64,000 bases of DNA from Paludibaculum fermentans (GTDB lineage: Bacteria > Acidobacteriota > Terriglobia > Bryobacterales > Bryobacteraceae), in the NCBI RefSeq assembly GCF_015277775.1, contig NZ_CP063849.1, forward strand, positions 7,517,501 through 7,581,500, in the 5' to 3' direction. Both the position numbers and the translations under genes were made by a program. Below, piece by piece: positions 1 through 64,000 of the stretch; positions within the stretch are counted from its first letter, which is position 1, and each line of letters opens with the position of its first letter. Below the pieces are notes generated by a model that saw nothing but the letters and a program-made list of their open reading frames with translations, had not been told where the DNA came from and searched no databases.

Positions 1-533
1 GCCGCTCCGCCACCGGAAGTCCGGTCGCCTGACGCTCCACAGAGTACAGCGCGCGCACCATCTCCACCACTACCCGCGCGATCTCCGGCGCCGCCTTCTC
101 CGCGTCCACTACCTTGCGACGGAAATGCGCCCAACACCTTGCGCGCGTGATCTCGTTGCCCGCCACCACGCCGTTGTATCCGCCGTAGGCATCGGCCAGC
201 AAAACCTGCCGGTAATCTTTCAGAAAATGCTTCGGCCCGTCGCGGCCCCGGTTCAGCGTGAAGTCGAAGACGTTGTAGGCATGGTCGTCATCCCCCACAT
301 AGATCCACATCCGCGCATTCGCCGTTTTGCCTTTGCTCAGCATCGGCATGATGGTGTCGTCGGTGGCCACCACATGCGAGGACCGCACTCGCTGCGCCAT
401 CAATTCGTACAGCGGTTCGGCCAGGTCCGCCACATCGCCGCACCATACCGATTGGGTGGCGCGAGAAATCTCGAAGCCCTGCCGCGCGAAGATGTCTTCC
501 AGCCGGTAGAGCGGCAGGTAGTCGGAATTATGT
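1..533 (-). pseudogene. IS66-family transposase (TnpC), truncated fragment
   Basis: Read on the minus strand this stretch translates without a stop into the core of an IS66 transposase. It has YLPLYRLEDIFARQG near 510, the first catalytic aspartate in ATDDTIMPM near 357, the second in LADAYGGYNG near 185, and the conserved CWAHFRRK near 125. The 5' part is missing: homology stops at about 533, where a 60-bp tandem repeat begins. The 3' part, with the catalytic glutamate, runs off the left edge. A separate N-terminal piece is not visible to the right, so the gene is very likely dead. Whether the element's left half is intact cannot be seen. Confidence 0.85.
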
Positions 534-656
534 GGAAAGGCGACAGCCTGACCCGTCCCACTTCGTAAGCAATTGAACGAACAGAGCTTACTGGGAAAGG
601 CGACAGCCTGACCCGTCCCACTTCGTAAGCAATTGAACGAACAGAGCTTACTGGGA
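534..656. repeat. 60-bp tandem duplication next to the IS66 fragment
   Basis: The unit starting GGAAAGGCGACAGCCTGACC occurs twice at a 60-bp period (about 534-593 and 594-656) with no mismatch visible over the shared length. Each unit holds GTAAGC ... GCTTAC as an inverted pair about 15 bp apart (first unit near 566-592). GTAAGC resembles the GTAA-type ends of IS66-family elements, so the units may be element termini or a small repeat that inserted into or recombined with the transposase. That link is inference. Confidence 0.8.
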
Positions 657-2189
657 ACTCCGAGCACTTCGCCTCGGTTTTGGCATCTATTGACGGGATC
701 TGTCTGGCCGCCTCGCCAGACGCATAAATGCCACAGCATCAACAGCATGCGGTTCACGCTGCGGCTCAATGCGCGAGGAATGCGACCCAGGCTATCCTGA
801 TTCCAGCCATCACAATTGCCACTGGGACGCATCAGTTCGAACGCAACGCTGGCCACAGCAAGCCCCCTGATCTAATCCTCCTCGAAGCAGGACCAAACTG
901 ACGGGCAGGAGCTGCGCGCCCCCGCCCGCACCCACTCCGCGGGTGACTGGGGGGCAACAAGAACCCGCACGTCCTTCGCCGCCCTACGGGCGTCTCGTCC
1001 GTGCAAATGGGGCATCTCTTGACCTCCTCCCCCCGACCCCCTCCTCGGCCTGCGGCCGAAGCGGGGGCGCCGTCCTGCGACAGGACCCTGCGGCCGCCGT
1101 CGTGCAGCCGCCCGAACTGACGGCGAGGGCACGCCGGCGGCCGCCTGGACGTCTTCCTCGGGTGGGAGCCAGCCCACAAATCCGCGCCACGACCCCACTT
1201 TTATCTCAATTCCATCATTAACCCATCTTCATTCACCGCCGGTCGGGTTATTTATCTCCCCTACTTCCCACCACTTGCGAGCCACACGCCCGGCAGCCCA
1301 CCAACTCACGGCTATAATCCGCCCACTGGACACCGCGGTCTGTCCGCATCCAGCCGATCTTTGACTTCAGAACCTCCACACTTCCGCCGGAGGAGTCCGT
1401 CTTCACGCCATGAAAGGGAAGCGAATGCCGGGATTATGGTTGATCAAGGCCATTTATTCCCTCTTTCTTTCCTTTCCCGGACCAACGGCAGGCCCGCCCG
1501 ACCCGCCCGGTGTCGAACCACTCACGTCACTCGCAATCCGCCACCTTTGAGGGATCAAACCCATTTCTTCTCTCTGTCTTCTCCTCCACGGCGGTTAGGT
1601 AGACACCCCGCGCGCACCCAAGGCCGACCCTCCGTGGCATATGCCATCCATAACTTCTGAGGGATCAAAGCCATTTCTTCCCCCGTTCTTCTCCCCTGTG
1701 CGAGGGCTGAACTCACTCCGCCTGGCCCGGATGCCACCGCGCCCGCTTCCTCCGCAATCCACAGATTGTGAGGGATCAAAGCCACTTCTTCCCCTGCTCT
1801 TCTCCCGTCGCGGGAAATGAATTCATCCCGCGCGCACCGGAGACCACCCCGCCCACTTCCTCCGCAATCCACAGCTTTTGAGGGATCAAACCCATCTCTT
1901 CCCGTTCTCATCGCCCTGTGCCACCGGCCCGTCGACCCGGCGGTGGCCAGTTGCCCGCCCACCCCGCCGGGAGGGCGGACGCCCTCGTCGGCAGCCGGTC
2001 CCCTGACCGGCTCACTTCTCTTGAAGATGGACCGTTCCTTTCCGGCAGCACGGAAGCACACCAAAGACGACCCGCCCCGTCCCCCCCGCCACCCCAATGC
2101 ACCTCGTCTCCTGATCCGCAGAACGCTCGCCCTTGCCAGCTACTCTGCCCCTAAGCCCTCCCTGGACTGACTGTCTCGCCCCTGCCCGG
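657..2189. other. 1.5-kb stretch with no convincing gene
   Basis: Open frames here are arginine- and proline-rich, have no family resemblance and overlap one another, as expected of GC-rich non-coding DNA. What can be seen: C-rich tracts (920-1150), a small perfect hairpin GTCCTG-CGA-CAGGAC at 1072-1086, the four-copy repeat at 1531-1913, and relics near the IS66 fragment. The riboswitch and potassium-transporter gene start at its right end. It looks like a decayed insertion zone. Confidence 0.7.
1531..1913. repeat. Four-copy imperfect tandem repeat, ~110-bp period
   Basis: The core TGAGGGATCAAA, followed by a pyrimidine-rich stretch with TTCTTCCC, recurs with its G-triplet at 1551, 1661, 1772 and 1882, giving periods of 110, 111 and 110 bp. 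The preceding CCGCAATCCACAG is shared by the last two copies and partly by the first. The rest of each unit has diverged. The units are too long and too variable for a CRISPR. On the minus strand the core reads as FDPSK/LIPQKLW-like peptide pieces, so it might be a decayed coding repeat. Confidence 0.75.
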
Positions 2190-2332
2190 GAGGTGCTAAT
2201 CTGGGAAAGTCTAGCTTCCTGCTCAGGTGGGAAGGCGGGGGACCCAAGTCCCGGGGCGTATCGGCAGCGTTTGGCCGTAGGGTACTTTTCAGCCCGAGCC
2301 CGTCAGCTAACCTCGCAGACGAATTGAGAAGC
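2190..2332 (+). promoter_or_regulatory. c-di-AMP riboswitch (ydaO-yuaA type)
   Basis: The leader carries the landmark blocks of the ydaO aptamer in the right order. A CTTCC...GGAAG hairpin (2215-2234) runs straight into GGGGGACCCA (2237-2246). GTAGGGTAC...GCCCGAGCCC follows (about 2277-2300), then CGTCAGCTAACCTCGCAGAC (2301-2320) and GAATTGAGAAG. This class binds cyclic di-AMP and usually turns off potassium-import and cell-wall genes. It lies directly ahead of a KimA-like transporter; KimA itself is the original ydaO product. The aptamer's 3' end covers the TTG at 2324, which therefore cannot be the real start codon. The outer limits are approximate; no clear terminator stem is seen, so control may be at translation. 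Confidence 0.88.
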
Positions 2333-2368
2333 CGCGGCCCGCTTTGGGGCGTGCGCAAGGAGCTGTTT

Positions 2369-4555
2369 GTGGAAGCGTCACCGCGAGTGGCGATGACCCC
2401 GAACCGGGTTGTCATCGCCTCAACGATTGCCCTCTCGTTCATTTCCTTCTGGCGGGCTGCCGCCATTGTGCTCTCCGACCTCGCCTCCTCGGCCTACTAC
2501 GTCGGAGGCATCACCGAAAAAGCCATCGGTAAGTCCGCCCCCTGGTTCATCCTGGCCATCATGCTCTTCTCCTACGCGGTCCGCGCCGTGTATATCGAAG
2601 GCTGCGCCATGTATGTCCGCGGCGGCGTCTACCGCGTCGTCCACGAGGCGCTCGGATCGCGCATGGCCAAGTTGGCCGTGTCGGCGCTCATGTTCGACTA
2701 CGTGCTCACCGGCCCCATCAGCGGCGTGTCGGCCGGCCTCTATCTGGCCGGGCTGATCAACGAGACGGCGGAGCACTTCTTCCACCAGCAGCACCTCATC
2801 AACGATGCCGGCTTTGCCGTGGTCTTTGCCCTGGTCGTGACCGTCTACTTCTGGCGCAAGAACATCATCGGGATCCACGAGTCGAGCCACAAGGCCCTGC
2901 GGATCATGCAGATCACCACGCTCATGGTGGTGATCCTCATCGCCTGGTGTCTCTACACCATCTTCCATGGCCACTTCCAGGCCGTGCCTATGCCGGTGCT
3001 GGGCAACATCAAGCTGAGTGAGGAGTCGCTGGGCTGGCTGCCCGGATCGTGGGTGCAGATGATTCCCGCCGTGGCGATTCTGGTCGGGTTGGGTCACTCG
3101 CTGCTGGCTATGTCCGGCGAGGAGTCGCTGGCCCAGGTGAACCGCGAAATCGCCCACCCCAAGCTCAAGAATCTTGAGCGCGCCGGCCTGGTCATCTTCA
3201 TCTACTCCCTGGTCTTCACCTCCCTGGTCTCGTTCTTCGCGGTCATGATCATCCCGGATACAGACCGCAAGCTGTTCCTGGACAACCTGATCGGCGGCCT
3301 GGCCATGCATCTCGACGGGCCCATGCCGCTGCGCCTGCTGTTCCACGCCTTCGTGGTGTTCGTCGGCGCCCTCATCCTGTCCGGTGCTGTGAATACCGCC
3401 ATCATCGGTTCGAACGGTGTGCTGAACCGCGTGGCCGAAGACAACGTCCTGCCCAACTGGTTCCGCAGCCCGCACAAGAAGTTCGGCACGACGCACCGTT
3501 TGGTGAACATGATCGTCGGGCTGCAGATCGTGACCATCATCCTCAGCCGCGGCGACGTCTACCTCCTCGGCGAAGCCTATGCCTTCGGCGTCGTATGGAG
3601 CTTCGCCTTCAACGCGACCTCGGTGCTGGTGCTGCGCTTCAAGGACAAACGGCCCAGGGAATGGAAGGTGCCGCTGAACCTGCAGGTCGGGGGCGTCGAG
3701 ATTCCCGTCGGGCTGGGCCTGATCGCGTTGTCGCTGTTCACGCTGGCCATCACGAACGTACTGACGAAGAAGATCGCGACCGTGTCTGGCGTCATCTTTA
3801 CCCTCGCGTTCTTCATCCTCTTCACCGTCTCCGAGAAGCTGAACCGCCGGCGCGCCCTGGCCGCGAACGCGGGGCACGAGCAGTTCCGCCTGGACGACTC
3901 GGAAGGCGTCTCGGCCGAGATTCTCGACGTGCGGCCGGGCAACGTGCTGGTGGCCGTACGCAATCCCAACCGGCTGAACCACCTCCACCGGGTTCTCCAA
4001 AAGACCGATATCCGCAAGATCGACATTGTGGCGGTCTCCATCTCCGATGAAGAAGCCCCTTTCACGGCCCGCGAATCCGAGTTGTTCACCAAAGTGGTGA
4101 CCCTGGCGGAGAAGGAAGGCAAATCGGTGAAGCTGCTCACCGTGCCCGGCGACGATCCCAACGGGGCCCTCGTCGAAACCGCCGCGCGGCTGCAATCGTC
4201 GCGCATCGTCATCGGGACTTCGCCGAAGCTGACCACGGCGCAACAGGGACACGCCATCGGCATTCAGTGGGAACGCCTGCCTGAACCCAGGCCGGCCATC
4301 TCCCTGGAAGTCGTGCCCGACGATCCGGCGGAACGCCCGAGTTTCGTCAACCTGGGGCCGCACCCGCCGCGTCTGTGGCCCGAGGACATTGAGCTCCTGC
4401 ACGAACTGTGGCGGGATCTTTCCGCTTCGGGGCCCGGACACCGGCTGCGTCATCGCGACGTGGTGGGCGTCGCGCTGCGCCGCCTGAAAGCCGAGCTCAA
4501 TTCGAAGGAGCGGGATGAGATCCTGAAGGACATCTCGCGGTCGACTGACCTCTAA
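2369..4555 (+). CDS. KimA-like APC-superfamily potassium transporter with C-terminal USP-like domain
   Basis: A 728-residue membrane protein. The first ~450 residues hold about 12 hydrophobic segments of an APC permease, with FISFWRAAAIVLSDLASSAYY at TM1. The soluble tail (about 480-650) resembles a universal-stress fold (VLVAVRNPNRLNHLHR, IVIGTSPKLTT), and a charged ~80-residue extension follows. KimA is a proton-coupled potassium importer built the same way, and this gene lies between a c-di-AMP riboswitch and kdp genes, so potassium uptake is the best guess. An amino-acid substrate is not excluded. The start is taken as GTG 2369 because AAGGAG (2357-2362) lies 6 nt ahead. GTG 2351 (MRKELFVEAS) is the alternative. 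Confidence 0.8.
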   Translation: MEASPRVAMTPNRVVIASTIALSFISFWRAAAIVLSDLASSAYYVGGITEKAIGKSAPWFILAIMLFSYAVRAVYIEGCAMYVRGGVYRVVHEALGSRMAKLAVSALMFDYVLTGPISGVSAGLYLAGLINETAEHFFHQQHLINDAGFAVVFALVVTVYFWRKNIIGIHESSHKALRIMQITTLMVVILIAWCLYTIFHGHFQAVPMPVLGNIKLSEESLGWLPGSWVQMIPAVAILVGLGHSLLAMSGEESLAQVNREIAHPKLKNLERAGLVIFIYSLVFTSLVSFFAVMIIPDTDRKLFLDNLIGGLAMHLDGPMPLRLLFHAFVVFVGALILSGAVNTAIIGSNGVLNRVAEDNVLPNWFRSPHKKFGTTHRLVNMIVGLQIVTIILSRGDVYLLGEAYAFGVVWSFAFNATSVLVLRFKDKRPREWKVPLNLQVGGVEIPVGLGLIALSLFTLAITNVLTKKIATVSGVIFTLAFFILFTVSEKLNRRRALAANAGHEQFRLDDSEGVSAEILDVRPGNVLVAVRNPNRLNHLHRVLQKTDIRKIDIVAVSISDEEAPFTARESELFTKVVTLAEKEGKSVKLLTVPGDDPNGALVETAARLQSSRIVIGTSPKLTTAQQGHAIGIQWERLPEPRPAISLEVVPDDPAERPSFVNLGPHPPRLWPEDIELLHELWRDLSASGPGHRLRHRDVVGVALRRLKAELNSKERDEILKDISRSTDL

Positions 4556-4638
4556 TCCATGCACGCTTGCGCCGTGGCGCAGGCGTGCCATCATCACAGA
4601 GTGAGCGACGGAACCTTGTCAATCATAGAGGTCGGGCG

Positions 4639-6105
4639 ATGACCGCGTGGGCGCAACGGCTGGGCATTTGGGGTACGGTGCTGCGGTCCCTGGCCGGAGT
4701 TGGCCTCGTCCTGCTGGTCTCCGCCGTGGCTCGCGTAGTCCTGGGCGTCAATGCCACTACCGTGGGCTTCGCGTTCCTCCTGGTGGTTCTGGGCCTGGCT
4801 ACCGCCTGGGGGCTGCGTGAAGCAATTGCCGCCTCAGTGGTGGCGATGCTGTGCTTCAACTTCTTCTTCCTGCCGCCGGTGGGGCACTTCACCATTGCTG
4901 ACCCGCAGAACTGGGTAGCGCTGTGCGCGTTCCTGGCTACGGCCCTCGTCGCCAGCCATCTGTCGAATCGCGCCAAGATGCAGGCCGTGGAGGCGCGGGA
5001 GCGGCAGCAGGAGACGGAACGGCTCTACTCGTTCAGCCGGTCCATCCTCTTGACCGACAATACTCAACCGGTGGGGCAGCAGGCCGCCCGCTTCATCGCG
5101 CAGACCTTCGACTGTCCGGCCGTGGCGCTCTACGACGCGGCGGAAGGCGAAGTCTATCGCGGCGGTGCCGGCGATCTGCCCACCATCGACGAGGCATTGA
5201 AGCGTGTGGCGCTGGACGGCGTGCGCAGTTCGGACGCCTCGAAGCTGCTGATTGTCCTGCCCATCACGTTGGGCGGCCGGCCCATCGGCAGCGTCGCGCT
5301 GCTGGGGCTGTCGTGCTCCGACGGGGCGATGGAAGCCATGGCGAACCTCGTGGCGATTGCGCTGGAGCGGGCACGGTCCGCCGAGATCGCCAGCAAGGCC
5401 GAGGCGGCGCGTCAAAGCGAGGAGTTCAAGTCCACTTTGCTCGATGCGATCGCGCACGAGTTCAAGACGCCGCTCACGTCGATCAAGGCCGCCTCCACAT
5501 CGATCCTCAGTGAGCCGGAACGGGTAGCCCCGGATATCCGCGAGTTCACTGAGATCATCGACGAGGAGACAGACCGTCTGACGCTGCTGGTCAACGAAGC
5601 CGTGCGCATGTCCCAGATCGAGGCTGGCAAGGTGCTGGTGGAGAAGCAGGCGCAGCACGTGCCCTCGTTCCTCGCCCACGTGCTCTCGACCTTCCAGTCC
5701 AGGCTTGAGGGGCGTTCCGCCACGGTGGAAGCCTCAGAGGCTCTGCCCCTCGTCCAGTTCGATTCCGAACTGATCGCGCTGGCGCTGCGGCAGCTCATCG
5801 ACAATGCGTTGAAGTACTCGCCGCCCGAGACGCCCATCCGGTTGACCTCGGCGGTGGTGGATGGCGCCCTGGAGATCCGCGTGATCGACCAGGGCAAAGG
5901 CATTCCCGAAAAGGAGCGCGAGAAGGTGTTCCAGGTCTACTACCGGCGAGACACGTCGAAAGGGAAGGTGCCGGGCACGGGCCTGGGCCTGCACATTGCG
6001 CGCGAGATCCTCAAGGCGCACGGCGGCAGTCTCCACATTGAGGGCCCGTCCGGGGCCGGTGCGGAGTTCTGCCTCCGGCTGCCGTTGGAGGCGGTCCGGG
6101 TATGA
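4639..6105 (+). CDS. kdpD: KdpD-type sensor histidine kinase lacking the N-terminal KdpD/USP domains
   Basis: A 488-residue kinase matching only the C-terminal half of KdpD. It has four closely spaced membrane segments (DUF4118, about 15-115), a GAF-like region (about 140-245), HisKA with the phospho-acceptor His273 in AHEFKTPLTSIK, and HATPase motifs LIDNALKYS, DQGKGIP and GTGLGLHIA. It phosphorylates KdpE at low potassium or turgor. The usual N-terminal ATP-binding and USP domains are encoded apart, at 12173-14415. ATG 4639 is chosen because AGAGGT precedes it and the DUF4118 region starts there. The stop overlaps the kdpE start by 4 bp. Confidence 0.88.
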   Translation: MTAWAQRLGIWGTVLRSLAGVGLVLLVSAVARVVLGVNATTVGFAFLLVVLGLATAWGLREAIAASVVAMLCFNFFFLPPVGHFTIADPQNWVALCAFLATALVASHLSNRAKMQAVEARERQQETERLYSFSRSILLTDNTQPVGQQAARFIAQTFDCPAVALYDAAEGEVYRGGAGDLPTIDEALKRVALDGVRSSDASKLLIVLPITLGGRPIGSVALLGLSCSDGAMEAMANLVAIALERARSAEIASKAEAARQSEEFKSTLLDAIAHEFKTPLTSIKAASTSILSEPERVAPDIREFTEIIDEETDRLTLLVNEAVRMSQIEAGKVLVEKQAQHVPSFLAHVLSTFQSRLEGRSATVEASEALPLVQFDSELIALALRQLIDNALKYSPPETPIRLTSAVVDGALEIRVIDQGKGIPEKEREKVFQVYYRRDTSKGKVPGTGLGLHIAREILKAHGGSLHIEGPSGAGAEFCLRLPLEAVRV

Positions 6106-6797
6106 CTTCCGGCAAGCTCCTGATTGTGGATGACGAGCCGCAGATCCGGCGCGTCTTGCGCGTGACGCTCACCACGCATGGCTATGAGGTGCAGGACGCC
6201 CGCAGCGGCGAAGAGGCCATGCTGCGGCTGCGCGAGTCGCGCTTCGACCTGATCCTGCTCGACATGAACATGCCGGGGATGGGCGGGCTGGAAGCCTGCC
6301 GCGAGATCCGGGCCACGTCCGAGGTTGCCATCATCATGCTGACCGTGCGCAGCACGGAGATGGACAAGGTGGCGGCGCTGGACGCGGGCGCCGACGACTA
6401 CATTACCAAGCCGTTCAGCACGCCCGAACTGCTGGCGCGCATCCGGGCCGCCCTGCGGCGCCTGCCCGTGAGTGAAGAGAGCACCACTGATTCCCTGCGC
6501 TTCGACGACCTGGAGATCAATCTCGCGACGCGACGCGTCACCGCCAAGGGCAAGGAGATGCGACTCACTCCAAAAGAGTTTGACCTGCTTCGCTACCTGG
6601 TGGCGAATCCGAATATCCCGATTCCCCACGGCAAGCTGCTGCAGGCCGTCTGGGGGCCGGACTATGGCGACCAGGTGGAGTACCTGCGGGTGTTCATCAA
6701 CCAGTTGCGTAAGAAAATTGAGCTCGATCCGTCCCATCCAAGGTATCTGCTGACTGAACCGTGGGTCGGCTACCGCTTCGCAATCCCCTCTAAATAA
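6102..6797 (+). CDS. kdpE: KdpE response regulator (OmpR family)
   Basis: 231 residues: a receiver domain with acidic pair Asp10/Asp11, phospho-acceptor Asp54 in LILLDMNMPG and Lys103 in ITKPF, then an OmpR-type winged helix (about 130-228, with LTPKEFDLLRYL and YLRVFINQLRKKI). It is partner to the preceding kinase, to which it is joined by an ATGA overlap. It should activate the kdp structural genes downstream. Full length for the family; nothing unusual. Confidence 0.93.
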   Translation: MTSGKLLIVDDEPQIRRVLRVTLTTHGYEVQDARSGEEAMLRLRESRFDLILLDMNMPGMGGLEACREIRATSEVAIIMLTVRSTEMDKVAALDAGADDYITKPFSTPELLARIRAALRRLPVSEESTTDSLRFDDLEINLATRRVTAKGKEMRLTPKEFDLLRYLVANPNIPIPHGKLLQAVWGPDYGDQVEYLRVFINQLRKKIELDPSHPRYLLTEPWVGYRFAIPSK

Positions 6798-6895
6798 AGC
6801 ACTTGGCGGGCATAAGGAGAAGACAATGGAATCCTTAGCCCGCCCTTATGACTTCCTTATGGCCTGCTCCGTATTCTCGGAATCGGAGATAGGAC
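6798..6895 (+). promoter_or_regulatory. Candidate KdpE-dependent promoter region upstream of the kdp structural genes
   Basis: The only gap of note in the kdp cluster. CTTATG occurs twice as a direct repeat (6845-6850 and 6856-6861) with exactly 5 bp between, and once inverted (CATAAG, 6811-6816). E. coli KdpE binds two TTTA-type hexamers in direct repeat separated by 5 bp, so the geometry matches. TATTCT (6872-6877) could be a -10. GCGGGC/GCCCGC (6807-6812 / 6839-6844) may form a stem ending kdpE transcripts. Visual match only. Confidence 0.4.
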
Positions 6896-7366
6896 ATGAC
6901 CACCCAGCGGGCGTTTCAGCGGGAAGACACAGGGCAAGCCAGGGCGATCGAGACCGGTCGTGATGGCAGTGCGCCCCATTGCTTCGAGATCGTCGTGTTG
7001 TTTACGACTGTCCGCGAGACGCTTGGCGCCTTGCGCACGGCAGGGCGTCTGGCACAAGGCGTGGCCACCAGCATCCGGCTGCTGGTCCCGCAAGTGGTGC
7101 CGTACCCGCTGCCCTTGGACGAACCGCCTGTTTCGTCCGGCCACCTGATTCGCGAATTCCAGGTTGTCCTCGAGGACAGCCAACTGGAGACGCGCATTGA
7201 TGTGAGGCGTTGCCGCGATCACTGGCAGGCGGTCGGGGCGGCGCTGAAGCCGCGCTCCGTCGTCGTGATGGGCGGCTCCCGGGGCTGGTGGCCTTCGCGC
7301 AAATACCGGCTGGCCGCGCGGCTGCGCTCCGCCGGGCATCAGGTGGTCTTCTCTTCTCCAGAGTGA
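6896..7366 (+). CDS. Uncharacterised 156-residue protein in the kdp operon
   Basis: I do not recognise a named family. The protein has alternating hydrophobic strands (FEIVVLFTTVRETLGAL, IRLLVPQVVPYPLPL, SVVVMGGSRGWWPSRKYRLA, HQVVFSSPE) that suggest a small alpha/beta fold related to universal-stress domains. There is no signal peptide and no membrane segment. ATG 6896 has GGAG about 7 nt upstream. It is the first gene after kdpE, ahead of two tiny membrane proteins and kdpA, so a regulatory role in potassium transport is plausible but unproven. Confidence 0.65.
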   Translation: MTTQRAFQREDTGQARAIETGRDGSAPHCFEIVVLFTTVRETLGALRTAGRLAQGVATSIRLLVPQVVPYPLPLDEPPVSSGHLIREFQVVLEDSQLETRIDVRRCRDHWQAVGAALKPRSVVVMGGSRGWWPSRKYRLAARLRSAGHQVVFSSPE

Positions 7367-7374
7367 GGAACTCA

Positions 7375-7458
7375 ATGCTCGATCTCTTCTACTTGGCCAT
7401 TGCGGTGGCATTCTTTATCGCCTGTTGGTGGTTCACCAAGGCGTGCGAAAAACTTTGA
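7375..7458 (+). CDS. 27-residue single-span membrane protein in the kdp operon
   Basis: ATG 7375 (after GAGGAA) to TGA 7456-7458 gives MLDLFYLAIAVAFFIACWW and a short basic/acidic tail ending in CEKL. Nearly the whole protein is one membrane helix. It is not KdpF, which is encoded separately 66 bp downstream. The Shine-Dalgarno-like site, the operon position and the helix argue that it is real. It may be an extra stabilising peptide of the KdpFABC complex; that is inference. Confidence 0.65.
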   Translation: MLDLFYLAIAVAFFIACWWFTKACEKL

Positions 7459-7524
7459 TGCGCCCGCCTGGCGCGGGCAGGCCAGTCTGGGGCTGGTTGT
7501 GGGCTGGGAGAAAGGAAAGTCGAG

Positions 7525-7608
7525 ATGGACTACGTGATCGCGGGGATCGCTGCTGTGCTGCTGTTCCTCTACCTGATCTATGCGTTGTTGAAGCCGGAGC
7601 GCTTCTAA
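7525..7608 (+). CDS. kdpF: KdpF, small subunit of the potassium-transporting ATPase
   Basis: ATG 7525 to TAA 7606-7608, preceded by AAAGGAAAG. The product [20 protein letters not shown] ends in LLKPERF, the typical KdpF pattern of one transmembrane helix closed by a KPERF tail. KdpF stabilises the KdpABC complex in the inner membrane. It lies 10 bp ahead of kdpA, as usual. Confidence 0.9.
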
Positions 7609-7618
7609 GGGAATTGTC

Positions 7619-9409
7619 ATGACTACACTGGGTGTACTTCAAATCTTGGTCTTCTTCGCGGTGATCCTCGCCGTGACGAAACCGCTGGGCGCCTTCATGA
7701 CGCGGCTGTTCGCGGGTGAGCGGACCTTCCTGCACCCGCTGCTGCGGCCCGTGGAGAGGCTCATCTACGTACTGGGCGGCGTGGATGAGAAGGAAGAGCA
7801 GCGCTGGACCAAATATACGGCCAGCCTGCTCTCGTTCAGCTTGTTCAGCTTCGTTGTCCTCTATCTGCTGCAGCGGCTGCAGGGCGTGCTGCCCGTGAAT
7901 CCGCAAGGTTTCTCCGGAGCCCACGCGCCCAGCGGCGCGACCGCGATGACTCCGGACCTGGCGTTCAATACCGCCGTGTCGTTCGTAACGAATACCAACT
8001 GGCAGAGCTACGTGGGCGAGACCACGCTCAGCTACCTGGTGCAGATGGCCGGACTCACGGTGCAAAACTTCGCTTCGGCGGCGGCCGGCATCGCCATTGC
8101 CGTGGCCGTCATCCGCGGCTTTGCCCGGCAGCAGGCCTCCTCGCTCGGCAACTTCTGGGTCGACCTGGTGCGCGGCACGCTCTACCTGTTGCTGCCCCTG
8201 TCGCTGGTCGGCGCATTGTTCCTGTGCTCGCAGGGCGTCATCCAGAACCTGAGCCCGTATACGCAGGTGACGACCGTTGAGGGCAAGACGCAGGTTCTGG
8301 CCCAGGGTCCGGTGGCGTCGCAGGAAGCCATCAAGATGATCGGCACCAACGGCGGCGGCTTCTTCAATGCGAACTCGGCCCACCCGTTTGAGAATCCGAC
8401 CCCGCTCACGAACTTCGTGCAGATGCTGATGATCTTCATCATCCCGGCCGGACTCACCTATACGTTCGGCCGCATGGTCGGGGATACGCGGCAGGGCTGG
8501 GCGCTCTTCGCTGCAATGAGTTTGCTGTTCTTCGCCGGAGTCTTCGCGCTTTACGCCTCTGAGCAGGCGGGCAACCCGATCCTGGCGAAGATGGGTATCC
8601 AGACAGCGGCCACGGCCAACCAGCCGGGCGGCAACATGGAGGGTAAGGAAGTGCGGTTCGGTATCGCCGCAACCGCACTCTTCGCCACCATCACCACCGA
8701 TGCCAGTTGCGGCGCGGTGAACGGCATGCACGACAGCTTCACGCCCCTGGGCGGATTGGTGCCGCTGTTCAACCTGCACCTGGGCGAAGTCATCTTCGGC
8801 GGTGTGGGCGCCGGCCTCTACGGCATGCTGCTCTTCGCCATCGTGGCCGTCTTCATCGCCGGCCTGATGGTGGGCCGCACGCCGGAGTACCTCGGCAAGA
8901 AGATCGAAAGCAAGGAAGTGAAGATGGCCATGCTCGCGATGCTGGCGACCTCGGCGGCCATCCTGCTCTTCTCCGGCATCACGGCCGTCATCCAGTTCCC
9001 GAAGGATGCCTACTGGAACGGGTCGTATGGACCGGGCGTGGGCAACCTGAACAACAGCGGCCCGCACGGATTGGCGGAGATCCTTTACGCCTACTCCAGC
9101 GGCGCCGCGAATAACGGCAGCGCCTTTGCGGGCATCAGTGCGAATACGCCCTGGTACAACCTGACCATCGGCCTGGCCATGTTGGTGGGCCGGTTCCTGA
9201 TGATCATCCCGCTGATGGCCGCCGCGGGCAGCCTGGCTGCCAAGAAACGCGTGCCGGTGACCAGCGGTACGTTCCCGACGCACGGCCCTCTGTTCGTGGG
9301 CCTGCTGGCGGGCACTGTGGTGATTGTTGGCGCGCTGACGTTCTTCCCGGCGCTCTCGCTAACCCCGATCGTCGAACACTTCCTGATGCAACAGGGGAGG
9401 CTCTTCTAA
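7619..9409 (+). CDS. kdpA: KdpA, potassium-binding and translocating subunit
   Basis: 596 residues, about 10 membrane helices, with the selectivity-filter loops [14 protein letters not shown] and [14 protein letters not shown]. KdpA is the channel-like subunit that takes up K+ with high affinity and hands it to KdpB. Slightly longer than the E. coli protein (557). ATG 7619; kdpB starts 2 bp after its stop. Confidence 0.97.
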
Positions 9410-9410
9410 C

Positions 9411-11540
9411 ATGCCGCAAGCTACTAAAGATGTACCGGTGGAGACACCGCAGCAACCAGTGGAAAGCGGCGAACTGCTGCCCAAGAAACTGGCGCACGCC
9501 CGTCCTCTCTTCGATCCGCAGATCCTGCGGCGGGCCATCATCGAGTCGTTCGTCAAGCTGAACCCGAAGGTTCTGCTGAAGAACCCGGTGATCTTCGTGG
9601 TGGAAGCGGGCGCCGTCATGACCACCGTGTTCCTGGTGCGCGACCTGGCGACCGGCGCCGGCGGCATCGGGTTCACCGCGCAGATCTCGCTGTGGCTGTG
9701 GTTCACGGTCCTCTTCGCCAACTTCGCCGAGGCGATGGCAGAAGCGCGCGGCAAGGCGCAGGCTGATGCCCTGCGGAAGACGAAGACCGATTCCGTGGCC
9801 AAGCGCGTGAAGTCGGGCGGTGCCACTGAGTCGGTGGCGGCTTCCATGCTGCGCGCCGGTGACGTGGTGATCTGCGAAGCCGGAGACATCATCCCTGGCG
9901 ACGGGGAAGTGATCGAAGGCATCGCGACCGTCGACGAGTCAGTGATCACGGGTGAAAGCGCTCCGGTGATTCGCGAGTCCGGCGGCGACCGCAGCGCGGT
10001 GACCGGCGGCACGAAGATCCTGTCGGACCAGGTTCGCATCAAGATCACGTCGAACCCCGGCGAGACGTTCCTCGACCGGATGATCGCGCTGGTGGAAGGC
10101 GCCGAACGCCAGAAGACCCCCAACGAGATCGCGCTGAACATTCTCATCGCCGGCCTCACGCTGATCTTCCTGCTGGCCGTGGTGACGCTGCAGCCGTTCG
10201 CGCAGTTCAGCGCCGGCGCCTCGGGTACGGGCTCTGTCCCTTCGGTCGCGGTGCTGGTGTCGCTGCTGGTCTGCCTGATCCCGACGACCATCGGCGGGCT
10301 GCTGTCCGCCATCGGCATCGCCGGCATGGACCGCGTGATGCAGCACAACGTGCTGGCCATGAGCGGCCGCGCGGTGGAAGCCTCCGGCGACGTGAACACG
10401 CTGCTGCTGGATAAGACCGGCACGATCACCATCGGCAACCGCGAGGCGGTGGAGTTCCTCCCCGTCCCTGGCGTCACCGAGAGCGAACTGGCCGATGCGG
10501 CGCAGTTGTCGAGCCTGGCCGACGAGACTCCGGAAGGACGCTCGGTCGTCGTGCTGGCGAAACAGAAGTACGGCCTGCGTGGCCGCGAAGTGTCTCACCA
10601 CGAGGCGCACTTCATCCCGTTCTCCGCCTATACCCGCATGAGCGGCGTCGATATCGACCAGCGCCGGCTGCGCAAGGGCGCAACCGAGTCGATCTGCCAG
10701 TTTGTGAAGGAGCAGGGCGGCCGCGTCCCGCAGGACCTGACCGCCATTTCCGAACGCATCTCCAGGATGGGTGGGACGCCGCTGGCCGTGGCCGATGGGG
10801 CTCGCGCGCTGGGCGTCATCTACCTGAAGGACATCGTCAAGGGCGGCATGAAAGAGCGCCTGGGCCAGTTGCGGGCGATGGGCATCCGCAGCGTAATGAT
10901 CACGGGCGACAACCCACTGACGGCTGCCGCGATTGCCGCCGAAGCGGGCGTCGACGACTTCCTGGCGCAGGCTTCTCCGGCCGACAAGCTCGCCTACATC
11001 CGCAAGGAGCAGAGCGACGGCCGCCTGGTGGCGATGACGGGTGATGGTACGAACGACGCTCCGGCGCTGGCGCAGGCCGATGTCGGGCTGGCGATGAATA
11101 CGGGCACCATGGCCGCGAAAGAAGCCGGCAACATGGTGGACCTCGATTCCAATCCCACCAAGCTGATTGAAGTGGTGGCCATCGGCAAACAGTTGCTCAT
11201 CACCCGCGGGGCGCTCACCACGTTCTCGATCGCGAACGACGTGGCGAAGTACTTCGCGATCATCCCGGCCATGTTCATGGCGACGTATCCGGCCTTGGGC
11301 GCGCTGAACATCATGGGGCTGCACAACCCGCAGAGCGCGGTGCTTTCGGCGGTGATCTTCAACGCGTTGATCATCATCGTGCTGGTGCCGCTGGCGCTGC
11401 GCGGTGTGAAATACCGGCCGGAATCGGCGGCCAGCCTGCTGCGCCGCAACCTGCTGGTTTACGGCCTGGGCGGCATCATCGCCCCGTTCCCCGGCATCTG
11501 GCTGATCGATCAACTGGTGCATGTGTTGAGGCTTGCGTAA
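9411..11540 (+). CDS. kdpB: KdpB, P-type ATPase catalytic subunit
   Basis: 709 residues. The actuator motif is SVITGES, the phosphorylated Asp334 lies in [13 protein letters not shown], and the hinge is [14 protein letters not shown] hydrolysis here powers K+ import through KdpA. A ~27-residue N-terminal extension relative to E. coli is rich in Pro/Glu. Lies between kdpA and kdpC with very short gaps, so surely co-translated. Confidence 0.97.
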
Positions 11541-11549
11541 GGAGCTTAT

Positions 11550-12134
11550 ATGTGGAAACAAATCCTCCCCGGATTGCGAATGACGCTGGTGTTGACGGTG
11601 TTGACGGGCCTGGCGTACCCGGGCATCGTGACGCCGCTGTGTCAGGTGCTGTTCCCGAGGCAAGCGAACGGGAGCCTGGTCTCCCTGCATGGCCAGGTGG
11701 TGGGTTCGAACCTGATCGGCCAGAACTTCAGCAAGCCGGGCTACTTTCATCCGCGGCCCTCGGCGGCCGGCTCCGACGGCTATGACGCGTCGGCCTCCAG
11801 CGGCTCGAATCTCGGGCCGACCAGCCAGAAGCTGGTGGATCGGGTGAAGGCCTCGGCGGACCAGTTCCGCAAGGAGAATCCCGGCTACAGCGAGCCGATT
11901 CCGGCGGACATCCTCACGGCGAGTGGCAGCGGCCTCGATCCGCACATCACTCCGGCGGCGGCGCTGGCCCAGGCGGCCCGCGTCGCGTCCGCCCGGGGCG
12001 TGGGTGTGGAGCAGGTCAAAGCCCTGGTCGAGCAGGCGACGGAAGGCCGCGACCTGGGCATGCTGGGCGAGCCGCGCGTGAATGTGCTGGCCCTGAATAT
12101 GGCGATGGATCAAAGGTTCCCGCTGGCCCGGTAA
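11550..12134 (+). CDS. kdpC: KdpC subunit of the potassium-transporting ATPase
   Basis: 194 residues with one N-terminal membrane helix ([18 protein letters not shown]) and the periplasmic KdpC domain ([39 protein letters not shown]). KdpC raises the apparent nucleotide affinity and stability of the complex. ATG 11550 follows AAGGAGC. Normal length; last structural gene before the two detached KdpD N-terminal genes. Confidence 0.96.
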
Positions 12135-12172
12135 CGATCGCCCCGGCAAACAGATGAAGGATGGAGCGGTGT

Positions 12173-13288
12173 ATGACTGAAGTGGATCGCAGGCCAAGTC
12201 CCGAGACGTTTCTCAGGCAGGCGGAGTTGGAAGAGCGCCATCTGCGGCGAGGGAAGCTCAAGATCTTCCTGGGCTACGCCTCCGGGGTGGGGAAGTCGTT
12301 TCGCATGCTGGACGAGGGCCGGCGGCGGAAGGAGCGCGGCCAGGACGTGGTCGTGGCCGCCGCGCAGCATGCCGTGTCCGAGGACGTGGAGGAGCTGATC
12401 GATCGTTTTGAGGTCATCCCGCCGCGGATGGATCTCGGTGCGCCCGCCCTGGACGTCCAGCTCATCCGGAAACGCCATCCCTCCGTCTGCCTGATCGACG
12501 GCCTGGCCTATAACAATCCGCCCGGCTCCAAGCACCCTTACCGTTGGCAGGATGTGGAGGAGTTGCTGCGCAACGGCATCTCCGTGGTCACTTCGATCAA
12601 CCTGCAATATGTGGCCGAGCGCCAGGAGCAGGTGGAAGCCATCCGCGGGCGTGTGGTGAAGGAGTCGGTCCCCCTGGCCTTCCTTCTCACGGCGGATGAG
12701 ATTGAGATCGTGGACGCTCCGCCTGAGTATTGCGTGGACCGTGCGAACAGCCGGAATGGCGTGATGGTGGCACCGGAAGAGCTGTCCAGGCAGCTCTCGG
12801 AGCTGCGGGAGATTGCGCTTCTCCTCGCGGCGGAAGTGGTGGATCATCAGCTGGAAGAGTATCTGCACCGGAACGGTGTGGAGCAGCACTACGGCGCGAA
12901 TGAGCGGATTCTGGTCTGCCTGACACCGCGCTCCAATGCGGCGCTGATGATCCGCCGCGCGCGCCGCCAGGCGGAGCGGTTCCACGGGGAGCTGTACGCC
13001 GTGTACGTCGAGCAGAGTGACCTGGATGAAGACGACCGCACAACGCTGGAGTCGAACCTGTCGCTGTCACGGGAGGCGAAGGCACAGGTGCACGTGCTGC
13101 ATGGGGAGGATCCGGTGGGCGCCATCCTCAAATTCGCGGGGGAGCAGGGCGTCACGCAGATCTTCGTGGGCCACAGCCAGCGCACGAAGTGGTGGAACAG
13201 TTGGAGGCCCAATCCGGTGGAACGCCTCATCCTGGAGTCCGATGGCATCGACGTCAGGATCTTTCCCCATTCTGGAGGGGCAATGTGA
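12173..13288 (+). CDS. Stand-alone KdpD N-terminal domain plus USP domain (paralogue 1, altered Walker B)
   Basis: 371 residues matching only the cytosolic N-terminal part of KdpD. The P-loop GYASGVGKS is at 34-42 and the KdpD domain runs to about 235; a universal-stress domain follows (about 240-370: ERILVCLTPRSNAALMIRR, QIFVGHSQRTKWW). In KdpD the second motif reads LVDExxHTN. Here it is LIDGLAYNNPPG, so the glutamate after Asp109 is replaced by Gly110, and ATP hydrolysis may be lost. It presumably senses signals for the truncated kinase at 4639. ATG 12173 is chosen for GGAG 6 nt upstream; ATG 12161 is possible. In some firmicutes the USP part binds c-di-AMP. Confidence 0.85.
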   Translation: MTEVDRRPSPETFLRQAELEERHLRRGKLKIFLGYASGVGKSFRMLDEGRRRKERGQDVVVAAAQHAVSEDVEELIDRFEVIPPRMDLGAPALDVQLIRKRHPSVCLIDGLAYNNPPGSKHPYRWQDVEELLRNGISVVTSINLQYVAERQEQVEAIRGRVVKESVPLAFLLTADEIEIVDAPPEYCVDRANSRNGVMVAPEELSRQLSELREIALLLAAEVVDHQLEEYLHRNGVEQHYGANERILVCLTPRSNAALMIRRARRQAERFHGELYAVYVEQSDLDEDDRTTLESNLSLSREAKAQVHVLHGEDPVGAILKFAGEQGVTQIFVGHSQRTKWWNSWRPNPVERLILESDGIDVRIFPHSGGAM

Positions 13289-14415
13289 CTGAGCCGTCGC
13301 CCCGTCCGGCGGGGCGGTTGAAGATCATTCTCGGGTACGCGGCCGGGGTCGGCAAGACCTTCAAGATGCTGGAAGAGGGCCAGCAACTGCGGAAGGAAGG
13401 CCACGACGTGGTGGTGGGCTACTTTGAACCGCACGGCCGGCAGGACACCATCGCCAAGCTGGAAGGGCTGGAGCTTGTGCCGCGGCGGAACATCGAGTAT
13501 CGCGGCCGGGTCTTCGAGGAGATGGACACGCCGGCGATTCTGGCGCGGAGGCCGGAGATCTGCCTGGTAGACGAGTTTCCTCATACCAATGTGCCGGGCG
13601 TGGAGAGAGGCAAGCGCTGGGAAGATGTCATGGTCCTGCTGGAGGCCGGCATCGACGTGTTTACAACGATGAACATCCAGCATCTGGAGAGCCTCAACGA
13701 CCAGATGCGCGAGATCACGGGCATCCAGGTTCGGGAGACGATACCTGATTGGGTGGTGAAGCAGGCGGCGGAGTTGGTGCTGGTCGATGTGCCGCCCACC
13801 GCGTTGTTGAACCGGCTGCAGCGCGGAGTGGTCTATGCGCCGGACAAGGCGCAGCGCGCGATCAAGAACTTTTTCAAGGAGCCGGCCCTGGCGGCGCTCC
13901 GGGAGTTGGCCATGCGACAGGCGGCACACGAAGTGGACATACGTCAGAGTGAGATCGAACTGCCGGTGCATCCGGCGCATCATGCTGTGAACGGCGGCAC
14001 TGCCGCGCCGAGGGAGAAGATCCTGATTCATATCTCGGAGGCTCCGACGACGGCGGCCTTGATCCGGCGCGGCCGCCGCGTGGCCGATTACCTCCAGGCG
14101 GACTGCTTCGCCGTCTGCATCCTGCCTGTGGCGGATCTGAGGCAACTGCCGGCGCCGGCCCGCCTGGCCATGGAAGAGCACCTGGAGTTCGCTCGCAAGC
14201 TGCGGGTGGAGACGCGTGTGCTGGAGGGCGAGGATCCGGCGGAAGCGCTGGTCGAGTTCGCCCGGCGCAATGGAGTGACGCAGATCTTCCTGTCCAAGCC
14301 GGCCAAGCGGCTGGTGGGCCTGGTGGTGCTGCGCGACTTCGTGATGAAGGTGGTGCGGCTGGCCAGCGATATGCAGGTCACCGTGGTGGCGGAACGGGCC
14401 AGCCGGACGAACTGA
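13285..14415 (+). CDS. Stand-alone KdpD N-terminal domain plus USP domain (paralogue 2)
   Basis: 376 residues starting at GTG 13285, which overlaps the previous stop by 4 bp and follows GGAGGGG. The P-loop GYAAGVGKT (17-25) and LVDEFPHTNVPG (Asp96, Glu97) are both intact, unlike paralogue 1. The USP domain is about 245-375 (EKILIHISEAPTTAALIRR, QIFLSKPAKR). No transmembrane or kinase part follows. With paralogue 1 it supplies in trans the domains that the kinase lacks. A tandem duplication followed by divergence is likely. Confidence 0.87.
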   Translation: MTEPSPRPAGRLKIILGYAAGVGKTFKMLEEGQQLRKEGHDVVVGYFEPHGRQDTIAKLEGLELVPRRNIEYRGRVFEEMDTPAILARRPEICLVDEFPHTNVPGVERGKRWEDVMVLLEAGIDVFTTMNIQHLESLNDQMREITGIQVRETIPDWVVKQAAELVLVDVPPTALLNRLQRGVVYAPDKAQRAIKNFFKEPALAALRELAMRQAAHEVDIRQSEIELPVHPAHHAVNGGTAAPREKILIHISEAPTTAALIRRGRRVADYLQADCFAVCILPVADLRQLPAPARLAMEEHLEFARKLRVETRVLEGEDPAEALVEFARRNGVTQIFLSKPAKRLVGLVVLRDFVMKVVRLASDMQVTVVAERASRTN

Positions 14416-14462
14416 CGGCCCGCGGCATATGCTGCCGGAGAGCCATCTAGTACAATGACGCA

Positions 14463-15371
14463 GTGACGCAGAGTAAGGGCTCCGATGCTCCCGTATTTGC
14501 GATGCGGCTGTCGCTGTGGACCGGCGTGGCCATGCTTCTGGCCAAGTCCGGAGCCTGGTTGCTCACCGGATCGTCCGCGATCTTCTCCGATGCCCTGGAG
14601 TCGGTCATCCACCTGGCCGCTGTCGCCTTCGCGTCCTTCAGCCTGTGGTTGAGCCGCCGTCCGGCGAATGAGCGGTTCCACTACGGGTACGAGCGCATCA
14701 CGTTCTTCTCGGCGGGGTTTGAGGGCGCGCTGATCGCTGCCGCGGCGGTGGCCATCATCGTCACGGCCATCTACAAGTGGATGCAGGGGCTGCAGTTGGA
14801 AGCGCTTGGATTGGGCGCCCTGATCACGCTGGCGGCCGGCCTGCTGAACGGCGGGCTGGGCTGGTATCTGATCCGCACCGGCCGCAGGAACAACTCCATC
14901 ATCCTGGTTGCCAACGGGAAGCACGTCTTCACGGACTGCTGGACCAGCCTCGGTGTCATCGTCGGGCTGGTGCTGGTGATGATCACAGGCTGGAAGCCGT
15001 TCGATCCCATCTGCGCCATCGTCATGGCGGCGAATATCCTGTGGTCCGGCGGCGTGTTGATGTGGACCAGCGCGCGCGGCCTGCTGGACTACGCCGACCC
15101 CGAGACGGAACGGCTGCTGCGCGCCCGGCTGGATGCCCTGGTGGTTGAGCTGGGCGTGGAGTATCACGAATTCCGGCTGCGTGAGACAGGCGGCCGGGTG
15201 CTGGTGGAACTGCATCTGTTATTCCCGGATTCGTTGCCGATTGGGCAGGCCCATGCGACGGCTACGCAGTTGGAGTCCGAGCTGGCGGCATGCCTCGACC
15301 GGCCCGTGGAAATCATCACGCACCTGGAAGGCAAAGAGGACCACGAGGAGCGGCACCCCGGCCGGCGGTGA
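14463..15371 (+). CDS. Cation diffusion facilitator (CDF) family transporter
   Basis: 302 residues with about six membrane helices and the CDF signature: SDALESVIHL in TM2 and HVFTDCWTSLGV in TM5, where the HxxxD pair binds the metal. A ~75-residue cytosolic dimerisation domain follows (about 215-290). It exports a divalent metal (Zn, Co, Mn or Fe; not decidable) in exchange for protons. TM2 has Ser where many members have His or Asp, which may change metal choice. GTG 14463 is only 7 nt past a good -10 (TACAAT, 14451-14456), so the mRNA may be nearly leaderless. Confidence 0.88.
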   Translation: MTQSKGSDAPVFAMRLSLWTGVAMLLAKSGAWLLTGSSAIFSDALESVIHLAAVAFASFSLWLSRRPANERFHYGYERITFFSAGFEGALIAAAAVAIIVTAIYKWMQGLQLEALGLGALITLAAGLLNGGLGWYLIRTGRRNNSIILVANGKHVFTDCWTSLGVIVGLVLVMITGWKPFDPICAIVMAANILWSGGVLMWTSARGLLDYADPETERLLRARLDALVVELGVEYHEFRLRETGGRVLVELHLLFPDSLPIGQAHATATQLESELAACLDRPVEIITHLEGKEDHEERHPGRR

Positions 15372-15397
15372 GGTGCTATTCTTTGGGAGTTCTGATT

Positions 15398-16045
15398 ATG
15401 GCATCCGGAGTCGACAGGTCCTTAACCGTGCATGAAGACCAGGAGCAGATGCTCCGTCACCTGGCTCACGAACTGCGCCAGCCGCTGAGCGGGATCGAGT
15501 CGATTGCGTACTACCTGGACATGGTCCTGGCCGCCGAATCGCCGCAGATCCAGCTGCAATGCGAGCGGCTGCGGCGCATGGTGCAGCACGCTCATTGGCT
15601 GATTGAAGATGCCGCGTTGGCCCTGCGGCTGCAGGGCACCGAACTGGCGCCTGTCTGCCTGCAGGACCACCTGATCCGCATCGGTACGGAGATGGCGTTG
15701 CACGAGGAGCGGAACCTCGAGATCTGCCTGGCGGAGCCGCTGACGCGGGCGCTGATGCCGGCTGAGTTAACCCACGCTTTTTGCCAGCACCTGCTTGCCT
15801 TCTTTCGCGGCGTGGCGCAGGCTAGGGATCCAATCCGGGTGAATATCGAGAACGAGGCCGGGTTCGTCCGCCTGGACATTCAGGCCGAGGTTGAGGCTGA
15901 ACTGGATGATCTGTTGCGTGCCATCGATCCGCCTCCGCCCGGCAGCGGTGTGCGCCGGATTGTCACCTACTGCTCCGGGCAACTGCAGGCGATGGCGGAA
16001 GGACAGATGCTGGCGCTATCCGTCCACTTCCCCTCGGTCGAGTAG
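15398..16045 (+). CDS. HisKA-domain protein without a recognisable ATPase domain
   Basis: 215 residues. The N-terminus carries a histidine-kinase dimerisation box (MLRHLAHELRQPLSGIESIA, His about 23). The rest (about 90-210) has the length of an HATPase domain but shows no N, G1 or G2 box. It may be a phospho-acceptor, phosphotransfer or scaffold protein, or a kinase that has lost catalysis. ATG 15398 with GGGAG 9 nt upstream is preferred to upstream starts. Its last 30 bp overlap the convergent gene at 16016. Confidence 0.7.
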   Translation: MASGVDRSLTVHEDQEQMLRHLAHELRQPLSGIESIAYYLDMVLAAESPQIQLQCERLRRMVQHAHWLIEDAALALRLQGTELAPVCLQDHLIRIGTEMALHEERNLEICLAEPLTRALMPAELTHAFCQHLLAFFRGVAQARDPIRVNIENEAGFVRLDIQAEVEAELDDLLRAIDPPPPGSGVRRIVTYCSGQLQAMAEGQMLALSVHFPSVE

Positions 16046-16417
16046 TCCGAGAACCTTTTCATCCTCAATGTGCGCCGGATCGACAGCCAGCAGGGCGAAG
16101 TCGTGTTCCAGGTGGCGGAGCGCCGCGCCGGATTCGACGATCCAGTTGGGCGTGTCGGCCAATAGCGCCTTGAGGTCGGGCAGCGCGCTGGCCAGATCGC
16201 CTTGCAGCCAGAATGTCCTGTGCGCGCCGGCTTCGCGGAAGCGTCTGGTGTCGCCCGCCGCGTCATCGGCCTGCAGGCTGTAAGGCGCTCCGCCGGGCGG
16301 TTGGTGGTGAGAGATCTTCACCGCGGTCCACTGGCGGTCGCGGGAAAGGGCTATGATCCGGCAGACCAGCGTGGTTTTGCCCGTTTTGCGCCCCAGGCCG
16401 CCCACGATGATCCTCAC
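16016..16417 (-). CDS. MobB-like P-loop NTPase
   Basis: 133 residues opening with IIVGGLGRKTGKTTLV, a P-loop of the MobB/molybdopterin-guanine-dinucleotide accessory type. The later part has LLAVDPAH. MobB proteins bind GTP and help make the Mo cofactor, but no other molybdenum gene is visible here, so the role may differ. GTG 16417 overlaps the lpxD stop by 4 bp (GTGA), which makes translation dependent on lpxD. It could be called simply a small GTPase. Confidence 0.7.
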   Translation of the reverse strand: MRIIVGGLGRKTGKTTLVCRIIALSRDRQWTAVKISHHQPPGGAPYSLQADDAAGDTRRFREAGAHRTFWLQGDLASALPDLKALLADTPNWIVESGAALRHLEHDFALLAVDPAHIEDEKVLGLLDRGEVDG

Positions 16418-17394
16418 TCGTCCTTCTTTTCCAATGCCTTCAACCGCTCCTGCAGGTCAGCCAGTTCGCGCTTGAGCTGCGGGATGCGGGCAACGTTCGC
16501 CAACGCCTCCAGGTACTCCTTCAAGGGGCGGGCGGGCGTGCCCCAATAGACCTCGCCGCCGCCGCGGATGATCTTTGAGGACAGGACGCCCGCGCCGGAG
16601 CCGAGCACGGCGCCCGACTTGACGGTCACGTTGTCTCCCAGCCCGACCTGGCCGCCGATGACGGCATAGTCCTCAATGACGGTGCCTCCGGCCATGCCCG
16701 TTTGCGCCACGATGACTACGTGCCTTCCGACGCGGCAGTTGTGGCCGATGTGGACCATGTTGTCGAGCTTGGATCCGTCGCCGATGCTGGTAATGCCCAG
16801 GGCGGCGCGGTCGACTGCCGTACCCACTCCGATCTCGACGTCGTCACCGATGACGACCCGGCCGATCTGGGGGAACTTGGAATAACGGCCGTTTTCGAAG
16901 ACGAAGCCGAAGCCGTCGGCTCCGAGGACCGCGCCGGAGTGGATGAGGGCGCGCGCTCCAATGGAGACGTCCGAGTAGATCGTGACGTGGGCATGGAGCA
17001 GGCTGTGCGGTCCGAGTTGGACGCGATCGCCCAGCACGCAGTAGGGGCCGATGGTACAGCCCTCGCCGATGCGGCAGTCCTTGCCGATGACGGCGGTGGG
17101 ATGGATGCCGGGCTGCGGCGCCTCCAGCTTGCGGAGGCGGGGGATGATTTTCGCGAAGGCCGCGCGCGGGTCCTTGCAGCGGATCACGGTGCGCCCCCCG
17201 GTGTTGGCGAAGTCCAGGGCTACAATCAGACAGCCGGCGGCCGATGCCTGGGCATCCCGCGCCGCGCGGCGGTTTCCGACAAATGAGATCTGATGGCTGC
17301 CGGCCGAATCGAGAGGTGCGACGTCCTCGATCGTCCGCTCGCCATCACCTTCGAATGTCGCGCTCAGTTGCTCTGCAATCTCACGCACCAGCAA
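16414..17394 (-). CDS. lpxD: LpxD, UDP-3-O-(3-hydroxyacyl)glucosamine N-acyltransferase
   Basis: 326 residues: a short N-terminal uridine-binding domain (1-95), a left-handed beta-helix of hexapeptide repeats (about 100-290) and a C-terminal coiled helix (LKRELADLQERLKALEKK). The catalytic histidine is in MVHIGHNC (His218). It adds the second acyl chain in lipid A synthesis in the cytosol. The TTG at 17394 is taken as start because AAGGAG lies 9 nt upstream. Divergent from lpxA, with only 47 bp between; the usual fabZ is not between them. Confidence 0.95.
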   Translation of the reverse strand: MLVREIAEQLSATFEGDGERTIEDVAPLDSAGSHQISFVGNRRAARDAQASAAGCLIVALDFANTGGRTVIRCKDPRAAFAKIIPRLRKLEAPQPGIHPTAVIGKDCRIGEGCTIGPYCVLGDRVQLGPHSLLHAHVTIYSDVSIGARALIHSGAVLGADGFGFVFENGRYSKFPQIGRVVIGDDVEIGVGTAVDRAALGITSIGDGSKLDNMVHIGHNCRVGRHVVIVAQTGMAGGTVIEDYAVIGGQVGLGDNVTVKSGAVLGSGAGVLSSKIIRGGGEVYWGTPARPLKEYLEALANVARIPQLKRELADLQERLKALEKKDE

Positions 17395-17441
17395 TCGGTT
17401 TGTCTCCTTGTCCCAGCAGGGACCTGTATCATTATTAGTTT

Positions 17442-18230
17442 ATGCCCGTTGATCCTTCGGCCTATGTGGCGCCGACGGCCCGAGTCCACCCGGACGCCGT
17501 CATTGGGCCGCAAACAAGAGTTGGTGAGTTTGTTGTCGTCGAGCAGGATGTCGTGATTGGCGCCGGGTGCCTGTTGGAGCCGTATGTCCTCGTCAAGCGC
17601 TGGACTACGATCGGCGACCGCAACGAATTCTCGGCCGGCGTCATTCTGGGCACGGATCCGCTGGACAAGAACTTCACGGGCGAGCGCAGCTACCTGATCA
17701 TCGGGAACGGCAACAAGATCCGCGAGCATTGGACCATCTCGCGAGGCACCGCGCCTGAGAGCAAGACCATCGTCGGCAACGACAACTTCGTGATGACCTC
17801 GGGCCACATCGCGCACAACTGCATTGTGGGGTCGAACATCGTGGTGGCGAGCTGCTCGCTGCTGGCGGGCTATGTGGAGGTGGAAGACCAGGCATTCATC
17901 AGCGGCGGGGTCGTGGTCCACCAGTTTTCGAAGATTGGACGGTTGGCGATGATCGCCGGGAACGTGAGGGTCAACAGCGATGTGCCGCCGTTCTTTATGT
18001 ACTCCGACTTCAACATTGCAGCCAAAGGGCTGAACTTGGTGGGGCTGAAGCGGGCGGGTTTCAAGCTGGCGGAGGTCTCCGCGCTCAAGGCGGCGTACAA
18101 GCTGCTGTTCCGCTCGAATCTCAAGCTGGAAGATGCGTTGGCGCGCATTGAAGCGGAAGTGCCCACACCGCACACGCTGCATCTCGTCGAGTTCGTGCGC
18201 AGCAGCAAGCGCGGCATCTGCCGCGAGTAG
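17442..18230 (+). CDS. lpxA: LpxA, acyl-ACP-UDP-N-acetylglucosamine O-acyltransferase
   Basis: 262 residues: a hexapeptide-repeat beta-helix (1-185) with the catalytic His125 in GHIAHNCIVG, then a helical C-terminal domain. It catalyses the first step of lipid A synthesis. The family's normal length is about 260. No Shine-Dalgarno is visible in the 47 bp shared with lpxD. TTGTCC (17408) and an AT-rich ATTATT 17 bp later could make a promoter with an almost leaderless message. Confidence 0.95.
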   Translation: MPVDPSAYVAPTARVHPDAVIGPQTRVGEFVVVEQDVVIGAGCLLEPYVLVKRWTTIGDRNEFSAGVILGTDPLDKNFTGERSYLIIGNGNKIREHWTISRGTAPESKTIVGNDNFVMTSGHIAHNCIVGSNIVVASCSLLAGYVEVEDQAFISGGVVVHQFSKIGRLAMIAGNVRVNSDVPPFFMYSDFNIAAKGLNLVGLKRAGFKLAEVSALKAAYKLLFRSNLKLEDALARIEAEVPTPHTLHLVEFVRSSKRGICRE

Positions 18231-18233
18231 TCC

Positions 18234-19361
18234 TCAATCCAGGGGCTGCATGCGGCCGTCGGGCAGGAGTTCGGCCTTGCCGTTGCGCCAGTGGATCGTC
18301 CGGCCCATCAGGCCCGCCAGCCAGACGACGAACGCCCAGAGGTCCCAAAGGGGGATGAGCGCCGCGGCGAAGAGGGCCGGCCAGTGGCGCAGCACCAAAA
18401 ACCCTCCGGTGACACCCATGCTGACGCGGGCCACCACCAGGACCACGGCCATGGAATAGTGTCCGGCGAGGATGTTCAATAGCGCCCAAAGTCCGGCCTG
18501 CGTGACCGGCAGGCCCAGGTAGCCTCCGCCGCGCGACACGCGGATGGTACGGGCCCAGCGCAACTGATGCCTCCACACGCCCAGCCAGGCCGGATCGGAG
18601 AGCGTCGTGGCTACCGTCACCTCGGACAGGAACGAGTGCCGCCCCAATTGGGTGATGCGTTTGGCGAGTTGATAGTCGTCGGCGATGTAGTCTTTGAGGG
18701 ACTCGAAGCCGCCGATGGCTTTGAGGTCCTCCGCGCGGAAGCAGAGGGTGGAGCCGAGTCCAAACTCCTTCACGCCCACCAGCGGCGCGACCAGGGTGGA
18801 AGGGATGAAGTCGGTGGCAATCCCCAGGGCTTCCCATTGCCCGGCCACTGAGGCGGCGGTGGCGCGATAGAGGCAGGTGACGACGCCTGTTTTCTTCTCT
18901 TCCAGCGGGCTGACGACTCTCTGCAGGTAGTCGCGCGGCACTGAGATATCCGCGTCGTTCACCAGCAGGACGGCGTGTTTGGCGTGCTTCTCGAGTTCCA
19001 GCAGGATGGCGACTTTGCCGTTGGGCGCGTCGGCCGGACAGTGGATGAGCCGGATGGGCAGCTTGGGGTAGGACTCCATCAGGCAGCGGATCGCCGGAAC
19101 GGCCGGATCGTCGAGGTCGCGGACGCCGAAGAGGATCTCGTATTCGGGGTAGTCCTGTTCCGCATGGCTGCGGATGGCCGCGGCGAAGCCGGAGTCCAGG
19201 CCGCGCACCGGTTTGAGGATCGAGATGGGCGGCCTGGGTCCAGTTGGAGGCTTGCGGTAGCGGAGGCGGGCGACGCCCCAGTGGATCAGGCAGGCCAGCA
19301 GCGCCGTGGCCTGGTAGCCCACCGCAACGGCACCGGCGATAAGGATGGCGAGGGACAGCAT
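18234..19361 (-). CDS. hpnI: HpnI, hopanoid biosynthesis glycosyltransferase
   Basis: 375 residues of the ceramide-glucosyltransferase-like GT2 type. It has an N-terminal membrane helix, ISILKPVRGLD, the DxD-type NDADISV, the acid ADDYQLAKRI, the HQLRWART (Q..RW) motif, and C-terminal membrane helices. HpnI moves N-acetylglucosamine onto bacteriohopanetetrol. The identification rests on the family pattern together with hpnJ in the same operon. Last gene of the operon; its stop is 3 bp from the convergent lpxA stop. Confidence 0.85.
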   Translation of the reverse strand: MLSLAILIAGAVAVGYQATALLACLIHWGVARLRYRKPPTGPRPPISILKPVRGLDSGFAAAIRSHAEQDYPEYEILFGVRDLDDPAVPAIRCLMESYPKLPIRLIHCPADAPNGKVAILLELEKHAKHAVLLVNDADISVPRDYLQRVVSPLEEKKTGVVTCLYRATAASVAGQWEALGIATDFIPSTLVAPLVGVKEFGLGSTLCFRAEDLKAIGGFESLKDYIADDYQLAKRITQLGRHSFLSEVTVATTLSDPAWLGVWRHQLRWARTIRVSRGGGYLGLPVTQAGLWALLNILAGHYSMAVVLVVARVSMGVTGGFLVLRHWPALFAAALIPLWDLWAFVVWLAGLMGRTIHWRNGKAELLPDGRMQPLD

Positions 19362-19375
19362 TTATGAATACAACT

Positions 19376-19687
19376 TCAATGCGAGAGGAGGAAGACTCCG
19401 GCGGCGACCAGGCCAGCGCCGAGACAGCGGCGGAGGTCCACGTTCTCCTTGAGAACCAGTTTCGCCAGGATGGTTTCGAGCACGATGCTGGCCGCTGTCG
19501 CCGGTACGCTGAAGCTGAGGTCGGCCACGGCCAGCAGTTGCGTGAAAGAGAAGAACGAGGTGGCCAGGAAGACGAAGGAGAGCGGCACCTTCCAGTTGGC
19601 GCCGCCGCGGCGCATGCCGTGCGACTGCAACAAGTCGGCACATACGGTGGAGAAGACGACACCGGCGACGAAGATCCAAGGGTTCAT
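19376..19687 (-). CDS. Half-size DMT/SMR-type membrane transporter (second of pair)
   Basis: 103 residues with four hydrophobic helices, the size of a single EamA/SMR unit. ATG 19687 overlaps the stop of its upstream neighbour by 4 bp. Paired half-size members such as ArnE/ArnF act as heterodimers that flip sugar-lipids. Lying between hpnJ and hpnI, this pair may move hopanoid precursors or glycolipids; that substrate is inferred. Confidence 0.75.
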   Translation of the reverse strand: MNPWIFVAGVVFSTVCADLLQSHGMRRGGANWKVPLSFVFLATSFFSFTQLLAVADLSFSVPATAASIVLETILAKLVLKENVDLRRCLGAGLVAAGVFLLSH

Positions 19688-20061
19688 GGCTTGGGTTTCC
19701 CGTTGGTCTCGGCGGGGGTGAGGCCGGTCAGGGCAGCTCCGGCGAAGATGAGCAGGGTGCCGCTCCAGCGCTGCAACGAGACATGCTCGTGCAGGAAGAC
19801 GGCGCCCATCACGGCGCTGAGGACATAGCCGACGGCGGTGACCGGCAGCACGAAGCTGAGGTCGGCCAGACCCAGCAGTTTAATGCGCAGCAGGGTCCAG
19901 GCGATGAGCATGACGATGCCCAGGATGACGAAGGGCTGCAGCAGGGACAGGATGGGGCCTGCGCTGGCTGGGGCGTGCTTCATACCCCAGCTGAGCGCAA
20001 AATTGCCGAGGACGTTCAACACGACCACCGCCGCTGTGAGGAGCAGGGTGGCGGGTTTCAT
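19684..20061 (-). CDS. Half-size DMT/EamA-type membrane transporter (first of pair)
   Basis: 125 residues from ATG 20061, with four predicted helices (LLLTAAVVVLNVLGNFALSW, FVILGIVMLIAWTLL, LSFVLPVTAVGYVLSAVMG, WSGTLLIFAGAALTG). It shares the motif ADLSF.LP.TA with its partner (ADLSFSVPATA), so the two come from a duplication. It starts 7 bp after the hpnJ stop, so it belongs to the hopanoid operon. An upstream in-frame start lies inside hpnJ and adds an arginine-rich stretch, so it is unlikely. Confidence 0.77.
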   Translation of the reverse strand: MKPATLLLTAAVVVLNVLGNFALSWGMKHAPASAGPILSLLQPFVILGIVMLIAWTLLRIKLLGLADLSFVLPVTAVGYVLSAVMGAVFLHEHVSLQRWSGTLLIFAGAALTGLTPAETNGKPKP

Positions 20062-20068
20062 TGCCGTA

Positions 20069-21529
20069 CTAGTCGCCGTTCGCCATCCGCGCGGCGGCCG
20101 TGCTGGCCTGCTGATCAGCCACAAACTGCTTCCGCTTGCTGCGCAGGTTCAGGTACTCGCGCGCTTCCTTGTACAGGCGCTTGACGTCGCCGTTCATGAC
20201 GGCCTTGCTGACCACGCGGAAGGCGGCCTTCGGACGGTAGTAATACTCGTCGTAGAAGCGCTGGACCCATTCCACGAGCTCGCCGCGGTTCAGGCCCGGG
20301 TAGACGATGTTCGGCAGTTGGTGGCCGGTCTCATCGGTCATCGAAGCGCCGAGCTGGATCAGGTTGTTCTTCTGGGCGTAGTCGTAGAACTCGGTGCCGG
20401 GGTAAGGATGGGCGATGGAGACCTGGATGGTCTCGCAATCGATCTCCTTGGCGAAGTTGATCGTGTTGCGGAGCGACTCGCGGCTCTCGCCGGGCAGGCC
20501 GACGATGAAATCGGCGTGGATCGTCAGGCCCAGCTTGTGGGCGTCGCGGGTGAAGCGGCGCGCCATGTCGATGGTGGCGCCCTTCTTGATGTTCTTGAGG
20601 ATCTGCTGGTCGCCGGACTCGTAGCCGACGATCATCAGGCGGCCGCCGGCATCCTTCATGGCCGACAAGGTGTCGTAGTCGGTGGTGACGCGCGACGTGC
20701 AGGACCAGGTGACGCCCAGGGGCGCCAGCTTCTTGCAGAGCTCGATGGTGCGGGCGCCCTTGTAGTTGAAGGTGTCGTCGTCGAAGAAGATCTCTTTCAG
20801 GCCCGGGAAGTTCTCCTTCGCCCAGCGGACCTCGTTCACCACGTCGTCGGCGGAACGCAGGCGCCAACGGTGGCCGGAGTGGGTCTGCGGCCAGAGGCAG
20901 AAGGTGCACATGGCCGGGCAGCCGCGCGAGGTGTAGAGCGAGATGAAGGGGTTCAGCAGGAACGGGACGTTGTAGCGGCGGAAGTCCAGGTCGCGCTTGT
21001 AGACCTTGGTGACCCAGGGCAGCTCGTCGAGGTTCTCGATGTAGCCGCCTTCCGGATTGTGGACGAACTCACCGTTCTTGCGGTAGCTGACGCCGGGCAG
21101 TTCCGAGAGCGGCGTGCCCTTGGCATAGTTGACGATCTGGTAATCGAACTCGCGGCGGACGACGAAGTCGATGGCCGATTCCTTGAGGGCCTTTTCCGGT
21201 TCCGTGGTGACGGGCGGTCCCACGAAGCAGACCTTCAGCTTCGAGTTGACGTCCTTCATCATCCGGGCCATCTTCACGTCCACGTCGAAGCCCGGCGTGG
21301 AGGTAAAGAGCACGAGCAGCTCGAAGTCCTTCGCCATGGCGACGGTCTGCTCGATGCTGACCTTATGCGGAGGTGCGTCGACCACCTTTGAATCGGGCAG
21401 CAGGCCGGCGGGATAACAAAGCCAGACAGGATACCAGTAAGACTCGATTTCACGCGTGGCCGGCCAGCGCGAGCTGGCTCCGCCGTCGAAACCTTCAAAC
21501 GAAGGAGGATTCAAAAAGAGAGTGCGCAT
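20069..21529 (-). CDS. hpnJ: HpnJ, hopanoid-associated radical SAM protein
   Basis: 486 residues. The N-terminal ~180 residues look like a B12-binding Rossmann domain. The radical SAM cluster motif is CPAMCTFC (Cys204, Cys208, Cys211) in SRGCPAMCTFCLWPQT. HpnJ is linked to forming the cyclitol ether group of bacteriohopanetetrol from the glucosamine product of HpnI/HpnK. hpnK and hpnH are not in view. First gene of the operon, with a 172-bp gap upstream. Confidence 0.92.
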   Translation of the reverse strand: MRTLFLNPPSFEGFDGGASSRWPATREIESYWYPVWLCYPAGLLPDSKVVDAPPHKVSIEQTVAMAKDFELLVLFTSTPGFDVDVKMARMMKDVNSKLKVCFVGPPVTTEPEKALKESAIDFVVRREFDYQIVNYAKGTPLSELPGVSYRKNGEFVHNPEGGYIENLDELPWVTKVYKRDLDFRRYNVPFLLNPFISLYTSRGCPAMCTFCLWPQTHSGHRWRLRSADDVVNEVRWAKENFPGLKEIFFDDDTFNYKGARTIELCKKLAPLGVTWSCTSRVTTDYDTLSAMKDAGGRLMIVGYESGDQQILKNIKKGATIDMARRFTRDAHKLGLTIHADFIVGLPGESRESLRNTINFAKEIDCETIQVSIAHPYPGTEFYDYAQKNNLIQLGASMTDETGHQLPNIVYPGLNRGELVEWVQRFYDEYYYRPKAAFRVVSKAVMNGDVKRLYKEAREYLNLRSKRKQFVADQQASTAAARMANGD

Positions 21530-21662
21530 TCACCCCTACCCAATTCAGATCGAACTTCCCAAACCATCATTGTATCAGGGCAGTTCATAGTAGCGACTGG
21601 GAGTAGGCTGAGCGGATCATTCCCGGGGGTGGACGGGACCGGAGGAGGGGCGGGCGGAGGAG

Positions 21663-21693
21663 AGGAGCGTCCCACCAGATGGGAAACGCTCCT
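21663..21693 (-). terminator. Hairpin downstream of the 21702 gene
   Basis: AGGAGCGT (21663-21670) pairs perfectly with ACGCTCCT (21686-21693), and CCC/GGG extends the stem inward. It starts 9 bp past the stop of the minus-strand gene. The run after it on the minus strand is C/T-rich rather than a clean T tract, so it may terminate weakly or protect the 3' end. Confidence 0.5.
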
Positions 21694-21701
21694 GAACCTG
21701 G

Positions 21702-22256
21702 TTAGCGGGAAGCCTGGGCGGAAGCGGCCGGTGAGGGCCCTTCGTTGCCGTGGGCACTGTTACTGAATAGCACCAGGCCACAGCAGAACAGCATGATGAC
21801 GGCCGCGATGAGCCACCGCGGGTTGAAGTGGAAGGTTGAATTCGCGATAACTTGAGGGGCCGGCAGCGGCAAGGACTCCACCACCACCTCGGGCTGGGGC
21901 TCTTCAATTTTCTGCGCCACTTGTTCGACGAACGCCGGCGCGTAGCCGCCTAGAGGAACTTCGATGCGCAGTTCATGGGTTGCGCCTTCGCCCTCATAGT
22001 ACTGCTTCAGGCGCTTCCTCAACCGGTGCGCCTCGACTCGAACGATTGAATCTTTCTTAGGATCGAAGCCTTCCGTGCGGCCGAGCGCCTCAAGCGCGAT
22101 GTTGGTCTCTTTGATCAGGTGCGATTCGCCGGCGAAGTGCTTCTTACAGATATAGGAGAGAAATTGTGCGAGAGACGGTGCCCGGGCGAAGATGCCGGAA
22201 GCGATCACTGCCTCGAGTTCCGCCTGCTGTGCGGAGGTATGAATTTGAAGGTCCAA
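21702..22256 (-). CDS. Membrane-anchored protein with a winged-helix-like N-terminal region, unknown role
   Basis: 184 residues. The N-terminal ~110 residues (IVRVEAHRLRKRLKQYYEGE, HELRIEVPLGGYAPAF) resemble the OmpR/CadC-like DNA-binding modules that precede membrane helices in many acidobacterial proteins. A single membrane span follows (about 150-172, WLIAAVIMLFCCGLVLFSNS), then a short tail. No receiver or periplasmic sensor is present. TTG 22256 is preferred because GGGAG lies 7 nt upstream; ATG 22307 is possible. Confidence 0.6.
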   Translation of the reverse strand: MDLQIHTSAQQAELEAVIASGIFARAPSLAQFLSYICKKHFAGESHLIKETNIALEALGRTEGFDPKKDSIVRVEAHRLRKRLKQYYEGEGATHELRIEVPLGGYAPAFVEQVAQKIEEPQPEVVVESLPLPAPQVIANSTFHFNPRWLIAAVIMLFCCGLVLFSNSAHGNEGPSPAASAQASR

Positions 22257-22360
22257 CTTGGGACTCCCTGAAAGCGGACTTAACGACTGGACAGAATATA
22301 TCACCATCCTGACCAAGGCGTAAAGCCGGTCTCGGGCCCGAATGTTAATGTTGCCTTGAA

Positions 22361-22389
22361 ACGTTTGTAACTAGATTGAAAACAAACGT
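22361..22389 (-). terminator. Hairpin after the DapA-like gene
   Basis: ACGTTTGT (22361-22368) and ACAAACGT (22382-22389) form a perfect 8-bp inverted repeat with a 13-nt loop, ending 2 bp from the stop of the minus-strand gene at 22391. No strong T-run follows, so terminator activity is uncertain. Confidence 0.45.
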
Positions 22390-22390
22390 C

Positions 22391-23353
22391 TTACTCGAGG
22401 AGATGGGGATACGCGGCGAGAACCCGGTCGATCTCTTGAGACTGGCCCGGCGAAAGGTCTTCGCGGGGGTTAAGGGTCCACCGGCCGGCCATGCGTCCCT
22501 GGCGGACGAGCACCTCGTGGATGCCCGCAATACAACCGCGGAACCCGTTGGCGACGTCAAAAAGGGCCGCGTTCAAGTCTGTGAGTTGAGCACCCAAGGC
22601 GAGAAGTAACGAGGGGTTGGTGCCCTCGTGGATGCGCCGAAGTAACTGCACGGCGCTCCTTGTACCCACGGCCCACTGGCCCAGCAGACCACCCGCGAAG
22701 CGCACGGTTGTACCGCCGAAGGTAAAAGGGGTGAGCAGGTCGGCCACGATGTTGTCGTCGTTGCCTGTATAGAGGGCAATGTCGTTTTCGCGCCCGGATT
22801 CTGCTACTGCCCGTACTACGTCGAGCGTCTGGTACCGATGGAACGGCGCCACCTTGATGCCGCACAGGTTCTCGATGGCGCAGAAGCGCTTCCAGAACTC
22901 GTGAGGCAGGATGCGGCCGCCCACTGCCGGCTGCAGGTAGAACCCGAACACGGGGATGATTTTGGACACCGCCTGGACATGCTGGATGAGTTCTTCCAGC
23001 GTGGCGTCCCGAAGAGCCGCGAGACTGAGCAGGCCGGCGTGGTAGCCCGTGTCCCTGGCCAGCGCCGCCTCGCGTAGCGCCTGTGCCGTGGGTCCGCAGA
23101 CTCCGGCGATGAGGACTGCTCCGGAGCCTGCGGCCTCCAGCGCAGCCAGTTCCAGCACCGGCCGCAGCAGACCGTGTTCGCGAATCTCGAACTGCGTCGT
23201 GTGTACGCCCACCGCGACTCCGCCCGCGCCTGAGTCGAGGTAGTAGCGGGTGAGTGCGCGCTGGCGCGGTTCGTCGAGGGTCCGCTCCGCGGTGAGACAC
23301 AGCGGATGGGCGGGGATGACGAGTCCCTGATGCAGACTGTCTCGCCAGGACAT
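22391..23353 (-). CDS. Dihydrodipicolinate synthase (DapA) family aldolase
   Basis: 320 residues of the class I aldolase/DapA barrel, with the likely Schiff-base lysine in GIKVAPFHRYQTLDVVRA. True DapA is about 290 residues and has YNVP; this branch instead acts on sugar acids or other keto acids and is common in Acidobacteria and Planctomycetes beside epimerases. ATG 23353 follows GGGAGGGG by about 11 nt. It lies just after the epimerase relic and the heparinase-like gene, suggesting polysaccharide breakdown. Confidence 0.82.
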   Translation of the reverse strand: MSWRDSLHQGLVIPAHPLCLTAERTLDEPRQRALTRYYLDSGAGGVAVGVHTTQFEIREHGLLRPVLELAALEAAGSGAVLIAGVCGPTAQALREAALARDTGYHAGLLSLAALRDATLEELIQHVQAVSKIIPVFGFYLQPAVGGRILPHEFWKRFCAIENLCGIKVAPFHRYQTLDVVRAVAESGRENDIALYTGNDDNIVADLLTPFTFGGTTVRFAGGLLGQWAVGTRSAVQLLRRIHEGTNPSLLLALGAQLTDLNAALFDVANGFRGCIAGIHEVLVRQGRMAGRWTLNPREDLSPGQSQEIDRVLAAYPHLLE

Positions 23354-23355
23354 GA

Positions 23356-23577
23356 TCAAAAACGCCCCTCCCGATTCTCGAAGTGTGTGGGTTTGTTCAG
23401 CAGCCGTCCGTCGCTCTGGATCCATGCATTCATTTGCGGCACGCCTACCCGCGACGGACCGAAGATTGAGTGGCAGAGCTCGGCATGGTTTAGCAGGGCG
23501 GTGGGCGCCTCGACGCTCTGCCAGATGACGTTGACTTGGCCCGTGGTGAAGTCGAGTTGCTTTTCCGTATGAATCAT
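23356..23577 (-). pseudogene. Relic of an NAD(P)-dependent epimerase/dehydratase (C-terminal pieces)
   Basis: A 73-codon frame. TTGQVNVIWQ resembles an internal segment of NAD-dependent epimerases and is followed directly by EAPTALLNHAELCHSIFGP...LNKPTHFENREGRF, which resembles their extreme C-terminus. The ~60 residues normally in between and the whole N-terminal Rossmann part are missing. Genes of this type often precede DapA-like genes of the 22391 kind. The frame is still open and overlaps the heparinase stop by 4 bp, so a short product could be made. The match is from memory of the family ending. Confidence 0.55.
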
Positions 23578-25529
23578 GTGCGGGTGATTGCCACAGTGTA
23601 CCCACCTTCCGCCGGCGGCGTGGTGGAGGAGAGCCGGATGCGGCGCACCAGCGGGCCCCAGATCGGCTGCAGGCGCGCATCGGTGGACGCGTGCTCATCG
23701 ATGACGGCCCGCAGGGACTTGTCGTAGCGCAGAACGAAGCCGCCTTCCAGGTGCAGTTCACCGGGGGCCACTTCCTTCGGTGCGCGGATGGTGATCAGGC
23801 TCAGCTCGACGGATTCGGTCTTGGTTAGTTGGAACTGGTCCTGAATGGAAACCGAGTTGGCTGTGCGATCCAGGCGTACCTGACGCCGCCATTGCTTTAC
23901 ACCTGCTTCCGCGAGGTAGGCATGCTGCAATTCCAGGGAAAAGAGAGCGGACCGGTCGTCGCTGGAACTCGTCACGGTCGCCGCTTCGAAGCGCCGGCCG
24001 GCCTGCTGGGACACGCCGTTGATGGTGGGGCAGTTGTGCCAGCCGGACTGCATGGTCCAAATTTCATAGCGACGGCTGGAGAAGGTCTTGGCAGTGTACA
24101 TCTCCACGCCCACGTCGACGAGCACCGGTTCGCCGTCGTGGAACACGATGAAGTTGCCCACGTCGTTGTGGTTGTGGCTTTCCGCGTTATGACCGCCCTG
24201 GGCGGCGACATAGAAGCCTTCCGTCGAGCCCTGGCGGCGGCGTGCCGTGAAGACCTGTACTCCTGGCAGGAAGACGTCCCGCACCAGCGGCGGCTGGGCC
24301 GCGGCGCTTGCGGCGCGCAGGTCTGCGGTATGGAAGACTTCGTCGATGGCGCGGCCCAGCGCTTCCGGCTCCACGTGCGGTTTCGGATGGGTAGCGGCGA
24401 TCCAGGCTCCGTGGGCGATCATTCCCGGATCCTTGATCCGCTGGCCGTAGCGCCATACCAGGTTGCCGTTGGGCACGACGCGGGCCGAGGCGTCGGCGAA
24501 GTTCACATACCAGTCGGCGGCGATGTGGGCCTTATAGATGTAGGTTCCGATTTCGTGGACCAGCGGCGTGCCGAAGTAGTCGAGACGCCCGGAGGAGGCG
24601 GAGTGGAGCAGTTCCAGGCACTCGAAGAGAGAGGCGCCGGCACGGCTCCAATAGCTGGGGCCTTCGTCGCAGCCGCCATCGGGATGGTAGTAGTCCAGGA
24701 AGCGGTCAATGGAGTTCAGGATCCGGTAGGCGGTGGCGGACCGCCTGGCTTCGTCCCGCTCCATGAGCAGGTTGGCGGCCAGCCAGTTGGAGTCGATCCA
24801 GGGTGTCCAGTTGTTCAAGGGGCTTTGATGCTGGGGATCGAGCCCCATCCAGCCGAAGTCGTTGCGGGTGGCGCAGGGCTCCAGCATGCGGCGGCGCACC
24901 TCGGCCAGCAGACGCGGCCGGATCAATGGGGACAGTTTCTCCAACTGGGCCCCGAGCAGGTAATCGGTCCAGGCGACTGTGTTGGCGGTCTCCGCGGCGA
25001 AGAGGTCGACGATGGGTTCGCTGATATCGGGGAGGCCGTTGCCGGCCTTCTGGGCTCCGATGTGCGCCGGCACGCCCCAGAAACTCTCCTCACAGACCAG
25101 CCAGAGGCCGTCGAGGATGTCGTCGAGAAAACGACCTTCGCCTTCCATGCACTCCGCCAAAACGGCCTGGCGCAGGCGGTTGCGCCGGCCGAAGCTGAGA
25201 TCCTCGAAGCGCGTGCGGTTGCCGTTGCGCTGGAAGTCGAGGAAGACGGTGGCCGGAAGCGAGGGCCAGGGCTTCCCTTTCTGCTGGTTGGCCGCCGCCA
25301 CAAACGCTGACCGGAGGTCCTGCGGCAGCGCCTGCCAGGCTGGCCGGTCGGTGGCTCGGGGGTATGGATTCCACTGGGTTCGCGGCAGCAGGAGGTTGGC
25401 GAAGGGCCCTGCCTCATACTTCGAGGACAACAGCCGGCGCGATTCCGGCGGGGTCTTGACGTCCTGGGCGTTGGCCAGCAAGGCGGCGGCAGGCGCCGCC
25501 AGGACCGCACGCCGGGTGGGAGTGAACAT
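23574..25529 (-). CDS. Exported heparinase II/III-like protein
   Basis: 651 residues. The Tat-type leader MFTPTRRAVLAAPAAALLANA suggests export. An alpha/alpha-toroid region (about 150-400) is followed by the heparinase II/III beta-sandwich, whose conserved AQGGHNAESHNHNDVGNFIV segment carries the His/Asn residues and is followed by EPVLVDVG. Such proteins are polysaccharide lyases for acidic sugars; the substrate is not readable. ATG 25529 is chosen because it places the twin arginine near the N-terminus. It heads an operon with the epimerase relic and the DapA-like gene. Confidence 0.85.
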   Translation of the reverse strand: MFTPTRRAVLAAPAAALLANAQDVKTPPESRRLLSSKYEAGPFANLLLPRTQWNPYPRATDRPAWQALPQDLRSAFVAAANQQKGKPWPSLPATVFLDFQRNGNRTRFEDLSFGRRNRLRQAVLAECMEGEGRFLDDILDGLWLVCEESFWGVPAHIGAQKAGNGLPDISEPIVDLFAAETANTVAWTDYLLGAQLEKLSPLIRPRLLAEVRRRMLEPCATRNDFGWMGLDPQHQSPLNNWTPWIDSNWLAANLLMERDEARRSATAYRILNSIDRFLDYYHPDGGCDEGPSYWSRAGASLFECLELLHSASSGRLDYFGTPLVHEIGTYIYKAHIAADWYVNFADASARVVPNGNLVWRYGQRIKDPGMIAHGAWIAATHPKPHVEPEALGRAIDEVFHTADLRAASAAAQPPLVRDVFLPGVQVFTARRRQGSTEGFYVAAQGGHNAESHNHNDVGNFIVFHDGEPVLVDVGVEMYTAKTFSSRRYEIWTMQSGWHNCPTINGVSQQAGRRFEAATVTSSSDDRSALFSLELQHAYLAEAGVKQWRRQVRLDRTANSVSIQDQFQLTKTESVELSLITIRAPKEVAPGELHLEGGFVLRYDKSLRAVIDEHASTDARLQPIWGPLVRRIRLSSTTPPAEGGYTVAITRT

Positions 25530-25574
25530 AAGACATTCATACACAATTGCCCGCTTGTGTGTAGCCTGGAAGTG

Positions 25575-26516
25575 ATGAAGCTGCCTGAACTCAATGCGTA
25601 CCTTCACCTGCTGGGGCCCACTCCGCTGGCGCCGATCCGGCTGGACGACGAGGGTCCGCTCATCTGGTGCAAGCTGGAGTTCCTCAATCCCAGCGGTTCC
25701 ACAAAGGATCGGATTGCCCGCCATATCCTGACCAAAGCCTGGCGCGAGGGGCAGATTCAGCCCGGCAGCACCGTACTGGAGGCATCCAGCGGTTCCACCA
25801 GCATCGCCATGGCGCTTGTCTCCGCGCAGTTGGGCCTGCGGTTCATTGCCGTGATGCCCGAAGGGGTCAGCAACGAGCGAGTGCTGATGATTCGGGCCTT
25901 TGGAGGCGAGATCCGGCTGACACCCAAGGCTCTGGGAATTCGCGGCTCCATTGCCGAGACTGAGCGCCTGGCCGCCGAATTGAACGGCTTCCTGCCTCGC
26001 CAGTTCTCTAATCCGGAGAACGCCGCCGCGCATGCGCATACCACGGCGCGCGAGGTGCTGGATCAGATTCCCGGCGGACAGGTGGATGCGGTGGTGAGCG
26101 GAGTAGGCACGGGCGGAACTCTGGTCGGGCTTTACCAGGGTATCTGTGAGAGCGGGTGCGCGCCCATTCCTGTCCTCGCCAAGCCTGTGGACCTGGGGGA
26201 TACCCCGGAGGTGGAGTGTTGCAGTTTCAGCGCGCGGATCCCGGGCGTCATCGACTGCATCTCGACCATCCTGAAACCCGAGGAGATGCCTGGCCTGGAG
26301 ATCCTGGAGGTGCGTGATAAGGATGCTCTTGCCACGACCCGGGCTCTAATGCGGCACGGTTTCCCAGTAGGGGCCAGTTCCGGATTAAACTATGCAGCGG
26401 CGGTCCAGATCGCCCGCCGGCTGGGACCGGCGGCGCAGGTGGTCACGGTCCTGCCGGATCGAATGGAGCGATACTTCACTACCGAAGTCTTCGAACCCAT
26501 GCGCGCCGCTGTTTAG
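25575..26516 (+). CDS. Cysteine synthase-like PLP-dependent enzyme
   Basis: 313 residues of the CysK/CysM fold-type II family. The PLP lysine is Lys44 in NPSGSTKDRIA, the substrate loop is ASSGSTS, and the phosphate-binding glycines are GVGTGGT. It makes cysteine or a related beta-substituted amino acid from O-acetyl- or O-phosphoserine. The region GVIDCISTILKPEEMPG differs from classical CysK. ATG 25575 is preferred; an upstream in-frame GTG at 25557 is possible. Divergent from the heparinase gene, with 45 bp between. Confidence 0.85.
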   Translation: MKLPELNAYLHLLGPTPLAPIRLDDEGPLIWCKLEFLNPSGSTKDRIARHILTKAWREGQIQPGSTVLEASSGSTSIAMALVSAQLGLRFIAVMPEGVSNERVLMIRAFGGEIRLTPKALGIRGSIAETERLAAELNGFLPRQFSNPENAAAHAHTTAREVLDQIPGGQVDAVVSGVGTGGTLVGLYQGICESGCAPIPVLAKPVDLGDTPEVECCSFSARIPGVIDCISTILKPEEMPGLEILEVRDKDALATTRALMRHGFPVGASSGLNYAAAVQIARRLGPAAQVVTVLPDRMERYFTTEVFEPMRAAV

Positions 26517-26534
26517 TTTGCGAGGGAGGGTTGG

Positions 26535-27293
26535 ATGCGAAGAAGGTCTTTCCTGGCGGGCCTGCCCGCGGTGGTGCTGCAGCCGCAGACAGCGGGGATG
26601 AAGCTGTTTCTGCTGGCCGGGCAGTCGAACATGGCGGGGCGCGGGGTAATCACGCCCGAGGACCAGGCACCGATCCCCGGCGTCTTCGCGCTGAACAAGG
26701 AGATGTCCTGGGTGCCGGCTGTCGATCCCATCCACTTCGACAAACCGATTGCGGCGGCCGGACTGGCCAGGTCGTTTGCACTCACGCTGCTGCGGTTCGC
26801 GCCGCAGCAGAGGATCGGCTTGGTTCCGGCGGCGATGGGCGGATCCAGCCTGGACGAATGGCAGCCCGGCGGTGCGCTGTTCGCCCAGGCGATACAACGC
26901 GCCAAGGCGGCGGCTCCGGGTGGGACATTCAGCGGGATTCTCTGGCACCAGGGTGAGGCGGACAGCGGGAAAGAGGAACTGGCCCGGTCGTACACGGCCC
27001 GGTGGGTGCCGATGATGACGGCCTTGCGCGGTGAATTGGGTTCGCCCGAGTTGCCCGTGGTCGTGGGGCAACTGGGCGAATTTTTGCGCACCACTGAAGG
27101 GGGTTGCCCGTTTTCCGGCGTGGTGAACGAGCACCTGGCGCAGTTGCCGTTGCGGGCGCGGCGAGTTGGGTTCGTGTCCTCAAGCCGCCTGAAGGACAAG
27201 GGCGACTTGATCCATTTCGACACGGCAGGGCTGCACGAGTTTGGACGGCGTTATGCCCTGGCGTACCTGGGGCTGGATGCTACCTGGGGCTGA
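26535..27293 (+). CDS. Exported SGNH/SASA-type acetylesterase
   Basis: 252 residues. The Tat-like leader MRRRSFLAGLPAVVLQ is followed by AGQSNMAG with nucleophile Ser31, then GGSSLDEWQPGG, WHQGEADS and the Asp/His pair near LIHFDTAGLHEFG. This is the pattern of the sialate O-acetylesterase-like carbohydrate esterases (DUF303), which remove acetyl groups from polysaccharides such as xylan. It starts 18 bp after the cysteine synthase-like gene with GAGGGAGG upstream. Confidence 0.85.
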   Translation: MRRRSFLAGLPAVVLQPQTAGMKLFLLAGQSNMAGRGVITPEDQAPIPGVFALNKEMSWVPAVDPIHFDKPIAAAGLARSFALTLLRFAPQQRIGLVPAAMGGSSLDEWQPGGALFAQAIQRAKAAAPGGTFSGILWHQGEADSGKEELARSYTARWVPMMTALRGELGSPELPVVVGQLGEFLRTTEGGCPFSGVVNEHLAQLPLRARRVGFVSSSRLKDKGDLIHFDTAGLHEFGRRYALAYLGLDATWG

Positions 27294-27315
27294 GCGGCTG
27301 GGCCTGGAAGGTTCC

Positions 27316-27392
27316 TGGCGCGCCCGGAGAGACTCGAACTCCCGACCTGCTGGTTCGAAGCCAGACGCTCTATCCGACTGAGCTACGGGCGC
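27316..27392 (-). tRNA. tRNA-Arg (anticodon TCG)
   Basis: On the minus strand a full cloverleaf can be drawn. The acceptor GCGCCCG (27386-27392) pairs with CGGGCGC (27320-27326), with discriminator G (27319) and an encoded CCA (27316-27318). The D arm is GCTCAGTCGGATAGAGC, the anticodon loop CTTCGAA gives TCG, and the T arm has GTTCGAGTC. The first anticodon-stem pair is T-C, leaving four firm pairs. It decodes CGA (and wobble CGN). Confidence 0.93.
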
Positions 27393-27455
27393 GCTCGATT
27401 TGTATTCTATCAGCCTGCGCGGGAAATGAAACTGGCGTGTTTGGGGCCGGTTTGA

Positions 27456-27803
27456 CTAAGACAGTGCGTCCCAGCCGCCGGACTTTTCTGCGGCCTCTTC
27501 CCAGTCGGATTCCGATGTCCGGGTGAAGATCTGCTTCATGCGCTGGGCGGCGGGGACGCTGGTATCGGCCAAAACCTTGCCGATCTTCGGATGCAGGTCG
27601 AAATCGGGCGCGACGAGGAACATCAGCGACACGTAGGCCGTGATCGCTTCCGGTTGTTCAATGCCGTGGCCCTGGGCCCGGCGGATGCCCACAGCCGCGC
27701 GGCGGCGGATCTCCTCATCGGCGATTTCGGCTACCGTTTCCGGCTGTTCCTCGCACAGGTAATCGAATACGTGGTCGAGCAGATCTTCCTCATCGGGCGT
27801 CAT
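27456..27803 (-). CDS. Small acidic protein, last gene of the amidoligase operon
   Basis: 115 residues, strongly acidic (TPDEEDLLDHVFDYLCEEQP), predicted all-helical, with no membrane span. The pattern GIRRAQGHGIEQPEAITAYV then LMFLVAPDFDLHPKIG suggests a conserved helical family, but I cannot name it. ATG 27803 overlaps the upstream stop by 4 bp, so it is made together with the ligases. It could be a regulator or an adaptor for the operon's enzymes. Confidence 0.7.
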   Translation of the reverse strand: MTPDEEDLLDHVFDYLCEEQPETVAEIADEEIRRRAAVGIRRAQGHGIEQPEAITAYVSLMFLVAPDFDLHPKIGKVLADTSVPAAQRMKQIFTRTSESDWEEAAEKSGGWDALS

Positions 27804-28987
27804 GACTCTTCATGGTACAGCGCCGCGCTGGCTCCGACCCACTCCATATTCCTGTTGTGGTCCACGCCCATCATCTTGCCGCGGCCCATTCGAATGATAT
27901 GGGTGACCGGGCGGCGGTTGACGTACATCACCCGGATCTCGGCCTTGGTGAGCCCGAAGGGGGTCTCGACGACGGGGGTGAACTCCACCCGCTGTTGCAG
28001 GATGAAGTTGGCGCGCTGGGCGGCCGGGATGGCGTCGATGTCCGCTTTCTCGGGGCCGATCACCACGCCGAGTCCGGCGAAGGAGTAGAGCGGCTTCAGC
28101 ACCCACTTCGACAGGTCGTCCGGCAGCTTTTCCACTCGGTCCAGGAAGATGGTTTCCGGTACCGAGGGGTGATGGAGGTAAGGAATGGAGAACTTCGAGA
28201 CACGGAAGTAGAAGTTCGGGTGGCCGGCCCATTCCACGTCCAGGTCGTCGCGCCAGTCGAAGGGCATGGCCACCTGGCGGCGTTCGATCTCGTCGACGAT
28301 GGCGCGGTTGTAGATGCGGCGGATCTCCACTTCGCGTCCGTCCCGCTGGTAGAACAGGTTACGGCCGCGCCTCACGACCTGGGTGAGGCAGACGGCCCTG
28401 ACGCCGAGCATGCGCTCTGTCAGCAGGAAGTCGCAGCGCGTCTTCTGGTGGCCGGGATCCACTTCCAGCAGGACGACGTTTTCGGGGTCGTGGCCGCCGA
28501 CGATCGAGTGCTTCAGCAGAGCCCAGTATTGGGAATTGTTGAGGCCGTCCAGCAGGTAGTGGAGGTCTACGGGCATCTCGTAGGCGTCGATGTAGCTCTG
28601 CGCGAGTACGGGCTGGAAGGCGTAGAGGGAAGGGAAGCCCTGTATCTCCACCAGCTTAGGGTGAAGGAAGCCGTCCTCTCCGCGGACCACGCCGAAGTCG
28701 ACCTGGACGAACATCGGCTCAGCGGGTTCGTTTGGGACGTTGTATTGCTCGGGCAGCGAGGCGTCGGAGATCCGGCGGTAGGCGGGGTCGTCCACCAGTT
28801 GACTAATGAGTTCGCGGCCTTCGCGCGAGATGCGCTGCATGAAGTCCGAGTCGAAGAAGCAGGGCGTTTCGCAGAGGCGGAACCCGACGTGGGTGCCGCT
28901 GCGTTCGTCGATTAAAGACTGGAATCGCGCGAACCGCTCCGGCGTGAAGTGGCTGTTGAAGAGGCGCCGGAGTTCATCGCCTTTCAC
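27800..28987 (-). CDS. ATP-grasp-like ligase, possibly circularly permuted
   Basis: 395 residues from GTG 28987, which overlaps the upstream stop by 4 bp. WVLKPLYSFAGLGVVIGP (about 305-322) looks like the ATP-grasp lysine plus glycine-rich loop, FILQQRVEF like the adenine-contact strand, and KAEIRVMYV like a catalytic strand. The acidic metal-binding segment (KLVEIQGFPSLYAFQ) lies near residue 120, ahead of them, which suggests a permuted order. ATP-grasp enzymes join a carboxylate to an amine through an acyl phosphate. No substrate is readable. Confidence 0.7.
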   Translation of the reverse strand: MKGDELRRLFNSHFTPERFARFQSLIDERSGTHVGFRLCETPCFFDSDFMQRISREGRELISQLVDDPAYRRISDASLPEQYNVPNEPAEPMFVQVDFGVVRGEDGFLHPKLVEIQGFPSLYAFQPVLAQSYIDAYEMPVDLHYLLDGLNNSQYWALLKHSIVGGHDPENVVLLEVDPGHQKTRCDFLLTERMLGVRAVCLTQVVRRGRNLFYQRDGREVEIRRIYNRAIVDEIERRQVAMPFDWRDDLDVEWAGHPNFYFRVSKFSIPYLHHPSVPETIFLDRVEKLPDDLSKWVLKPLYSFAGLGVVIGPEKADIDAIPAAQRANFILQQRVEFTPVVETPFGLTKAEIRVMYVNRRPVTHIIRMGRGKMMGVDHNRNMEWVGASAALYHEES

Positions 28988-29985
28988 AGCGCGAACTCCC
29001 CGTCCTGCATGATCAGGCGGTCGTCGGCGTGAATGGTGAACTTCCGGCCCACGACATCGATGTGGGTCGAGGAGTACCACTGCGCTCCGGTGTGGTCGCC
29101 GTAGGGATTGCCGAAGGCGATGTGGACGCCGGGGATCTTCTCGTCCTGCAGGATGTTGCCGATGACATCGCGGACGCCCAGGTTGGTGCCGATGGCGAAC
29201 TCGCCGACACGGTCTGAGTTCTCATCGGTGTGGGTGTACTGCCAGAACTCGGTTTCCAGTTCCTTGTTGGCGCAGTGTGCTTCCTTCAGCCGGTTGCCCT
29301 CGATGAGCAGCGTGAGCGGAGTGGCGGCCAGGTCGCCGTACTTCGCGCAAAGATAGTCGCCCACTACGCCGTCCACGACAAAGCGGCCGTTCACCTCGCC
29401 GGGGGTGGTCCAGACTTCGCCGCCGGGCAGGTTGCCCCACGTGTTCTCGCTGATAATCCCGCTTGTTTTCAGCCACTTGTAGTCGGGATTCATGGTCGCC
29501 ACGATATCCGTGCCGGCGGCGTTGCGGGCGCGGATCTGCCTGGCTGGACGGGTGATGTCGAGCAGGCGGAGGCTCAGGTCGTCCACCGCCAGGTAGTCCG
29601 CCCGCATGCCTTCGAGCATGATGCGCTTCTCGATGTTCACCATGTGGGCGTGGCGGATCTTGCGGCGGTTCACCACGTCGGTCATCTGCATGCGGCTGCG
29701 GAGCTCGTTGCGCTGCGCCACCACGGCAAAGATGCTCACCTGGCTCGACTCCATGTCGTCCAGCACCACCTGCGGCATCGCTTCCAGAGGGCGCGCGGCG
29801 CACTCTTCGAGGACGAACGTCTGGTAAGGGGCTCCGATTTCCGCCAGTGCCGCCTCCAGTGCGGCCGCGATCTCGCGGGAGACGTTGTCGGTGATGACCG
29901 TTACTTTTTCGTGCGGTTGGACGCGCAGGCAGACCCTGACTGCGTTGCGCGCCCCTTGCGTCAATTCAGGGTCGAAAGGGATCAA
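28984..29985 (-). CDS. M29-like (leucyl) aminopeptidase
   Basis: 333 residues of the thermophilic-aminopeptidase (COG2309-like) group. Candidate metal ligands fall in the C-terminal half: GEFAIGTN (Glu), HIAFGNPYGDHTG and STHIDVV (His/Asp). M29 enzymes are about 400 residues, so this is a short member. It is cytosolic, with no leader. It is overlapped by 4 bp at both ends by neighbours of the amidoligase operon, so it likely trims or recycles the peptide made there. Confidence 0.8.
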   Translation of the reverse strand: MIPFDPELTQGARNAVRVCLRVQPHEKVTVITDNVSREIAAALEAALAEIGAPYQTFVLEECAARPLEAMPQVVLDDMESSQVSIFAVVAQRNELRSRMQMTDVVNRRKIRHAHMVNIEKRIMLEGMRADYLAVDDLSLRLLDITRPARQIRARNAAGTDIVATMNPDYKWLKTSGIISENTWGNLPGGEVWTTPGEVNGRFVVDGVVGDYLCAKYGDLAATPLTLLIEGNRLKEAHCANKELETEFWQYTHTDENSDRVGEFAIGTNLGVRDVIGNILQDEKIPGVHIAFGNPYGDHTGAQWYSSTHIDVVGRKFTIHADDRLIMQDGEFAL

Positions 29986-31091
29986 TTGAGCCCCGCTTCT
30001 GTTTCCTGGATGATGTAGTCCACGACGGCCTTGAGGTCGCGTGTTTCGTGGAAGACCTTTAGCTGCCGGTCGGCTCCGGTGCCTTCTTCGAGGATCTGCC
30101 GCAGGTAATTGATTTCGCCGAGGCTACCAAGTTCTTCGGCCACGGGCGCCACCATATTGAAATACTCCTCCATGAGGTCGCGGAACGGGACTTCCACCCG
30201 CTTGCCGAAATCGATCAGCTTGCCGTTGATGCCGTAGCGGACGGCGCGCCACTTATTTTCCATCAACAACATACGGCGATAGAGGCGGAAACCCTGGTTG
30301 TTGGAGTGGAGCTTCCAGAGCATGACCACGGTGGCCTGGATGAGCGCCGCCAGGGCGATGGTTTCGTCCAGGCGCATGGGCAGGTCGCAGATGCGGAACT
30401 CGATGGTGGAGAACGTCGGATGGGGCCGGAGGTCCCACCAGATCTTCTTGGCGTTGTCGATGCAGCCGGTCTGGATGAGGAGGTTTACCAGGCTCTCGTA
30501 TTCCCCATAGCTCTGGAAGTAGTCTGGGATATTGGTGCGGGGGAACTTGTCGAAGACCTTGCACCGATAGCTGCGCAGGCCGGTTTCGTCGCCCAGCCAG
30601 AAGGGTGAGTTGGTGGAGAGCGCGAGGATGTGGGGCAGGAAGTAGCGCGCGGCGTTCATGATGTGGATCGCGGTTTCGCGGTCCTCAATGCCCACGTGAA
30701 CGTGCAGCCCGAAGATCAGGTTGGCGCGGGCCACGTTCTGCATGTCTTCGACGATGGTCCGGTAGCGTTCGTCCGGATAGATGCTCTGGTTCCGCCAGTG
30801 GGAGAACGGATGGGTAGCGGCGGCCGCCAGCCTGAGTCCGTTCGCCTTGGCGAGAGCCACCATGTGGCGGCGGATGGTGGTGATCTCGGCCCGCGCCTCG
30901 GCGATGTTGTGGCAGATCTCGGTACCGACCTCGACCACGCACTGGTGCATCTCCGGCTTGACGCGCTCGCGCAGCACCAGTTTGCCCTGCTCGATCATTT
31001 CCGCGTCGATGTGACTGCGCAGCTCCCGCGTCACGGGATCGACGGTCATGTATTCTTCTTCGATGCCGATGGTGAAGCTTGGACTCTTCAT
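29982..31091 (-). CDS. GCS2-type carboxylate-amine ligase (YbdK-like)
   Basis: 369 residues beginning with FTIGIEEEYMTV (acidic metal-binding triad at 11-13), then EMHQCVVEVGT, FGLHVHVGI and FSTIEFRICDLPMR. This is the glutamate-cysteine-ligase 2 family, which makes gamma-glutamyl or other amide bonds at the cost of ATP. No glutathione synthetase-type neighbour of standard kind is present, but two ATP-grasp genes are. ATG 31091 has a strong GGAGGAG site. Its stop overlaps the aminopeptidase start by 4 bp. Confidence 0.88.
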   Translation of the reverse strand: MKSPSFTIGIEEEYMTVDPVTRELRSHIDAEMIEQGKLVLRERVKPEMHQCVVEVGTEICHNIAEARAEITTIRRHMVALAKANGLRLAAAATHPFSHWRNQSIYPDERYRTIVEDMQNVARANLIFGLHVHVGIEDRETAIHIMNAARYFLPHILALSTNSPFWLGDETGLRSYRCKVFDKFPRTNIPDYFQSYGEYESLVNLLIQTGCIDNAKKIWWDLRPHPTFSTIEFRICDLPMRLDETIALAALIQATVVMLWKLHSNNQGFRLYRRMLLMENKWRAVRYGINGKLIDFGKRVEVPFRDLMEEYFNMVAPVAEELGSLGEINYLRQILEEGTGADRQLKVFHETRDLKAVVDYIIQETEAGLN

Positions 31092-31110
31092 GAGCGTCTC
31101 CTCCTGCTTA

Positions 31111-32052
31111 CTAGCGTTGGCCGCCGGCCAGGAACCGGCCCCAGTGGTAGTCGTCCCGCGGCAGGACAGGGCTGAGCGCCGTGGCGATAGCGAAGTCGGC
31201 CATGGCCTCGAGAATCCACTCGAAGTTCTCCTCGCCGACGGAGAACCTGTCGGCGTCCGGAGCCGGATTCAGGTAGTCGATGGCGTAAGGGATGCCGTCG
31301 CGCACCGCGAACTCCACCGTATTCATGTCGTAACCCAGTGCCCTGCAAAGCTTTAGCGCGTCGGCCACGATCCGGTCGTAGAGCGGGGATTGCCTGGGGT
31401 CGGCGGTGGTGACGTAGCGCTGCTCGTGCGGGAGGCGCGGGTCGTAGGCCATGACATGCACCTTTTCGCGGCCGATGACGTAGCAGCGGTAGTAGTCGGT
31501 GAAGTCGATGTTTTCCTGGAGCACCATGCCCAGGTCGCCCGTCTGGTTGTAGGCGGCGTAGAGCTCGTCGGGGGAATTCACTTTGTAGACGTTCCGCCAG
31601 CCGCCGCCCAGATGCGGTTTCATGAAGGCGGGAAAGCCAATGTAGTCAAAGACTTCCTGCCAGTTGAGAGGGTGCATCAGGTTGCGCATCGACTGGGAGG
31701 TCGTGCTGGGTGGATGGGAGTGGTGCGGCAGCATGACGGTTTTGGGAACCGCCACGCCGATCTGCTCGCCCAGCGCGTAGTTGAAGAACTTGTCGTCGGC
31801 GCTCCACCAGAACGGATTGTTGATGACCTTGGCGCCGTGGAGGATGGCGTTCCGGAGGTAGGCCCGATAGAACGGGATATCGTGCGAAATCCGGTCGATG
31901 ATGACCTCGTAGCCACTGGGTTTGTCCATGCGGAACGCGCCGGTCATCAGGCTCTCGGCGATCACTCCGTCCACCTGCCGCGCGTTGATGCGCTCCACCA
32001 ATGCCATCGGGAAGGTGTTCTCCATCCCATACAAAAGCCCGATCTTCTTCAT
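31111..32052 (-). CDS. ATP-grasp (RimK-like) ligase
   Basis: 313 residues: an N-terminal pre-ATP-grasp domain (MKKIGLLYGMENTFPMALV), the lysine/glycine loop AFMKPHLGGGWRNVYKV (about 145-161), MVLQENIDF and the metal site YAIDYLNPAPDAD. Such enzymes form peptide bonds between an acid and an amine. ATG 32052 follows GGAGGAAG. Second gene of the operon, 19 bp ahead of the GCS2-like ligase. Close but distinct from RimK and from D-Ala-D-Ala ligase. Confidence 0.85.
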   Translation of the reverse strand: MKKIGLLYGMENTFPMALVERINARQVDGVIAESLMTGAFRMDKPSGYEVIIDRISHDIPFYRAYLRNAILHGAKVINNPFWWSADDKFFNYALGEQIGVAVPKTVMLPHHSHPPSTTSQSMRNLMHPLNWQEVFDYIGFPAFMKPHLGGGWRNVYKVNSPDELYAAYNQTGDLGMVLQENIDFTDYYRCYVIGREKVHVMAYDPRLPHEQRYVTTADPRQSPLYDRIVADALKLCRALGYDMNTVEFAVRDGIPYAIDYLNPAPDADRFSVGEENFEWILEAMADFAIATALSPVLPRDDYHWGRFLAGGQR

Positions 32053-32085
32053 CCCTGCTTCCTCCGTTGAAGATGATTCCGCGAT

Positions 32086-32802
32086 CTAGCTAAAGTACTT
32101 CTTCGACATGAGCTGCCACAAGGGCCAATCGTGGACCGCGCCCAGCCCCCAGTAGTCGAACCAGTGGGGGATGCCCTTGGCGTTGAAGATGCCCGAGATG
32201 CGGCGGTTCTCCTCCAGGCAGATGTCGTGTTCGCCCGCGCCGAAAACCCAGCGGATCTCGCGACGGTACTGGTCAAGATACCAGGCGTCCTGCGTGTTGG
32301 GCACGAAGTCCACCGGGTTGTTGAAGTAGCACTCGTTGTCATAGTAGCCGCCCAGGAACTGTTTGATGTCGTAGGCGCCCGACATGGAGACACAAGTGTG
32401 AACACATTCCGGATGGCGCAACGCAAAGTTCGTGCAGTGGTAGCCGCCGAAGCTGCAACCGGTCACCGCGACGCGGTGATGCCCGCTGCGGGCCCGCATC
32501 AGGGGCAGTACTTCTTTCAGGAGGTACTCCTCGTATTGCACGTGCCGGCGGACGCGGTCGGCTGGATGAATGCCTTTGTTGTACCAGCTCTCCCTGTCGA
32601 CACTGTCGACGCAGAAGAGCATGGCCTGGCCCGTATCCAGTTGCCATTGCATGGCTTGCACCATGCCGCGATCCTCGTATTCGAAGAACCGGCCCATCGA
32701 GCTGGGGAAGACCAGCATGGGGATTCCCCCGTGTCCGAACTGGAGAATCTCCATTTCCCGGCCCAATCGTTGGCTGTACCACTTGTGATATTCGCGATTC
32801 AT
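32086..32802 (-). CDS. Alpha/beta-hydrolase esterase (COG4947-like)
   Basis: 238 residues from ATG 32802. The nucleophile elbow is GCSFGG (Ser117), with Asp and His expected in GAGEHDICLEE and GAVHDW. There is no leader, so it is cytosolic. First gene of the six-gene operon. In that setting it could release or hydrolyse an ester or amide product, or transfer an acyl group. Start choice rests on the family's MxREYHKW-like beginning; no clear ribosome site precedes it. Confidence 0.8.
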   Translation of the reverse strand: MNREYHKWYSQRLGREMEILQFGHGGIPMLVFPSSMGRFFEYEDRGMVQAMQWQLDTGQAMLFCVDSVDRESWYNKGIHPADRVRRHVQYEEYLLKEVLPLMRARSGHHRVAVTGCSFGGYHCTNFALRHPECVHTCVSMSGAYDIKQFLGGYYDNECYFNNPVDFVPNTQDAWYLDQYRREIRWVFGAGEHDICLEENRRISGIFNAKGIPHWFDYWGLGAVHDWPLWQLMSKKYFS

Positions 32803-32972
32803 GGACGGCCCCAGCGCCTGCCCCCTTCCCGAGGTATTCTCCCAGTGTAGAGCAGGAGATTCGCGGCTGGATGAACCCCCGCGGGCCTCCTCCAACACCT
32901 TTTGAAGAAAAGACTTGTCAGCAAGCCTACACAGCGCTCAACTTTCCCATCCATTCTGTCGATAAACCCGAC
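32803..32972. promoter_or_regulatory. Divergent promoter region between amidoligase operon and hybrid kinase
   Basis: A 170-bp gap between two outward-facing genes, so it must hold both promoters. I see no confident -35/-10 pair and no strong inverted repeat. An open frame crosses it in the kinase frame, but without a ribosome site or leader-like sequence. Confidence 0.35.
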
Positions 32973-35900
32973 ATGGACCTACGCGCGAGCGGCCTCCGGC
33001 TGGCAGCGTGCCTGGCAGCAGTCTGCCTGGCACCGCGCGTGTGTGCCCAAAAGTTTGCGTTTCAGGAGTTTGGCTACGCGGACGGACTGCTGAACCTGGC
33101 CGTTGAGCAGGTGATCCAGGACAAGGACGGCTTCCTCTGGGTGGGCACCCAGAACGGGCTGTACCGCTTCGATGGGCACAGTTTCGCCGAGTATGGCATC
33201 AAGGACGGCGTGCCGGCGACCTCGCTGCAGTCGCTGCACCAGAGTCCCGACGGAACCATCTGGCTGGGAAGCCAAGTTGGCTTGTGGGTCCAGAACGGAA
33301 ACCGGTTCGACAAAGTCGACATCGCACCGGCCAAGAAAGTCGTGGGGGCACAGGGCGTTGCCTCGGACCGCTCCGGCCGGGTGTACATTGCGACGCCGTC
33401 CGGCCTGCTCATTGCCGACCGTCAGAAAACCGGGACCTGGAAGTACCACTACGCGACTGGCGTGAAGAGCCCCGTGGCCAGTGTGATGGTCAATCGCCGG
33501 GACGAAGTCTGGTTCGGCTGCCTGACGTCCATCTGCAAACTGGACGGTGAGAATGAGATCCCGGCCGCCACCTGGAGTGAGCAGCCGAAGGATCCATGGC
33601 AGTACATGCTGGAGGATCACGACGGCAATCTCTGGATCCGGAACCGGGTGACGGTGATGGTGCGCAGGGTGGGGACTGAGGAATTTGTGCCCGTCCCGTG
33701 CGACCGGTCGCTGAGCAGTCCCTGGGTGCCGCAGTTGGCCCTCGACAACAAGGGACGCCTGCTGGTGCCCCTGAAAGAGGGTTTCGCCATTCTGGAGGGG
33801 AACCGCTGGCGCTTTGTCACGCGGGCCCAGGGGCTCGCCGCAAACGACGTTTCCATGATCTTCCGGGACAAGGACGGTGCGATGTGGATCGGCCTGCTGG
33901 GCCGCGGGCTGTTTCGCTGGATCGGCTACGGAGAGTGGGAAGGCTACACCTACACGGAAGGACTCAACGACGAACTCGTCTGGCAGATCCTGCCTGACGG
34001 GCACGGCGCCATCTGGGTAGCCACGCGGGGCGGCCTTTATCTCGGGAGGAGAAAGTCGGAGAGGTACTTCTTCGAGCCGACTCCCGCCTTGCAGGGGGAA
34101 GAGATCCAGGCGCTCGCGATGGATCGGGATGGCAGCCTGTGGGCCGGATTGCGCGGCTTCGGCGCGGTTCACTTCTTTCCGGGAACAGGGCGTGTCGACC
34201 GGTATCCCATGGCCCAACTGGGGCGGAACAGTTACATCTCGCACATCGAGATCGACAAAGAGGGGCAGATCTGGGCCTCGACGACCACCAAGTCCGGGTT
34301 GAATCTCTTCAATCCGAAGACGCGCCGCTTCGAGCCGGTGGATGTGCCGGGTTCCGAGAAATCGACAGGGCTGACCATGAAGGTCCTGGCGGATGGCGAG
34401 CTCTGGTACGGCACAACCCACGGGTTGTTCCGCCGGACGGGCGGCCGATGGATCCGGTATGGGCTACGGGAAGGCTTGAAGTATGACGGCGTCTGGTCGA
34501 TCAGCGACGGGCCGGACGATTCGGTGTGGATCGCCTATCAGACGGGCATGGGGCTGACCCGCGCCACCCGCCAGGGCGACAAGCTGCAACTTTCGCACCT
34601 GACCCCCGCGGATGGACTGCCGTCGAACCAGATTTACTTCACGCGATTCGACACCAAGGGGAACATGTGGGTGGGGTCGGATCGAGGCGTGGGCGTCTTC
34701 AACGGCAAGCAATGGTCCCAGTACCGGCGCGGCGACGGGCTGGTGTGGGACGACTGCAACTCGGATGCGTTCGCGTCCGAGCCGGATGGCACCGTCTGGA
34801 TCGGGACGAGCGCGGGGCTCTCGCGTTTCCACGAATCCGAAGTCAAAGCAAGCCCGGGACCGCCCCGGGTGGTGCTTACTTCCGTCCAACTGGGTGGACA
34901 CCCCCAGACGCCGTCCACTGCCGCGAAGGTGGATTACCGCTGGAACACGCTGACGGTCCGGTTCGCGGTTCTGTCGTTTTCGCGGCCCTCCAGCCAGCGC
35001 TTCCGCTATCGTGTCGTTGGGCTTTCGTCGGAGTGGCAGAACACGTCGCAGCGTGAGATGCAGTTTGCGGAAATGCCGCCGGGCGACTACCGCCTGGAGG
35101 TGTACGGGTTTGACGGGTACAAGGAATGGAGCCGCGAGCCGGCCGTTTTCGCGTTCACGATTATGCCCCCGTGGTGGGCCAATCGCTACCTGCAGGGGCT
35201 GGTGGTCCTGCTGCTGATTGCGGCGGGCCTGTGGCGCATCGAGCGCGCGAAGCACCAGCACCGCGAGGAGACTGAGCGGCTGGAACGCGCGGTGGACGAG
35301 CGCACGAAGCAACTGCGGCTGGAGAAGGAACGGAGTGAACGGGCCAATCGCCTGAAAGACGAATTCCTGGCCAACGTCAGCCATGAGATCAGGACGCCGA
35401 TGAACGGCATCCTCGGCATGACGGAACTGGCGCTGGGTACGCCGCTGACGACGGAACAGAAGGATTATCTGGAGACCGTCAAGATCTCGGCCGACAGCCT
35501 GCTGGCCCTGCTAAACGACATTCTGGACCTCTCCAAGATCGAAGCGGGCTTCATGGAAATTGGCCACGAGGAGTTCCCGTTGCGCGATACCGTGCAGCAG
35601 GCGGTCCGCACGCTGGCCGGCCGGGCCGCGGCGAAGCGGCTGGAACTCACCTGCTCTTTCGACAAGAAACTGCCCAACCGGATGATCGGCGACAGTTCCC
35701 GGCTCAGGCAAGTGCTTCTGAACCTGCTCGGAAATGCCCTGAAGTTCACTGAGAAGGGATCCGTGTCGTTGAGTGTGGCCCTGGACCGCACCGTCGATAA
35801 CGATGCGGAGATTCGTTTCGAGGTGAAGGATACCGGTATCGGCATTCCGTTGGATCAGCAAAAACTCATCTTCGAAGCCTTCCGGCAGGCGGACGGTTCA

Positions 35901-36488
35901 GTCACACGCCGCTACGGCGGCACGGGGCTTGGCCTGGCGATCTCGGCCAAGATTGTCGACGGGATGGGGGGCCGGTTGGAGGTGGAGAGCGAGCCGGGCA
36001 AAGGCAGCCTCTTCCGCTTCTGGGTGAAGATGCAACTGGTTGCCCCGCTGGAGAATGCTCCGGATCCCGAACCGGAGCCTGTGCCGGAGCCACCGGCCCC
36101 AGCCCGGCTGCGCGTGCTGGTGGCCGAGGACAATCCGGTGAACCGCAAACTGGTGGAACGCCTGATGAGCAAGCGAGGCCACGACGTGGTGGCGGTTTCC
36201 GACGGCAAGCAGGCCGTCGACCGGATCTCAGTGCAACACTTCGATGTGGTTCTCATGGACGTGCAGATGCCAGGCATGGACGGGTTGGAGGCGACACGGC
36301 AGATCCGGAGCCTGGAAGTGGCCCTCGGCCGGCACGTGCCCATTCTGGCGCTGACGGCCAACGCCATGAAGGGCGATGAAGGCTCGTGCCTGGAAGCCGG
36401 CATGGATGGGTTCCTCACCAAGCCTTACGAGGCCGAAAAGCTGTTCGGCGTGATCGACGAAATGACTCGCCGCAACCCGATTCCATGA
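32973..36488 (+). CDS. Hybrid two-component sensor with periplasmic beta-propeller (reg_prop, Y_Y_Y, HisKA, HATPase, receiver)
   Basis: 1171 residues. The signal peptide MDLRASGLRLAACLAAVCLA ends near AQ26. Two-component propeller repeats follow (about 45-600; QDKDGFLWVGTQNGLYRFDG and similar), then a Y_Y_Y domain (about 640-715), one membrane span (about 740-760), a coiled coil, HisKA with His804 (NVSHEIRTPMNGILG), HATPase (LLGNALKFT, DTGIGIP, GTGLGLAIS) and a receiver with Asp1096 (VVLMDVQMPGMDG). This layout is used to sense polysaccharide fragments in Bacteroidetes and Acidobacteria. No DNA-binding domain, so a partner regulator is needed. ATG 32973 is chosen for the leader peptide. Confidence 0.88.
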   Translation: MDLRASGLRLAACLAAVCLAPRVCAQKFAFQEFGYADGLLNLAVEQVIQDKDGFLWVGTQNGLYRFDGHSFAEYGIKDGVPATSLQSLHQSPDGTIWLGSQVGLWVQNGNRFDKVDIAPAKKVVGAQGVASDRSGRVYIATPSGLLIADRQKTGTWKYHYATGVKSPVASVMVNRRDEVWFGCLTSICKLDGENEIPAATWSEQPKDPWQYMLEDHDGNLWIRNRVTVMVRRVGTEEFVPVPCDRSLSSPWVPQLALDNKGRLLVPLKEGFAILEGNRWRFVTRAQGLAANDVSMIFRDKDGAMWIGLLGRGLFRWIGYGEWEGYTYTEGLNDELVWQILPDGHGAIWVATRGGLYLGRRKSERYFFEPTPALQGEEIQALAMDRDGSLWAGLRGFGAVHFFPGTGRVDRYPMAQLGRNSYISHIEIDKEGQIWASTTTKSGLNLFNPKTRRFEPVDVPGSEKSTGLTMKVLADGELWYGTTHGLFRRTGGRWIRYGLREGLKYDGVWSISDGPDDSVWIAYQTGMGLTRATRQGDKLQLSHLTPADGLPSNQIYFTRFDTKGNMWVGSDRGVGVFNGKQWSQYRRGDGLVWDDCNSDAFASEPDGTVWIGTSAGLSRFHESEVKASPGPPRVVLTSVQLGGHPQTPSTAAKVDYRWNTLTVRFAVLSFSRPSSQRFRYRVVGLSSEWQNTSQREMQFAEMPPGDYRLEVYGFDGYKEWSREPAVFAFTIMPPWWANRYLQGLVVLLLIAAGLWRIERAKHQHREETERLERAVDERTKQLRLEKERSERANRLKDEFLANVSHEIRTPMNGILGMTELALGTPLTTEQKDYLETVKISADSLLALLNDILDLSKIEAGFMEIGHEEFPLRDTVQQAVRTLAGRAAAKRLELTCSFDKKLPNRMIGDSSRLRQVLLNLLGNALKFTEKGSVSLSVALDRTVDNDAEIRFEVKDTGIGIPLDQQKLIFEAFRQADGSVTRRYGGTGLGLAISAKIVDGMGGRLEVESEPGKGSLFRFWVKMQLVAPLENAPDPEPEPVPEPPAPARLRVLVAEDNPVNRKLVERLMSKRGHDVVAVSDGKQAVDRISVQHFDVVLMDVQMPGMDGLEATRQIRSLEVALGRHVPILALTANAMKGDEGSCLEAGMDGFLTKPYEAEKLFGVIDEMTRRNPIP

Positions 36489-36523
36489 AGCTCCCCGCCT
36501 GTGCGTGGTAGTGTTCGATAGAT

Positions 36524-37798
36524 ATGGCTTCTGCATCGAACCGCTGGTGGATTCATGAGGACTGGCTGGCCGTTTGGCTGGGGTTGGCGACACTGATTGT
36601 TGTTCCGTTGGGCCTCAGGCCGGCCCTGCCCGCCTTCAAATGGGCTTCCACCACCGCGCTGGGCGGGTTATTCAACGCCGCCAACCTACAGACATCGCTG
36701 ATTCTCTGCGCAATTTTGTTCGTGATGGCGCTGCCTGGCGCCCTGGCGCTGGGTGCGAAAGCCGGAAAGTTCGCCCTAGGCTTCCTCGTCGTCTTCGCCC
36801 TGTCCTGGCTGGCTCAACTCATTGCGGGCAACAGTACGATGGCCTACTGGGGCATCGAGTACGTCATCTTCGCGCTGGTGCTGGGCCTGCTGTTCAGCAA
36901 CGTGATCGGCTGCCCGGCCTGGTTGATGGAAGCGGTGCGTACGGAGTATTTCATCAAGAGCGGCCTGGTCATCATGGGCGCCACGATCCTTTTCCAGGAC
37001 ATCATGGAAGCCGGCGTCCTGGGCATGCTCCAGGCGGTGTTGGTGGTCGTGGTGGTTTGGTATTTCAGTTTCTGGCTGTGCCGCCGCCTGAAGCTGGACG
37101 ATGAGTTCTCGGCGATGCTCTCCACCGCGGTGTCCATCTGTGGAGTGAGCGCCGCCATCGCGGCCTGCGGAGCCATCCACGGCGACCGCCGCCGGCTCAG
37201 CTACGTGGCCAGCGTCGTGCTGATTGTGGCCGTCCCCATGATCGTGATCCAACCCTGGCTGATCAAGACAATGGGACTCTCCGATGTCGTTGGAGGCGCA
37301 TGGCTGGGCGGGACGCTCGACACGACGGGCAGCGTGGTTGCGGCCGGGTCGTTGATCAGTGAGACGGCCATGAAGATGGGCACCATCGTGAAGTTCTCGC
37401 AAAACGTGCTTATCGGCGTGGCGGCGTTCCTGCTATCCGTCTGGTGGTCGATGAAGTCCGGCAATGGCAATCAGCCCAAGGCCAGTGCGCGGGTGATCTG
37501 GGAGCGGTTCCCCAAGTTCGTGATCGGATTCGTCGCCGCGTCCCTGGTGTTCAGCTTCCTGGTGGATCCGGCTGTCGTGAAGGCGACCAAGGGGACTCTG
37601 ACTGGACTGCGTACGGCCTGGTTTGCGCTCGCCTTTGCCTGCATCGGCCTGGAAACGAAGTTCACCGATCTGCTGACCATGGAGAACGGCCGGCCGTTCT
37701 TCGCCTTCCTGGGTGCGCAGACGGCCAACGTGATCTGGACGTTGATTCTGGCCTGGCTCATCTTCGGCGGCATGTTCTTCGCCGTGCCGAAGATCTGA
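36524..37798 (+). CDS. YeiH family putative sulfate exporter
   Basis: 424 residues with about 11 membrane helices. Family marks include GNSTMAYWGIEYVIFALVLGLLFSN, VGGAWLGGTLDTTGSVVAAG and FACIGLETKF. UPF0324/YeiH proteins are annotated as sulfate or thiosulfate exporters; the substrate is not firmly known. It starts 35 bp after the hybrid kinase without a clear ribosome site, and converges on the LytR-type gene with a 4-bp gap. Confidence 0.82.
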   Translation: MASASNRWWIHEDWLAVWLGLATLIVVPLGLRPALPAFKWASTTALGGLFNAANLQTSLILCAILFVMALPGALALGAKAGKFALGFLVVFALSWLAQLIAGNSTMAYWGIEYVIFALVLGLLFSNVIGCPAWLMEAVRTEYFIKSGLVIMGATILFQDIMEAGVLGMLQAVLVVVVVWYFSFWLCRRLKLDDEFSAMLSTAVSICGVSAAIAACGAIHGDRRRLSYVASVVLIVAVPMIVIQPWLIKTMGLSDVVGGAWLGGTLDTTGSVVAAGSLISETAMKMGTIVKFSQNVLIGVAAFLLSVWWSMKSGNGNQPKASARVIWERFPKFVIGFVAASLVFSFLVDPAVVKATKGTLTGLRTAWFALAFACIGLETKFTDLLTMENGRPFFAFLGAQTANVIWTLILAWLIFGGMFFAVPKI

Positions 37799-37802
37799 TC
37801 CT

Positions 37803-38582
37803 CTAGAGGAATCCCAGCCTGCGGCGGTATCCGCGGCTGATCTTGAGCTCCGTGCCATCCGAGAGGACGGCGCGGTGCTCACCATCGACGCCGAGTTGGA
37901 CCTCGCGGATGCGGTCAATGTTCACGATGGTCGAGCGGTGCACGCGCACGAACTTCTCGGGATCCATGCAGCGTTCCATCTCGGCCATGGATTGCCGCAC
38001 CAGGTGGGCGCGTCCGGCTACGTGCAGGCGGACGTAGTAGTCCGCGGCCTCGATCCAATCGATCTCGGGGGCCCGCACGAGCACGAGGCGGTTGCCGGTC
38101 CGCACGATAAAGCGGTCGGTAAACGCGGCTTCTCCCTCTTTCACCTGGCCCGGCCGCGCGGCCGCCAGCGCCAGCAAACGCTCGCCCAGTTGTTCCATCT
38201 CGCGGCACCTCACTTGTCTTTTGGCGTTCTCCAACGCCTTCGCGAATCGCTCGTCGTCGAAGGGCTTCAACACATAGTCCACGGCCTGTACTTCGAAGGC
38301 ACGAATGGCGTGCTGGTCGTAGGCCGTCACAAACACAATCACCGGCATGTTCTCCGGATCCAGCGTCGCGATGACGTCGAAGCCGTCGGCCTCGGGCATC
38401 TGCACATCCAGGAACACGAGATCGGGCTCGAGTTTCGGAATATCCTCCATGGCTTCCAGTCCGCTGGCGCTCTCGCCGGCGACCTCGATCTCCTGGTCGC
38501 ACTCCAGCAGCAGGCGCAGGTTCTTCCTGGCCAGCGGCTCGTCGTCCACCAGCAGGGCGCGGATGCGGGGTGCGGCCGTCAC
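37803..38582 (-). CDS. LytTR-family response regulator
   Basis: 259 residues: a receiver domain (1-120; acidic pair Asp13/Asp14, phospho-acceptor Asp59 in LVFLDVQMPEADG, YVLKPF) and a C-terminal LytTR DNA-binding domain (about 150-255; RFIVRTGNRLVLV, FVRVHRSTIVNIDRI). GTG 38582 overlaps the kinase stop by 4 bp, so the pair is translationally coupled. Typical targets are nearby transport or exopolysaccharide genes; none is obvious here. Confidence 0.9.
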   Translation of the reverse strand: MTAAPRIRALLVDDEPLARKNLRLLLECDQEIEVAGESASGLEAMEDIPKLEPDLVFLDVQMPEADGFDVIATLDPENMPVIVFVTAYDQHAIRAFEVQAVDYVLKPFDDERFAKALENAKRQVRCREMEQLGERLLALAAARPGQVKEGEAAFTDRFIVRTGNRLVLVRAPEIDWIEAADYYVRLHVAGRAHLVRQSMAEMERCMDPEKFVRVHRSTIVNIDRIREVQLGVDGEHRAVLSDGTELKISRGYRRRLGFL

Positions 38583-39715
38583 GCCGGCTCCTCCCGCAAC
38601 GGCAGGTGAATCACCGCCTCCACGCCGGACGGCGTTGCATCGTGCACGTCCAGGCCGGCCCGCTCGCCGTAGAGGGTCGCCAGCCGCTGGCGCGTGTTCG
38701 CGATGCCGACTCCGGCACGCCGAGGGTTCTCCTGCAGCGACGGACCATCGTTATTCACCGTCAGCCGCAGCACGCCCGAGGACTCGGCCGCGCTGACCCG
38801 GATGTTCACCGCCGCATTGCGGGCCGCGACGCCGTATTGAATCGCGTTCTCGAGCAGCGGCTGCAGGATGAGGCTCGGCACCCGGGCGCCGCCCAACTCT
38901 CCCGGCACCGACCAGTTCACGCCCAGCCGCTCGCCATAGCGCATCTGCTGGATGTCGAGATACTGTTTGGCGAAGCGGATCTCCTCATCCAGTTCCACTT
39001 CCAGGTCCGGCGGGCTATCGATGACATAGCGCAGCAGGTCGCTCAAGCCCACCAGCATGCGGATCGCACAGGTCTGGTTGCCGTCGCGCACCAGGGCCGA
39101 GATCCCGTTCAGCGTGTTGAACAGGAAGTGCGGGTTCAACTGGGCCCGCAACGCCCGCAGTTGGGCCTGCGAGAGCTGCGTTTCGAGCTGCGCCTCGCGC
39201 ACATCCCGTTCCTGGAGTCTCTGCTGCGACTCGCGCCACGCGCAGAAGATCATCACGCCCACATAGGCCAGCAGATCCATGTGCAGTTGGGCCAGGAATT
39301 GCCCGCCCAGACGCTCCAGAAACGTGCTTTTGCCTTCATTCGGCCAGTATTTGAGCAACTCGGTCGCCAACACCACCAGCAGCACCGCCCGGGTGGCGGC
39401 AATGCAGATCCAGGTGGCCAGATGCAGCGGCAAAGCCACGGCCAGGCCCGGCCTGCGCAGCGGATAGCGCCTGCCCAACTCAACGACCAGCGGCGTCGCC
39501 ATGGCCCAGATCATCCAGCCCAGGAAGGCCCGGATGAAGAGGGGAGTGCCCGGCACCTCCGGCATTTCCGCCTTGACGCTGAGCACCACCTGGGTCGCGT
39601 TGAACAGGGCAAACGCTACCCAGACAGCGGACAACTTCCACCACGTCACGCGGATGCGCGACGGATCACGCGGTACAGCCGGATTCATGCCTTGCATTCC
39701 ATCAGATTGACGCAC
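38579..39715 (-). CDS. LytS-like (His_kinase) sensor histidine kinase
   Basis: Up to 378 residues. Four membrane helices (about 25-160) lead into a coiled coil with the His_kinase box ALRAQLNPHFLFNTLNGISAL (the His follows NP) and a short HATPase domain (LILQPLLENAIQYG, GVGIANTRQRLATLYG). It phosphorylates the LytTR regulator encoded next. The start is uncertain: GTG 39715 overlaps the upstream gene by 14 bp, while ATG 39697 and ATG 39688 avoid the overlap. None has a clean ribosome site. Confidence 0.85.
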   Translation of the reverse strand: MRQSDGMQGMNPAVPRDPSRIRVTWWKLSAVWVAFALFNATQVVLSVKAEMPEVPGTPLFIRAFLGWMIWAMATPLVVELGRRYPLRRPGLAVALPLHLATWICIAATRAVLLVVLATELLKYWPNEGKSTFLERLGGQFLAQLHMDLLAYVGVMIFCAWRESQQRLQERDVREAQLETQLSQAQLRALRAQLNPHFLFNTLNGISALVRDGNQTCAIRMLVGLSDLLRYVIDSPPDLEVELDEEIRFAKQYLDIQQMRYGERLGVNWSVPGELGGARVPSLILQPLLENAIQYGVAARNAAVNIRVSAAESSGVLRLTVNNDGPSLQENPRRAGVGIANTRQRLATLYGERAGLDVHDATPSGVEAVIHLPLREEPA

Positions 39716-40715
39716 GCCGGGGATCCAGGTGCAAGGAGAGGCGCACGGCCACCCCCTGCCCGCTCACCGTATTCGGCGTTACTTCCAGAACTCCGCGCCA
39801 GCTGCGGTCCCGCTCATCCCGAAAGCGCCACTGGCTGCGCAACGGGGCGTCCTCGCCGTCGATCTTCGTCCACTGCGGCGTCGACTCCATCCAGGTCACA
39901 TGCTGCCGGATGGCTGTCTGGAACGCTTCGAAGACCACCTCGGGTGACGACGGGTCTGTGACAGCCCACTCATTCACCCATTGCTCTTCGTCGCCTTCCC
40001 GCCGGATCGACTGCGCGCTGGTCACCGCATAGCGAAAGGCGCACAGCCTGTCGGCCAGTTGCGACCTGACAAAGGATCCCTCGGGATCCCAGTTATATTC
40101 CACGGCGAGTGCCGCCATCTGGGCCGCGCCGCGCCCGTCCAGCTTCTCAAGCACGTGCAGCGCCGCGTCGATGCCCGCGGACAGGCCGGCGGAGGTCACA
40201 TATTTACCGCTATCCGTATAGCGGACATCGTCCACGACTCGGGCCAGGGGCGCGATGCGGCGCAGCCCGTCCGTCAGTCCGAAGGTGGCCGTAGCCGTGT
40301 GATCGTCCAGCAGGCCGGCCTTGCCCAACAGGAAAGAGCCGTTGCTCACGGAGAGTACGACCTGGGCTTTGCCTGCTTTGTCGCGGAGGAAGCTCAGCAG
40401 CCGCGGATTCTCGAGTTCCGCCTTCATGTTGCTGCTGCCCGGCACCAGCAGGATGTCCGGATCGGGCGCGTTCTCGAAGGTATACTGCGCGTTCACGCTC
40501 AGGTCGCCGTTGGTGACGACGGTGGGCTGCTCCGCCACCGTGAAGACGCTGGTTCCGCCGTAGCGCAGAATGTCGATCGGCGCGGCGTAACCCATCACCT
40601 GCGCTCCGGGAAACAGGACTACGGCGGCCGTCCTTTGCGGCACGGTGCCGTCTCCGCGGACGGCCGTCAGCGGCAGTAAAACGGCGAAGAGAAGTCGACT
40701 GCATGTTTGGCTCAT
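39702..40715 (-). CDS. Exported DJ-1/PfpI-superfamily protein with Ser in place of the catalytic Cys
   Basis: 337 residues. A leader (MSQTCSRLLFAVLLPLTAVR) precedes a DJ-1/PfpI domain (about 28-215: AAVVLFPGAQVMGYAAPIDIL, ILLVPGSS). Members normally have SVCTGA at the nucleophile elbow; here it is LSVSNGSFLL, so Ser124 stands where Cys is expected. The C-terminal ~120 residues form an extra domain I do not recognise. It precedes the LytS-like kinase closely and may be co-transcribed. It could be a ligand-binding rather than enzymatic protein. Confidence 0.75.
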   Translation of the reverse strand: MSQTCSRLLFAVLLPLTAVRGDGTVPQRTAAVVLFPGAQVMGYAAPIDILRYGGTSVFTVAEQPTVVTNGDLSVNAQYTFENAPDPDILLVPGSSNMKAELENPRLLSFLRDKAGKAQVVLSVSNGSFLLGKAGLLDDHTATATFGLTDGLRRIAPLARVVDDVRYTDSGKYVTSAGLSAGIDAALHVLEKLDGRGAAQMAALAVEYNWDPEGSFVRSQLADRLCAFRYAVTSAQSIRREGDEEQWVNEWAVTDPSSPEVVFEAFQTAIRQHVTWMESTPQWTKIDGEDAPLRSQWRFRDERDRSWRGVLEVTPNTVSGQGVAVRLSLHLDPRRASI

Positions 40716-40822
40716 TACGGGGCCTCCCAGTCTCGGCTGGATACAGCATGCGGCCAGAGGCTCCGGTCAGGTTACGGAATGCAGGGAGAGGCGGCGGATT
40801 TGCAGCGAATGGCGGAATCCGG

Positions 40823-41680
40823 TCAGGCGAGGGGATCCCAACCGCGGGGTTGTAAACTTTCGCCGGCCAGGGTCACGCGGCCCGGCTTGCCCTCCACGAT
40901 GAGCCCCACGCGGGTCAGTTCCCGTGGTGCGCGGCGGCCTGGCGGCAGCGTGCAGAGCAGTTCGTAGTCTTCGCCCCCGAAGAGGGCGTGCTCGAGCGTA
41001 GCCTTCGGCGCCGAGGGCAGTGGACCGTCCAGTTCAGCGGCCACGCCGGACTCCACCGCCAGGCGGTGCAGATCCATCGCCAAGCCATCGCTCAAGTCCA
41101 TGCAGGACGTGGCTTTGCCGCGCAGCTTGCGGCCCAGTTCCAGGCGGGGGATGGGGCGGTCTTTGTATCCCTTCGCGGCGGCACGGCCCAGGGCTCCGCT
41201 GACGTAGATCACGTCGCCGGGTTTTGCTCCGTCCCTCCGCAGCGCCTTGCCGCGCGGCGTGGAGCCGATCACGATGACGTCGATGCTGAGCTTCTCTGTC
41301 TTCGAGACGTCTCCGCCGATGATCTGTACGCAATGGAGGCCGGCCAGCTTGTTGAAACCCTGATACAAATCCCGGACGTAGTTGTGACAGCACCAGGGCG
41401 CCAGGGCCAGGGAGACGAGAGCGTAACGGGCGTCGCCGCCCATCGCCGCGATGTCGCTGAGGCCTCGGGCCAGGGCCTTCCAGCCTGTGTCGATGCCCGT
41501 CTGGGTGGCGCGCGTGAAGTGGACGTCTTCGATCACGAAGTCCGTCGTGAACAGCAGATCCTCATTCGCGCGCGGCCGGATGATCGCGCAGTCGTCGCCG
41601 ATGCCCTTCACCACGCCGGGCGCCGCTGTCTTGGGCGTCGACCACTTCCGGATTGCGGCGATGAGGCTGAGTTCGTTCAT
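40823..41680 (-). CDS. thiL: ThiL, thiamine-monophosphate kinase
   Basis: 285 residues: GIGDDCAII, the Asp-rich TTDFVIEDVHF, GLSDIAAMGG, IGGDVSK and GKATSCMDLSDGLAMDL, all typical of ThiL of the PurM-like fold. It phosphorylates thiamine monophosphate to the active diphosphate. About 40 residues shorter than the E. coli enzyme. ATG 41680 overlaps the Hsp70 stop by 4 bp; no other thiamine gene is in view. Confidence 0.9.
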   Translation of the reverse strand: MNELSLIAAIRKWSTPKTAAPGVVKGIGDDCAIIRPRANEDLLFTTDFVIEDVHFTRATQTGIDTGWKALARGLSDIAAMGGDARYALVSLALAPWCCHNYVRDLYQGFNKLAGLHCVQIIGGDVSKTEKLSIDVIVIGSTPRGKALRRDGAKPGDVIYVSGALGRAAAKGYKDRPIPRLELGRKLRGKATSCMDLSDGLAMDLHRLAVESGVAAELDGPLPSAPKATLEHALFGGEDYELLCTLPPGRRAPRELTRVGLIVEGKPGRVTLAGESLQPRGWDPLA

Positions 41681-44319
41681 TCCTGTGCGGGAGCGGCCAG
41701 CACGAGACCGGAGGGTAGCTCTTCCCCGAAGACGCGGGCCATCGAGTCGAGATCGCTGGGTGTGTCTCCTTCAAATAGAGACAGCAGTTCGGGTGAGCCG
41801 GCCAGGGTACGCCGCACCATTTCCAGGGAGCCGGGCGGCAGATCGCGCGTCGCGTCGCCGGTGCTCTGGCCCAGGCGCGCGATGCACTCTTCACTGCCAT
41901 TTACCTTGCCGATGCCCTCAATCCAACGCACCGCCGTGGCGGCCGGCAGCACCTGGTTCAACGGTCCATAGAAGAGCTTGCGGGCGCCGATGCGGGCCAG
42001 GCACCAGAAGTCCGACGCATTCGGTTCTGACCGCAGCCGTTTCACGAGGGCGTTGCCGAGGTCGGTTCGAGTGCCCGCGGGCAGCAGTTCCAGCGATGCC
42101 GCGCAGCGCCACATCTCGCGTTCCAGGCTGGAGTTCAGCCGCTGCGGCTTGCCCTTTGGCAGCAGCGCATAGGCGGTGCGCTGGAACACATCGGCCTGCT
42201 GGTTCCTGTTCAACCCGCCGGCCACTCGTCCCCAGAAGATCCACCACTGCGTTTCATTTTCGGGTTTGTTCCCGAAGGCCGGGCCCTGCGCCCAGACGCG
42301 CCGGGCGAGTTCGATGCGATAGTCGTCGCCGGGATGCCCGAAGCCGGGGCGCAGGCACAGGCCGCCCAGGTTCAGCCAGCGTACTTCATGAGCGGGCGAT
42401 TTCCGCCGCCCTTCATTCAGTTCCAGGAACACATCGGCCAGCTTGCGGATCACTTCCAGCGGCCAGGAGTTGCGGCCCAGCGCCAGGATCTGTTCCAGCT
42501 TGCCCGGCAGTTCCTCGGGCGCCAGCGTGCCGTGCTGGAAGACCGCGCGCACGGCTTCTTCGGCCGCGGCCAGGGCTTCGGCGCTGATCACGGCCACGGG
42601 CCGCGATTTCTTCACCTGCTCCGCCAGCACGGGCTTGCGCAGCTCGAATTGAAGCCGCCAGCGGTGCTCGCTGATCTTCGACTCCGCCCAGATCTCCAGC
42701 GTGCCCACCTCGCTCAAATGCACGCCCAGCTTCACCGGAACCAGCCGTTCCTCCGCTTTTTTGCCGAAGCGGATCACCGCCTCCAGCGGAGCGTGTTGGT
42801 GCAGGGTTTCGGCCACTTCCTGAACGGGGAACTCCACCACTTCGCCCACCTGGTCTTCCGTGCGTAGCAGTGAGGAGTAGAGCTTGAATTTGACGGGCTT
42901 GTTCGCGACCAGTTGGAGGTTTTCGAGATCCAGCGTCAGTGTGGAGCCTTCCTCCGTGCCGCGCGGTACCAGGCACACCGTCTTCAAATTCGCCGCGTCG
43001 GGCGAGTCGACACCCAGGAAGTAGGCACGCGGCAGGCCGCCGCGCACCAGCACGCCGCTGCCGGTCCCACGCACGTAGGAGTAGTAGGACGCGCCCACGG
43101 CTACGGCCAAGTCCAGGTCGTTGTTTTCGAACACCAGCGGCCGCTTGCCATACCAGCTTTCCACGACGTCGGTGACACGCTGGCGCAGGATCTCGGGGAT
43201 AAAGAATCCGCCGTTGAAGAGGATCGCGTCCGGCGCCGGTGATTGCGACGACTGCAGGAACGCCGCCAGGTGACGCGTGACGGCCGGGTCGCTGACATAC
43301 GGCAGCCCGATCTCGCGGAACAGGCTCTTCTTGTCCTCCTGCGGCTTTTCGTCGAGCCCGCAGAAGGGCAGGAAACCCTCCATCGCGAGTTCCATCGCCT
43401 CTTCGCGCAGTACGGAGGCTTTGAGCGTCCCGCCGATGAGCGAAGTGCCTCCGCCGAGCACGGTGATGTCGACGCTCGCCAGATCCGGAGAACCCAGAAG
43501 CTTCTCTTTCGCGGCCGAGCACTGGCGGCGCAGCGCGCTCCGCTGGCGCAGGGAGAGCTGTTTGTTCAGCTTCGACTCCACCAGCCATGCCAGCGTCAGG
43601 TCGAGGTTGTCGCCGCCCAGCAGCAGGTGCCGGCCGACGGCCGTGCGCGTGAAGTTGACGCGGTCGCCTTCGCGGCCGACCCGGATCACTGTGAAGTCGC
43701 TGGTGCCGCCGCCGACGTCGACTACGAGGACAGTCATGCCGTCTGTCAGCGACTTCTGCGACTGCGAGAGGTGGTTGGCGATCCAGGAATAGAACGCGGC
43801 CGCCGGCTCTTCCAGCAGCGTCAGGTTCTCGATGCCCGCTTCGTGGGCGGCCTGGACGGTTAGTTCGCGGGCTTCCTCGTCGAACGAGGCCGGCACGGTG
43901 AGCACGACGTCGTGTTCAGAGATGGGTCCGCGGCCCGTTGCTTCCCACGCGTCGCGAATGTGCTTCAGATAGCGCGCCGACGCTTCCACGGGCGACACCA
44001 CGCGGCCCGCCTCCTGCGCGTCCCAGGGCAGGATCTTCGCTGTCCGGTCCACCTCGGAGTTCGACAGCCACGACTTCGCGGAGTGCACCAGCTTGGTCGG
44101 GACCAGCGCCCCTTGTTCGCGCGCGTTCTCGCCGCTGAGTCCATCGCCTTCGAGGTAGAGGAACGAGGGCAGGGAACGCCGGGGTTCGATTTGGCCGCCG
44201 ATGACTTCCTGCGGAATAGGCAGGATGTGGACTGGCGGAAAATCCGCGCCATCCGCCTCGTTGGGGTCGATAAACGCGCACGCGGAGTTCGTCGTGCCGA
44301 GGTCAATACCGATCTTCAT
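41677..44319 (-). CDS. Hsp70-family protein with long C-terminal extension (paralogue B)
   Basis: 880 residues. The N-terminal ~500 form an actin-like Hsp70 ATPase plus part of the substrate domain: KIGIDLGTTNSACAF, VVLTVPASFDEEAR, LTLLEEPAAAFYSW, LVVDVGGGTSDFTV, ITVLGGGTSLIGG. The last ~300 residues are a helical domain (DUF3731-like) not found in DnaK, with LNLGGLCLRPGFGHPGDDYR. The typical lid and EEVD-like end are absent. ATG 44319 overlaps the stop of paralogue A by 4 bp. Likely a specialised chaperone working with paralogue A. Confidence 0.85.
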   Translation of the reverse strand: MKIGIDLGTTNSACAFIDPNEADGADFPPVHILPIPQEVIGGQIEPRRSLPSFLYLEGDGLSGENAREQGALVPTKLVHSAKSWLSNSEVDRTAKILPWDAQEAGRVVSPVEASARYLKHIRDAWEATGRGPISEHDVVLTVPASFDEEARELTVQAAHEAGIENLTLLEEPAAAFYSWIANHLSQSQKSLTDGMTVLVVDVGGGTSDFTVIRVGREGDRVNFTRTAVGRHLLLGGDNLDLTLAWLVESKLNKQLSLRQRSALRRQCSAAKEKLLGSPDLASVDITVLGGGTSLIGGTLKASVLREEAMELAMEGFLPFCGLDEKPQEDKKSLFREIGLPYVSDPAVTRHLAAFLQSSQSPAPDAILFNGGFFIPEILRQRVTDVVESWYGKRPLVFENNDLDLAVAVGASYYSYVRGTGSGVLVRGGLPRAYFLGVDSPDAANLKTVCLVPRGTEEGSTLTLDLENLQLVANKPVKFKLYSSLLRTEDQVGEVVEFPVQEVAETLHQHAPLEAVIRFGKKAEERLVPVKLGVHLSEVGTLEIWAESKISEHRWRLQFELRKPVLAEQVKKSRPVAVISAEALAAAEEAVRAVFQHGTLAPEELPGKLEQILALGRNSWPLEVIRKLADVFLELNEGRRKSPAHEVRWLNLGGLCLRPGFGHPGDDYRIELARRVWAQGPAFGNKPENETQWWIFWGRVAGGLNRNQQADVFQRTAYALLPKGKPQRLNSSLEREMWRCAASLELLPAGTRTDLGNALVKRLRSEPNASDFWCLARIGARKLFYGPLNQVLPAATAVRWIEGIGKVNGSEECIARLGQSTGDATRDLPPGSLEMVRRTLAGSPELLSLFEGDTPSDLDSMARVFGEELPSGLVLAAPAQE

Positions 44320-46070
44320 GGTTTTCGTTTCTGTCCTGCGTCGCGCACCTGAAACTCGAGCTTCCAGCGGCGGCCATCGCGGGCCACACACCACAACTCC
44401 AGCACTCCGGTCTCGGTCACGTGCGCCTCCAGCGACACACGCACCATCTGGCCTTCCTGGCCTTCCAGATGGACCTGGATGGGCGCGATCTCTTCCAGGT
44501 CGGAATCAATCTCTTCCAGCAGCGTCCCCGCGTCATCGTGCTTGCGCGCCGAGGACGAGAAGAACCGGAACTCCGCCGGCTCGCCCACCACGAGGGCGAA
44601 TTCGCGATTCGGGACTTTTGTGCCCGTGCCCTCTTCCATGCCGAAGGGCACAACGGTCAGAGCCTTCATGGGGGCCGCGAAGCCAGGCACCGCGGGCATG
44701 GCCGATTCGATGCCGATGTAATAGGTGCGTGGAACGCCGCCGCGAATCCGGATACCGCGTCCTTGCCGCGCGCGGCCGTAATAGGCGGCTCCGCGGGCAA
44801 CGGCATGCATCAGATCGTCGCCTTCCAGCGAAATGACCGGAGGCTTCCCTTCTTCCCCGAGGAAGGCGTTCAAGACCTCAAGGACACGCTCGCGCAGATG
44901 GCGCGCGCGGAAGACGCCGCCATTGAAGAGGACGTGCGTCGGGCACGCCATCCCTGTCGCGTCGCGCCGCAGGAACCGCGCCAGGTGCCGTGTGATGGCG
45001 GCGTCGGGTTCGTACGGCAGCCCCACTTCCATCAGGCCGGAGCGGCGCTGCCGGGCCGGCATGTCGTGCGATGAGACGACGGGGAAGAAGCCGTCCACCA
45101 GCGTTGTCTCGACTTCAGAGCGCGTCAGTTTCCCTTTGATGGTGCCGCCGATCAGCGAAGAGCCGCGGCCGAGAATGGTCAGCGGCGCTTCCTGCAATTC
45201 GTCGTTCGAGAGCAGGTTCTCTTTGGCCAGGCGGCACTGCTGCCACAACGTGTGGAACTGCATGGCGTCGAGCTTGCCCATGCGCGCGGCGGCGGAATGA
45301 GCTAGGGCCAGATCCATGTTGTCGCCGCCCAGCAGCAGATGGTCGCCCACGGCTACGCGTTCGAGCTGCAGCGAACCGGCGCTTTCCGTGACGCTGATCA
45401 GGGTGAAATCCGTGGTGCCGCCGCCGACGTCGATCACCAGGATCAGATCGCCCGGCTGGACGCTCTCGCGCCAGTTCTCATGCCGTTCCAGCCACGCGTA
45501 AAACGCGGCCTGCGGCTCTTCCAGCAGGATCAGGTTGCGGTAGCCCGCCTGCTCGGCGGCCTTCTGGGTCAACTGGCGCGCCGCTTCGTCGAACGAGGCG
45601 GGCACCGTGAGCACGACTTGCTGGTCTGTGAACGGCTCATCCGGATGCTGGTAGTCCCAGGCGGCCTTCATGTGCTCCAGGTAGCGCTGGCTGGCCTCGA
45701 CTGGAGACACGCGCGGAGCCCCGTCCGGTGCATTCACCGGTAGGATCGCGGCGGTCCGGTCCGCGCCTGTATACGACAGCCAGGACTTGGCCGAGGTGAC
45801 CAGCCGGCCCAGCGTTTCGACCCCGCGGCGCGCCGCCAGCCGGCCCGTGATGGTCCGGTTGCCTTCGAGCCACGGCAGGTCCAGCGCGCCTTCCGCGAAT
45901 TCACCTTCCCGGGCCAGATACAGAGCCGACTCCAGCAGTGGTTCGGCCTGCACCTCGCCAGGATTCGTCAGTTGCGGGATCGCAAACAGTTCCACCGCGG
46001 TGTCCGCATCAGCGGACGTCGAGGCAAACCCGCAGTTTGTGGTGCCGAGGTCGATACCAAGAATTCGCAC
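44316..46070 (-). CDS. Hsp70-family protein (paralogue A)
   Basis: 584 residues: RILGIDLGTTNCGFAS, VVLTVPASFDEAAR, LILLEEPQAAFYAWL, LVIDVGGGTTDFTL and LTILGRGSSLIGG mark an Hsp70 ATPase domain. The remainder (about 400-584) is a beta-rich domain (IRIRGGVPRTYYIGIES, VRVSLEAHVTETGVLEL). It differs from DnaK, and there is no grpE or dnaJ nearby. GTG 46070. Lies 19 bp after DUF2760 and overlaps paralogue B, so the three are one unit. Confidence 0.85.
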   Translation of the reverse strand: MRILGIDLGTTNCGFASTSADADTAVELFAIPQLTNPGEVQAEPLLESALYLAREGEFAEGALDLPWLEGNRTITGRLAARRGVETLGRLVTSAKSWLSYTGADRTAAILPVNAPDGAPRVSPVEASQRYLEHMKAAWDYQHPDEPFTDQQVVLTVPASFDEAARQLTQKAAEQAGYRNLILLEEPQAAFYAWLERHENWRESVQPGDLILVIDVGGGTTDFTLISVTESAGSLQLERVAVGDHLLLGGDNMDLALAHSAAARMGKLDAMQFHTLWQQCRLAKENLLSNDELQEAPLTILGRGSSLIGGTIKGKLTRSEVETTLVDGFFPVVSSHDMPARQRRSGLMEVGLPYEPDAAITRHLARFLRRDATGMACPTHVLFNGGVFRARHLRERVLEVLNAFLGEEGKPPVISLEGDDLMHAVARGAAYYGRARQGRGIRIRGGVPRTYYIGIESAMPAVPGFAAPMKALTVVPFGMEEGTGTKVPNREFALVVGEPAEFRFFSSSARKHDDAGTLLEEIDSDLEEIAPIQVHLEGQEGQMVRVSLEAHVTETGVLELWCVARDGRRWKLEFQVRDAGQKRKP

Positions 46071-46089
46071 GAAACTTCGCCGGCCTTTC

Positions 46090-46626
46090 CTACTCGACTT
46101 CCAACTCCGCCGGAGCCAGAATCGACAGGTTCGTCTTGGGATTCAGCGTGGGCAGCATGGTGGAGTCCACCCGCCAGCCCTTGTGCCGCAGCAGTCCGCC
46201 CGTTGGCTTGCCCTGCGCCGGCAGATTGCCGACGAACTTGATGGCCGAGGCATCCTTGGCGAGCGCGCCCGCCGACTCGGGCTTGGTGAACGTGCCTTCC
46301 ACCCCGTCGATCACCGGGGCCAGCTTGAAATACTTCCGCAAAGCCTCCTGTGACTGGTCGTGCAGCGACCGCACCGCGGCGCCCACCTGGTCGTCAGAGA
46401 ACGGCGTGATGTCTTCCATGACAAAATCCAGCAGGCGGGCGTCCCGCTGAAGAATGCCAAGCACTTGCATGGCTCCGGCCTCCGGTTTCAGCACCGGCTC
46501 CTTGGGCGGTTCAGGAGCCTTCTTCACCGGGGTCTTCGAATACCCGTGCGCCTGTGCGATGTCCTCTGCGAGAGAGCCTCCCAGAATACCGAAAAACGCA
46601 CGAAAAGCCATACCAATGCGGCTCAA
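46090..46626 (-). CDS. DUF2760 domain protein
   Basis: 178 residues with an N-terminal hydrophobic-amphipathic stretch (IGMAFRAFFGILGGSLA), a Pro/Lys linker, and the conserved part AMQVLGILQRDARLLDFVMEDI, DDQVGAAVR, LPAQGKPTGGLLRHKGWR, LPTLNPKTNLSILAPAELEVE. DUF2760 proteins have unknown function and recur next to two Hsp70-like genes in several phyla. TTG 46626 is chosen because GGAGGT (46636-46641) lies 9 nt upstream; a longer TTG start at 46650 has no ribosome site. Confidence 0.85.
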   Translation of the reverse strand: MSRIGMAFRAFFGILGGSLAEDIAQAHGYSKTPVKKAPEPPKEPVLKPEAGAMQVLGILQRDARLLDFVMEDITPFSDDQVGAAVRSLHDQSQEALRKYFKLAPVIDGVEGTFTKPESAGALAKDASAIKFVGNLPAQGKPTGGLLRHKGWRVDSTMLPTLNPKTNLSILAPAELEVE

Positions 46627-46807
46627 AGCGGATTTACCTCCAAAACTCAAGGATACAACGGGCTTCGGTAGCGAACGCCATGGAAAACCTCGCGTCCAGG
46701 TCCATGCTTCGAAGCTGGGTTTGGGACTGTCCTGGCCGAATTCCCCTCAACCGGCGCGAGGGGCGGGCTTCGCTGCCGGCGGAGAGGGGCGATCCGCGGC
46801 ATCTTCT

Positions 46808-46834
46808 CTTGATAGTCACATCTTGACTATCAAG
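46808..46834. promoter_or_regulatory. Perfect 27-bp palindrome, probable PadR operator
   Basis: CTTGATAGTCA (46808-46818) and TGACTATCAAG (46824-46834) are exact reverse complements around CATCT. It sits 48 bp ahead of the PadR start. TTGACT (46823-46828) overlaps its right arm and would serve as a -35, with a weak -10 (TACGCT, 46847) 18 bp on. An operator overlapping the promoter is the classic layout for autorepression; PadR family proteins bind such inverted repeats. Confidence 0.7.
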
Positions 46835-46881
46835 GGGAGAGTGCCGTACGCTGAAGACGCGGCATCCCGAGACTGAAACTC

Positions 46882-47217
46882 ATGGACGAACAAAACACAG
46901 ACCTTATCCAGGGCACCCTGGACATGCTCATTCTGAAATCGCTCGATCTGGAGCCCATGCACGGCTTCGGCATTGCCCGCCGGATCGAGCAGGTCTCGCG
47001 CGGAGTGTTCAAGGTGAATCCCGGCTCGCTGCTGACCGCCTTTCAGCGGCTGGAGCGCATGGGCTGGCTGGACTCCGAGTGGCGCCAGACCGAGAACGCC
47101 CGCAAAGCGAAGTTCTACCGCCTGACCCAGACAGGCAGGAAGCAGTTAGGGGTAGAGACGGCGAACTGGAACCGCCGGGCATCCGCCATCGCGCGCCTCC
47201 TGAAAGCCGAAGGCTAG
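46882..47217 (+). CDS. PadR-family transcriptional regulator
   Basis: 111 residues of the short PadR type: LIQGTLDMLILKSLDLEPMHGFGIARRI (read as a winged helix), VNPGSLLTAFQRLERMGWL and YRLTQTGRKQL. It probably represses its own operon with the ADOP permease, which starts 3 bp after its stop. The palindrome at 46808-46834 is the likely site. Signal unknown; often membrane-active compounds. Confidence 0.92.
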   Translation: MDEQNTDLIQGTLDMLILKSLDLEPMHGFGIARRIEQVSRGVFKVNPGSLLTAFQRLERMGWLDSEWRQTENARKAKFYRLTQTGRKQLGVETANWNRRASAIARLLKAEG

Positions 47218-47220
47218 CCC

Positions 47221-49923
47221 ATGTCGCTGTGGCGCCAACTCTCCCGCGGCCTGCGCACGCTGACGAACCGGAATGCCGCCGACCAGGCGATCGACGACGA
47301 GATTGAGCATTTCCTGGAAGAATCCGCCGCCGCCTTCACGGCAAAGGGCCTTCCGCCCGAAGAGGCCCGCCGGGCCGCGCGCCTGGAGCTCGGCGCATCC
47401 CTGTCGGCCCGGGAGGAGGTGCGCGCCTACGGTTGGGAGAACCGCGTCGACAACCTCTGGGCCGACCTGCGCTATGCGGGCCGGACTCTGACCGGCAACC
47501 CGGGTTTCACTGCTGTCAGTATCCTCACCCTGGCCCTGGGCATTGGGGCGTCGACTGCCATCTTTTCCGTTGTCGATGCCGTGCTGTTGCGTTCGCTGCC
47601 CTATCCGGAGCCGCAGCAGATCGTCCGAATCTGGGAGCAGGCTCCAAATGGCCACCGCATCAATCTCGCGGATGGCAACTTCGACGACTTCCTGAGGCAG
47701 AACCATACTTTTGCCGCACTGGCTGCTTATAACGAGCGTCCGGCCTCGGTTTCGGGCGGCAGCGAGCCGGCGCGGGTCAAATGGTCGGAAGTGTCCAGCG
47801 GATTCTTCGGCACTTTTGGCGTCAAGCCGCTGCGTGGGCGGGTCTTCTCTCCCGATGAGAGCCGGACCCAGGGAACCCCCGCGGTGATCGTCAGCTTCCC
47901 CTTCTGGCAGCGCTACTTTGGGGGCGCGGACGATCTTGCGCCGCTCCATTTGAAGATCGAGGGCAAGGACTACGCCGTGGCCGGCGTGATGCCGGAGGGG
48001 TTCGACTATCCGGCCGGCAATGCGCTGTGGACGCCGGTGGAACTTCAGTCGCAATCGCAGAGTCGCTCCGCACACAATTGGCGCGGCATTGGGCGGATCC
48101 GGGCTGGCGTCACGCTGGTGCAGGCGCGTCAGGACCTGAGCGTCATCGCGCGCCGCATCCGCGCTGAGTACGGGAAGAAGGTGGATCTGCAGGATGCCGC
48201 GGTGTTGCCGCTGGGCAAGGCGCTGGTGGGCGATGTGCAGACCGCGCTGCTGACCTTGCTGGGCGCGGTGGGCTTGCTGCTGCTGGTGGCGTGCGCGAAC
48301 GTGGCCGGCCTGTTGGTGGCTCGTGGTGCGGCCCGGCGCAAGGAACTGGCGCTACGTGTCGCCCTGGGCGCCGGGCGCGGCCGGCTGTTGCAGCAGTTTC
48401 TGGTGGAATCGCTGGCGCTCTCCCTGGCCGGTGGCACGCTGGGCGTTCTTCTGGCGGCCTGGGCGGTGCGGCTGCTACCGGCGATCCTCCCCGCAAATCT
48501 GCCCCGGCAGCAGGGCATCGTCATGAATACGGGGGTGCTGCTGTTCGCTCTCGCCGCGACCTTCGCGGTGGGTGCTGCCCTGGGCGCGCTGGCCGCCTGG
48601 CGGGCCGGACGCGGCAACGTGCAGCAGGCGCTTGCCTCGGGTTCCCGGGCCTATACCGGCACGGGCGCCAGCCAACGGCTGCGCGGCGTCGTCGTGACCG
48701 GTGAGATTGCAGCGACGCTGGTGATCCTCATCGCGGCCGGACTGCTGGGCCGCAGCTTCCTGCGTCTGGTTTCGACGAGCCCCGGGTTTCACGCCGGCAA
48801 CCTGATCACGATGCAGTTTTCGGTGCCCATCGAGACGGAGCAGAACGGCGCGCTGGGGCCGGACGCGGTGGCGCGCCAGGCTCGTCTGCTGGAACGTGTC
48901 TCCGCGCGCTTGCAGGCGTTGCCCGGAGTGGAGTCCGTCGGCGTCTCCGGTGCGATGCCGGTGGCCGAGGGGGACAACCTGGCCGAAGGCGGTTTCCTGA
49001 TTCTCAATGGCCGGAAGCCTCCTGCCGATTTCGAGGAGTTCCAGCGCATGGGCCAGAACTCCGGCCAGACGGGGCACGCCCTGTATGCGGTGGCTGGAGA
49101 AGAGTACTTCCGCGCAATGGGGATTCCGCTGGTGCGTGGACGGATGTTCGCGGCCCAGGATCAGGCGGACGCCCAACACGTCGCTGTGATCAGCGAAGCG
49201 CTGGCGCGGCAGCGGTGGCCCGGGCAGGACCCGCTGGGCCAGGTGCTGGAGTTCGGCAATATGGACGGGAACCTGAAGCCGCTCACCGTGGTCGGATTAG
49301 TGGGCGATGTCCGTGCACGCGGCCTCGATGCACCGCCGGGCCCGGTGGTCTACGTCAACTACCGGCAGCGCGGGATGAACCTGAACTCGACGCCGACGCT
49401 TCTGCTGCGCACCGCCGCACCGGTGAAGGAGGTCGTGCAGCAGGCGCGGGCGATCGTTCAGGAGATGGCGCCCGACGTTCCGCTCAAGTTCTCGACCTTC
49501 GAGGAACAGATGAGCGGCTGGCTGGCCGACCGCCGGTTCCTGCTCCTGCTCGTCGGCCTCTTCGCGGCAGCGGCGCTGTCACTGGCGGCGATCGGGATCT
49601 ACGGCGTCGTCGCGTTTTCCGTGGCTCGGCGGACGCAGGAGATCGGCATCCGTGTCGCGATGGGGGCCCGGCGCGGTGACATTCTTCGGTTGGTGGTGGG
49701 GGAGGGGGCTCGACTCGCCATGCTCGGCGCGGCCATCGGCATCGCCGCCTCCCTGCTGATCACGAGGCTGTTGACCACTCTCCTGTTCGGGATCAGCAGC
49801 ACCGATCCCGTCACCTTTGCAGGCGTCGCGCTGCTTCTGGGGTTGGTAGCCGTGCTGGCGTCTTATCTACCGGCGCGGCGCGCCATGCGGCTGGATCCCA
49901 ATAGCGCGCTGAGGTATGAGTAA
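47221..49923 (+). CDS. ADOP-type duplicated ABC permease (MacB/FtsX domains)
   Basis: 900 residues. The N-terminal prefix (ADQAIDDEIEHFLEESAAAF) is typical of acidobacterial duplicated orphan permeases. Then come TM1 (GFTAVSILTLALGIGASTAIFS), a large periplasmic MacB-like domain, three helices with an FtsX domain, a second periplasmic domain and a final FtsX domain (AARRKELALRVALGAGRGR and ARRTQEIGIRVAMGARRGD are duplicated marks). It lacks an ATPase partner nearby, as usual. Function is unknown; probably mechanotransmission or efflux. ATG 47221. Confidence 0.93.
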   Translation: MSLWRQLSRGLRTLTNRNAADQAIDDEIEHFLEESAAAFTAKGLPPEEARRAARLELGASLSAREEVRAYGWENRVDNLWADLRYAGRTLTGNPGFTAVSILTLALGIGASTAIFSVVDAVLLRSLPYPEPQQIVRIWEQAPNGHRINLADGNFDDFLRQNHTFAALAAYNERPASVSGGSEPARVKWSEVSSGFFGTFGVKPLRGRVFSPDESRTQGTPAVIVSFPFWQRYFGGADDLAPLHLKIEGKDYAVAGVMPEGFDYPAGNALWTPVELQSQSQSRSAHNWRGIGRIRAGVTLVQARQDLSVIARRIRAEYGKKVDLQDAAVLPLGKALVGDVQTALLTLLGAVGLLLLVACANVAGLLVARGAARRKELALRVALGAGRGRLLQQFLVESLALSLAGGTLGVLLAAWAVRLLPAILPANLPRQQGIVMNTGVLLFALAATFAVGAALGALAAWRAGRGNVQQALASGSRAYTGTGASQRLRGVVVTGEIAATLVILIAAGLLGRSFLRLVSTSPGFHAGNLITMQFSVPIETEQNGALGPDAVARQARLLERVSARLQALPGVESVGVSGAMPVAEGDNLAEGGFLILNGRKPPADFEEFQRMGQNSGQTGHALYAVAGEEYFRAMGIPLVRGRMFAAQDQADAQHVAVISEALARQRWPGQDPLGQVLEFGNMDGNLKPLTVVGLVGDVRARGLDAPPGPVVYVNYRQRGMNLNSTPTLLLRTAAPVKEVVQQARAIVQEMAPDVPLKFSTFEEQMSGWLADRRFLLLLVGLFAAAALSLAAIGIYGVVAFSVARRTQEIGIRVAMGARRGDILRLVVGEGARLAMLGAAIGIAASLLITRLLTTLLFGISSTDPVTFAGVALLLGLVAVLASYLPARRAMRLDPNSALRYE

Positions 49924-49972
49924 AAACCTGGTTCCGGGCCGCGACCTCTATCGACCGTTGTAGACTCGCCTC

Positions 49973-50281
49973 ATGGTGTTCACCAAACGGCTGCGCGACG
50001 GAGTGCGCCGCGGCGAAATCACTTGCAGCGTCCGGATCTGGCAGCGCCCGCACGTCAAGGCCGGCTGCCGGTATCGAATGGAAGAGGGTGCGATCGAGGT
50101 GGACTCCATCACTCCCATCGGCCTGCCTGACATCACTCCGCAACTGGCGCGGGAGTCCGGCTTCCTGGGCGTGGTCGATCTCCTGAAAGTCGCCAAGCAC
50201 GGCCCTGGCGAGAATATCTACCTGATCCGGTTCCACTACCTGCCCCCCGCCGCCGATCCTCCGGCCCACAAGGCGAAATAG
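49973..50281 (+). CDS. ASCH-domain protein
   Basis: 102 residues fitting the ASCH/PUA-like pattern: RRGEITCSVRIWQRPHVKAG, YRMEEGAIEVDSI and ITPQLARESGF. ASCH proteins are small RNA- or nucleobase-binding proteins, some with amidohydrolase activity; the partner here is unknown. ATG 49973, 49 bp after the ADOP stop. No operon partner. Confidence 0.8.
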   Translation: MVFTKRLRDGVRRGEITCSVRIWQRPHVKAGCRYRMEEGAIEVDSITPIGLPDITPQLARESGFLGVVDLLKVAKHGPGENIYLIRFHYLPPAADPPAHKAK

Positions 50282-50330
50282 GGAAGCTACCAGGAACAGT
50301 CTGCTTCAGGGTGGTGTCCATACCACGAGA

Positions 50331-51404
50331 ATGAATCCCAAGGCCGCTATACCCATCGCCCTCGCCGTGTGCCTCCTGCGGGTGTCCGCTCAGCCGGCGC
50401 AGGACCCGGCAGCGGCGGTCGCTTCCAGCATCCTCAAACTCTTTGATGATCATCGGATCGTGATGCTCGGAGAGATGCATAGCTCCGTTCAGCAGCACCA
50501 ACTGGTGAAGCTACTGGTGACGAATCCGGCTTTTGCGGAGCGCGTCAACGACATCGTGGTGGAGGCCTGCAATTCCCTATATCAGGAGGCGATGGATCGC
50601 TACATTGCGGGTGGGGATGTTTCGCCGGAGCGGCTCCGCCCGGCTTGGGAGAACGTCGTCGGCGCGCCCGGTGGAGCCCCGGTGCCGCCCTACCACGGCC
50701 TGTTCGCCGCCATTCGCTCCGCCAATCAGAAGTTGCCGCAGGCTCGCCGCATGCGCGTCCTCTGCGGTGACCCGCCTATCGATTGGACCCGCGTCGAAGC
50801 TCGCGAGGACATTGCGCCCTTCCTGGGCTTCCGCGACGAGCACTACGCCAGCGTGGTCCGCTATCAGGTCCTCGCCCTTCGCCGCAAAGCGCTGCTGCTC
50901 ATGGGGAGCGGGCACTTCCAGCGGAGGGAGGGGAAGCCGGGTCTCATCGAACAGCAGATGCTCCAGGCCTTCGTGAAGCCCTACGTAATCCTGCCCGGCA
51001 GCGACACCGTGGGCGCGTACGACGATCTCGACGAACGCTTTCAGCAGCAGCCTGCGCCGTGGCTTGCCGAAATGAAGGACCATTGGGCCGGCGCCTTGCC
51101 GCGTTGGCAGGAGTCGCCGGTGATTGGTTACCCTGCGATAAACGTTCCCAAGACGAAGCTGGGCACCTGGGCACAGACTGGCGATGCCTACCTCTATCTT
51201 GGGACCCGCGACAAACTGACTCAAGGCGGCGAGGCATTTGACCTGGAGGGCACGCCTTACGGAGCCGAACTGCGCCGCCGGTGGAAGATCATCTTCCCAA
51301 AGCCTCCTGCCGACCTACCGAAGTCAGATGGCCAGGAGCGGCCTCTCTTCCCTCGGATGGCGCCGCCCGCGCCGGCACTGCCCCGGGTGCCCTCGCCCAA
51401 TTGA
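50331..51404 (+). CDS. Exported EreA/ChaN-like protein
   Basis: 357 residues with a leader peptide (NPKAAIPIALAVCLLRVSAQ). The core resembles the EreA/ChaN/Tiki fold: IVMLGEMHSSVQQHQLV (Glu/His pair near residue 47), then VLCGDPPIDW and LLLMGSGHFQR. ChaN binds haem and EreA hydrolyses macrolide esters; which, if either, applies is not clear. The Pro-rich tail is probably disordered. ATG 50331. Cautious call. Confidence 0.65.
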   Translation: MNPKAAIPIALAVCLLRVSAQPAQDPAAAVASSILKLFDDHRIVMLGEMHSSVQQHQLVKLLVTNPAFAERVNDIVVEACNSLYQEAMDRYIAGGDVSPERLRPAWENVVGAPGGAPVPPYHGLFAAIRSANQKLPQARRMRVLCGDPPIDWTRVEAREDIAPFLGFRDEHYASVVRYQVLALRRKALLLMGSGHFQRREGKPGLIEQQMLQAFVKPYVILPGSDTVGAYDDLDERFQQQPAPWLAEMKDHWAGALPRWQESPVIGYPAINVPKTKLGTWAQTGDAYLYLGTRDKLTQGGEAFDLEGTPYGAELRRRWKIIFPKPPADLPKSDGQERPLFPRMAPPAPALPRVPSPN

Positions 51405-51480
51405 TTCGGCTTACCGGCATCGCCCGTTCCGGCTTGCGGCATTCCTTGCGATGGCCCGGGATCTTTGCCCCGGCCATTGA

Positions 51481-51633
51481 GCGTTCATCTCTACCAGGGC
51501 CATCCTGCACGGGAATCGGGGCAGCAGTGCGGAAGAACTCCTGGAGCAGATTGTGAGCGCGGTGCGCGAGTTCGGCGGGCCGGAGCCCCAGGACGACGTC
51601 ACTCTCCTGGTGGCGAGGGGCCGTCCCTCGTAA
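51481..51633 (+). pseudogene. C-terminal relic of a SpoIIE-family (PP2C) phosphatase
   Basis: From 51481 to TAA 51631-51633 the plus strand reads SAEELLEQIVSAVREFGGPE then PQDDVTLLVARGRPS, the usual ending of SpoIIE/RsbU phosphatases (metal-binding DD before VT). A stop at 51478-51480 cuts the frame, and no upstream phosphatase sequence is visible. It is a decay remnant with no start codon and no ribosome site. Confidence 0.65.
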
Positions 51634-51677
51634 TCCAGCCAGGGAATCGACTCGCGTCGCCATCGCCGGCCTGATTC

Positions 51678-52043
51678 TCAGCTTGCACCCCGGCACTTCT
51701 CCTGGATCGCGTGCGCGGTCACAATCGCCCGCAGCAGGCCCGGAAACCGGCCTTCAATCTCCGCGCACCGGGCAGCGTTGCGCATCTCCACCCCGTGCCG
51801 CTCCCCCCGGATCAGGCCGGCCTCCCGCAGGACCTTGAGGTGCTGGGAGAGTGTCGATTTCGGTATGTGCCGGGTCCTGACTGTCGGAGAATCCGTACAG
51901 TTGCGCGGACACGCCTGTTCCACGATCTCGACAAAGAGGGCGGCCCTGGCCGGATCCGACAAGGCATGCAGGATCCCCTCCACGGTGATCTCCTCGAGTT
52001 TGGGGTGGAACAGAGGCCGCACACCTAGTAAGAGCATCCGCAC
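51678..52043 (-). CDS. ArsR/HTH-type transcriptional regulator
   Basis: Up to 121 residues with one winged helix: EGILHALSDPARAALFVEIVE, then KSTLSQHLKVLREAGLIRGERHGVE as the recognition part. A Cys-rich insert (ACPRNCTDSP) between the helices could bind metal or sense redox state. It faces away from the two SDR genes and probably represses them. GTG 52043 or ATG 52037. Confidence 0.85.
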   Translation of the reverse strand: MRMLLLGVRPLFHPKLEEITVEGILHALSDPARAALFVEIVEQACPRNCTDSPTVRTRHIPKSTLSQHLKVLREAGLIRGERHGVEMRNAARCAEIEGRFPGLLRAIVTAHAIQEKCRGAS

Positions 52044-52053
52044 TATCGATCGG

Positions 52054-52078
52054 GTTCAATAGTTCACAAGTTCAGAAC
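52054..52078. promoter_or_regulatory. Triple GTTCA direct repeat ahead of the ArsR gene
   Basis: GTTCA occurs at 52054, 52062 and 52070, an exact 8-bp period, and the last copy extends to the palindrome GTTCAGAAC (52070-52078). It lies 11-35 bp upstream of the minus-strand ArsR start, inside the divergent intergenic region. A candidate operator for the ArsR-type protein. Confidence 0.45.
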
Positions 52079-52199
52079 AATTGAATCTTCCTGCCGGCTG
52101 CGCCCATCTATCCAGCTGAACCGGACGAGTGGCGGCCGAAAAGAGGCGCCCCGAAGGGTTCTCGCAATTCTATAGCGGTACCGGAAAGGGAACAAAACA

Positions 52200-52946
52200 A
52201 TGAGCAAGCTCGCAGGAAAAGTCGCGGTTGTCACGGGGGCCTCCAAAGGCATCGGCGCCGCCATTGCCAAATCGCTGGCCTCTGAAGGTGCCTCCGTCAT
52301 CGTCAACTACGCCTCCAGCAAGACCGGCGCGGATGCCGTCGTTGAGACGATTACCGCCGCCGGCGGCAAGGCTGTTGCCGTCGGTGGCGACGTATCAAAG
52401 GCCGCGGAAGCCAAGGGACTGATCGACGCCGCCATCCAGAACTTCGGCCGGCTCGACATCCTGGTGAACAACTCGGGCGTCTACGAGTTCGCCCCGATTG
52501 AAGGCGTTACGGAAGAGCACTTTCACCGCATCTTCAACATCAACGTTCTTGGCCTCCTATTGGTGACGCAGGCCGCGGTCCCCCACCTGGGTGAAGGCGC
52601 CAGCATCATCAACATCGGCTCGGTGGCCAGCAGCGTGACTCCGCCCGACACCACGGTCTACTCCGGCACCAAGGGCGCGGTTGACGCCATCACCGGAGTC
52701 CTTTCCAAGGAACTTGGGCCGCGCAGGATCCGCGTTAACTCGATTAACCCCGGGATGGTCGAGACGGAAGGCGTCCACACCGCCGGGTTCCTGAATTCCG
52801 ACTTTGCGAAAGCGACCGTCGCCCAGACACCACTCGGCCGCATCGGCCAGGGGCACGACATCGCCACTGTCGCCGCGTTCCTTGCCTCCGATGATTCGAA
52901 CTGGCTGACCGGCGAGATCATCCGCGCCGGCGGCGGACTCCACTAA
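52200..52946 (+). CDS. Short-chain dehydrogenase/reductase (classical SDR)
   Basis: 248 residues with intact cofactor motif [12 protein letters not shown], catalytic Ser in NIGSVAS and YSGTK, and PGMVETEG. It reduces or oxidises a carbonyl/alcohol using NAD(P)H; Asn-Tyr after the second strand (VNYAS) hints at NADP. Divergent from the ArsR gene and followed 53 bp later by a second SDR. GGAAAGGGA precedes ATG 52200. Substrate unknown. Confidence 0.93.
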
Positions 52947-52999
52947 GCGCAACGAAGTATGGCCCGCCCGCAAGTCCACCAGGAAAGAAAGGATCTGTC

Positions 53000-53731
53000 A
53001 TGGGAAAGCTTGAAGGAAAAGTAGCAGTCATCACCGCCGCCACCTCCGGCATGGCACTCGCCACTGCCAAACGCTTCGTGGAAGAGGGCGCGTACGTCTT
53101 CATCACGGGACGCCGCCAGAACAAGCTGGATGAAGCCGTGAAGCTCATCGGCAGGAACGTAACGGGCGTCCAGGGCGATGCCGCGAATCTGGCCGACCTG
53201 GACCGTCTCTATGAGACTGTCCAGCGCGAAAAGGGGAAGATCGACGTCCTCTTCGCCAGCGCCGGGCAGGGCGAGTTCGCCAAGATCGGGGAGGTCACCG
53301 AGGAGCACTTCGACAAGACCTTCGACCTCAACGTACGCGGTACCCTCTTCACCGTCCAGAAGGCGCTGCCGCTCTTCAACAACAACGGCTCCATTATCCT
53401 GAACGGCTCCATCGCCAGCATCAAGGGCTTCCCGTCCTTTGGCGTATACAGTGCCAGCAAGGCGGCGGTCCGCTCGTTCGCGCGCACCTGGCTGTTGGAG
53501 TTGAAGGATCGCGGCATCCGCGTGAACGTCATCAGCCCCGGCACCATCGACACGCCGGCCCTGGACCCCCTCGGCCCTGACGCGAAGGAGTTCTTTAAGA
53601 CGCAGATCCCCCGCGGCGAGATGGGACGCCCGGAAGAGATCGCGGCCACCGCGGTCTTTCTCGGCTCCAGCGAATCCAGCTTCGTCAACGGCATCGAACT
53701 CTTCGTCGACGGCGGTACGGCCCAGGTCTAG
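53000..53731 (+). CDS. SDR-family oxidoreductase with altered glycine motif
   Basis: 243 residues. The fold and active site ([20 protein letters not shown]) are normal, but the cofactor loop reads TAATSGMA in place of TGxxxGxG, with Ala at two glycine positions. Binding of NAD(P) may be weaker or differently oriented. GRR after strand 2 suggests NADP. Likely the second gene of the ArsR-controlled pair. AAGGATCTG precedes ATG 53000. Confidence 0.9.
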
Positions 53732-53762
53732 ACAACCGGCCGCCGCTTCGATGGTCCATCGG

Positions 53763-53811
53763 GCGGGACTCGCCGGCCGCGGCGCCTGGCCGTCTCCGCT
53801 GCGAGTCCCGC
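53763..53811. terminator. Large hairpin between convergent genes
   Basis: GCGGGACTCGC (53763-53773) and GCGAGTCCCGC (53801-53811) are perfect 11-bp arms; inside them CGGCC/GGCCG (53774-53778 / 53788-53792) can form a second stem. It lies between the ends of the second SDR and the MBL hydrolase gene, so it likely stops both. No T-run is seen. Confidence 0.6.
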
Positions 53812-53822
53812 ACCGACCATAC

Positions 53823-54581
53823 CTACCGTGATCCGGCCGAATCGAGAGTCCTGTTCCGTTCCCCTTCGAGGATCGAAGACAGCTCCCGCAACAGTGAGGC
53901 TCCATCTCCGCGATAGGCGCTCCCGTGCTGGCACGCCAGCGTCGACGGATTCAGGTCGGCCAGCCGTTCCAGGATCCCCTTTGTCGTTGGCGCCTGGGCG
54001 TAATAGTCCATCATTCCGCGCATCCCTTCGCTGGCGCTGAGAACCTCCGACTCCGTCACGGGCGGCAGGTCCGCGCCGGGTTGCGTGAACAGATCCCCGC
54101 AGAGCAGGGTCCCGGTCGAGAGATCGAACAGGATGCCGCAATCCCAGCCATGCGGCACATGTGGCGTGTAGATCCACTTCATGCGCCGGCTCCCAATCGA
54201 GAACTCCTCCCCATCGCCCAATCCGCGCGGAGTCCGCACGGCAAAGTCATTCAGCGAAGTCATCACCCCGACCTCCGACCCAAATGCAGTCGCCTCCGGC
54301 GCCGCTGCCAGCAGGTCGTTCAGCGCGCCAAACTCATCGCTTTCGAAGTGCGATCCTCCGGCCCAGCGCAGCTTTGTGACAGGCATCACTTTTTGGATGG
54401 CGGCCAGTGTCGTCGGAAACAGCTTCCGGTACCCGGTGTGGAATAGCAGCGGCTCTTCGTCCTCGATCAGGTAGGAATTGAAGGTGAATCCGCCCGGGAT
54501 CACGTCCATGCGGGTCGATATGCGGTAGATCCCGGCCGCGACCTCGTCGACCTGGGTGCCTGTGAGCTGATCTGCGATCAA
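53823..54581 (-). CDS. MBL-fold metallo-hydrolase (flavodiiron/ODP-like)
   Basis: 252 residues. The metal site differs from classic HxHxDH: WAGGSHFESDEFGAL, then HVPHGWDCGILFD, LLCGDLF and CQHGSAY. That pattern (HxExD) fits the flavodiiron-like/ODP branch, which binds a di-iron centre. It may act on oxygen, NO or a thioester. TTG 54581 is chosen because AAGGAG (minus strand, 54590-54595) is 8 nt ahead. Divergent from the sigma factor. Confidence 0.8.
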   Translation of the reverse strand: MIADQLTGTQVDEVAAGIYRISTRMDVIPGGFTFNSYLIEDEEPLLFHTGYRKLFPTTLAAIQKVMPVTKLRWAGGSHFESDEFGALNDLLAAAPEATAFGSEVGVMTSLNDFAVRTPRGLGDGEEFSIGSRRMKWIYTPHVPHGWDCGILFDLSTGTLLCGDLFTQPGADLPPVTESEVLSASEGMRGMMDYYAQAPTTKGILERLADLNPSTLACQHGSAYRGDGASLLRELSSILEGERNRTLDSAGSR

Positions 54582-54687
54582 TTGACAATCTCCTTTTTCT
54601 CGATCGGGCCGGCTGGCGGCCTCAATCCGTTTTCGCTTCGGGATGTGTAACGAACACCGGCCCCCGTTACACGTAAAATGTGGATCA

Positions 54688-55233
54688 ATGGTCACTGGGC
54701 AGACTGATACCGAACTGGTGTTGCGAATTGGTGCCGGAGCCGACCGCGAAGCGGAAGCCGAACTTGTCCGCCGCATGGCTCCGCGGATTCGCCTGTACGG
54801 CTTGCGCCACTTGCGGGCGGAACACGCCGCGGACGATCTCATGCAGCAGGTCCTCATCACCACGCTGGAGACCCTGCGGGCCGGCCGCCTGCGCGAGCCC
54901 GAAAAACTCGCGTCCTTCGTCCTGGGTACCTGCCGCATGACGGTGCTCGACCTCCGCCGCGGCGCGCAAAGAAAGGAGCGGCTGCTGGAGCAATATGCAG
55001 CTGGCCTGCGCGTACCGGCCGGACCGTCCTTGCCGCACCTCGACAGGGAGCAGCTCGCCCGCTGCGTGCGAAAGCTGAAAGAGCGCGAACGTTCGGTTGT
55101 CGTGATGACCTTCTACGGCGATCGGGACGGTCCGGATGTGGCGCGGTCGCTTGGTCTCTCCGAGGCCAATGTCCGCGTGATTCGCCACCGCGCGGTCCAT
55201 CAATTGCGCGAATGCATGGGGGTGCCCGCATGA
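54688..55233 (+). CDS. RNA polymerase sigma factor of ECF type
   Basis: 181 residues: region 2 (AEAELVRRMAPRIRLYGLRH, DDLMQQVLI) and region 4 (LKERERSVVVMTFYGDRDGP, VARSLGLSEANVRVIRHRAV). It would direct transcription of a stress regulon. ATG 54688 is preferred over an in-frame ATG at 54643. The stop overlaps the next gene by 4 bp, forming a sigma/anti-sigma unit. Confidence 0.88.
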   Translation: MVTGQTDTELVLRIGAGADREAEAELVRRMAPRIRLYGLRHLRAEHAADDLMQQVLITTLETLRAGRLREPEKLASFVLGTCRMTVLDLRRGAQRKERLLEQYAAGLRVPAGPSLPHLDREQLARCVRKLKERERSVVVMTFYGDRDGPDVARSLGLSEANVRVIRHRAVHQLRECMGVPA

Positions 55234-55847
55234 ACCAGGACGGCGGATCCGAAGCACTGCGTTGCGTGACGCCGATCGACGCGGCGGTCCTCGTCGACTA
55301 CTGGCTCGCCGCACTGGTCGGCCTCGAGGAGGAGACCATCGAGGAGCACCTGTTCTCCTGCGATTCCTGCGGTGCTCGCCTGCGGGAGGTGATTGCGCTG
55401 GCCGAGGGCGTCCGCCTCCTGGCCCGCGAGGGGTCGCTCCGGATGGTGGTGAGTGACGAATACGTTCAACGCGCTGCGCGCGAAGGCCTGCGAGTCCGGC
55501 AATATGCGCCTCCGCCGGGCGGCAGCGTCGAATGCACGGTGACCGCCGAAGACGACCTGCTCATCGGGCGCCTGGCCGCGAACCTGATGGGGGCTCAGCG
55601 GGTCGACCTCTGTTTCTGTGATGAGAGCGGCGTGGAGCAGTTCCGGATGCCGGACATCCCCATCCAGCCTGACGCCGGAGGCGTGGTCTACCAGGAGTCC
55701 ATGATCTTCGCCAAGGCCTCGCCCTCCAGCAGCCTCATCGCGCGGCTGGTCGCGCTGGACGAAGCAGGCGCCGAGCGTTTACTGGGGGAATACACCTTCC
55801 ACCACACGCGCTCACTGCCCGGGCCCGGCACGTGGCTGCGCATCTAG
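55230..55847 (+). CDS. Soluble zinc-binding anti-sigma factor
   Basis: 205 residues with the zinc anti-sigma signature EEHLFSCDSCGARLREV (HxxxCxxC) near residue 35. No membrane helix is visible, so it is cytosolic, like ChrR-type or RsrA-type factors. The C-terminal half (about 95-205) is beta-rich and of unknown fold, and may carry the sensor. Coupled to the sigma gene by an ATGA overlap; it probably inactivates that sigma until the signal comes. Confidence 0.8.
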   Translation: MNQDGGSEALRCVTPIDAAVLVDYWLAALVGLEEETIEEHLFSCDSCGARLREVIALAEGVRLLAREGSLRMVVSDEYVQRAAREGLRVRQYAPPPGGSVECTVTAEDDLLIGRLAANLMGAQRVDLCFCDESGVEQFRMPDIPIQPDAGGVVYQESMIFAKASPSSSLIARLVALDEAGAERLLGEYTFHHTRSLPGPGTWLRI

Positions 55848-55898
55848 ACACCCTGGTGGCGGGCCGGCCAGGACCCGCATGCAGCGCCGGGTACGGCT

Positions 55899-56732
55899 TC
55901 AGCGCTTCTTCTCGGCGATCATCCGCACCAGCCGGACCTTGTCGGTCGTCCAATCCGGAGCATCCGTCACATCGTCCAGCTTCTCAATGCGGAATCCCTC
56001 GAACGCCTTCCTCAGCGCCACGGGATCGATGTCCACTGGACGCCGCCCGGCGCTGCCCGTATCCGAGGCGAAGCTCTCGATCACTACCAGCCCGCCCGGC
56101 CGCAACGCGCTCTTCAGCCGCTGAACATAGTCCGCGTTCTCCACGGCAAACGGCACATACGTGAAGACCATCAGGTCCCACTGAGCCACGCCGTAGTCGA
56201 ACTCCTTCTCGCTCTTCTGCACAGCCGTGATCTGCACACCGGCCTTCTCCGCATTCTTCCGCGCAATCGCCAGCCCGGCGTCGGACACATCGAATCCGGT
56301 AACAGTCCACCCCTTCAGGGCGAGGAATACGGAGTTTCTGCCCTGGCCCATGCCGGCGTCCAGCGCCCGCCCCGCCGGCCGCCCCTCAATCGCCGACATC
56401 AACAGCGCATTGGGACGCGTGCTGAAGCCTGTGCCGGCACTGGAGTAGATGTTGTTGAAGATGACCTGCCAGCCATCCTGGCGGGTGCGCATCAGGGCGG
56501 TGATGGTATTGATTTGACGAACCGCGGCCGGCTCGTCAGTTCCGCCGGCGATCAGGTGCTTCCGGTACTCCGCTAGCAGCGTGCGCGGATTGTCGCTCGG
56601 CGGAGCCTTGGCCAGCCAGCCAAGAAACTGCTGCCATACTTCCTCATCCGGCATCTGTGCGCCGGAAGCGCCGGCCGCCAAACCCAGCAGACACAGCGCG
56701 GAAACCGCGGCCCAGAAACTGAACTTGCCCAT
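55899..56732 (-). CDS. SAM-dependent methyltransferase with a signal peptide
   Basis: 277 residues. A clear leader (FWAAVSALCLLGLAAGASGAQ) precedes a class I methyltransferase domain (RALDAGMGQGRNSVFLALKG, VTGFDVSDAGLAIARKNAE, LKSALRPGGLVVIESF). SAM is cytosolic, so export is surprising unless the leader anchors the protein or another ligand is bound. Convergent with the anti-sigma gene; divergent from the dehydrogenase operon, with about 100 bp between. ATG 56732. Confidence 0.85.
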   Translation of the reverse strand: MGKFSFWAAVSALCLLGLAAGASGAQMPDEEVWQQFLGWLAKAPPSDNPRTLLAEYRKHLIAGGTDEPAAVRQINTITALMRTRQDGWQVIFNNIYSSAGTGFSTRPNALLMSAIEGRPAGRALDAGMGQGRNSVFLALKGWTVTGFDVSDAGLAIARKNAEKAGVQITAVQKSEKEFDYGVAQWDLMVFTYVPFAVENADYVQRLKSALRPGGLVVIESFASDTGSAGRRPVDIDPVALRKAFEGFRIEKLDDVTDAPDWTTDKVRLVRMIAEKKR

Positions 56733-56829
56733 ACCGCAGCTTAGCAGAGCGGCCGCTGCCCGTCGCCGCTTGCCGCCTCACACAGCTGCACGATATGATC
56801 GCGGTGGATTTATTTGCGGAGGTATAGCT

Positions 56830-57348
56830 CTGAAACGCCGAATTTTTATCGCTGCCGCTGCCGGAGCTACCGCCGCCTGTTCGCGCGCCCCGCTCGCCCC
56901 CTCGTCTCTCCGGGTCTTGTCTCCGGAACAGGCGGTGCTGCTCGAAGCCTGGGTGGACGCCCTCATCCCGTCTGATCAGGATGCCGGAGCCCGCGATGCC
57001 GGCGTCGTACAGTACATCGATCGCCAACTCGCCCGTAAGTACAAACGCCAGCAACCGGCCTATCGCGAAGCCCTCGCCGCGATTAACCTGCTGGCCGAAG
57101 GCCAGTTCGCCCAGATTACCCTCGAGGAGCGGACGGAATTTCTCACTGCCATGGAAAAGGGCGAGGCTCCGAAAACCCTCTTTCCCGATGGCGGCAAAGC
57201 CATTTTCGAAATGGTGCTCGCGCATACAATGCAGGGCTTCTACGGCAGCCCGCGCCACGGCGGCAACAAGGATTATGCCTCCTGGAAAATGATCGGCGTC
57301 CCCCCCCTGCCGGTCCGCGGCCGCCAGCAATATGAGGTGAAATCGTGA
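56830..57348 (+). CDS. Gluconate 2-dehydrogenase subunit 3-like Tat lipoprotein
   Basis: 172 residues. No ATG, GTG or TTG fits, but GGAGGT (56818-56823) lies 6 nt ahead of CTG 56830, giving KRRIFIAAAAGATAACSRAP, a twin-arginine leader ending in a lipobox-like AAC. The rest (LSPEQAVLLEAWVDALIPSD, AGVVQYIDRQLA) is the subunit-3 family that escorts GMC oxidoreductases through the Tat system. Overlaps the GMC gene by 4 bp. A CTG start is rare; confidence in it rests on the perfect ribosome site. Confidence 0.82.
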   Translation: MKRRIFIAAAAGATAACSRAPLAPSSLRVLSPEQAVLLEAWVDALIPSDQDAGARDAGVVQYIDRQLARKYKRQQPAYREALAAINLLAEGQFAQITLEERTEFLTAMEKGEAPKTLFPDGGKAIFEMVLAHTMQGFYGSPRHGGNKDYASWKMIGVPPLPVRGRQQYEVKS

Positions 57349-59003
57349 GCGCACTGCCGCGCGTCAAGGCCGTCATCATTGGAGCCGGAGCCGGCGGACC
57401 CATCGTCGCCAAGGAACTCACTCAGGCCGGTTGGCCCGTCGTGCTGCTCGAACGCGGCCAGTGGTACACCGCCAACGACTGCCGCAAGGACGATCTGCGC
57501 AACCAGCGCAACTCAACCCTCGGCCATCCCTTTGGACCCGACGACGACGGCAATCCGCGCGTCGTGGTCACCGCCAATGGCCAGCAGCGGCTGGTTGAAC
57601 CCTCCGGACCCGGCTACTCCAACAACGCGGCCTGCGTCGGCGGCGGGACCCTCTCCTATGGCGCCATGGCCTGGCGCTTCCACCCCAACGATTTCCAGAT
57701 GAAGACCGTCTACGGCGCCCAAGTGCCACGCGCCGTCGAAGGCTCCACCCTGGCAGACTGGCCCATTACCTACGACGAACTGGAGCCCTTTTACGAGAAG
57801 GCTGAGTGGGAGCTCGGCGTCTCCGGCGACGTCTCCACCGACCCGTTCCACGGCCCCCGCAACAAGCCGCTGCCCATGCCGCCGCTGCCGCCCACCCGCG
57901 AGCACCTGATCCTCGAAAAAGGCGCCAAGGCCCTGGGCCTGCATCCCTTCCACATCCCCATGCTGCGCAACTCCGTGCCCTACAACGGACGCCCCGCCTG
58001 CATGCGCTGCCGCTGGTGCGTGGGCTTCGCCTGCGAAGTGGATGCCAAATGCGGCACCCAGAACACCGTACTGCCCACCGCGCTCAATACCGGGCTCCTG
58101 GAACTGCGGCTCCAGTGCATGGTGAAAGAGATCCTCGTCGACGAGCACGGCAAGGCGACCGGCGTGGCCTACTTCGACCGCCAGGGCCAACTCTGGGAGC
58201 AGCCCGCCGAGCACGTCATCGTCTCCGGTTCGGCCATCGAATCCGCCCGGCTGCTTCTGAATAGCAAGTCCCGCCTCTTCCCGCAGGGCCTCGGCAACCG
58301 CTACGACTGGGTGGGCCGCAACCTCCAGGGCCACACCTACACCGGAGCCTTCGGCCTCTTCGACCAGGACACCTACGACGACGTCGGGCCCGGCGCGGGC
58401 ATCGCCATTTGCGACTACAACCACGGCAATCCCGATCTCGCCGGCGGAGCCATGCTCGCCAACGAGTTCATTCGCCTGCCTTACCAGTTCGTCAGCGGCC
58501 TGCGCGCACCAGGCGTCCCCCGCTGGGGCGCGGCCCATAAGGAGTTCGTCCGCCGCTTTTATCGCCGTTCCATCGCTGTCCAGGGGCCCACGCAGGAGAT
58601 GCCCTTCTTTGAGTCCCGCGTCACCGTCGACCCTCAGGTCCGCGACAAACTAGGCATCCCCGTGGCCCGCCTCAGCGGCAACAAACATCCCCATACCATT
58701 GAGATCGGCGACGCCATGACCGCCAAGGCCGAGGCGTGGCTCAAAGCCTCTGGCGCCATCCAGACCTGGCCCAAGAAAGCAGGGCAGGGCACCAGCGGAG
58801 GCCAGCATCAGGCCGGCACCTGCCGCATGGGCAACGACCCGCGCACGTCAGTTGTCGATCGCTGGTGCCGCCTCCACGAGGTGGAGAACGTCCACGTCGT
58901 CGACGGCTCCGTCCACGTCACCAATGGCGGCTTCAATCCCGTCCTCACCATCATGGCGAACGCTTACCGCGTAGCCGGCCATCTCGTGGGCGGTGCGAAA
59001 TGA
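57345..59003 (+). CDS. GMC-family flavin oxidoreductase (sugar/alcohol dehydrogenase)
   Basis: 552 residues. The FAD-binding GAGAGGPIVAKEL (residues 13-25), CVGGGTLSYGAMAWRFHP, a Cys-rich segment ACMRCRWCVGFACEVDAKCG that resembles the iron-sulphur or disulphide region of gluconate/sorbitol dehydrogenases, GTSGGQHQAGTCRMG, and the catalytic NGGFNPVLTIMANA near the end. It oxidises a sugar or alcohol. GTG 57345 overlaps the small subunit by 4 bp. It has no own leader, so it would be co-exported with the Tat subunit. Electron acceptor: the nonaheme cytochrome encoded next. Confidence 0.92.
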   Translation: MSALPRVKAVIIGAGAGGPIVAKELTQAGWPVVLLERGQWYTANDCRKDDLRNQRNSTLGHPFGPDDDGNPRVVVTANGQQRLVEPSGPGYSNNAACVGGGTLSYGAMAWRFHPNDFQMKTVYGAQVPRAVEGSTLADWPITYDELEPFYEKAEWELGVSGDVSTDPFHGPRNKPLPMPPLPPTREHLILEKGAKALGLHPFHIPMLRNSVPYNGRPACMRCRWCVGFACEVDAKCGTQNTVLPTALNTGLLELRLQCMVKEILVDEHGKATGVAYFDRQGQLWEQPAEHVIVSGSAIESARLLLNSKSRLFPQGLGNRYDWVGRNLQGHTYTGAFGLFDQDTYDDVGPGAGIAICDYNHGNPDLAGGAMLANEFIRLPYQFVSGLRAPGVPRWGAAHKEFVRRFYRRSIAVQGPTQEMPFFESRVTVDPQVRDKLGIPVARLSGNKHPHTIEIGDAMTAKAEAWLKASGAIQTWPKKAGQGTSGGQHQAGTCRMGNDPRTSVVDRWCRLHEVENVHVVDGSVHVTNGGFNPVLTIMANAYRVAGHLVGGAK

Positions 59004-60064
59004 AGATCGCCCTCATCCTTGCTGTCCTCGCCGCGGCCCTGGTTCTCATGGTGCCCGCCGCCAGCTTCGTCTACGAATCCGGTGGCCCCGGCGCCTGCGC
59101 CCGCTGCCACGAGATGGGCACGCCCGTGGGCCAGTGGATGGGCTCCACCCATCGGAAAGTACCCTGTGCCGATTGCCATGGCGACGCCATGACCACCGAT
59201 CCCGGCTTCCATCTCACCAACGCCCGCCGCGTCCTCGATCACGCGCAAGGCAATATCCCGGACCGCGCCCATCTCCGCCCGTCCGACATCTTCAGCATGC
59301 TGCCCCGCTGCCAGCGTTGCCACCAGCAGGAGTTCGCCGCCTGGGCCAATGGCCCGCACGCCACGCCCTACAAACGCATCTTCCTCGATCAGAAACACAA
59401 CAGCACGCGCCATCTCATGGACGACTGCCTGCGTTGCCACGGCGCCCATCTGGACGCCGGCGTCCGTGATCTCGTCCAGCCCATGAACCGCAAGGGTCCC
59501 TGGACCCTGATCCGCGCTGAACTCTCAGACCGTCCCGCCATCCCCTGTCTCAGTTGCCACGCCCTGCACCGTGCCGGCATGCCTCTGGAAGACCGCCGCC
59601 TTGAGTCGCGGACCCTGGGCAACCGCCAGGAGCGCTTTCGCCCCTCGCTCGCTTTCTACGATCGCCGCGAGCAGGAATCCATCCCTGCGTCGATGTTGCC
59701 CGTCCCTGCCGTGTTGGATGGGGACCGGCCCGTCAAGATGAGCCCGGATCCCCGCGGAGCCCTCTGCTACCAGTGCCATGCGCCCATGTCCACCATGCAG
59801 GTGCGCTCCGGTGACGACCGTACGCCCATCGGCGTCCACGAAGGACTGTCGTGCCTTGCCTGCCACGACAAGCACCGCCAGACCACACACGCCAGTTGCT
59901 CCACCTGCCACCCGCGCCTCTCCAACTGCGGCCTGGATGTCGAAAAAATGGATACGACCTTTGCCAAGCCCGGCAGCGCCCACAACGTTCATTTTGTGAA
60001 GTGCCAGGACTGCCATCCCAAGGGCGTCCCACCGCGGAAGCTAGCGGCCGCCAAGGCGCCCTAG
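59000..60064 (+). CDS. Nonaheme c-type cytochrome, membrane anchored
   Basis: 354 residues. An N-terminal membrane helix (IALILAVLAAALVLMVPA) and nine CxxCH haem sites: CARCH, CADCH, CQRCH, CLRCH, CLSCH, CYQCH, CLACH, CSTCH and CQDCH. Gluconate-type dehydrogenases normally use a three-haem cytochrome, so this is an unusual partner, nearer to NapC/NrfH-like or extracellular electron-transfer cytochromes. ATG 59000 overlaps the GMC stop by 4 bp. It likely passes electrons from the GMC enzyme to quinone or outward. Confidence 0.93.
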   Translation: MKIALILAVLAAALVLMVPAASFVYESGGPGACARCHEMGTPVGQWMGSTHRKVPCADCHGDAMTTDPGFHLTNARRVLDHAQGNIPDRAHLRPSDIFSMLPRCQRCHQQEFAAWANGPHATPYKRIFLDQKHNSTRHLMDDCLRCHGAHLDAGVRDLVQPMNRKGPWTLIRAELSDRPAIPCLSCHALHRAGMPLEDRRLESRTLGNRQERFRPSLAFYDRREQESIPASMLPVPAVLDGDRPVKMSPDPRGALCYQCHAPMSTMQVRSGDDRTPIGVHEGLSCLACHDKHRQTTHASCSTCHPRLSNCGLDVEKMDTTFAKPGSAHNVHFVKCQDCHPKGVPPRKLAAAKAP

Positions 60065-60166
60065 TTCGCCCGTTACTCCTTCGATGGATAGGACTTCACG
60101 AAGAAAAGTACTCCAAATTTCCGTGCCAATGATGCAGAGGCCGTTCATCTCGGATACGATTGTGGT

Positions 60167-60454
60167 TTGAAGCGAGTATTGCTCATCGCGGTGTTGGTGT
60201 TGGCAGGGGGGGGCGTCTCGGACTTGATGCGCGGGCAAAGCCCGAATCCCGCGCCCCACGGCACCAACTACGACCCGCCGATCGTCGCCCGGCCCAAGGA
60301 TCCGGCCCCGCCTCCGCCACCACCTCCGGAGGAGCCGCTCTTCAGCCTGCAGGACATCGACCTCGACAAATCTGACACTTGGGTAAAGATGGCGCTACTA
60401 ATGGGCTCCATCGTCCTCGCGTTGCGTGCCTTCCGCCAGATGCGGGGCGATTAG
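60167..60454 (+). CDS. Small proline-rich membrane protein, unknown
   Basis: 95 residues: a leader-like start (LLIAVLVLAGGGVSDLM), a proline run (eight in a row near 49-56) and a C-terminal helix (MALLMGSIVLALRAF). No family recognised. TTG 60167 lacks a strong ribosome site. It is followed by a strong terminator, which supports it being a transcribed gene. Could be a small envelope protein. Confidence 0.5.
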   Translation: MKRVLLIAVLVLAGGGVSDLMRGQSPNPAPHGTNYDPPIVARPKDPAPPPPPPPEEPLFSLQDIDLDKSDTWVKMALLMGSIVLALRAFRQMRGD

Positions 60455-60489
60455 GCACTCCCAGGCAGGGCAACCCGGCAGGAAACACG

Positions 60490-60517
60490 AAGGGCCGCCT
60501 CGTTGGAGGCGGCCCTT
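60490..60517. terminator. Strong bidirectional terminator hairpin
   Basis: AAGGGCCGCCTC (60490-60501) and GAGGCGGCCCTT (60506-60517) form a perfect 12-bp stem with a GTTG loop. It lies between the plus-strand 60167 gene and the minus-strand clpC stop at 60539. On the minus strand it is followed by a T-rich TCGTGTTTCC, so it should stop clpC transcripts. Confidence 0.85.
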
Positions 60518-60538
60518 CTGCTTGCGGGTAGGTGCTAC

Positions 60539-63016
<2,478 letters not shown>

Positions 63017-63139
63017 AGGTTTGCGCCTCTCGTGGAGCCCGGGACTCGGACGGAGATGCCCCTGGCTTCCCAGCACCGGCGCGACCAGAGCCGATGCGTC
63101 TATCCCGCGCGCCGGTCTGCAGCGCGCCCTGTCCTAATT

Positions 63140-63859
63140 CTAAGATGCCGGAGGGGTCGCCTGCGCACCCAGATTCCGTATTTTCCCGCCCCGCAGTTCC
63201 AGAACCTTCGTTGCGCGCTCCGCGTAAGCTGGATTGTGGGTCACATATAGGGTCGTTAATCTACGCCGCTCGTGGACCTCCTCGATCAATTCCATGATCA
63301 TGTTACCGGTCCGCTCATCCAGGTTTCCCGTCGGTTCATCCGCCAAAAGCAGCTTAGGACCGGCCACCAAGGCCCGCGCCAGGACGACTCGCTGCTGCTC
63401 TCCGCCGGATAGCTCTCCCGCCAGGTGATGGCCCCTGGCCGCCAGCCCGACCTCGGAAAGCAACTCCTGCGCCTGCTCCGCCGCACCTTTCCGCTCGCCC
63501 CGGATCAGCAGCGGCATCATGACATTTTCCAGGGCCGTGAACTCCGGCAGCAGCGTGTTCATCTGCCAGACGAACCCAATGGCCCGGTTCCGCAGGTTGG
63601 CCAACCCGCCCTCATCCAGTCCTTCCGTGGCCTGGCCATCCACCCGGATTGTTCCCTCGCTCGGCGCATCCAGCAGCCCTAAGAGGTGCAGCAGCGTGGA
63701 CTTACCCGTCCCGCTCTCTCCGGTCAGCGCCACCCGGTCGCCCGCCTCCAGCCGCAGGTCCAGCCCCGCGAAGACCGTCAGCTCCGCCGGGCCGCTATGG
63801 TACCGCTTGCCCAGTCCGCGCGCCTCCAAAGGCGGCACGTTCTCACCGTGTTTGGCCAT
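63140..63859 (-). CDS. LolD/MacB-like ABC transporter ATP-binding protein
   Basis: 239 residues: Walker A GESGTGKST (about 47-55), Q-loop FVWQMNTLLPEF, signature LSGGEQQRV, Walker B LLLADEPTGNLD, and H-loop VTHNP. This subgroup powers lipoprotein release or MacB-type export. The cognate permease is not adjacent in view (the next upstream gene is a sugar permease), so the partner may lie beyond the edge or elsewhere. ATG 63859. Confidence 0.9.
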   Translation of the reverse strand: MAKHGENVPPLEARGLGKRYHSGPAELTVFAGLDLRLEAGDRVALTGESGTGKSTLLHLLGLLDAPSEGTIRVDGQATEGLDEGGLANLRNRAIGFVWQMNTLLPEFTALENVMMPLLIRGERKGAAEQAQELLSEVGLAARGHHLAGELSGGEQQRVVLARALVAGPKLLLADEPTGNLDERTGNMIMELIEEVHERRRLTTLYVTHNPAYAERATKVLELRGGKIRNLGAQATPPAS

Positions 63860-63891
63860 TTGTCACTTTAAATTCTATCGGATAGCCGGCC

Positions 63892-64000
63892 TACGCGGCC
63901 ATTTTCCGTTTGCGCAGCTCATCCAGCACCACCGCCAGAATAATGACCGCCCCGATAATCGCCTGCTGCAGGTAAGGCGAGATCCCCAGCAGGTCGCTGC
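63892..64000 (-). CDS. Sugar ABC transporter permease (RbsC-like), C-terminal end
   Basis: Read on the minus strand: SDLLGISPYLQQAIIGAVII, then LAVVLDELRKRKMAA and a stop at 63892-63894. NLLGIS.YLQQ..IGAVI..AV..D is the ending of ribose/simple-sugar permeases (BPD_transp_2). Only the last 35 or so residues are in the window; the gene continues past the right edge. Confidence 0.8.

Follow-up and report, generated by a model that had tools for sequence, protein, structure and literature searches.

Which product is made, and perhaps also degraded, by a run of genes combining predicted ligases with two hydrolases is the question raised by this locus of Paludibaculum fermentans. The window (the whole stretch of DNA analysed, 64,000 nucleotides) carries six open reading frames on the minus strand at 27456-32802, as recorded in a first-pass annotation of the sequence.

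Architecture of the gene block

The first gene of the block encodes EST (32086..32802), a 238-aa alpha/beta-hydrolase of the PF00756 esterase family with the residues S117-D193-H224. In the conserved order it is followed by ATPG (31111..32052), a 313-aa protein with the predicted fold of a classical ATP-grasp ligase of the LysX/RimK/D-Ala-D-Ala ligase type. GCS2 (29982..31091), a 369-aa carboxylate-amine ligase of the YbdK family, M29 (28984..29985), a 333-aa metallo-aminopeptidase-like protein with a TTG start, and PATG (27800..28987), a 395-aa ATP-grasp ligase with a predicted glutathione-synthetase/GspS/YgiC fold and a GTG start, complete the core. The last gene encodes P0006 (27456..27803), an acidic protein of 115 aa. 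All six genes lie on the minus strand. The gaps between EST and ATPG and between ATPG and GCS2 are 33 and 19 bp long, while 4-bp overlaps are found at 29982-29985 (GCS2 stop and M29 start), 28984-28987 (M29 stop and PATG start) and 27800-27803 (PATG stop and P0006 start). The 4-bp overlaps had been reported for the last four gene starts; their length holds at each junction, of which there are three. In a sigma-70 promoter and terminator scan, sites were rarer than in shuffled sequences.

Predicted ligases, hydrolases and the acidic protein

GCS2 was matched by PF04107 (6.7e-66), by TIGR02050 (309.6 bits, cut-off 176.4) and by the YbdK-type NCBIfam model PRK13515 (549.8 bits, cut-off 371). The latter model is named in one paper, as a label for GshA. 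Among 106 sequences (length filter 340-460 aa), at least 98% keep the acidic triad E11-E12-E13, which presumably corresponds to the active-site strand of YbdK-type ligases.

Family matches of ATPG were all below threshold (RimK family, 6.6e-8, 32.2 bits compared to a cut-off of 143.4), and it is the predicted structure (pLDDT 86.3, classical ATP-grasp fold) that places the protein in the ATP-grasp superfamily. The model gave 553 PDB matches at E <=0.001, and all 50 among the matches listed are ATP-grasp ligases. The closest folds among these include RimK, LysX/ArgX, MdnC and PsnB, which act on proteins or precursor peptides, the best TM values (0.67/0.76) being those to LysX/ArgX. Of 167 sequences (length filter 280-420 aa), at least 97% have K88, K145, E247, D259 and N262.

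PATG did not match any Pfam or NCBIfam family above a cut-off; Pfam GSP_synth reached 10.9 bits with a cut-off of 29.3. The structural model (pLDDT 93.3) has a GSH-synthetase/GspS-type ATP-grasp fold, which bears out the earlier description of the protein at 27800 as ATP-grasp-like. Structural matches included yeast glutathione synthetase (E 1.1e-13), YgiC, GspS and trypanothione synthetase. All 38 PDB matches at E <=0.001 belong to the GSH-synthetase/GspS/YgiC group, a circularly permuted form of ATP-grasp, and the next match, synapsin, had an E-value of 0.013. Identity to YgiC/YjfC and Cp1B-type matches was 14-16% in the Foldseek alignments. Judged from the model, PATG is related to GSP_synth in fold and forms a separate family. 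No viral relatives of PATG were detected at E <=0.001. A long PATG reading frame of 1010 aa (L097) was rejected as a gene fusion, since its X residues mark an assembly gap, and no fusions between core genes were found; the PATG alignment was made without L069. Putative nucleotide- and metal-binding residues are conserved in GCS2, ATPG and PATG. The "up to three" amide-forming ligases of the first-pass annotation become three, with respect to predicted activity.

Both hydrolases were recognised by profile searches. EST reached 34.1 bits with PF00756 (Pfam, cut-off 22), and S117, D193 and H224 are kept in 84, 89 and 86 of 90 sequences, respectively. M29 reached 57.3 bits with PF02073 (cut-off 27); its putative metal site (E190, E262, H288, Y295, H308 and D310) is invariant in 13 of 13 sequences, and E190 and E262 align with glutamates of AmpS (1zjc). 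The residues that we take to be catalytic in the enzymes of the block, and those presumed to be metal ligands in M29, were assigned by analogy with their families.

P0006 had been suggested as the acceptor of the ligases, a role which the comparative data do not support. The protein had no match in Pfam and NCBIfam at E <=1 and none among the PADLOC models at E <=0.01, and it is absent from all 38 other PATG regions of the window's phylum. Homologues (45-57% identity) are found in five genomes of the same family. The end of PATG lies approximately 1.2 kb from the homologue in one of these, and no PATG was present within the flank of approximately 1.5 kb in the other four. Small open reading frames (22-130 aa) beside 83 loci with all three ligases did not form a recurrent family, the largest cluster covering 7 of the 83. 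A conserved acceptor function of P0006 was rejected on these results. P0006 is perhaps co-transcribed with the block and lies outside the conserved system.

Conservation and exchange of the core genes

The named loci are the best 80 of 576 confirmed relatives (genome contigs); among these 80, relatives are also found in Bacteroidota, Ignavibacteria, KSB1 and Calditrichaeota records. For the phylum of Cryomorpha, 96 loci were taken from 108 ATPG genomes. Three contigs are common to both sets, leaving 173 distinct loci out of 176. The loci include one of Silvibacterium bohemicum (L120) with ATPG and GCS2 and one of Cryomorpha ignava (L122) with all three ligases. Within the window's phylum, genes for EST, ATPG, GCS2, M29 and PATG are all colinear in 7 of the 38 regions compared with the window. 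ATPG is found in 37 of 39 PATG genomes of this phylum (Fisher 2e-20 when all 88 ATPG genomes are counted and 6e-23 for the 78 with a strong match, kinship ignored) and in 89 of 92 in the phylum of Cryomorpha (Fisher 3e-52, kinship ignored). As a block, the five genes are conserved far beyond close relatives, in line with the dedicated system of the first-pass annotation, and the peptidase and the esterase that had been ascribed to it are both partnered with the ligases. Strong ATPG matches occur in 78 of 297 sampled genomes of the window's phylum (about one quarter), a count that excludes ten matches at E 1e-41 to 1e-50 taken as another family, and ATPG is present in 108 of 296 (more than one third) in the phylum of Cryomorpha. 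None of the partner families was found within 9 kb of ATPG in 11 of the 80 and 26 of the 96 loci, contig ends included. The commonest neighbours outside the core in the best 80 of 576 loci were a second esterase (19) and an aldo/keto reductase (12), and DinB_2-type proteins were encoded in eight (nine including a weak match); Pfam labels of neighbour families were obtained from one or two members each. Spread on plasmids was rejected, ATPG having no plasmid match. A defence system was rejected, as none of the six proteins had a PADLOC match.

Two exchanges of enzymes were observed. A GATase-fold protein (GAT), in which C107, H210 and E212 are kept in 41 of 41 sequences, occupies the slot of M29 in relatives, and the two were never found together in the 176 loci (173 distinct). 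A circularly permuted ATP-grasp protein of the CP_ATPgrasp_2 type is encoded in 12 loci that have no GCS2 or PATG; PATG is absent from all 12 genomes, the absence of GCS2 referring to the locus. The replacement of M29 by GAT and that of GCS2 plus PATG by the permuted ATP-grasp support a single pathway. Among 11 loci that have the three ligases but neither M29 nor GAT, 5 show a broken EST triad, as opposed to none of 50 with one of these hydrolases (one duplicate EST row was removed; L127, with an altered Asp and without GCS2 and PATG, is not among the 5 of 11). A PATG tree of 76 of the 83 loci gave seven hydrolase changes and three triad losses, the losses all falling within a single group that lacks a hydrolase (SH-aLRT 94, not starred). 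An independent-pairs test on this tree yielded only one to three pairs. Swaps and triad losses are thus few events. DHOD-like and thioredoxin-like neighbours (named by eye) were rejected as substitute hydrolases in the hydrolase-less loci.

Candidate pathways and related systems

We give slightly better than even credence to a common pathway of the five genes, in which a small non-ribosomal (pseudo)peptide would be built by successive ATP-dependent amide bonds and turned over again. From the families and folds we infer substrates, order of steps and product as follows. GCS2 would form the first bond, most likely by joining glutamate or an analogue, through its side-chain carboxyl, to an amine. 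ATPG would add a second unit, and PATG, which shares its architecture with glutathione synthetase and peptide-spermidine ligases, would attach the final amino acid or amine. M29, or GAT in the same slot in relatives, may remove the amino-end residue for recycling or trimming, and EST would cleave an ester or thioester, either in the product itself or in an intermediate. The product is perhaps a gamma-glutamyl-type (pseudo)peptide or a peptide-amine, "gamma-glutamyl" being a guess from the family.

RimK tags S6 and LysX tags LysW with amino acids. A system in which ATPG and its partners put amino acids on a protein or carrier, and M29 or GAT together with EST take the tag off, would suit the RimK, LysX/ArgX and graspetide ligases among the nearest folds of ATPG as well as the pairing of a peptidase with ligases. 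We consider it unlikely: no family of small open reading frames accompanies the 83 three-ligase loci, and no conserved graspetide-type precursor peptide was found beside them, a LysW-like carrier was rejected with a best match in the window's genome of 39.2 bits (cut-off 53.2), and GCS2 and GSH-synthetase-type enzymes are known as ligases of small molecules. No common pathway at all, with chance neighbours or hitchhiking genes, is highly improbable. The order is broken in some genomes, with PATG far from ATPG (e.g. G094), but genomes that split the two genes still hold both, the same order recurs across phyla, and the co-occurrence counts disfavour such a reading.

Unlikely, too, is a glutathione-like low-molecular-weight thiol, for which GCS2 would be the gamma-Glu-Cys ligase, PATG the enzyme of the glutathione-synthetase step, M29 or GAT a conjugate peptidase and EST an S-acyl-thiol hydrolase. 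It is favoured by glutathione synthetases and GspS as first fold matches of PATG, by a match of the EST profile to an S-formylglutathione hydrolase chain (2.4e-4, ranked after other esterases), and by the DinB_2-type and aldo/keto reductase neighbours. However, all eight DinB neighbours above 100 bits are confined to acidobacterial records (the weak one, L259, is from the phylum of Cryomorpha). In the window's phylum, moreover, 76 of the 78 genomes with a strong ATPG match also have a BshC match (E <=1e-10), compared to 121 of 219 others. According to a hand count, 62 of the 76 matches are at 1e-91 or better and the remaining 14, including that of the window's genome, are weaker than 1e-76. 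The block hence accompanies the bacillithiol gene rather than replacing it, and a role as glutathione substitute is disfavoured by the BshC matches in this phylum. Utilisation or detoxification of amines by gamma-glutamylation, similar to the Puu putrescine route and with GAT or M29 stripping the final glutamate, is regarded as quite unlikely. GAT in the slot of M29 keeps a Cys-His-Glu triad, PuuD is presumably a class-I GATase relative, and PATG resembles peptide-spermidine ligases in fold; on the other hand, neither an amine oxidase nor an aldehyde dehydrogenase is among the neighbour families that were annotated, which are the larger clusters, and three ligases exceed the needs of this route.

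One close counterpart of the proposed small (pseudo)peptide pathway is glutathione/homoglutathione biosynthesis with GspS or trypanothione synthetase, where a first ligase of the GCS family is likewise accompanied by an enzyme that has the eukaryotic GSH-synthetase/GspS fold. The block differs by its YbdK-type GCS2, the additional classical ATP-grasp, the paired M29 or GATase-fold hydrolase and a PATG below the GSP_synth cut-off, and in the window's phylum a BshC match is present in most genomes that carry it. Systems of a similar kind, multi-ligase/peptidase operons in which ATP-grasp or other amidoligases occur with peptidases, reportedly figure among the predictions of Iyer et al. 2009 (Mol Biosyst). 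RimK, LysX/ArgX and the graspetide ligases share the fold of ATPG, which stays below the RimK cut-off; the window's genome has no LysW above cut-off and the loci no conserved precursor peptide. The PATG fold is shared with the small-molecule ATP-grasp amide ligases YgiC/YjfC of E. coli and Cp1B of fungi, the latter an enzyme of the E-64 pathway (PMC12568646). From these the block differs by its gene partners and by the low identity of PATG.

No description of the five-gene block was found in the literature searched, most subscription papers lying outside it. Tentatively, and on the doubtful side of even, the block may stand for a widespread metabolite or cofactor of peptidic nature that has so far escaped recognition. 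It would be made with GCS2 and two ATP-grasp ligases of different structure, ATPG being the diagnostic one, and recycled by M29 or GATase-fold peptidases that can replace each other. The two enzyme swaps narrow down the steps that are indispensable and open the pathway to direct tests in vitro. With the PATG of the window, the glutathione-synthetase/GspS fold would gain a bacterial branch below every Pfam and NCBIfam cut-off. If the proposal is true, two large bacterial phyla would share a small molecule for which no description was found, and the genes for making and degrading it would be in hand.

Layout, families and predicted folds

The six ORFs of the operon lie on the minus strand of the window (27456-32802) and encode an esterase (EST), a classical ATP-grasp ligase (ATPG), a YbdK-family carboxylate-amine ligase (GCS2), an aminopeptidase-like protein (M29, P0004), a 395-aa ATP-grasp protein (PATG) and a 115-aa acidic protein (P0006, 27456-27803). 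This layout, including the coordinates, agrees with the first-pass annotation except for the number of overlapping genes, which had been given as the last four: 4-bp overlaps are present at three junctions (29982-29985, 28984-28987 and 27800-27803), and the first two intergenic gaps measure 33 and 19 bp. GCS2 has one match in the whole 9.5-Mb genome. Directly downstream of the 115-aa gene and on the same strand, a tRNA-Arg (TCG; 27316-27392, minus strand) is located, and a PLP-dependent cysteine-synthase-like gene (PF00291; 25557-26516, plus strand) follows on the opposite strand about 0.9 kb past the operon 3' end. A large hybrid histidine kinase with regulator-propeller repeats is encoded divergently (32871-36488, plus strand); its start is approximately 70 bp from that of EST, so that both genes may have a common promoter region.

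EST (PF00756), GCS2 (PRK13515) and M29 score over the cut-offs of their families, ATPG shows sub-threshold similarity to the RimK family, and no family match over cut-off was obtained for PATG or the 115-aa protein. Residues to which we assign putative catalytic roles from family knowledge are widely kept: S117, D193 and H224 of EST in 84, 89 and 86 of 90 sequences, respectively, E11-E12-E13 of GCS2 in at least 98% of 106, K88, K145, E247, D259 and N262 of ATPG in at least 97% of 167, and E190, E262, H288, Y295, H308 and D310 of M29 in 13 of 13. E190 and E262 of M29 align with glutamates of AmpS (1zjc); the protein is also weakly similar to 2,5-dihydroxypyridine dioxygenase. In PATG, D97, E114, Q116, K265 and K298 are conserved, which we take to be candidate positions of the Mg and ATP ligands of GspS.

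Structure prediction bore out the ATP-grasp fold proposed earlier for PATG, the protein encoded at 27800. The model (mean pLDDT 93.3, pTM 0.92, from 24 sequences) has 38 PDB matches at E up to 0.001, all of them glutathione or homoglutathione synthetases, GspS-type or trypanothione synthetases, YgiC/YjfC, nematode GSS-like proteins or fungal Cp1B; synapsin comes next (E 0.013). Since the TM-scores by query length range from 0.46 to 0.61, a common fold with the glutathione-synthetase/GspS group rather than close homology is indicated. The fold of this group is a circular permutation of classical ATP-grasp. A weak profile match of PATG (hhalign E 4.9e-4, probability 32%) to the CP_ATPgrasp_2-type family, putative permuted ATP-grasp proteins, points the same way. 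Cp1B has itself been reported as similar to hGSH synthetase and YgiC/YjfC (PMC12568646). The ATPG model (pLDDT 86.3, from 14 sequences) matched classical ATP-grasp ligases in all 50 matches listed (graspetide macrocyclases, D-Ala-D-Ala-type ligases, LysX/ArgX, RimK), with LysX/ArgX having the highest TM among these (0.67/0.76).

Conservation of the five-gene block

In the window's phylum, 39 of 297 genomes encode PATG, and gene order was scored in the regions fetched around the matches of the 38 others. EST-ATPG-GCS2-M29-PATG were found in the same order and direction in seven (L032, L033, L035, L036, L040, L041 and L044), with 1-1.6 kb separating M29 from PATG in L036 and L040. The remaining regions hold subsets of the core genes, EST being reversed in some, and in 19 of the 38 PATG has no other core gene within the fetched region. 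ATPG occurs in 88 of the 297 genomes, ten of them with weak matches probably belonging to another family, and in 37 of the 39 PATG genomes (exceptions G151 and G213); in several genomes, e.g. G094, the two are distant from each other yet both retained. Among 296 genomes of the phylum of Cryomorpha ignava (G297), 108 have ATPG, 92 PATG and 89 both. The Fisher p-values for the co-occurrence (6e-23 in the window's phylum, with the 78 strong ATPG genomes, and 3e-52 in the latter) ignore relatedness and serve as a guide only. The idea of a dedicated system conserved as a block is thus upheld by colinearity in 7/38 regions and by the genome-level co-occurrence of PATG and ATPG.

At least 576 ATPG relatives were confirmed in the genome_contigs collection, and the 80 best of these loci were retained (records titled Acidobacteria, Ignavibacteria, Bacteroidota, KSB1 and Calditrichaeota). 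At profile E up to 1e-4, GCS2 is a neighbour in 59 of them, EST in 46, PATG in 43 and M29 in 40. Outside the core genes, 19 loci have a further PF00756 esterase (the second esterase), 12 an aldo/keto reductase, nine a DinB_2-type protein, six a GATase-fold protein (GAT) and five a PilZ protein; with a threshold of 100 bits, 16 loci still have the second esterase and eight the DinB_2-type protein.

Several further neighbours recur. DinB_2-type genes lie near ATPG in L099, L108, L109, L110, L114, L121 (about 5 kb off), L137 and L145, and the one member tested weakly matches mycothiol-S-transferase. A PilZ-like gene, labelled by similarity to that of L092, follows PATG in 12 of the 38 regions (L034, L037-L041, L043, L045, L046, L048, L053 and L067), including genomes with PATG distant from the rest of the block. 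A PF00221 aromatic amino acid lyase gene (label from one member tested) is found near ATPG with the rest of the block absent in L217, L219, L220, L223, L229, L231, L243 and L244.

The 115-aa protein, proposed earlier as acceptor, is encoded in none of the 38 other PATG regions. Within the class, 15 of 151 genomes encode a homologue; five same-family genomes have homologues of 45-57% identity, in one of which (same genus) a PATG end lies about 1.2 kb away, and in the other four no block gene lies within the flank of about 1.5 kb. No small ORF (22-130 aa) is recurrent beside 83 three-ligase loci (best cluster seven loci). As acceptor of the conserved system the protein was therefore rejected.

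Proposed exchange of enzymes between loci

In a second set of 96 ATPG loci from the Cryomorpha ignava phylum, GCS2 (54), PATG (46), EST (44) and GAT (41) are the neighbours, and M29 is found in four. GAT occupies the M29 position between GCS2 and PATG, and no locus among the 80 and 96 (173 distinct) has both. Loci with ATPG, GCS2 and PATG comprise 30 with M29, four with GAT and six with neither in the first set, and 4, 27 and 12, respectively, in the second. C107, H210 and E212 of GAT are kept in 41/41. An M29 relative (E up to 1e-5) is absent from three of six GAT genomes checked; the other three have distant relatives only, elsewhere in the genome. On the PATG tree (76 loci), the hydrolase state requires seven changes.

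Twelve loci without GCS2 or PATG (L216, L224, L227, L233, L234, L235, L239, L249, L250, L261, L264 and L275) encode a CP_ATPgrasp_2-type protein, so labelled from one member compared with Pfam, in the order ATPG, CP_ATPgrasp_2-type protein, GAT (11/12), then often the second esterase. PATG is absent from all 12 genomes, and the CP_ATPgrasp_2-type protein is absent at the locus in 80 fetched PATG genomes. We read GAT for M29, and this protein for GCS2 and PATG, as step replacements within one pathway. An extended order is seen in L253, L256, L262 and L263: second esterase, M17 leucyl aminopeptidase, extra ATP-grasp ligase, EST, ATPG, GCS2, GAT, PATG.

Proposed pathway

The block combines three carboxylate-amine ligases that differ in architecture, and neither a carrier nor a precursor is conserved alongside them. 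This suggests that a small molecule is made out of free building blocks. With the synthesis of glutathione and glutathionylspermidine as the model, the likeliest order of ligation would be GCS2, ATPG, PATG. M29 or GAT would cut at the amino end; among GATase-fold enzymes, PuuD and plant GGP1 are precedents for gamma-glutamyl hydrolases. GAT might instead supply ammonia, which is less likely because its counterpart M29 would not. That the product is a substitute thiol is disfavoured, since a BshC match accompanies ATPG in 76 of the 78 genomes where the ATPG match is strong (at 1e-91 or better in 62); the match of the window's genome is weaker and in two pieces.

In the small-molecule pathway, the substrate of EST would be an ester or thioester. 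The EST triad is broken in five of 11 three-ligase loci without M29 or GAT (L129, L140, L185, L193 and L198) and in none of 50 with either; the putative catalytic Ser117 is changed in all five and His224 in four. The altered genes hold their operon place, and the alteration was seen only in loci lacking the hydrolase. The three losses on the tree all fall within a single group that lacks the hydrolase and has no starred support, and the pairs available were too few for an independent-pairs test to be decisive. That EST and the hydrolase may serve one breakdown branch, decaying together, is suggestive only. The five-gene block is real, conserved and coherent, and would belong to the multi-ligase, non-ribosomal peptide type of operon, a kind already known.
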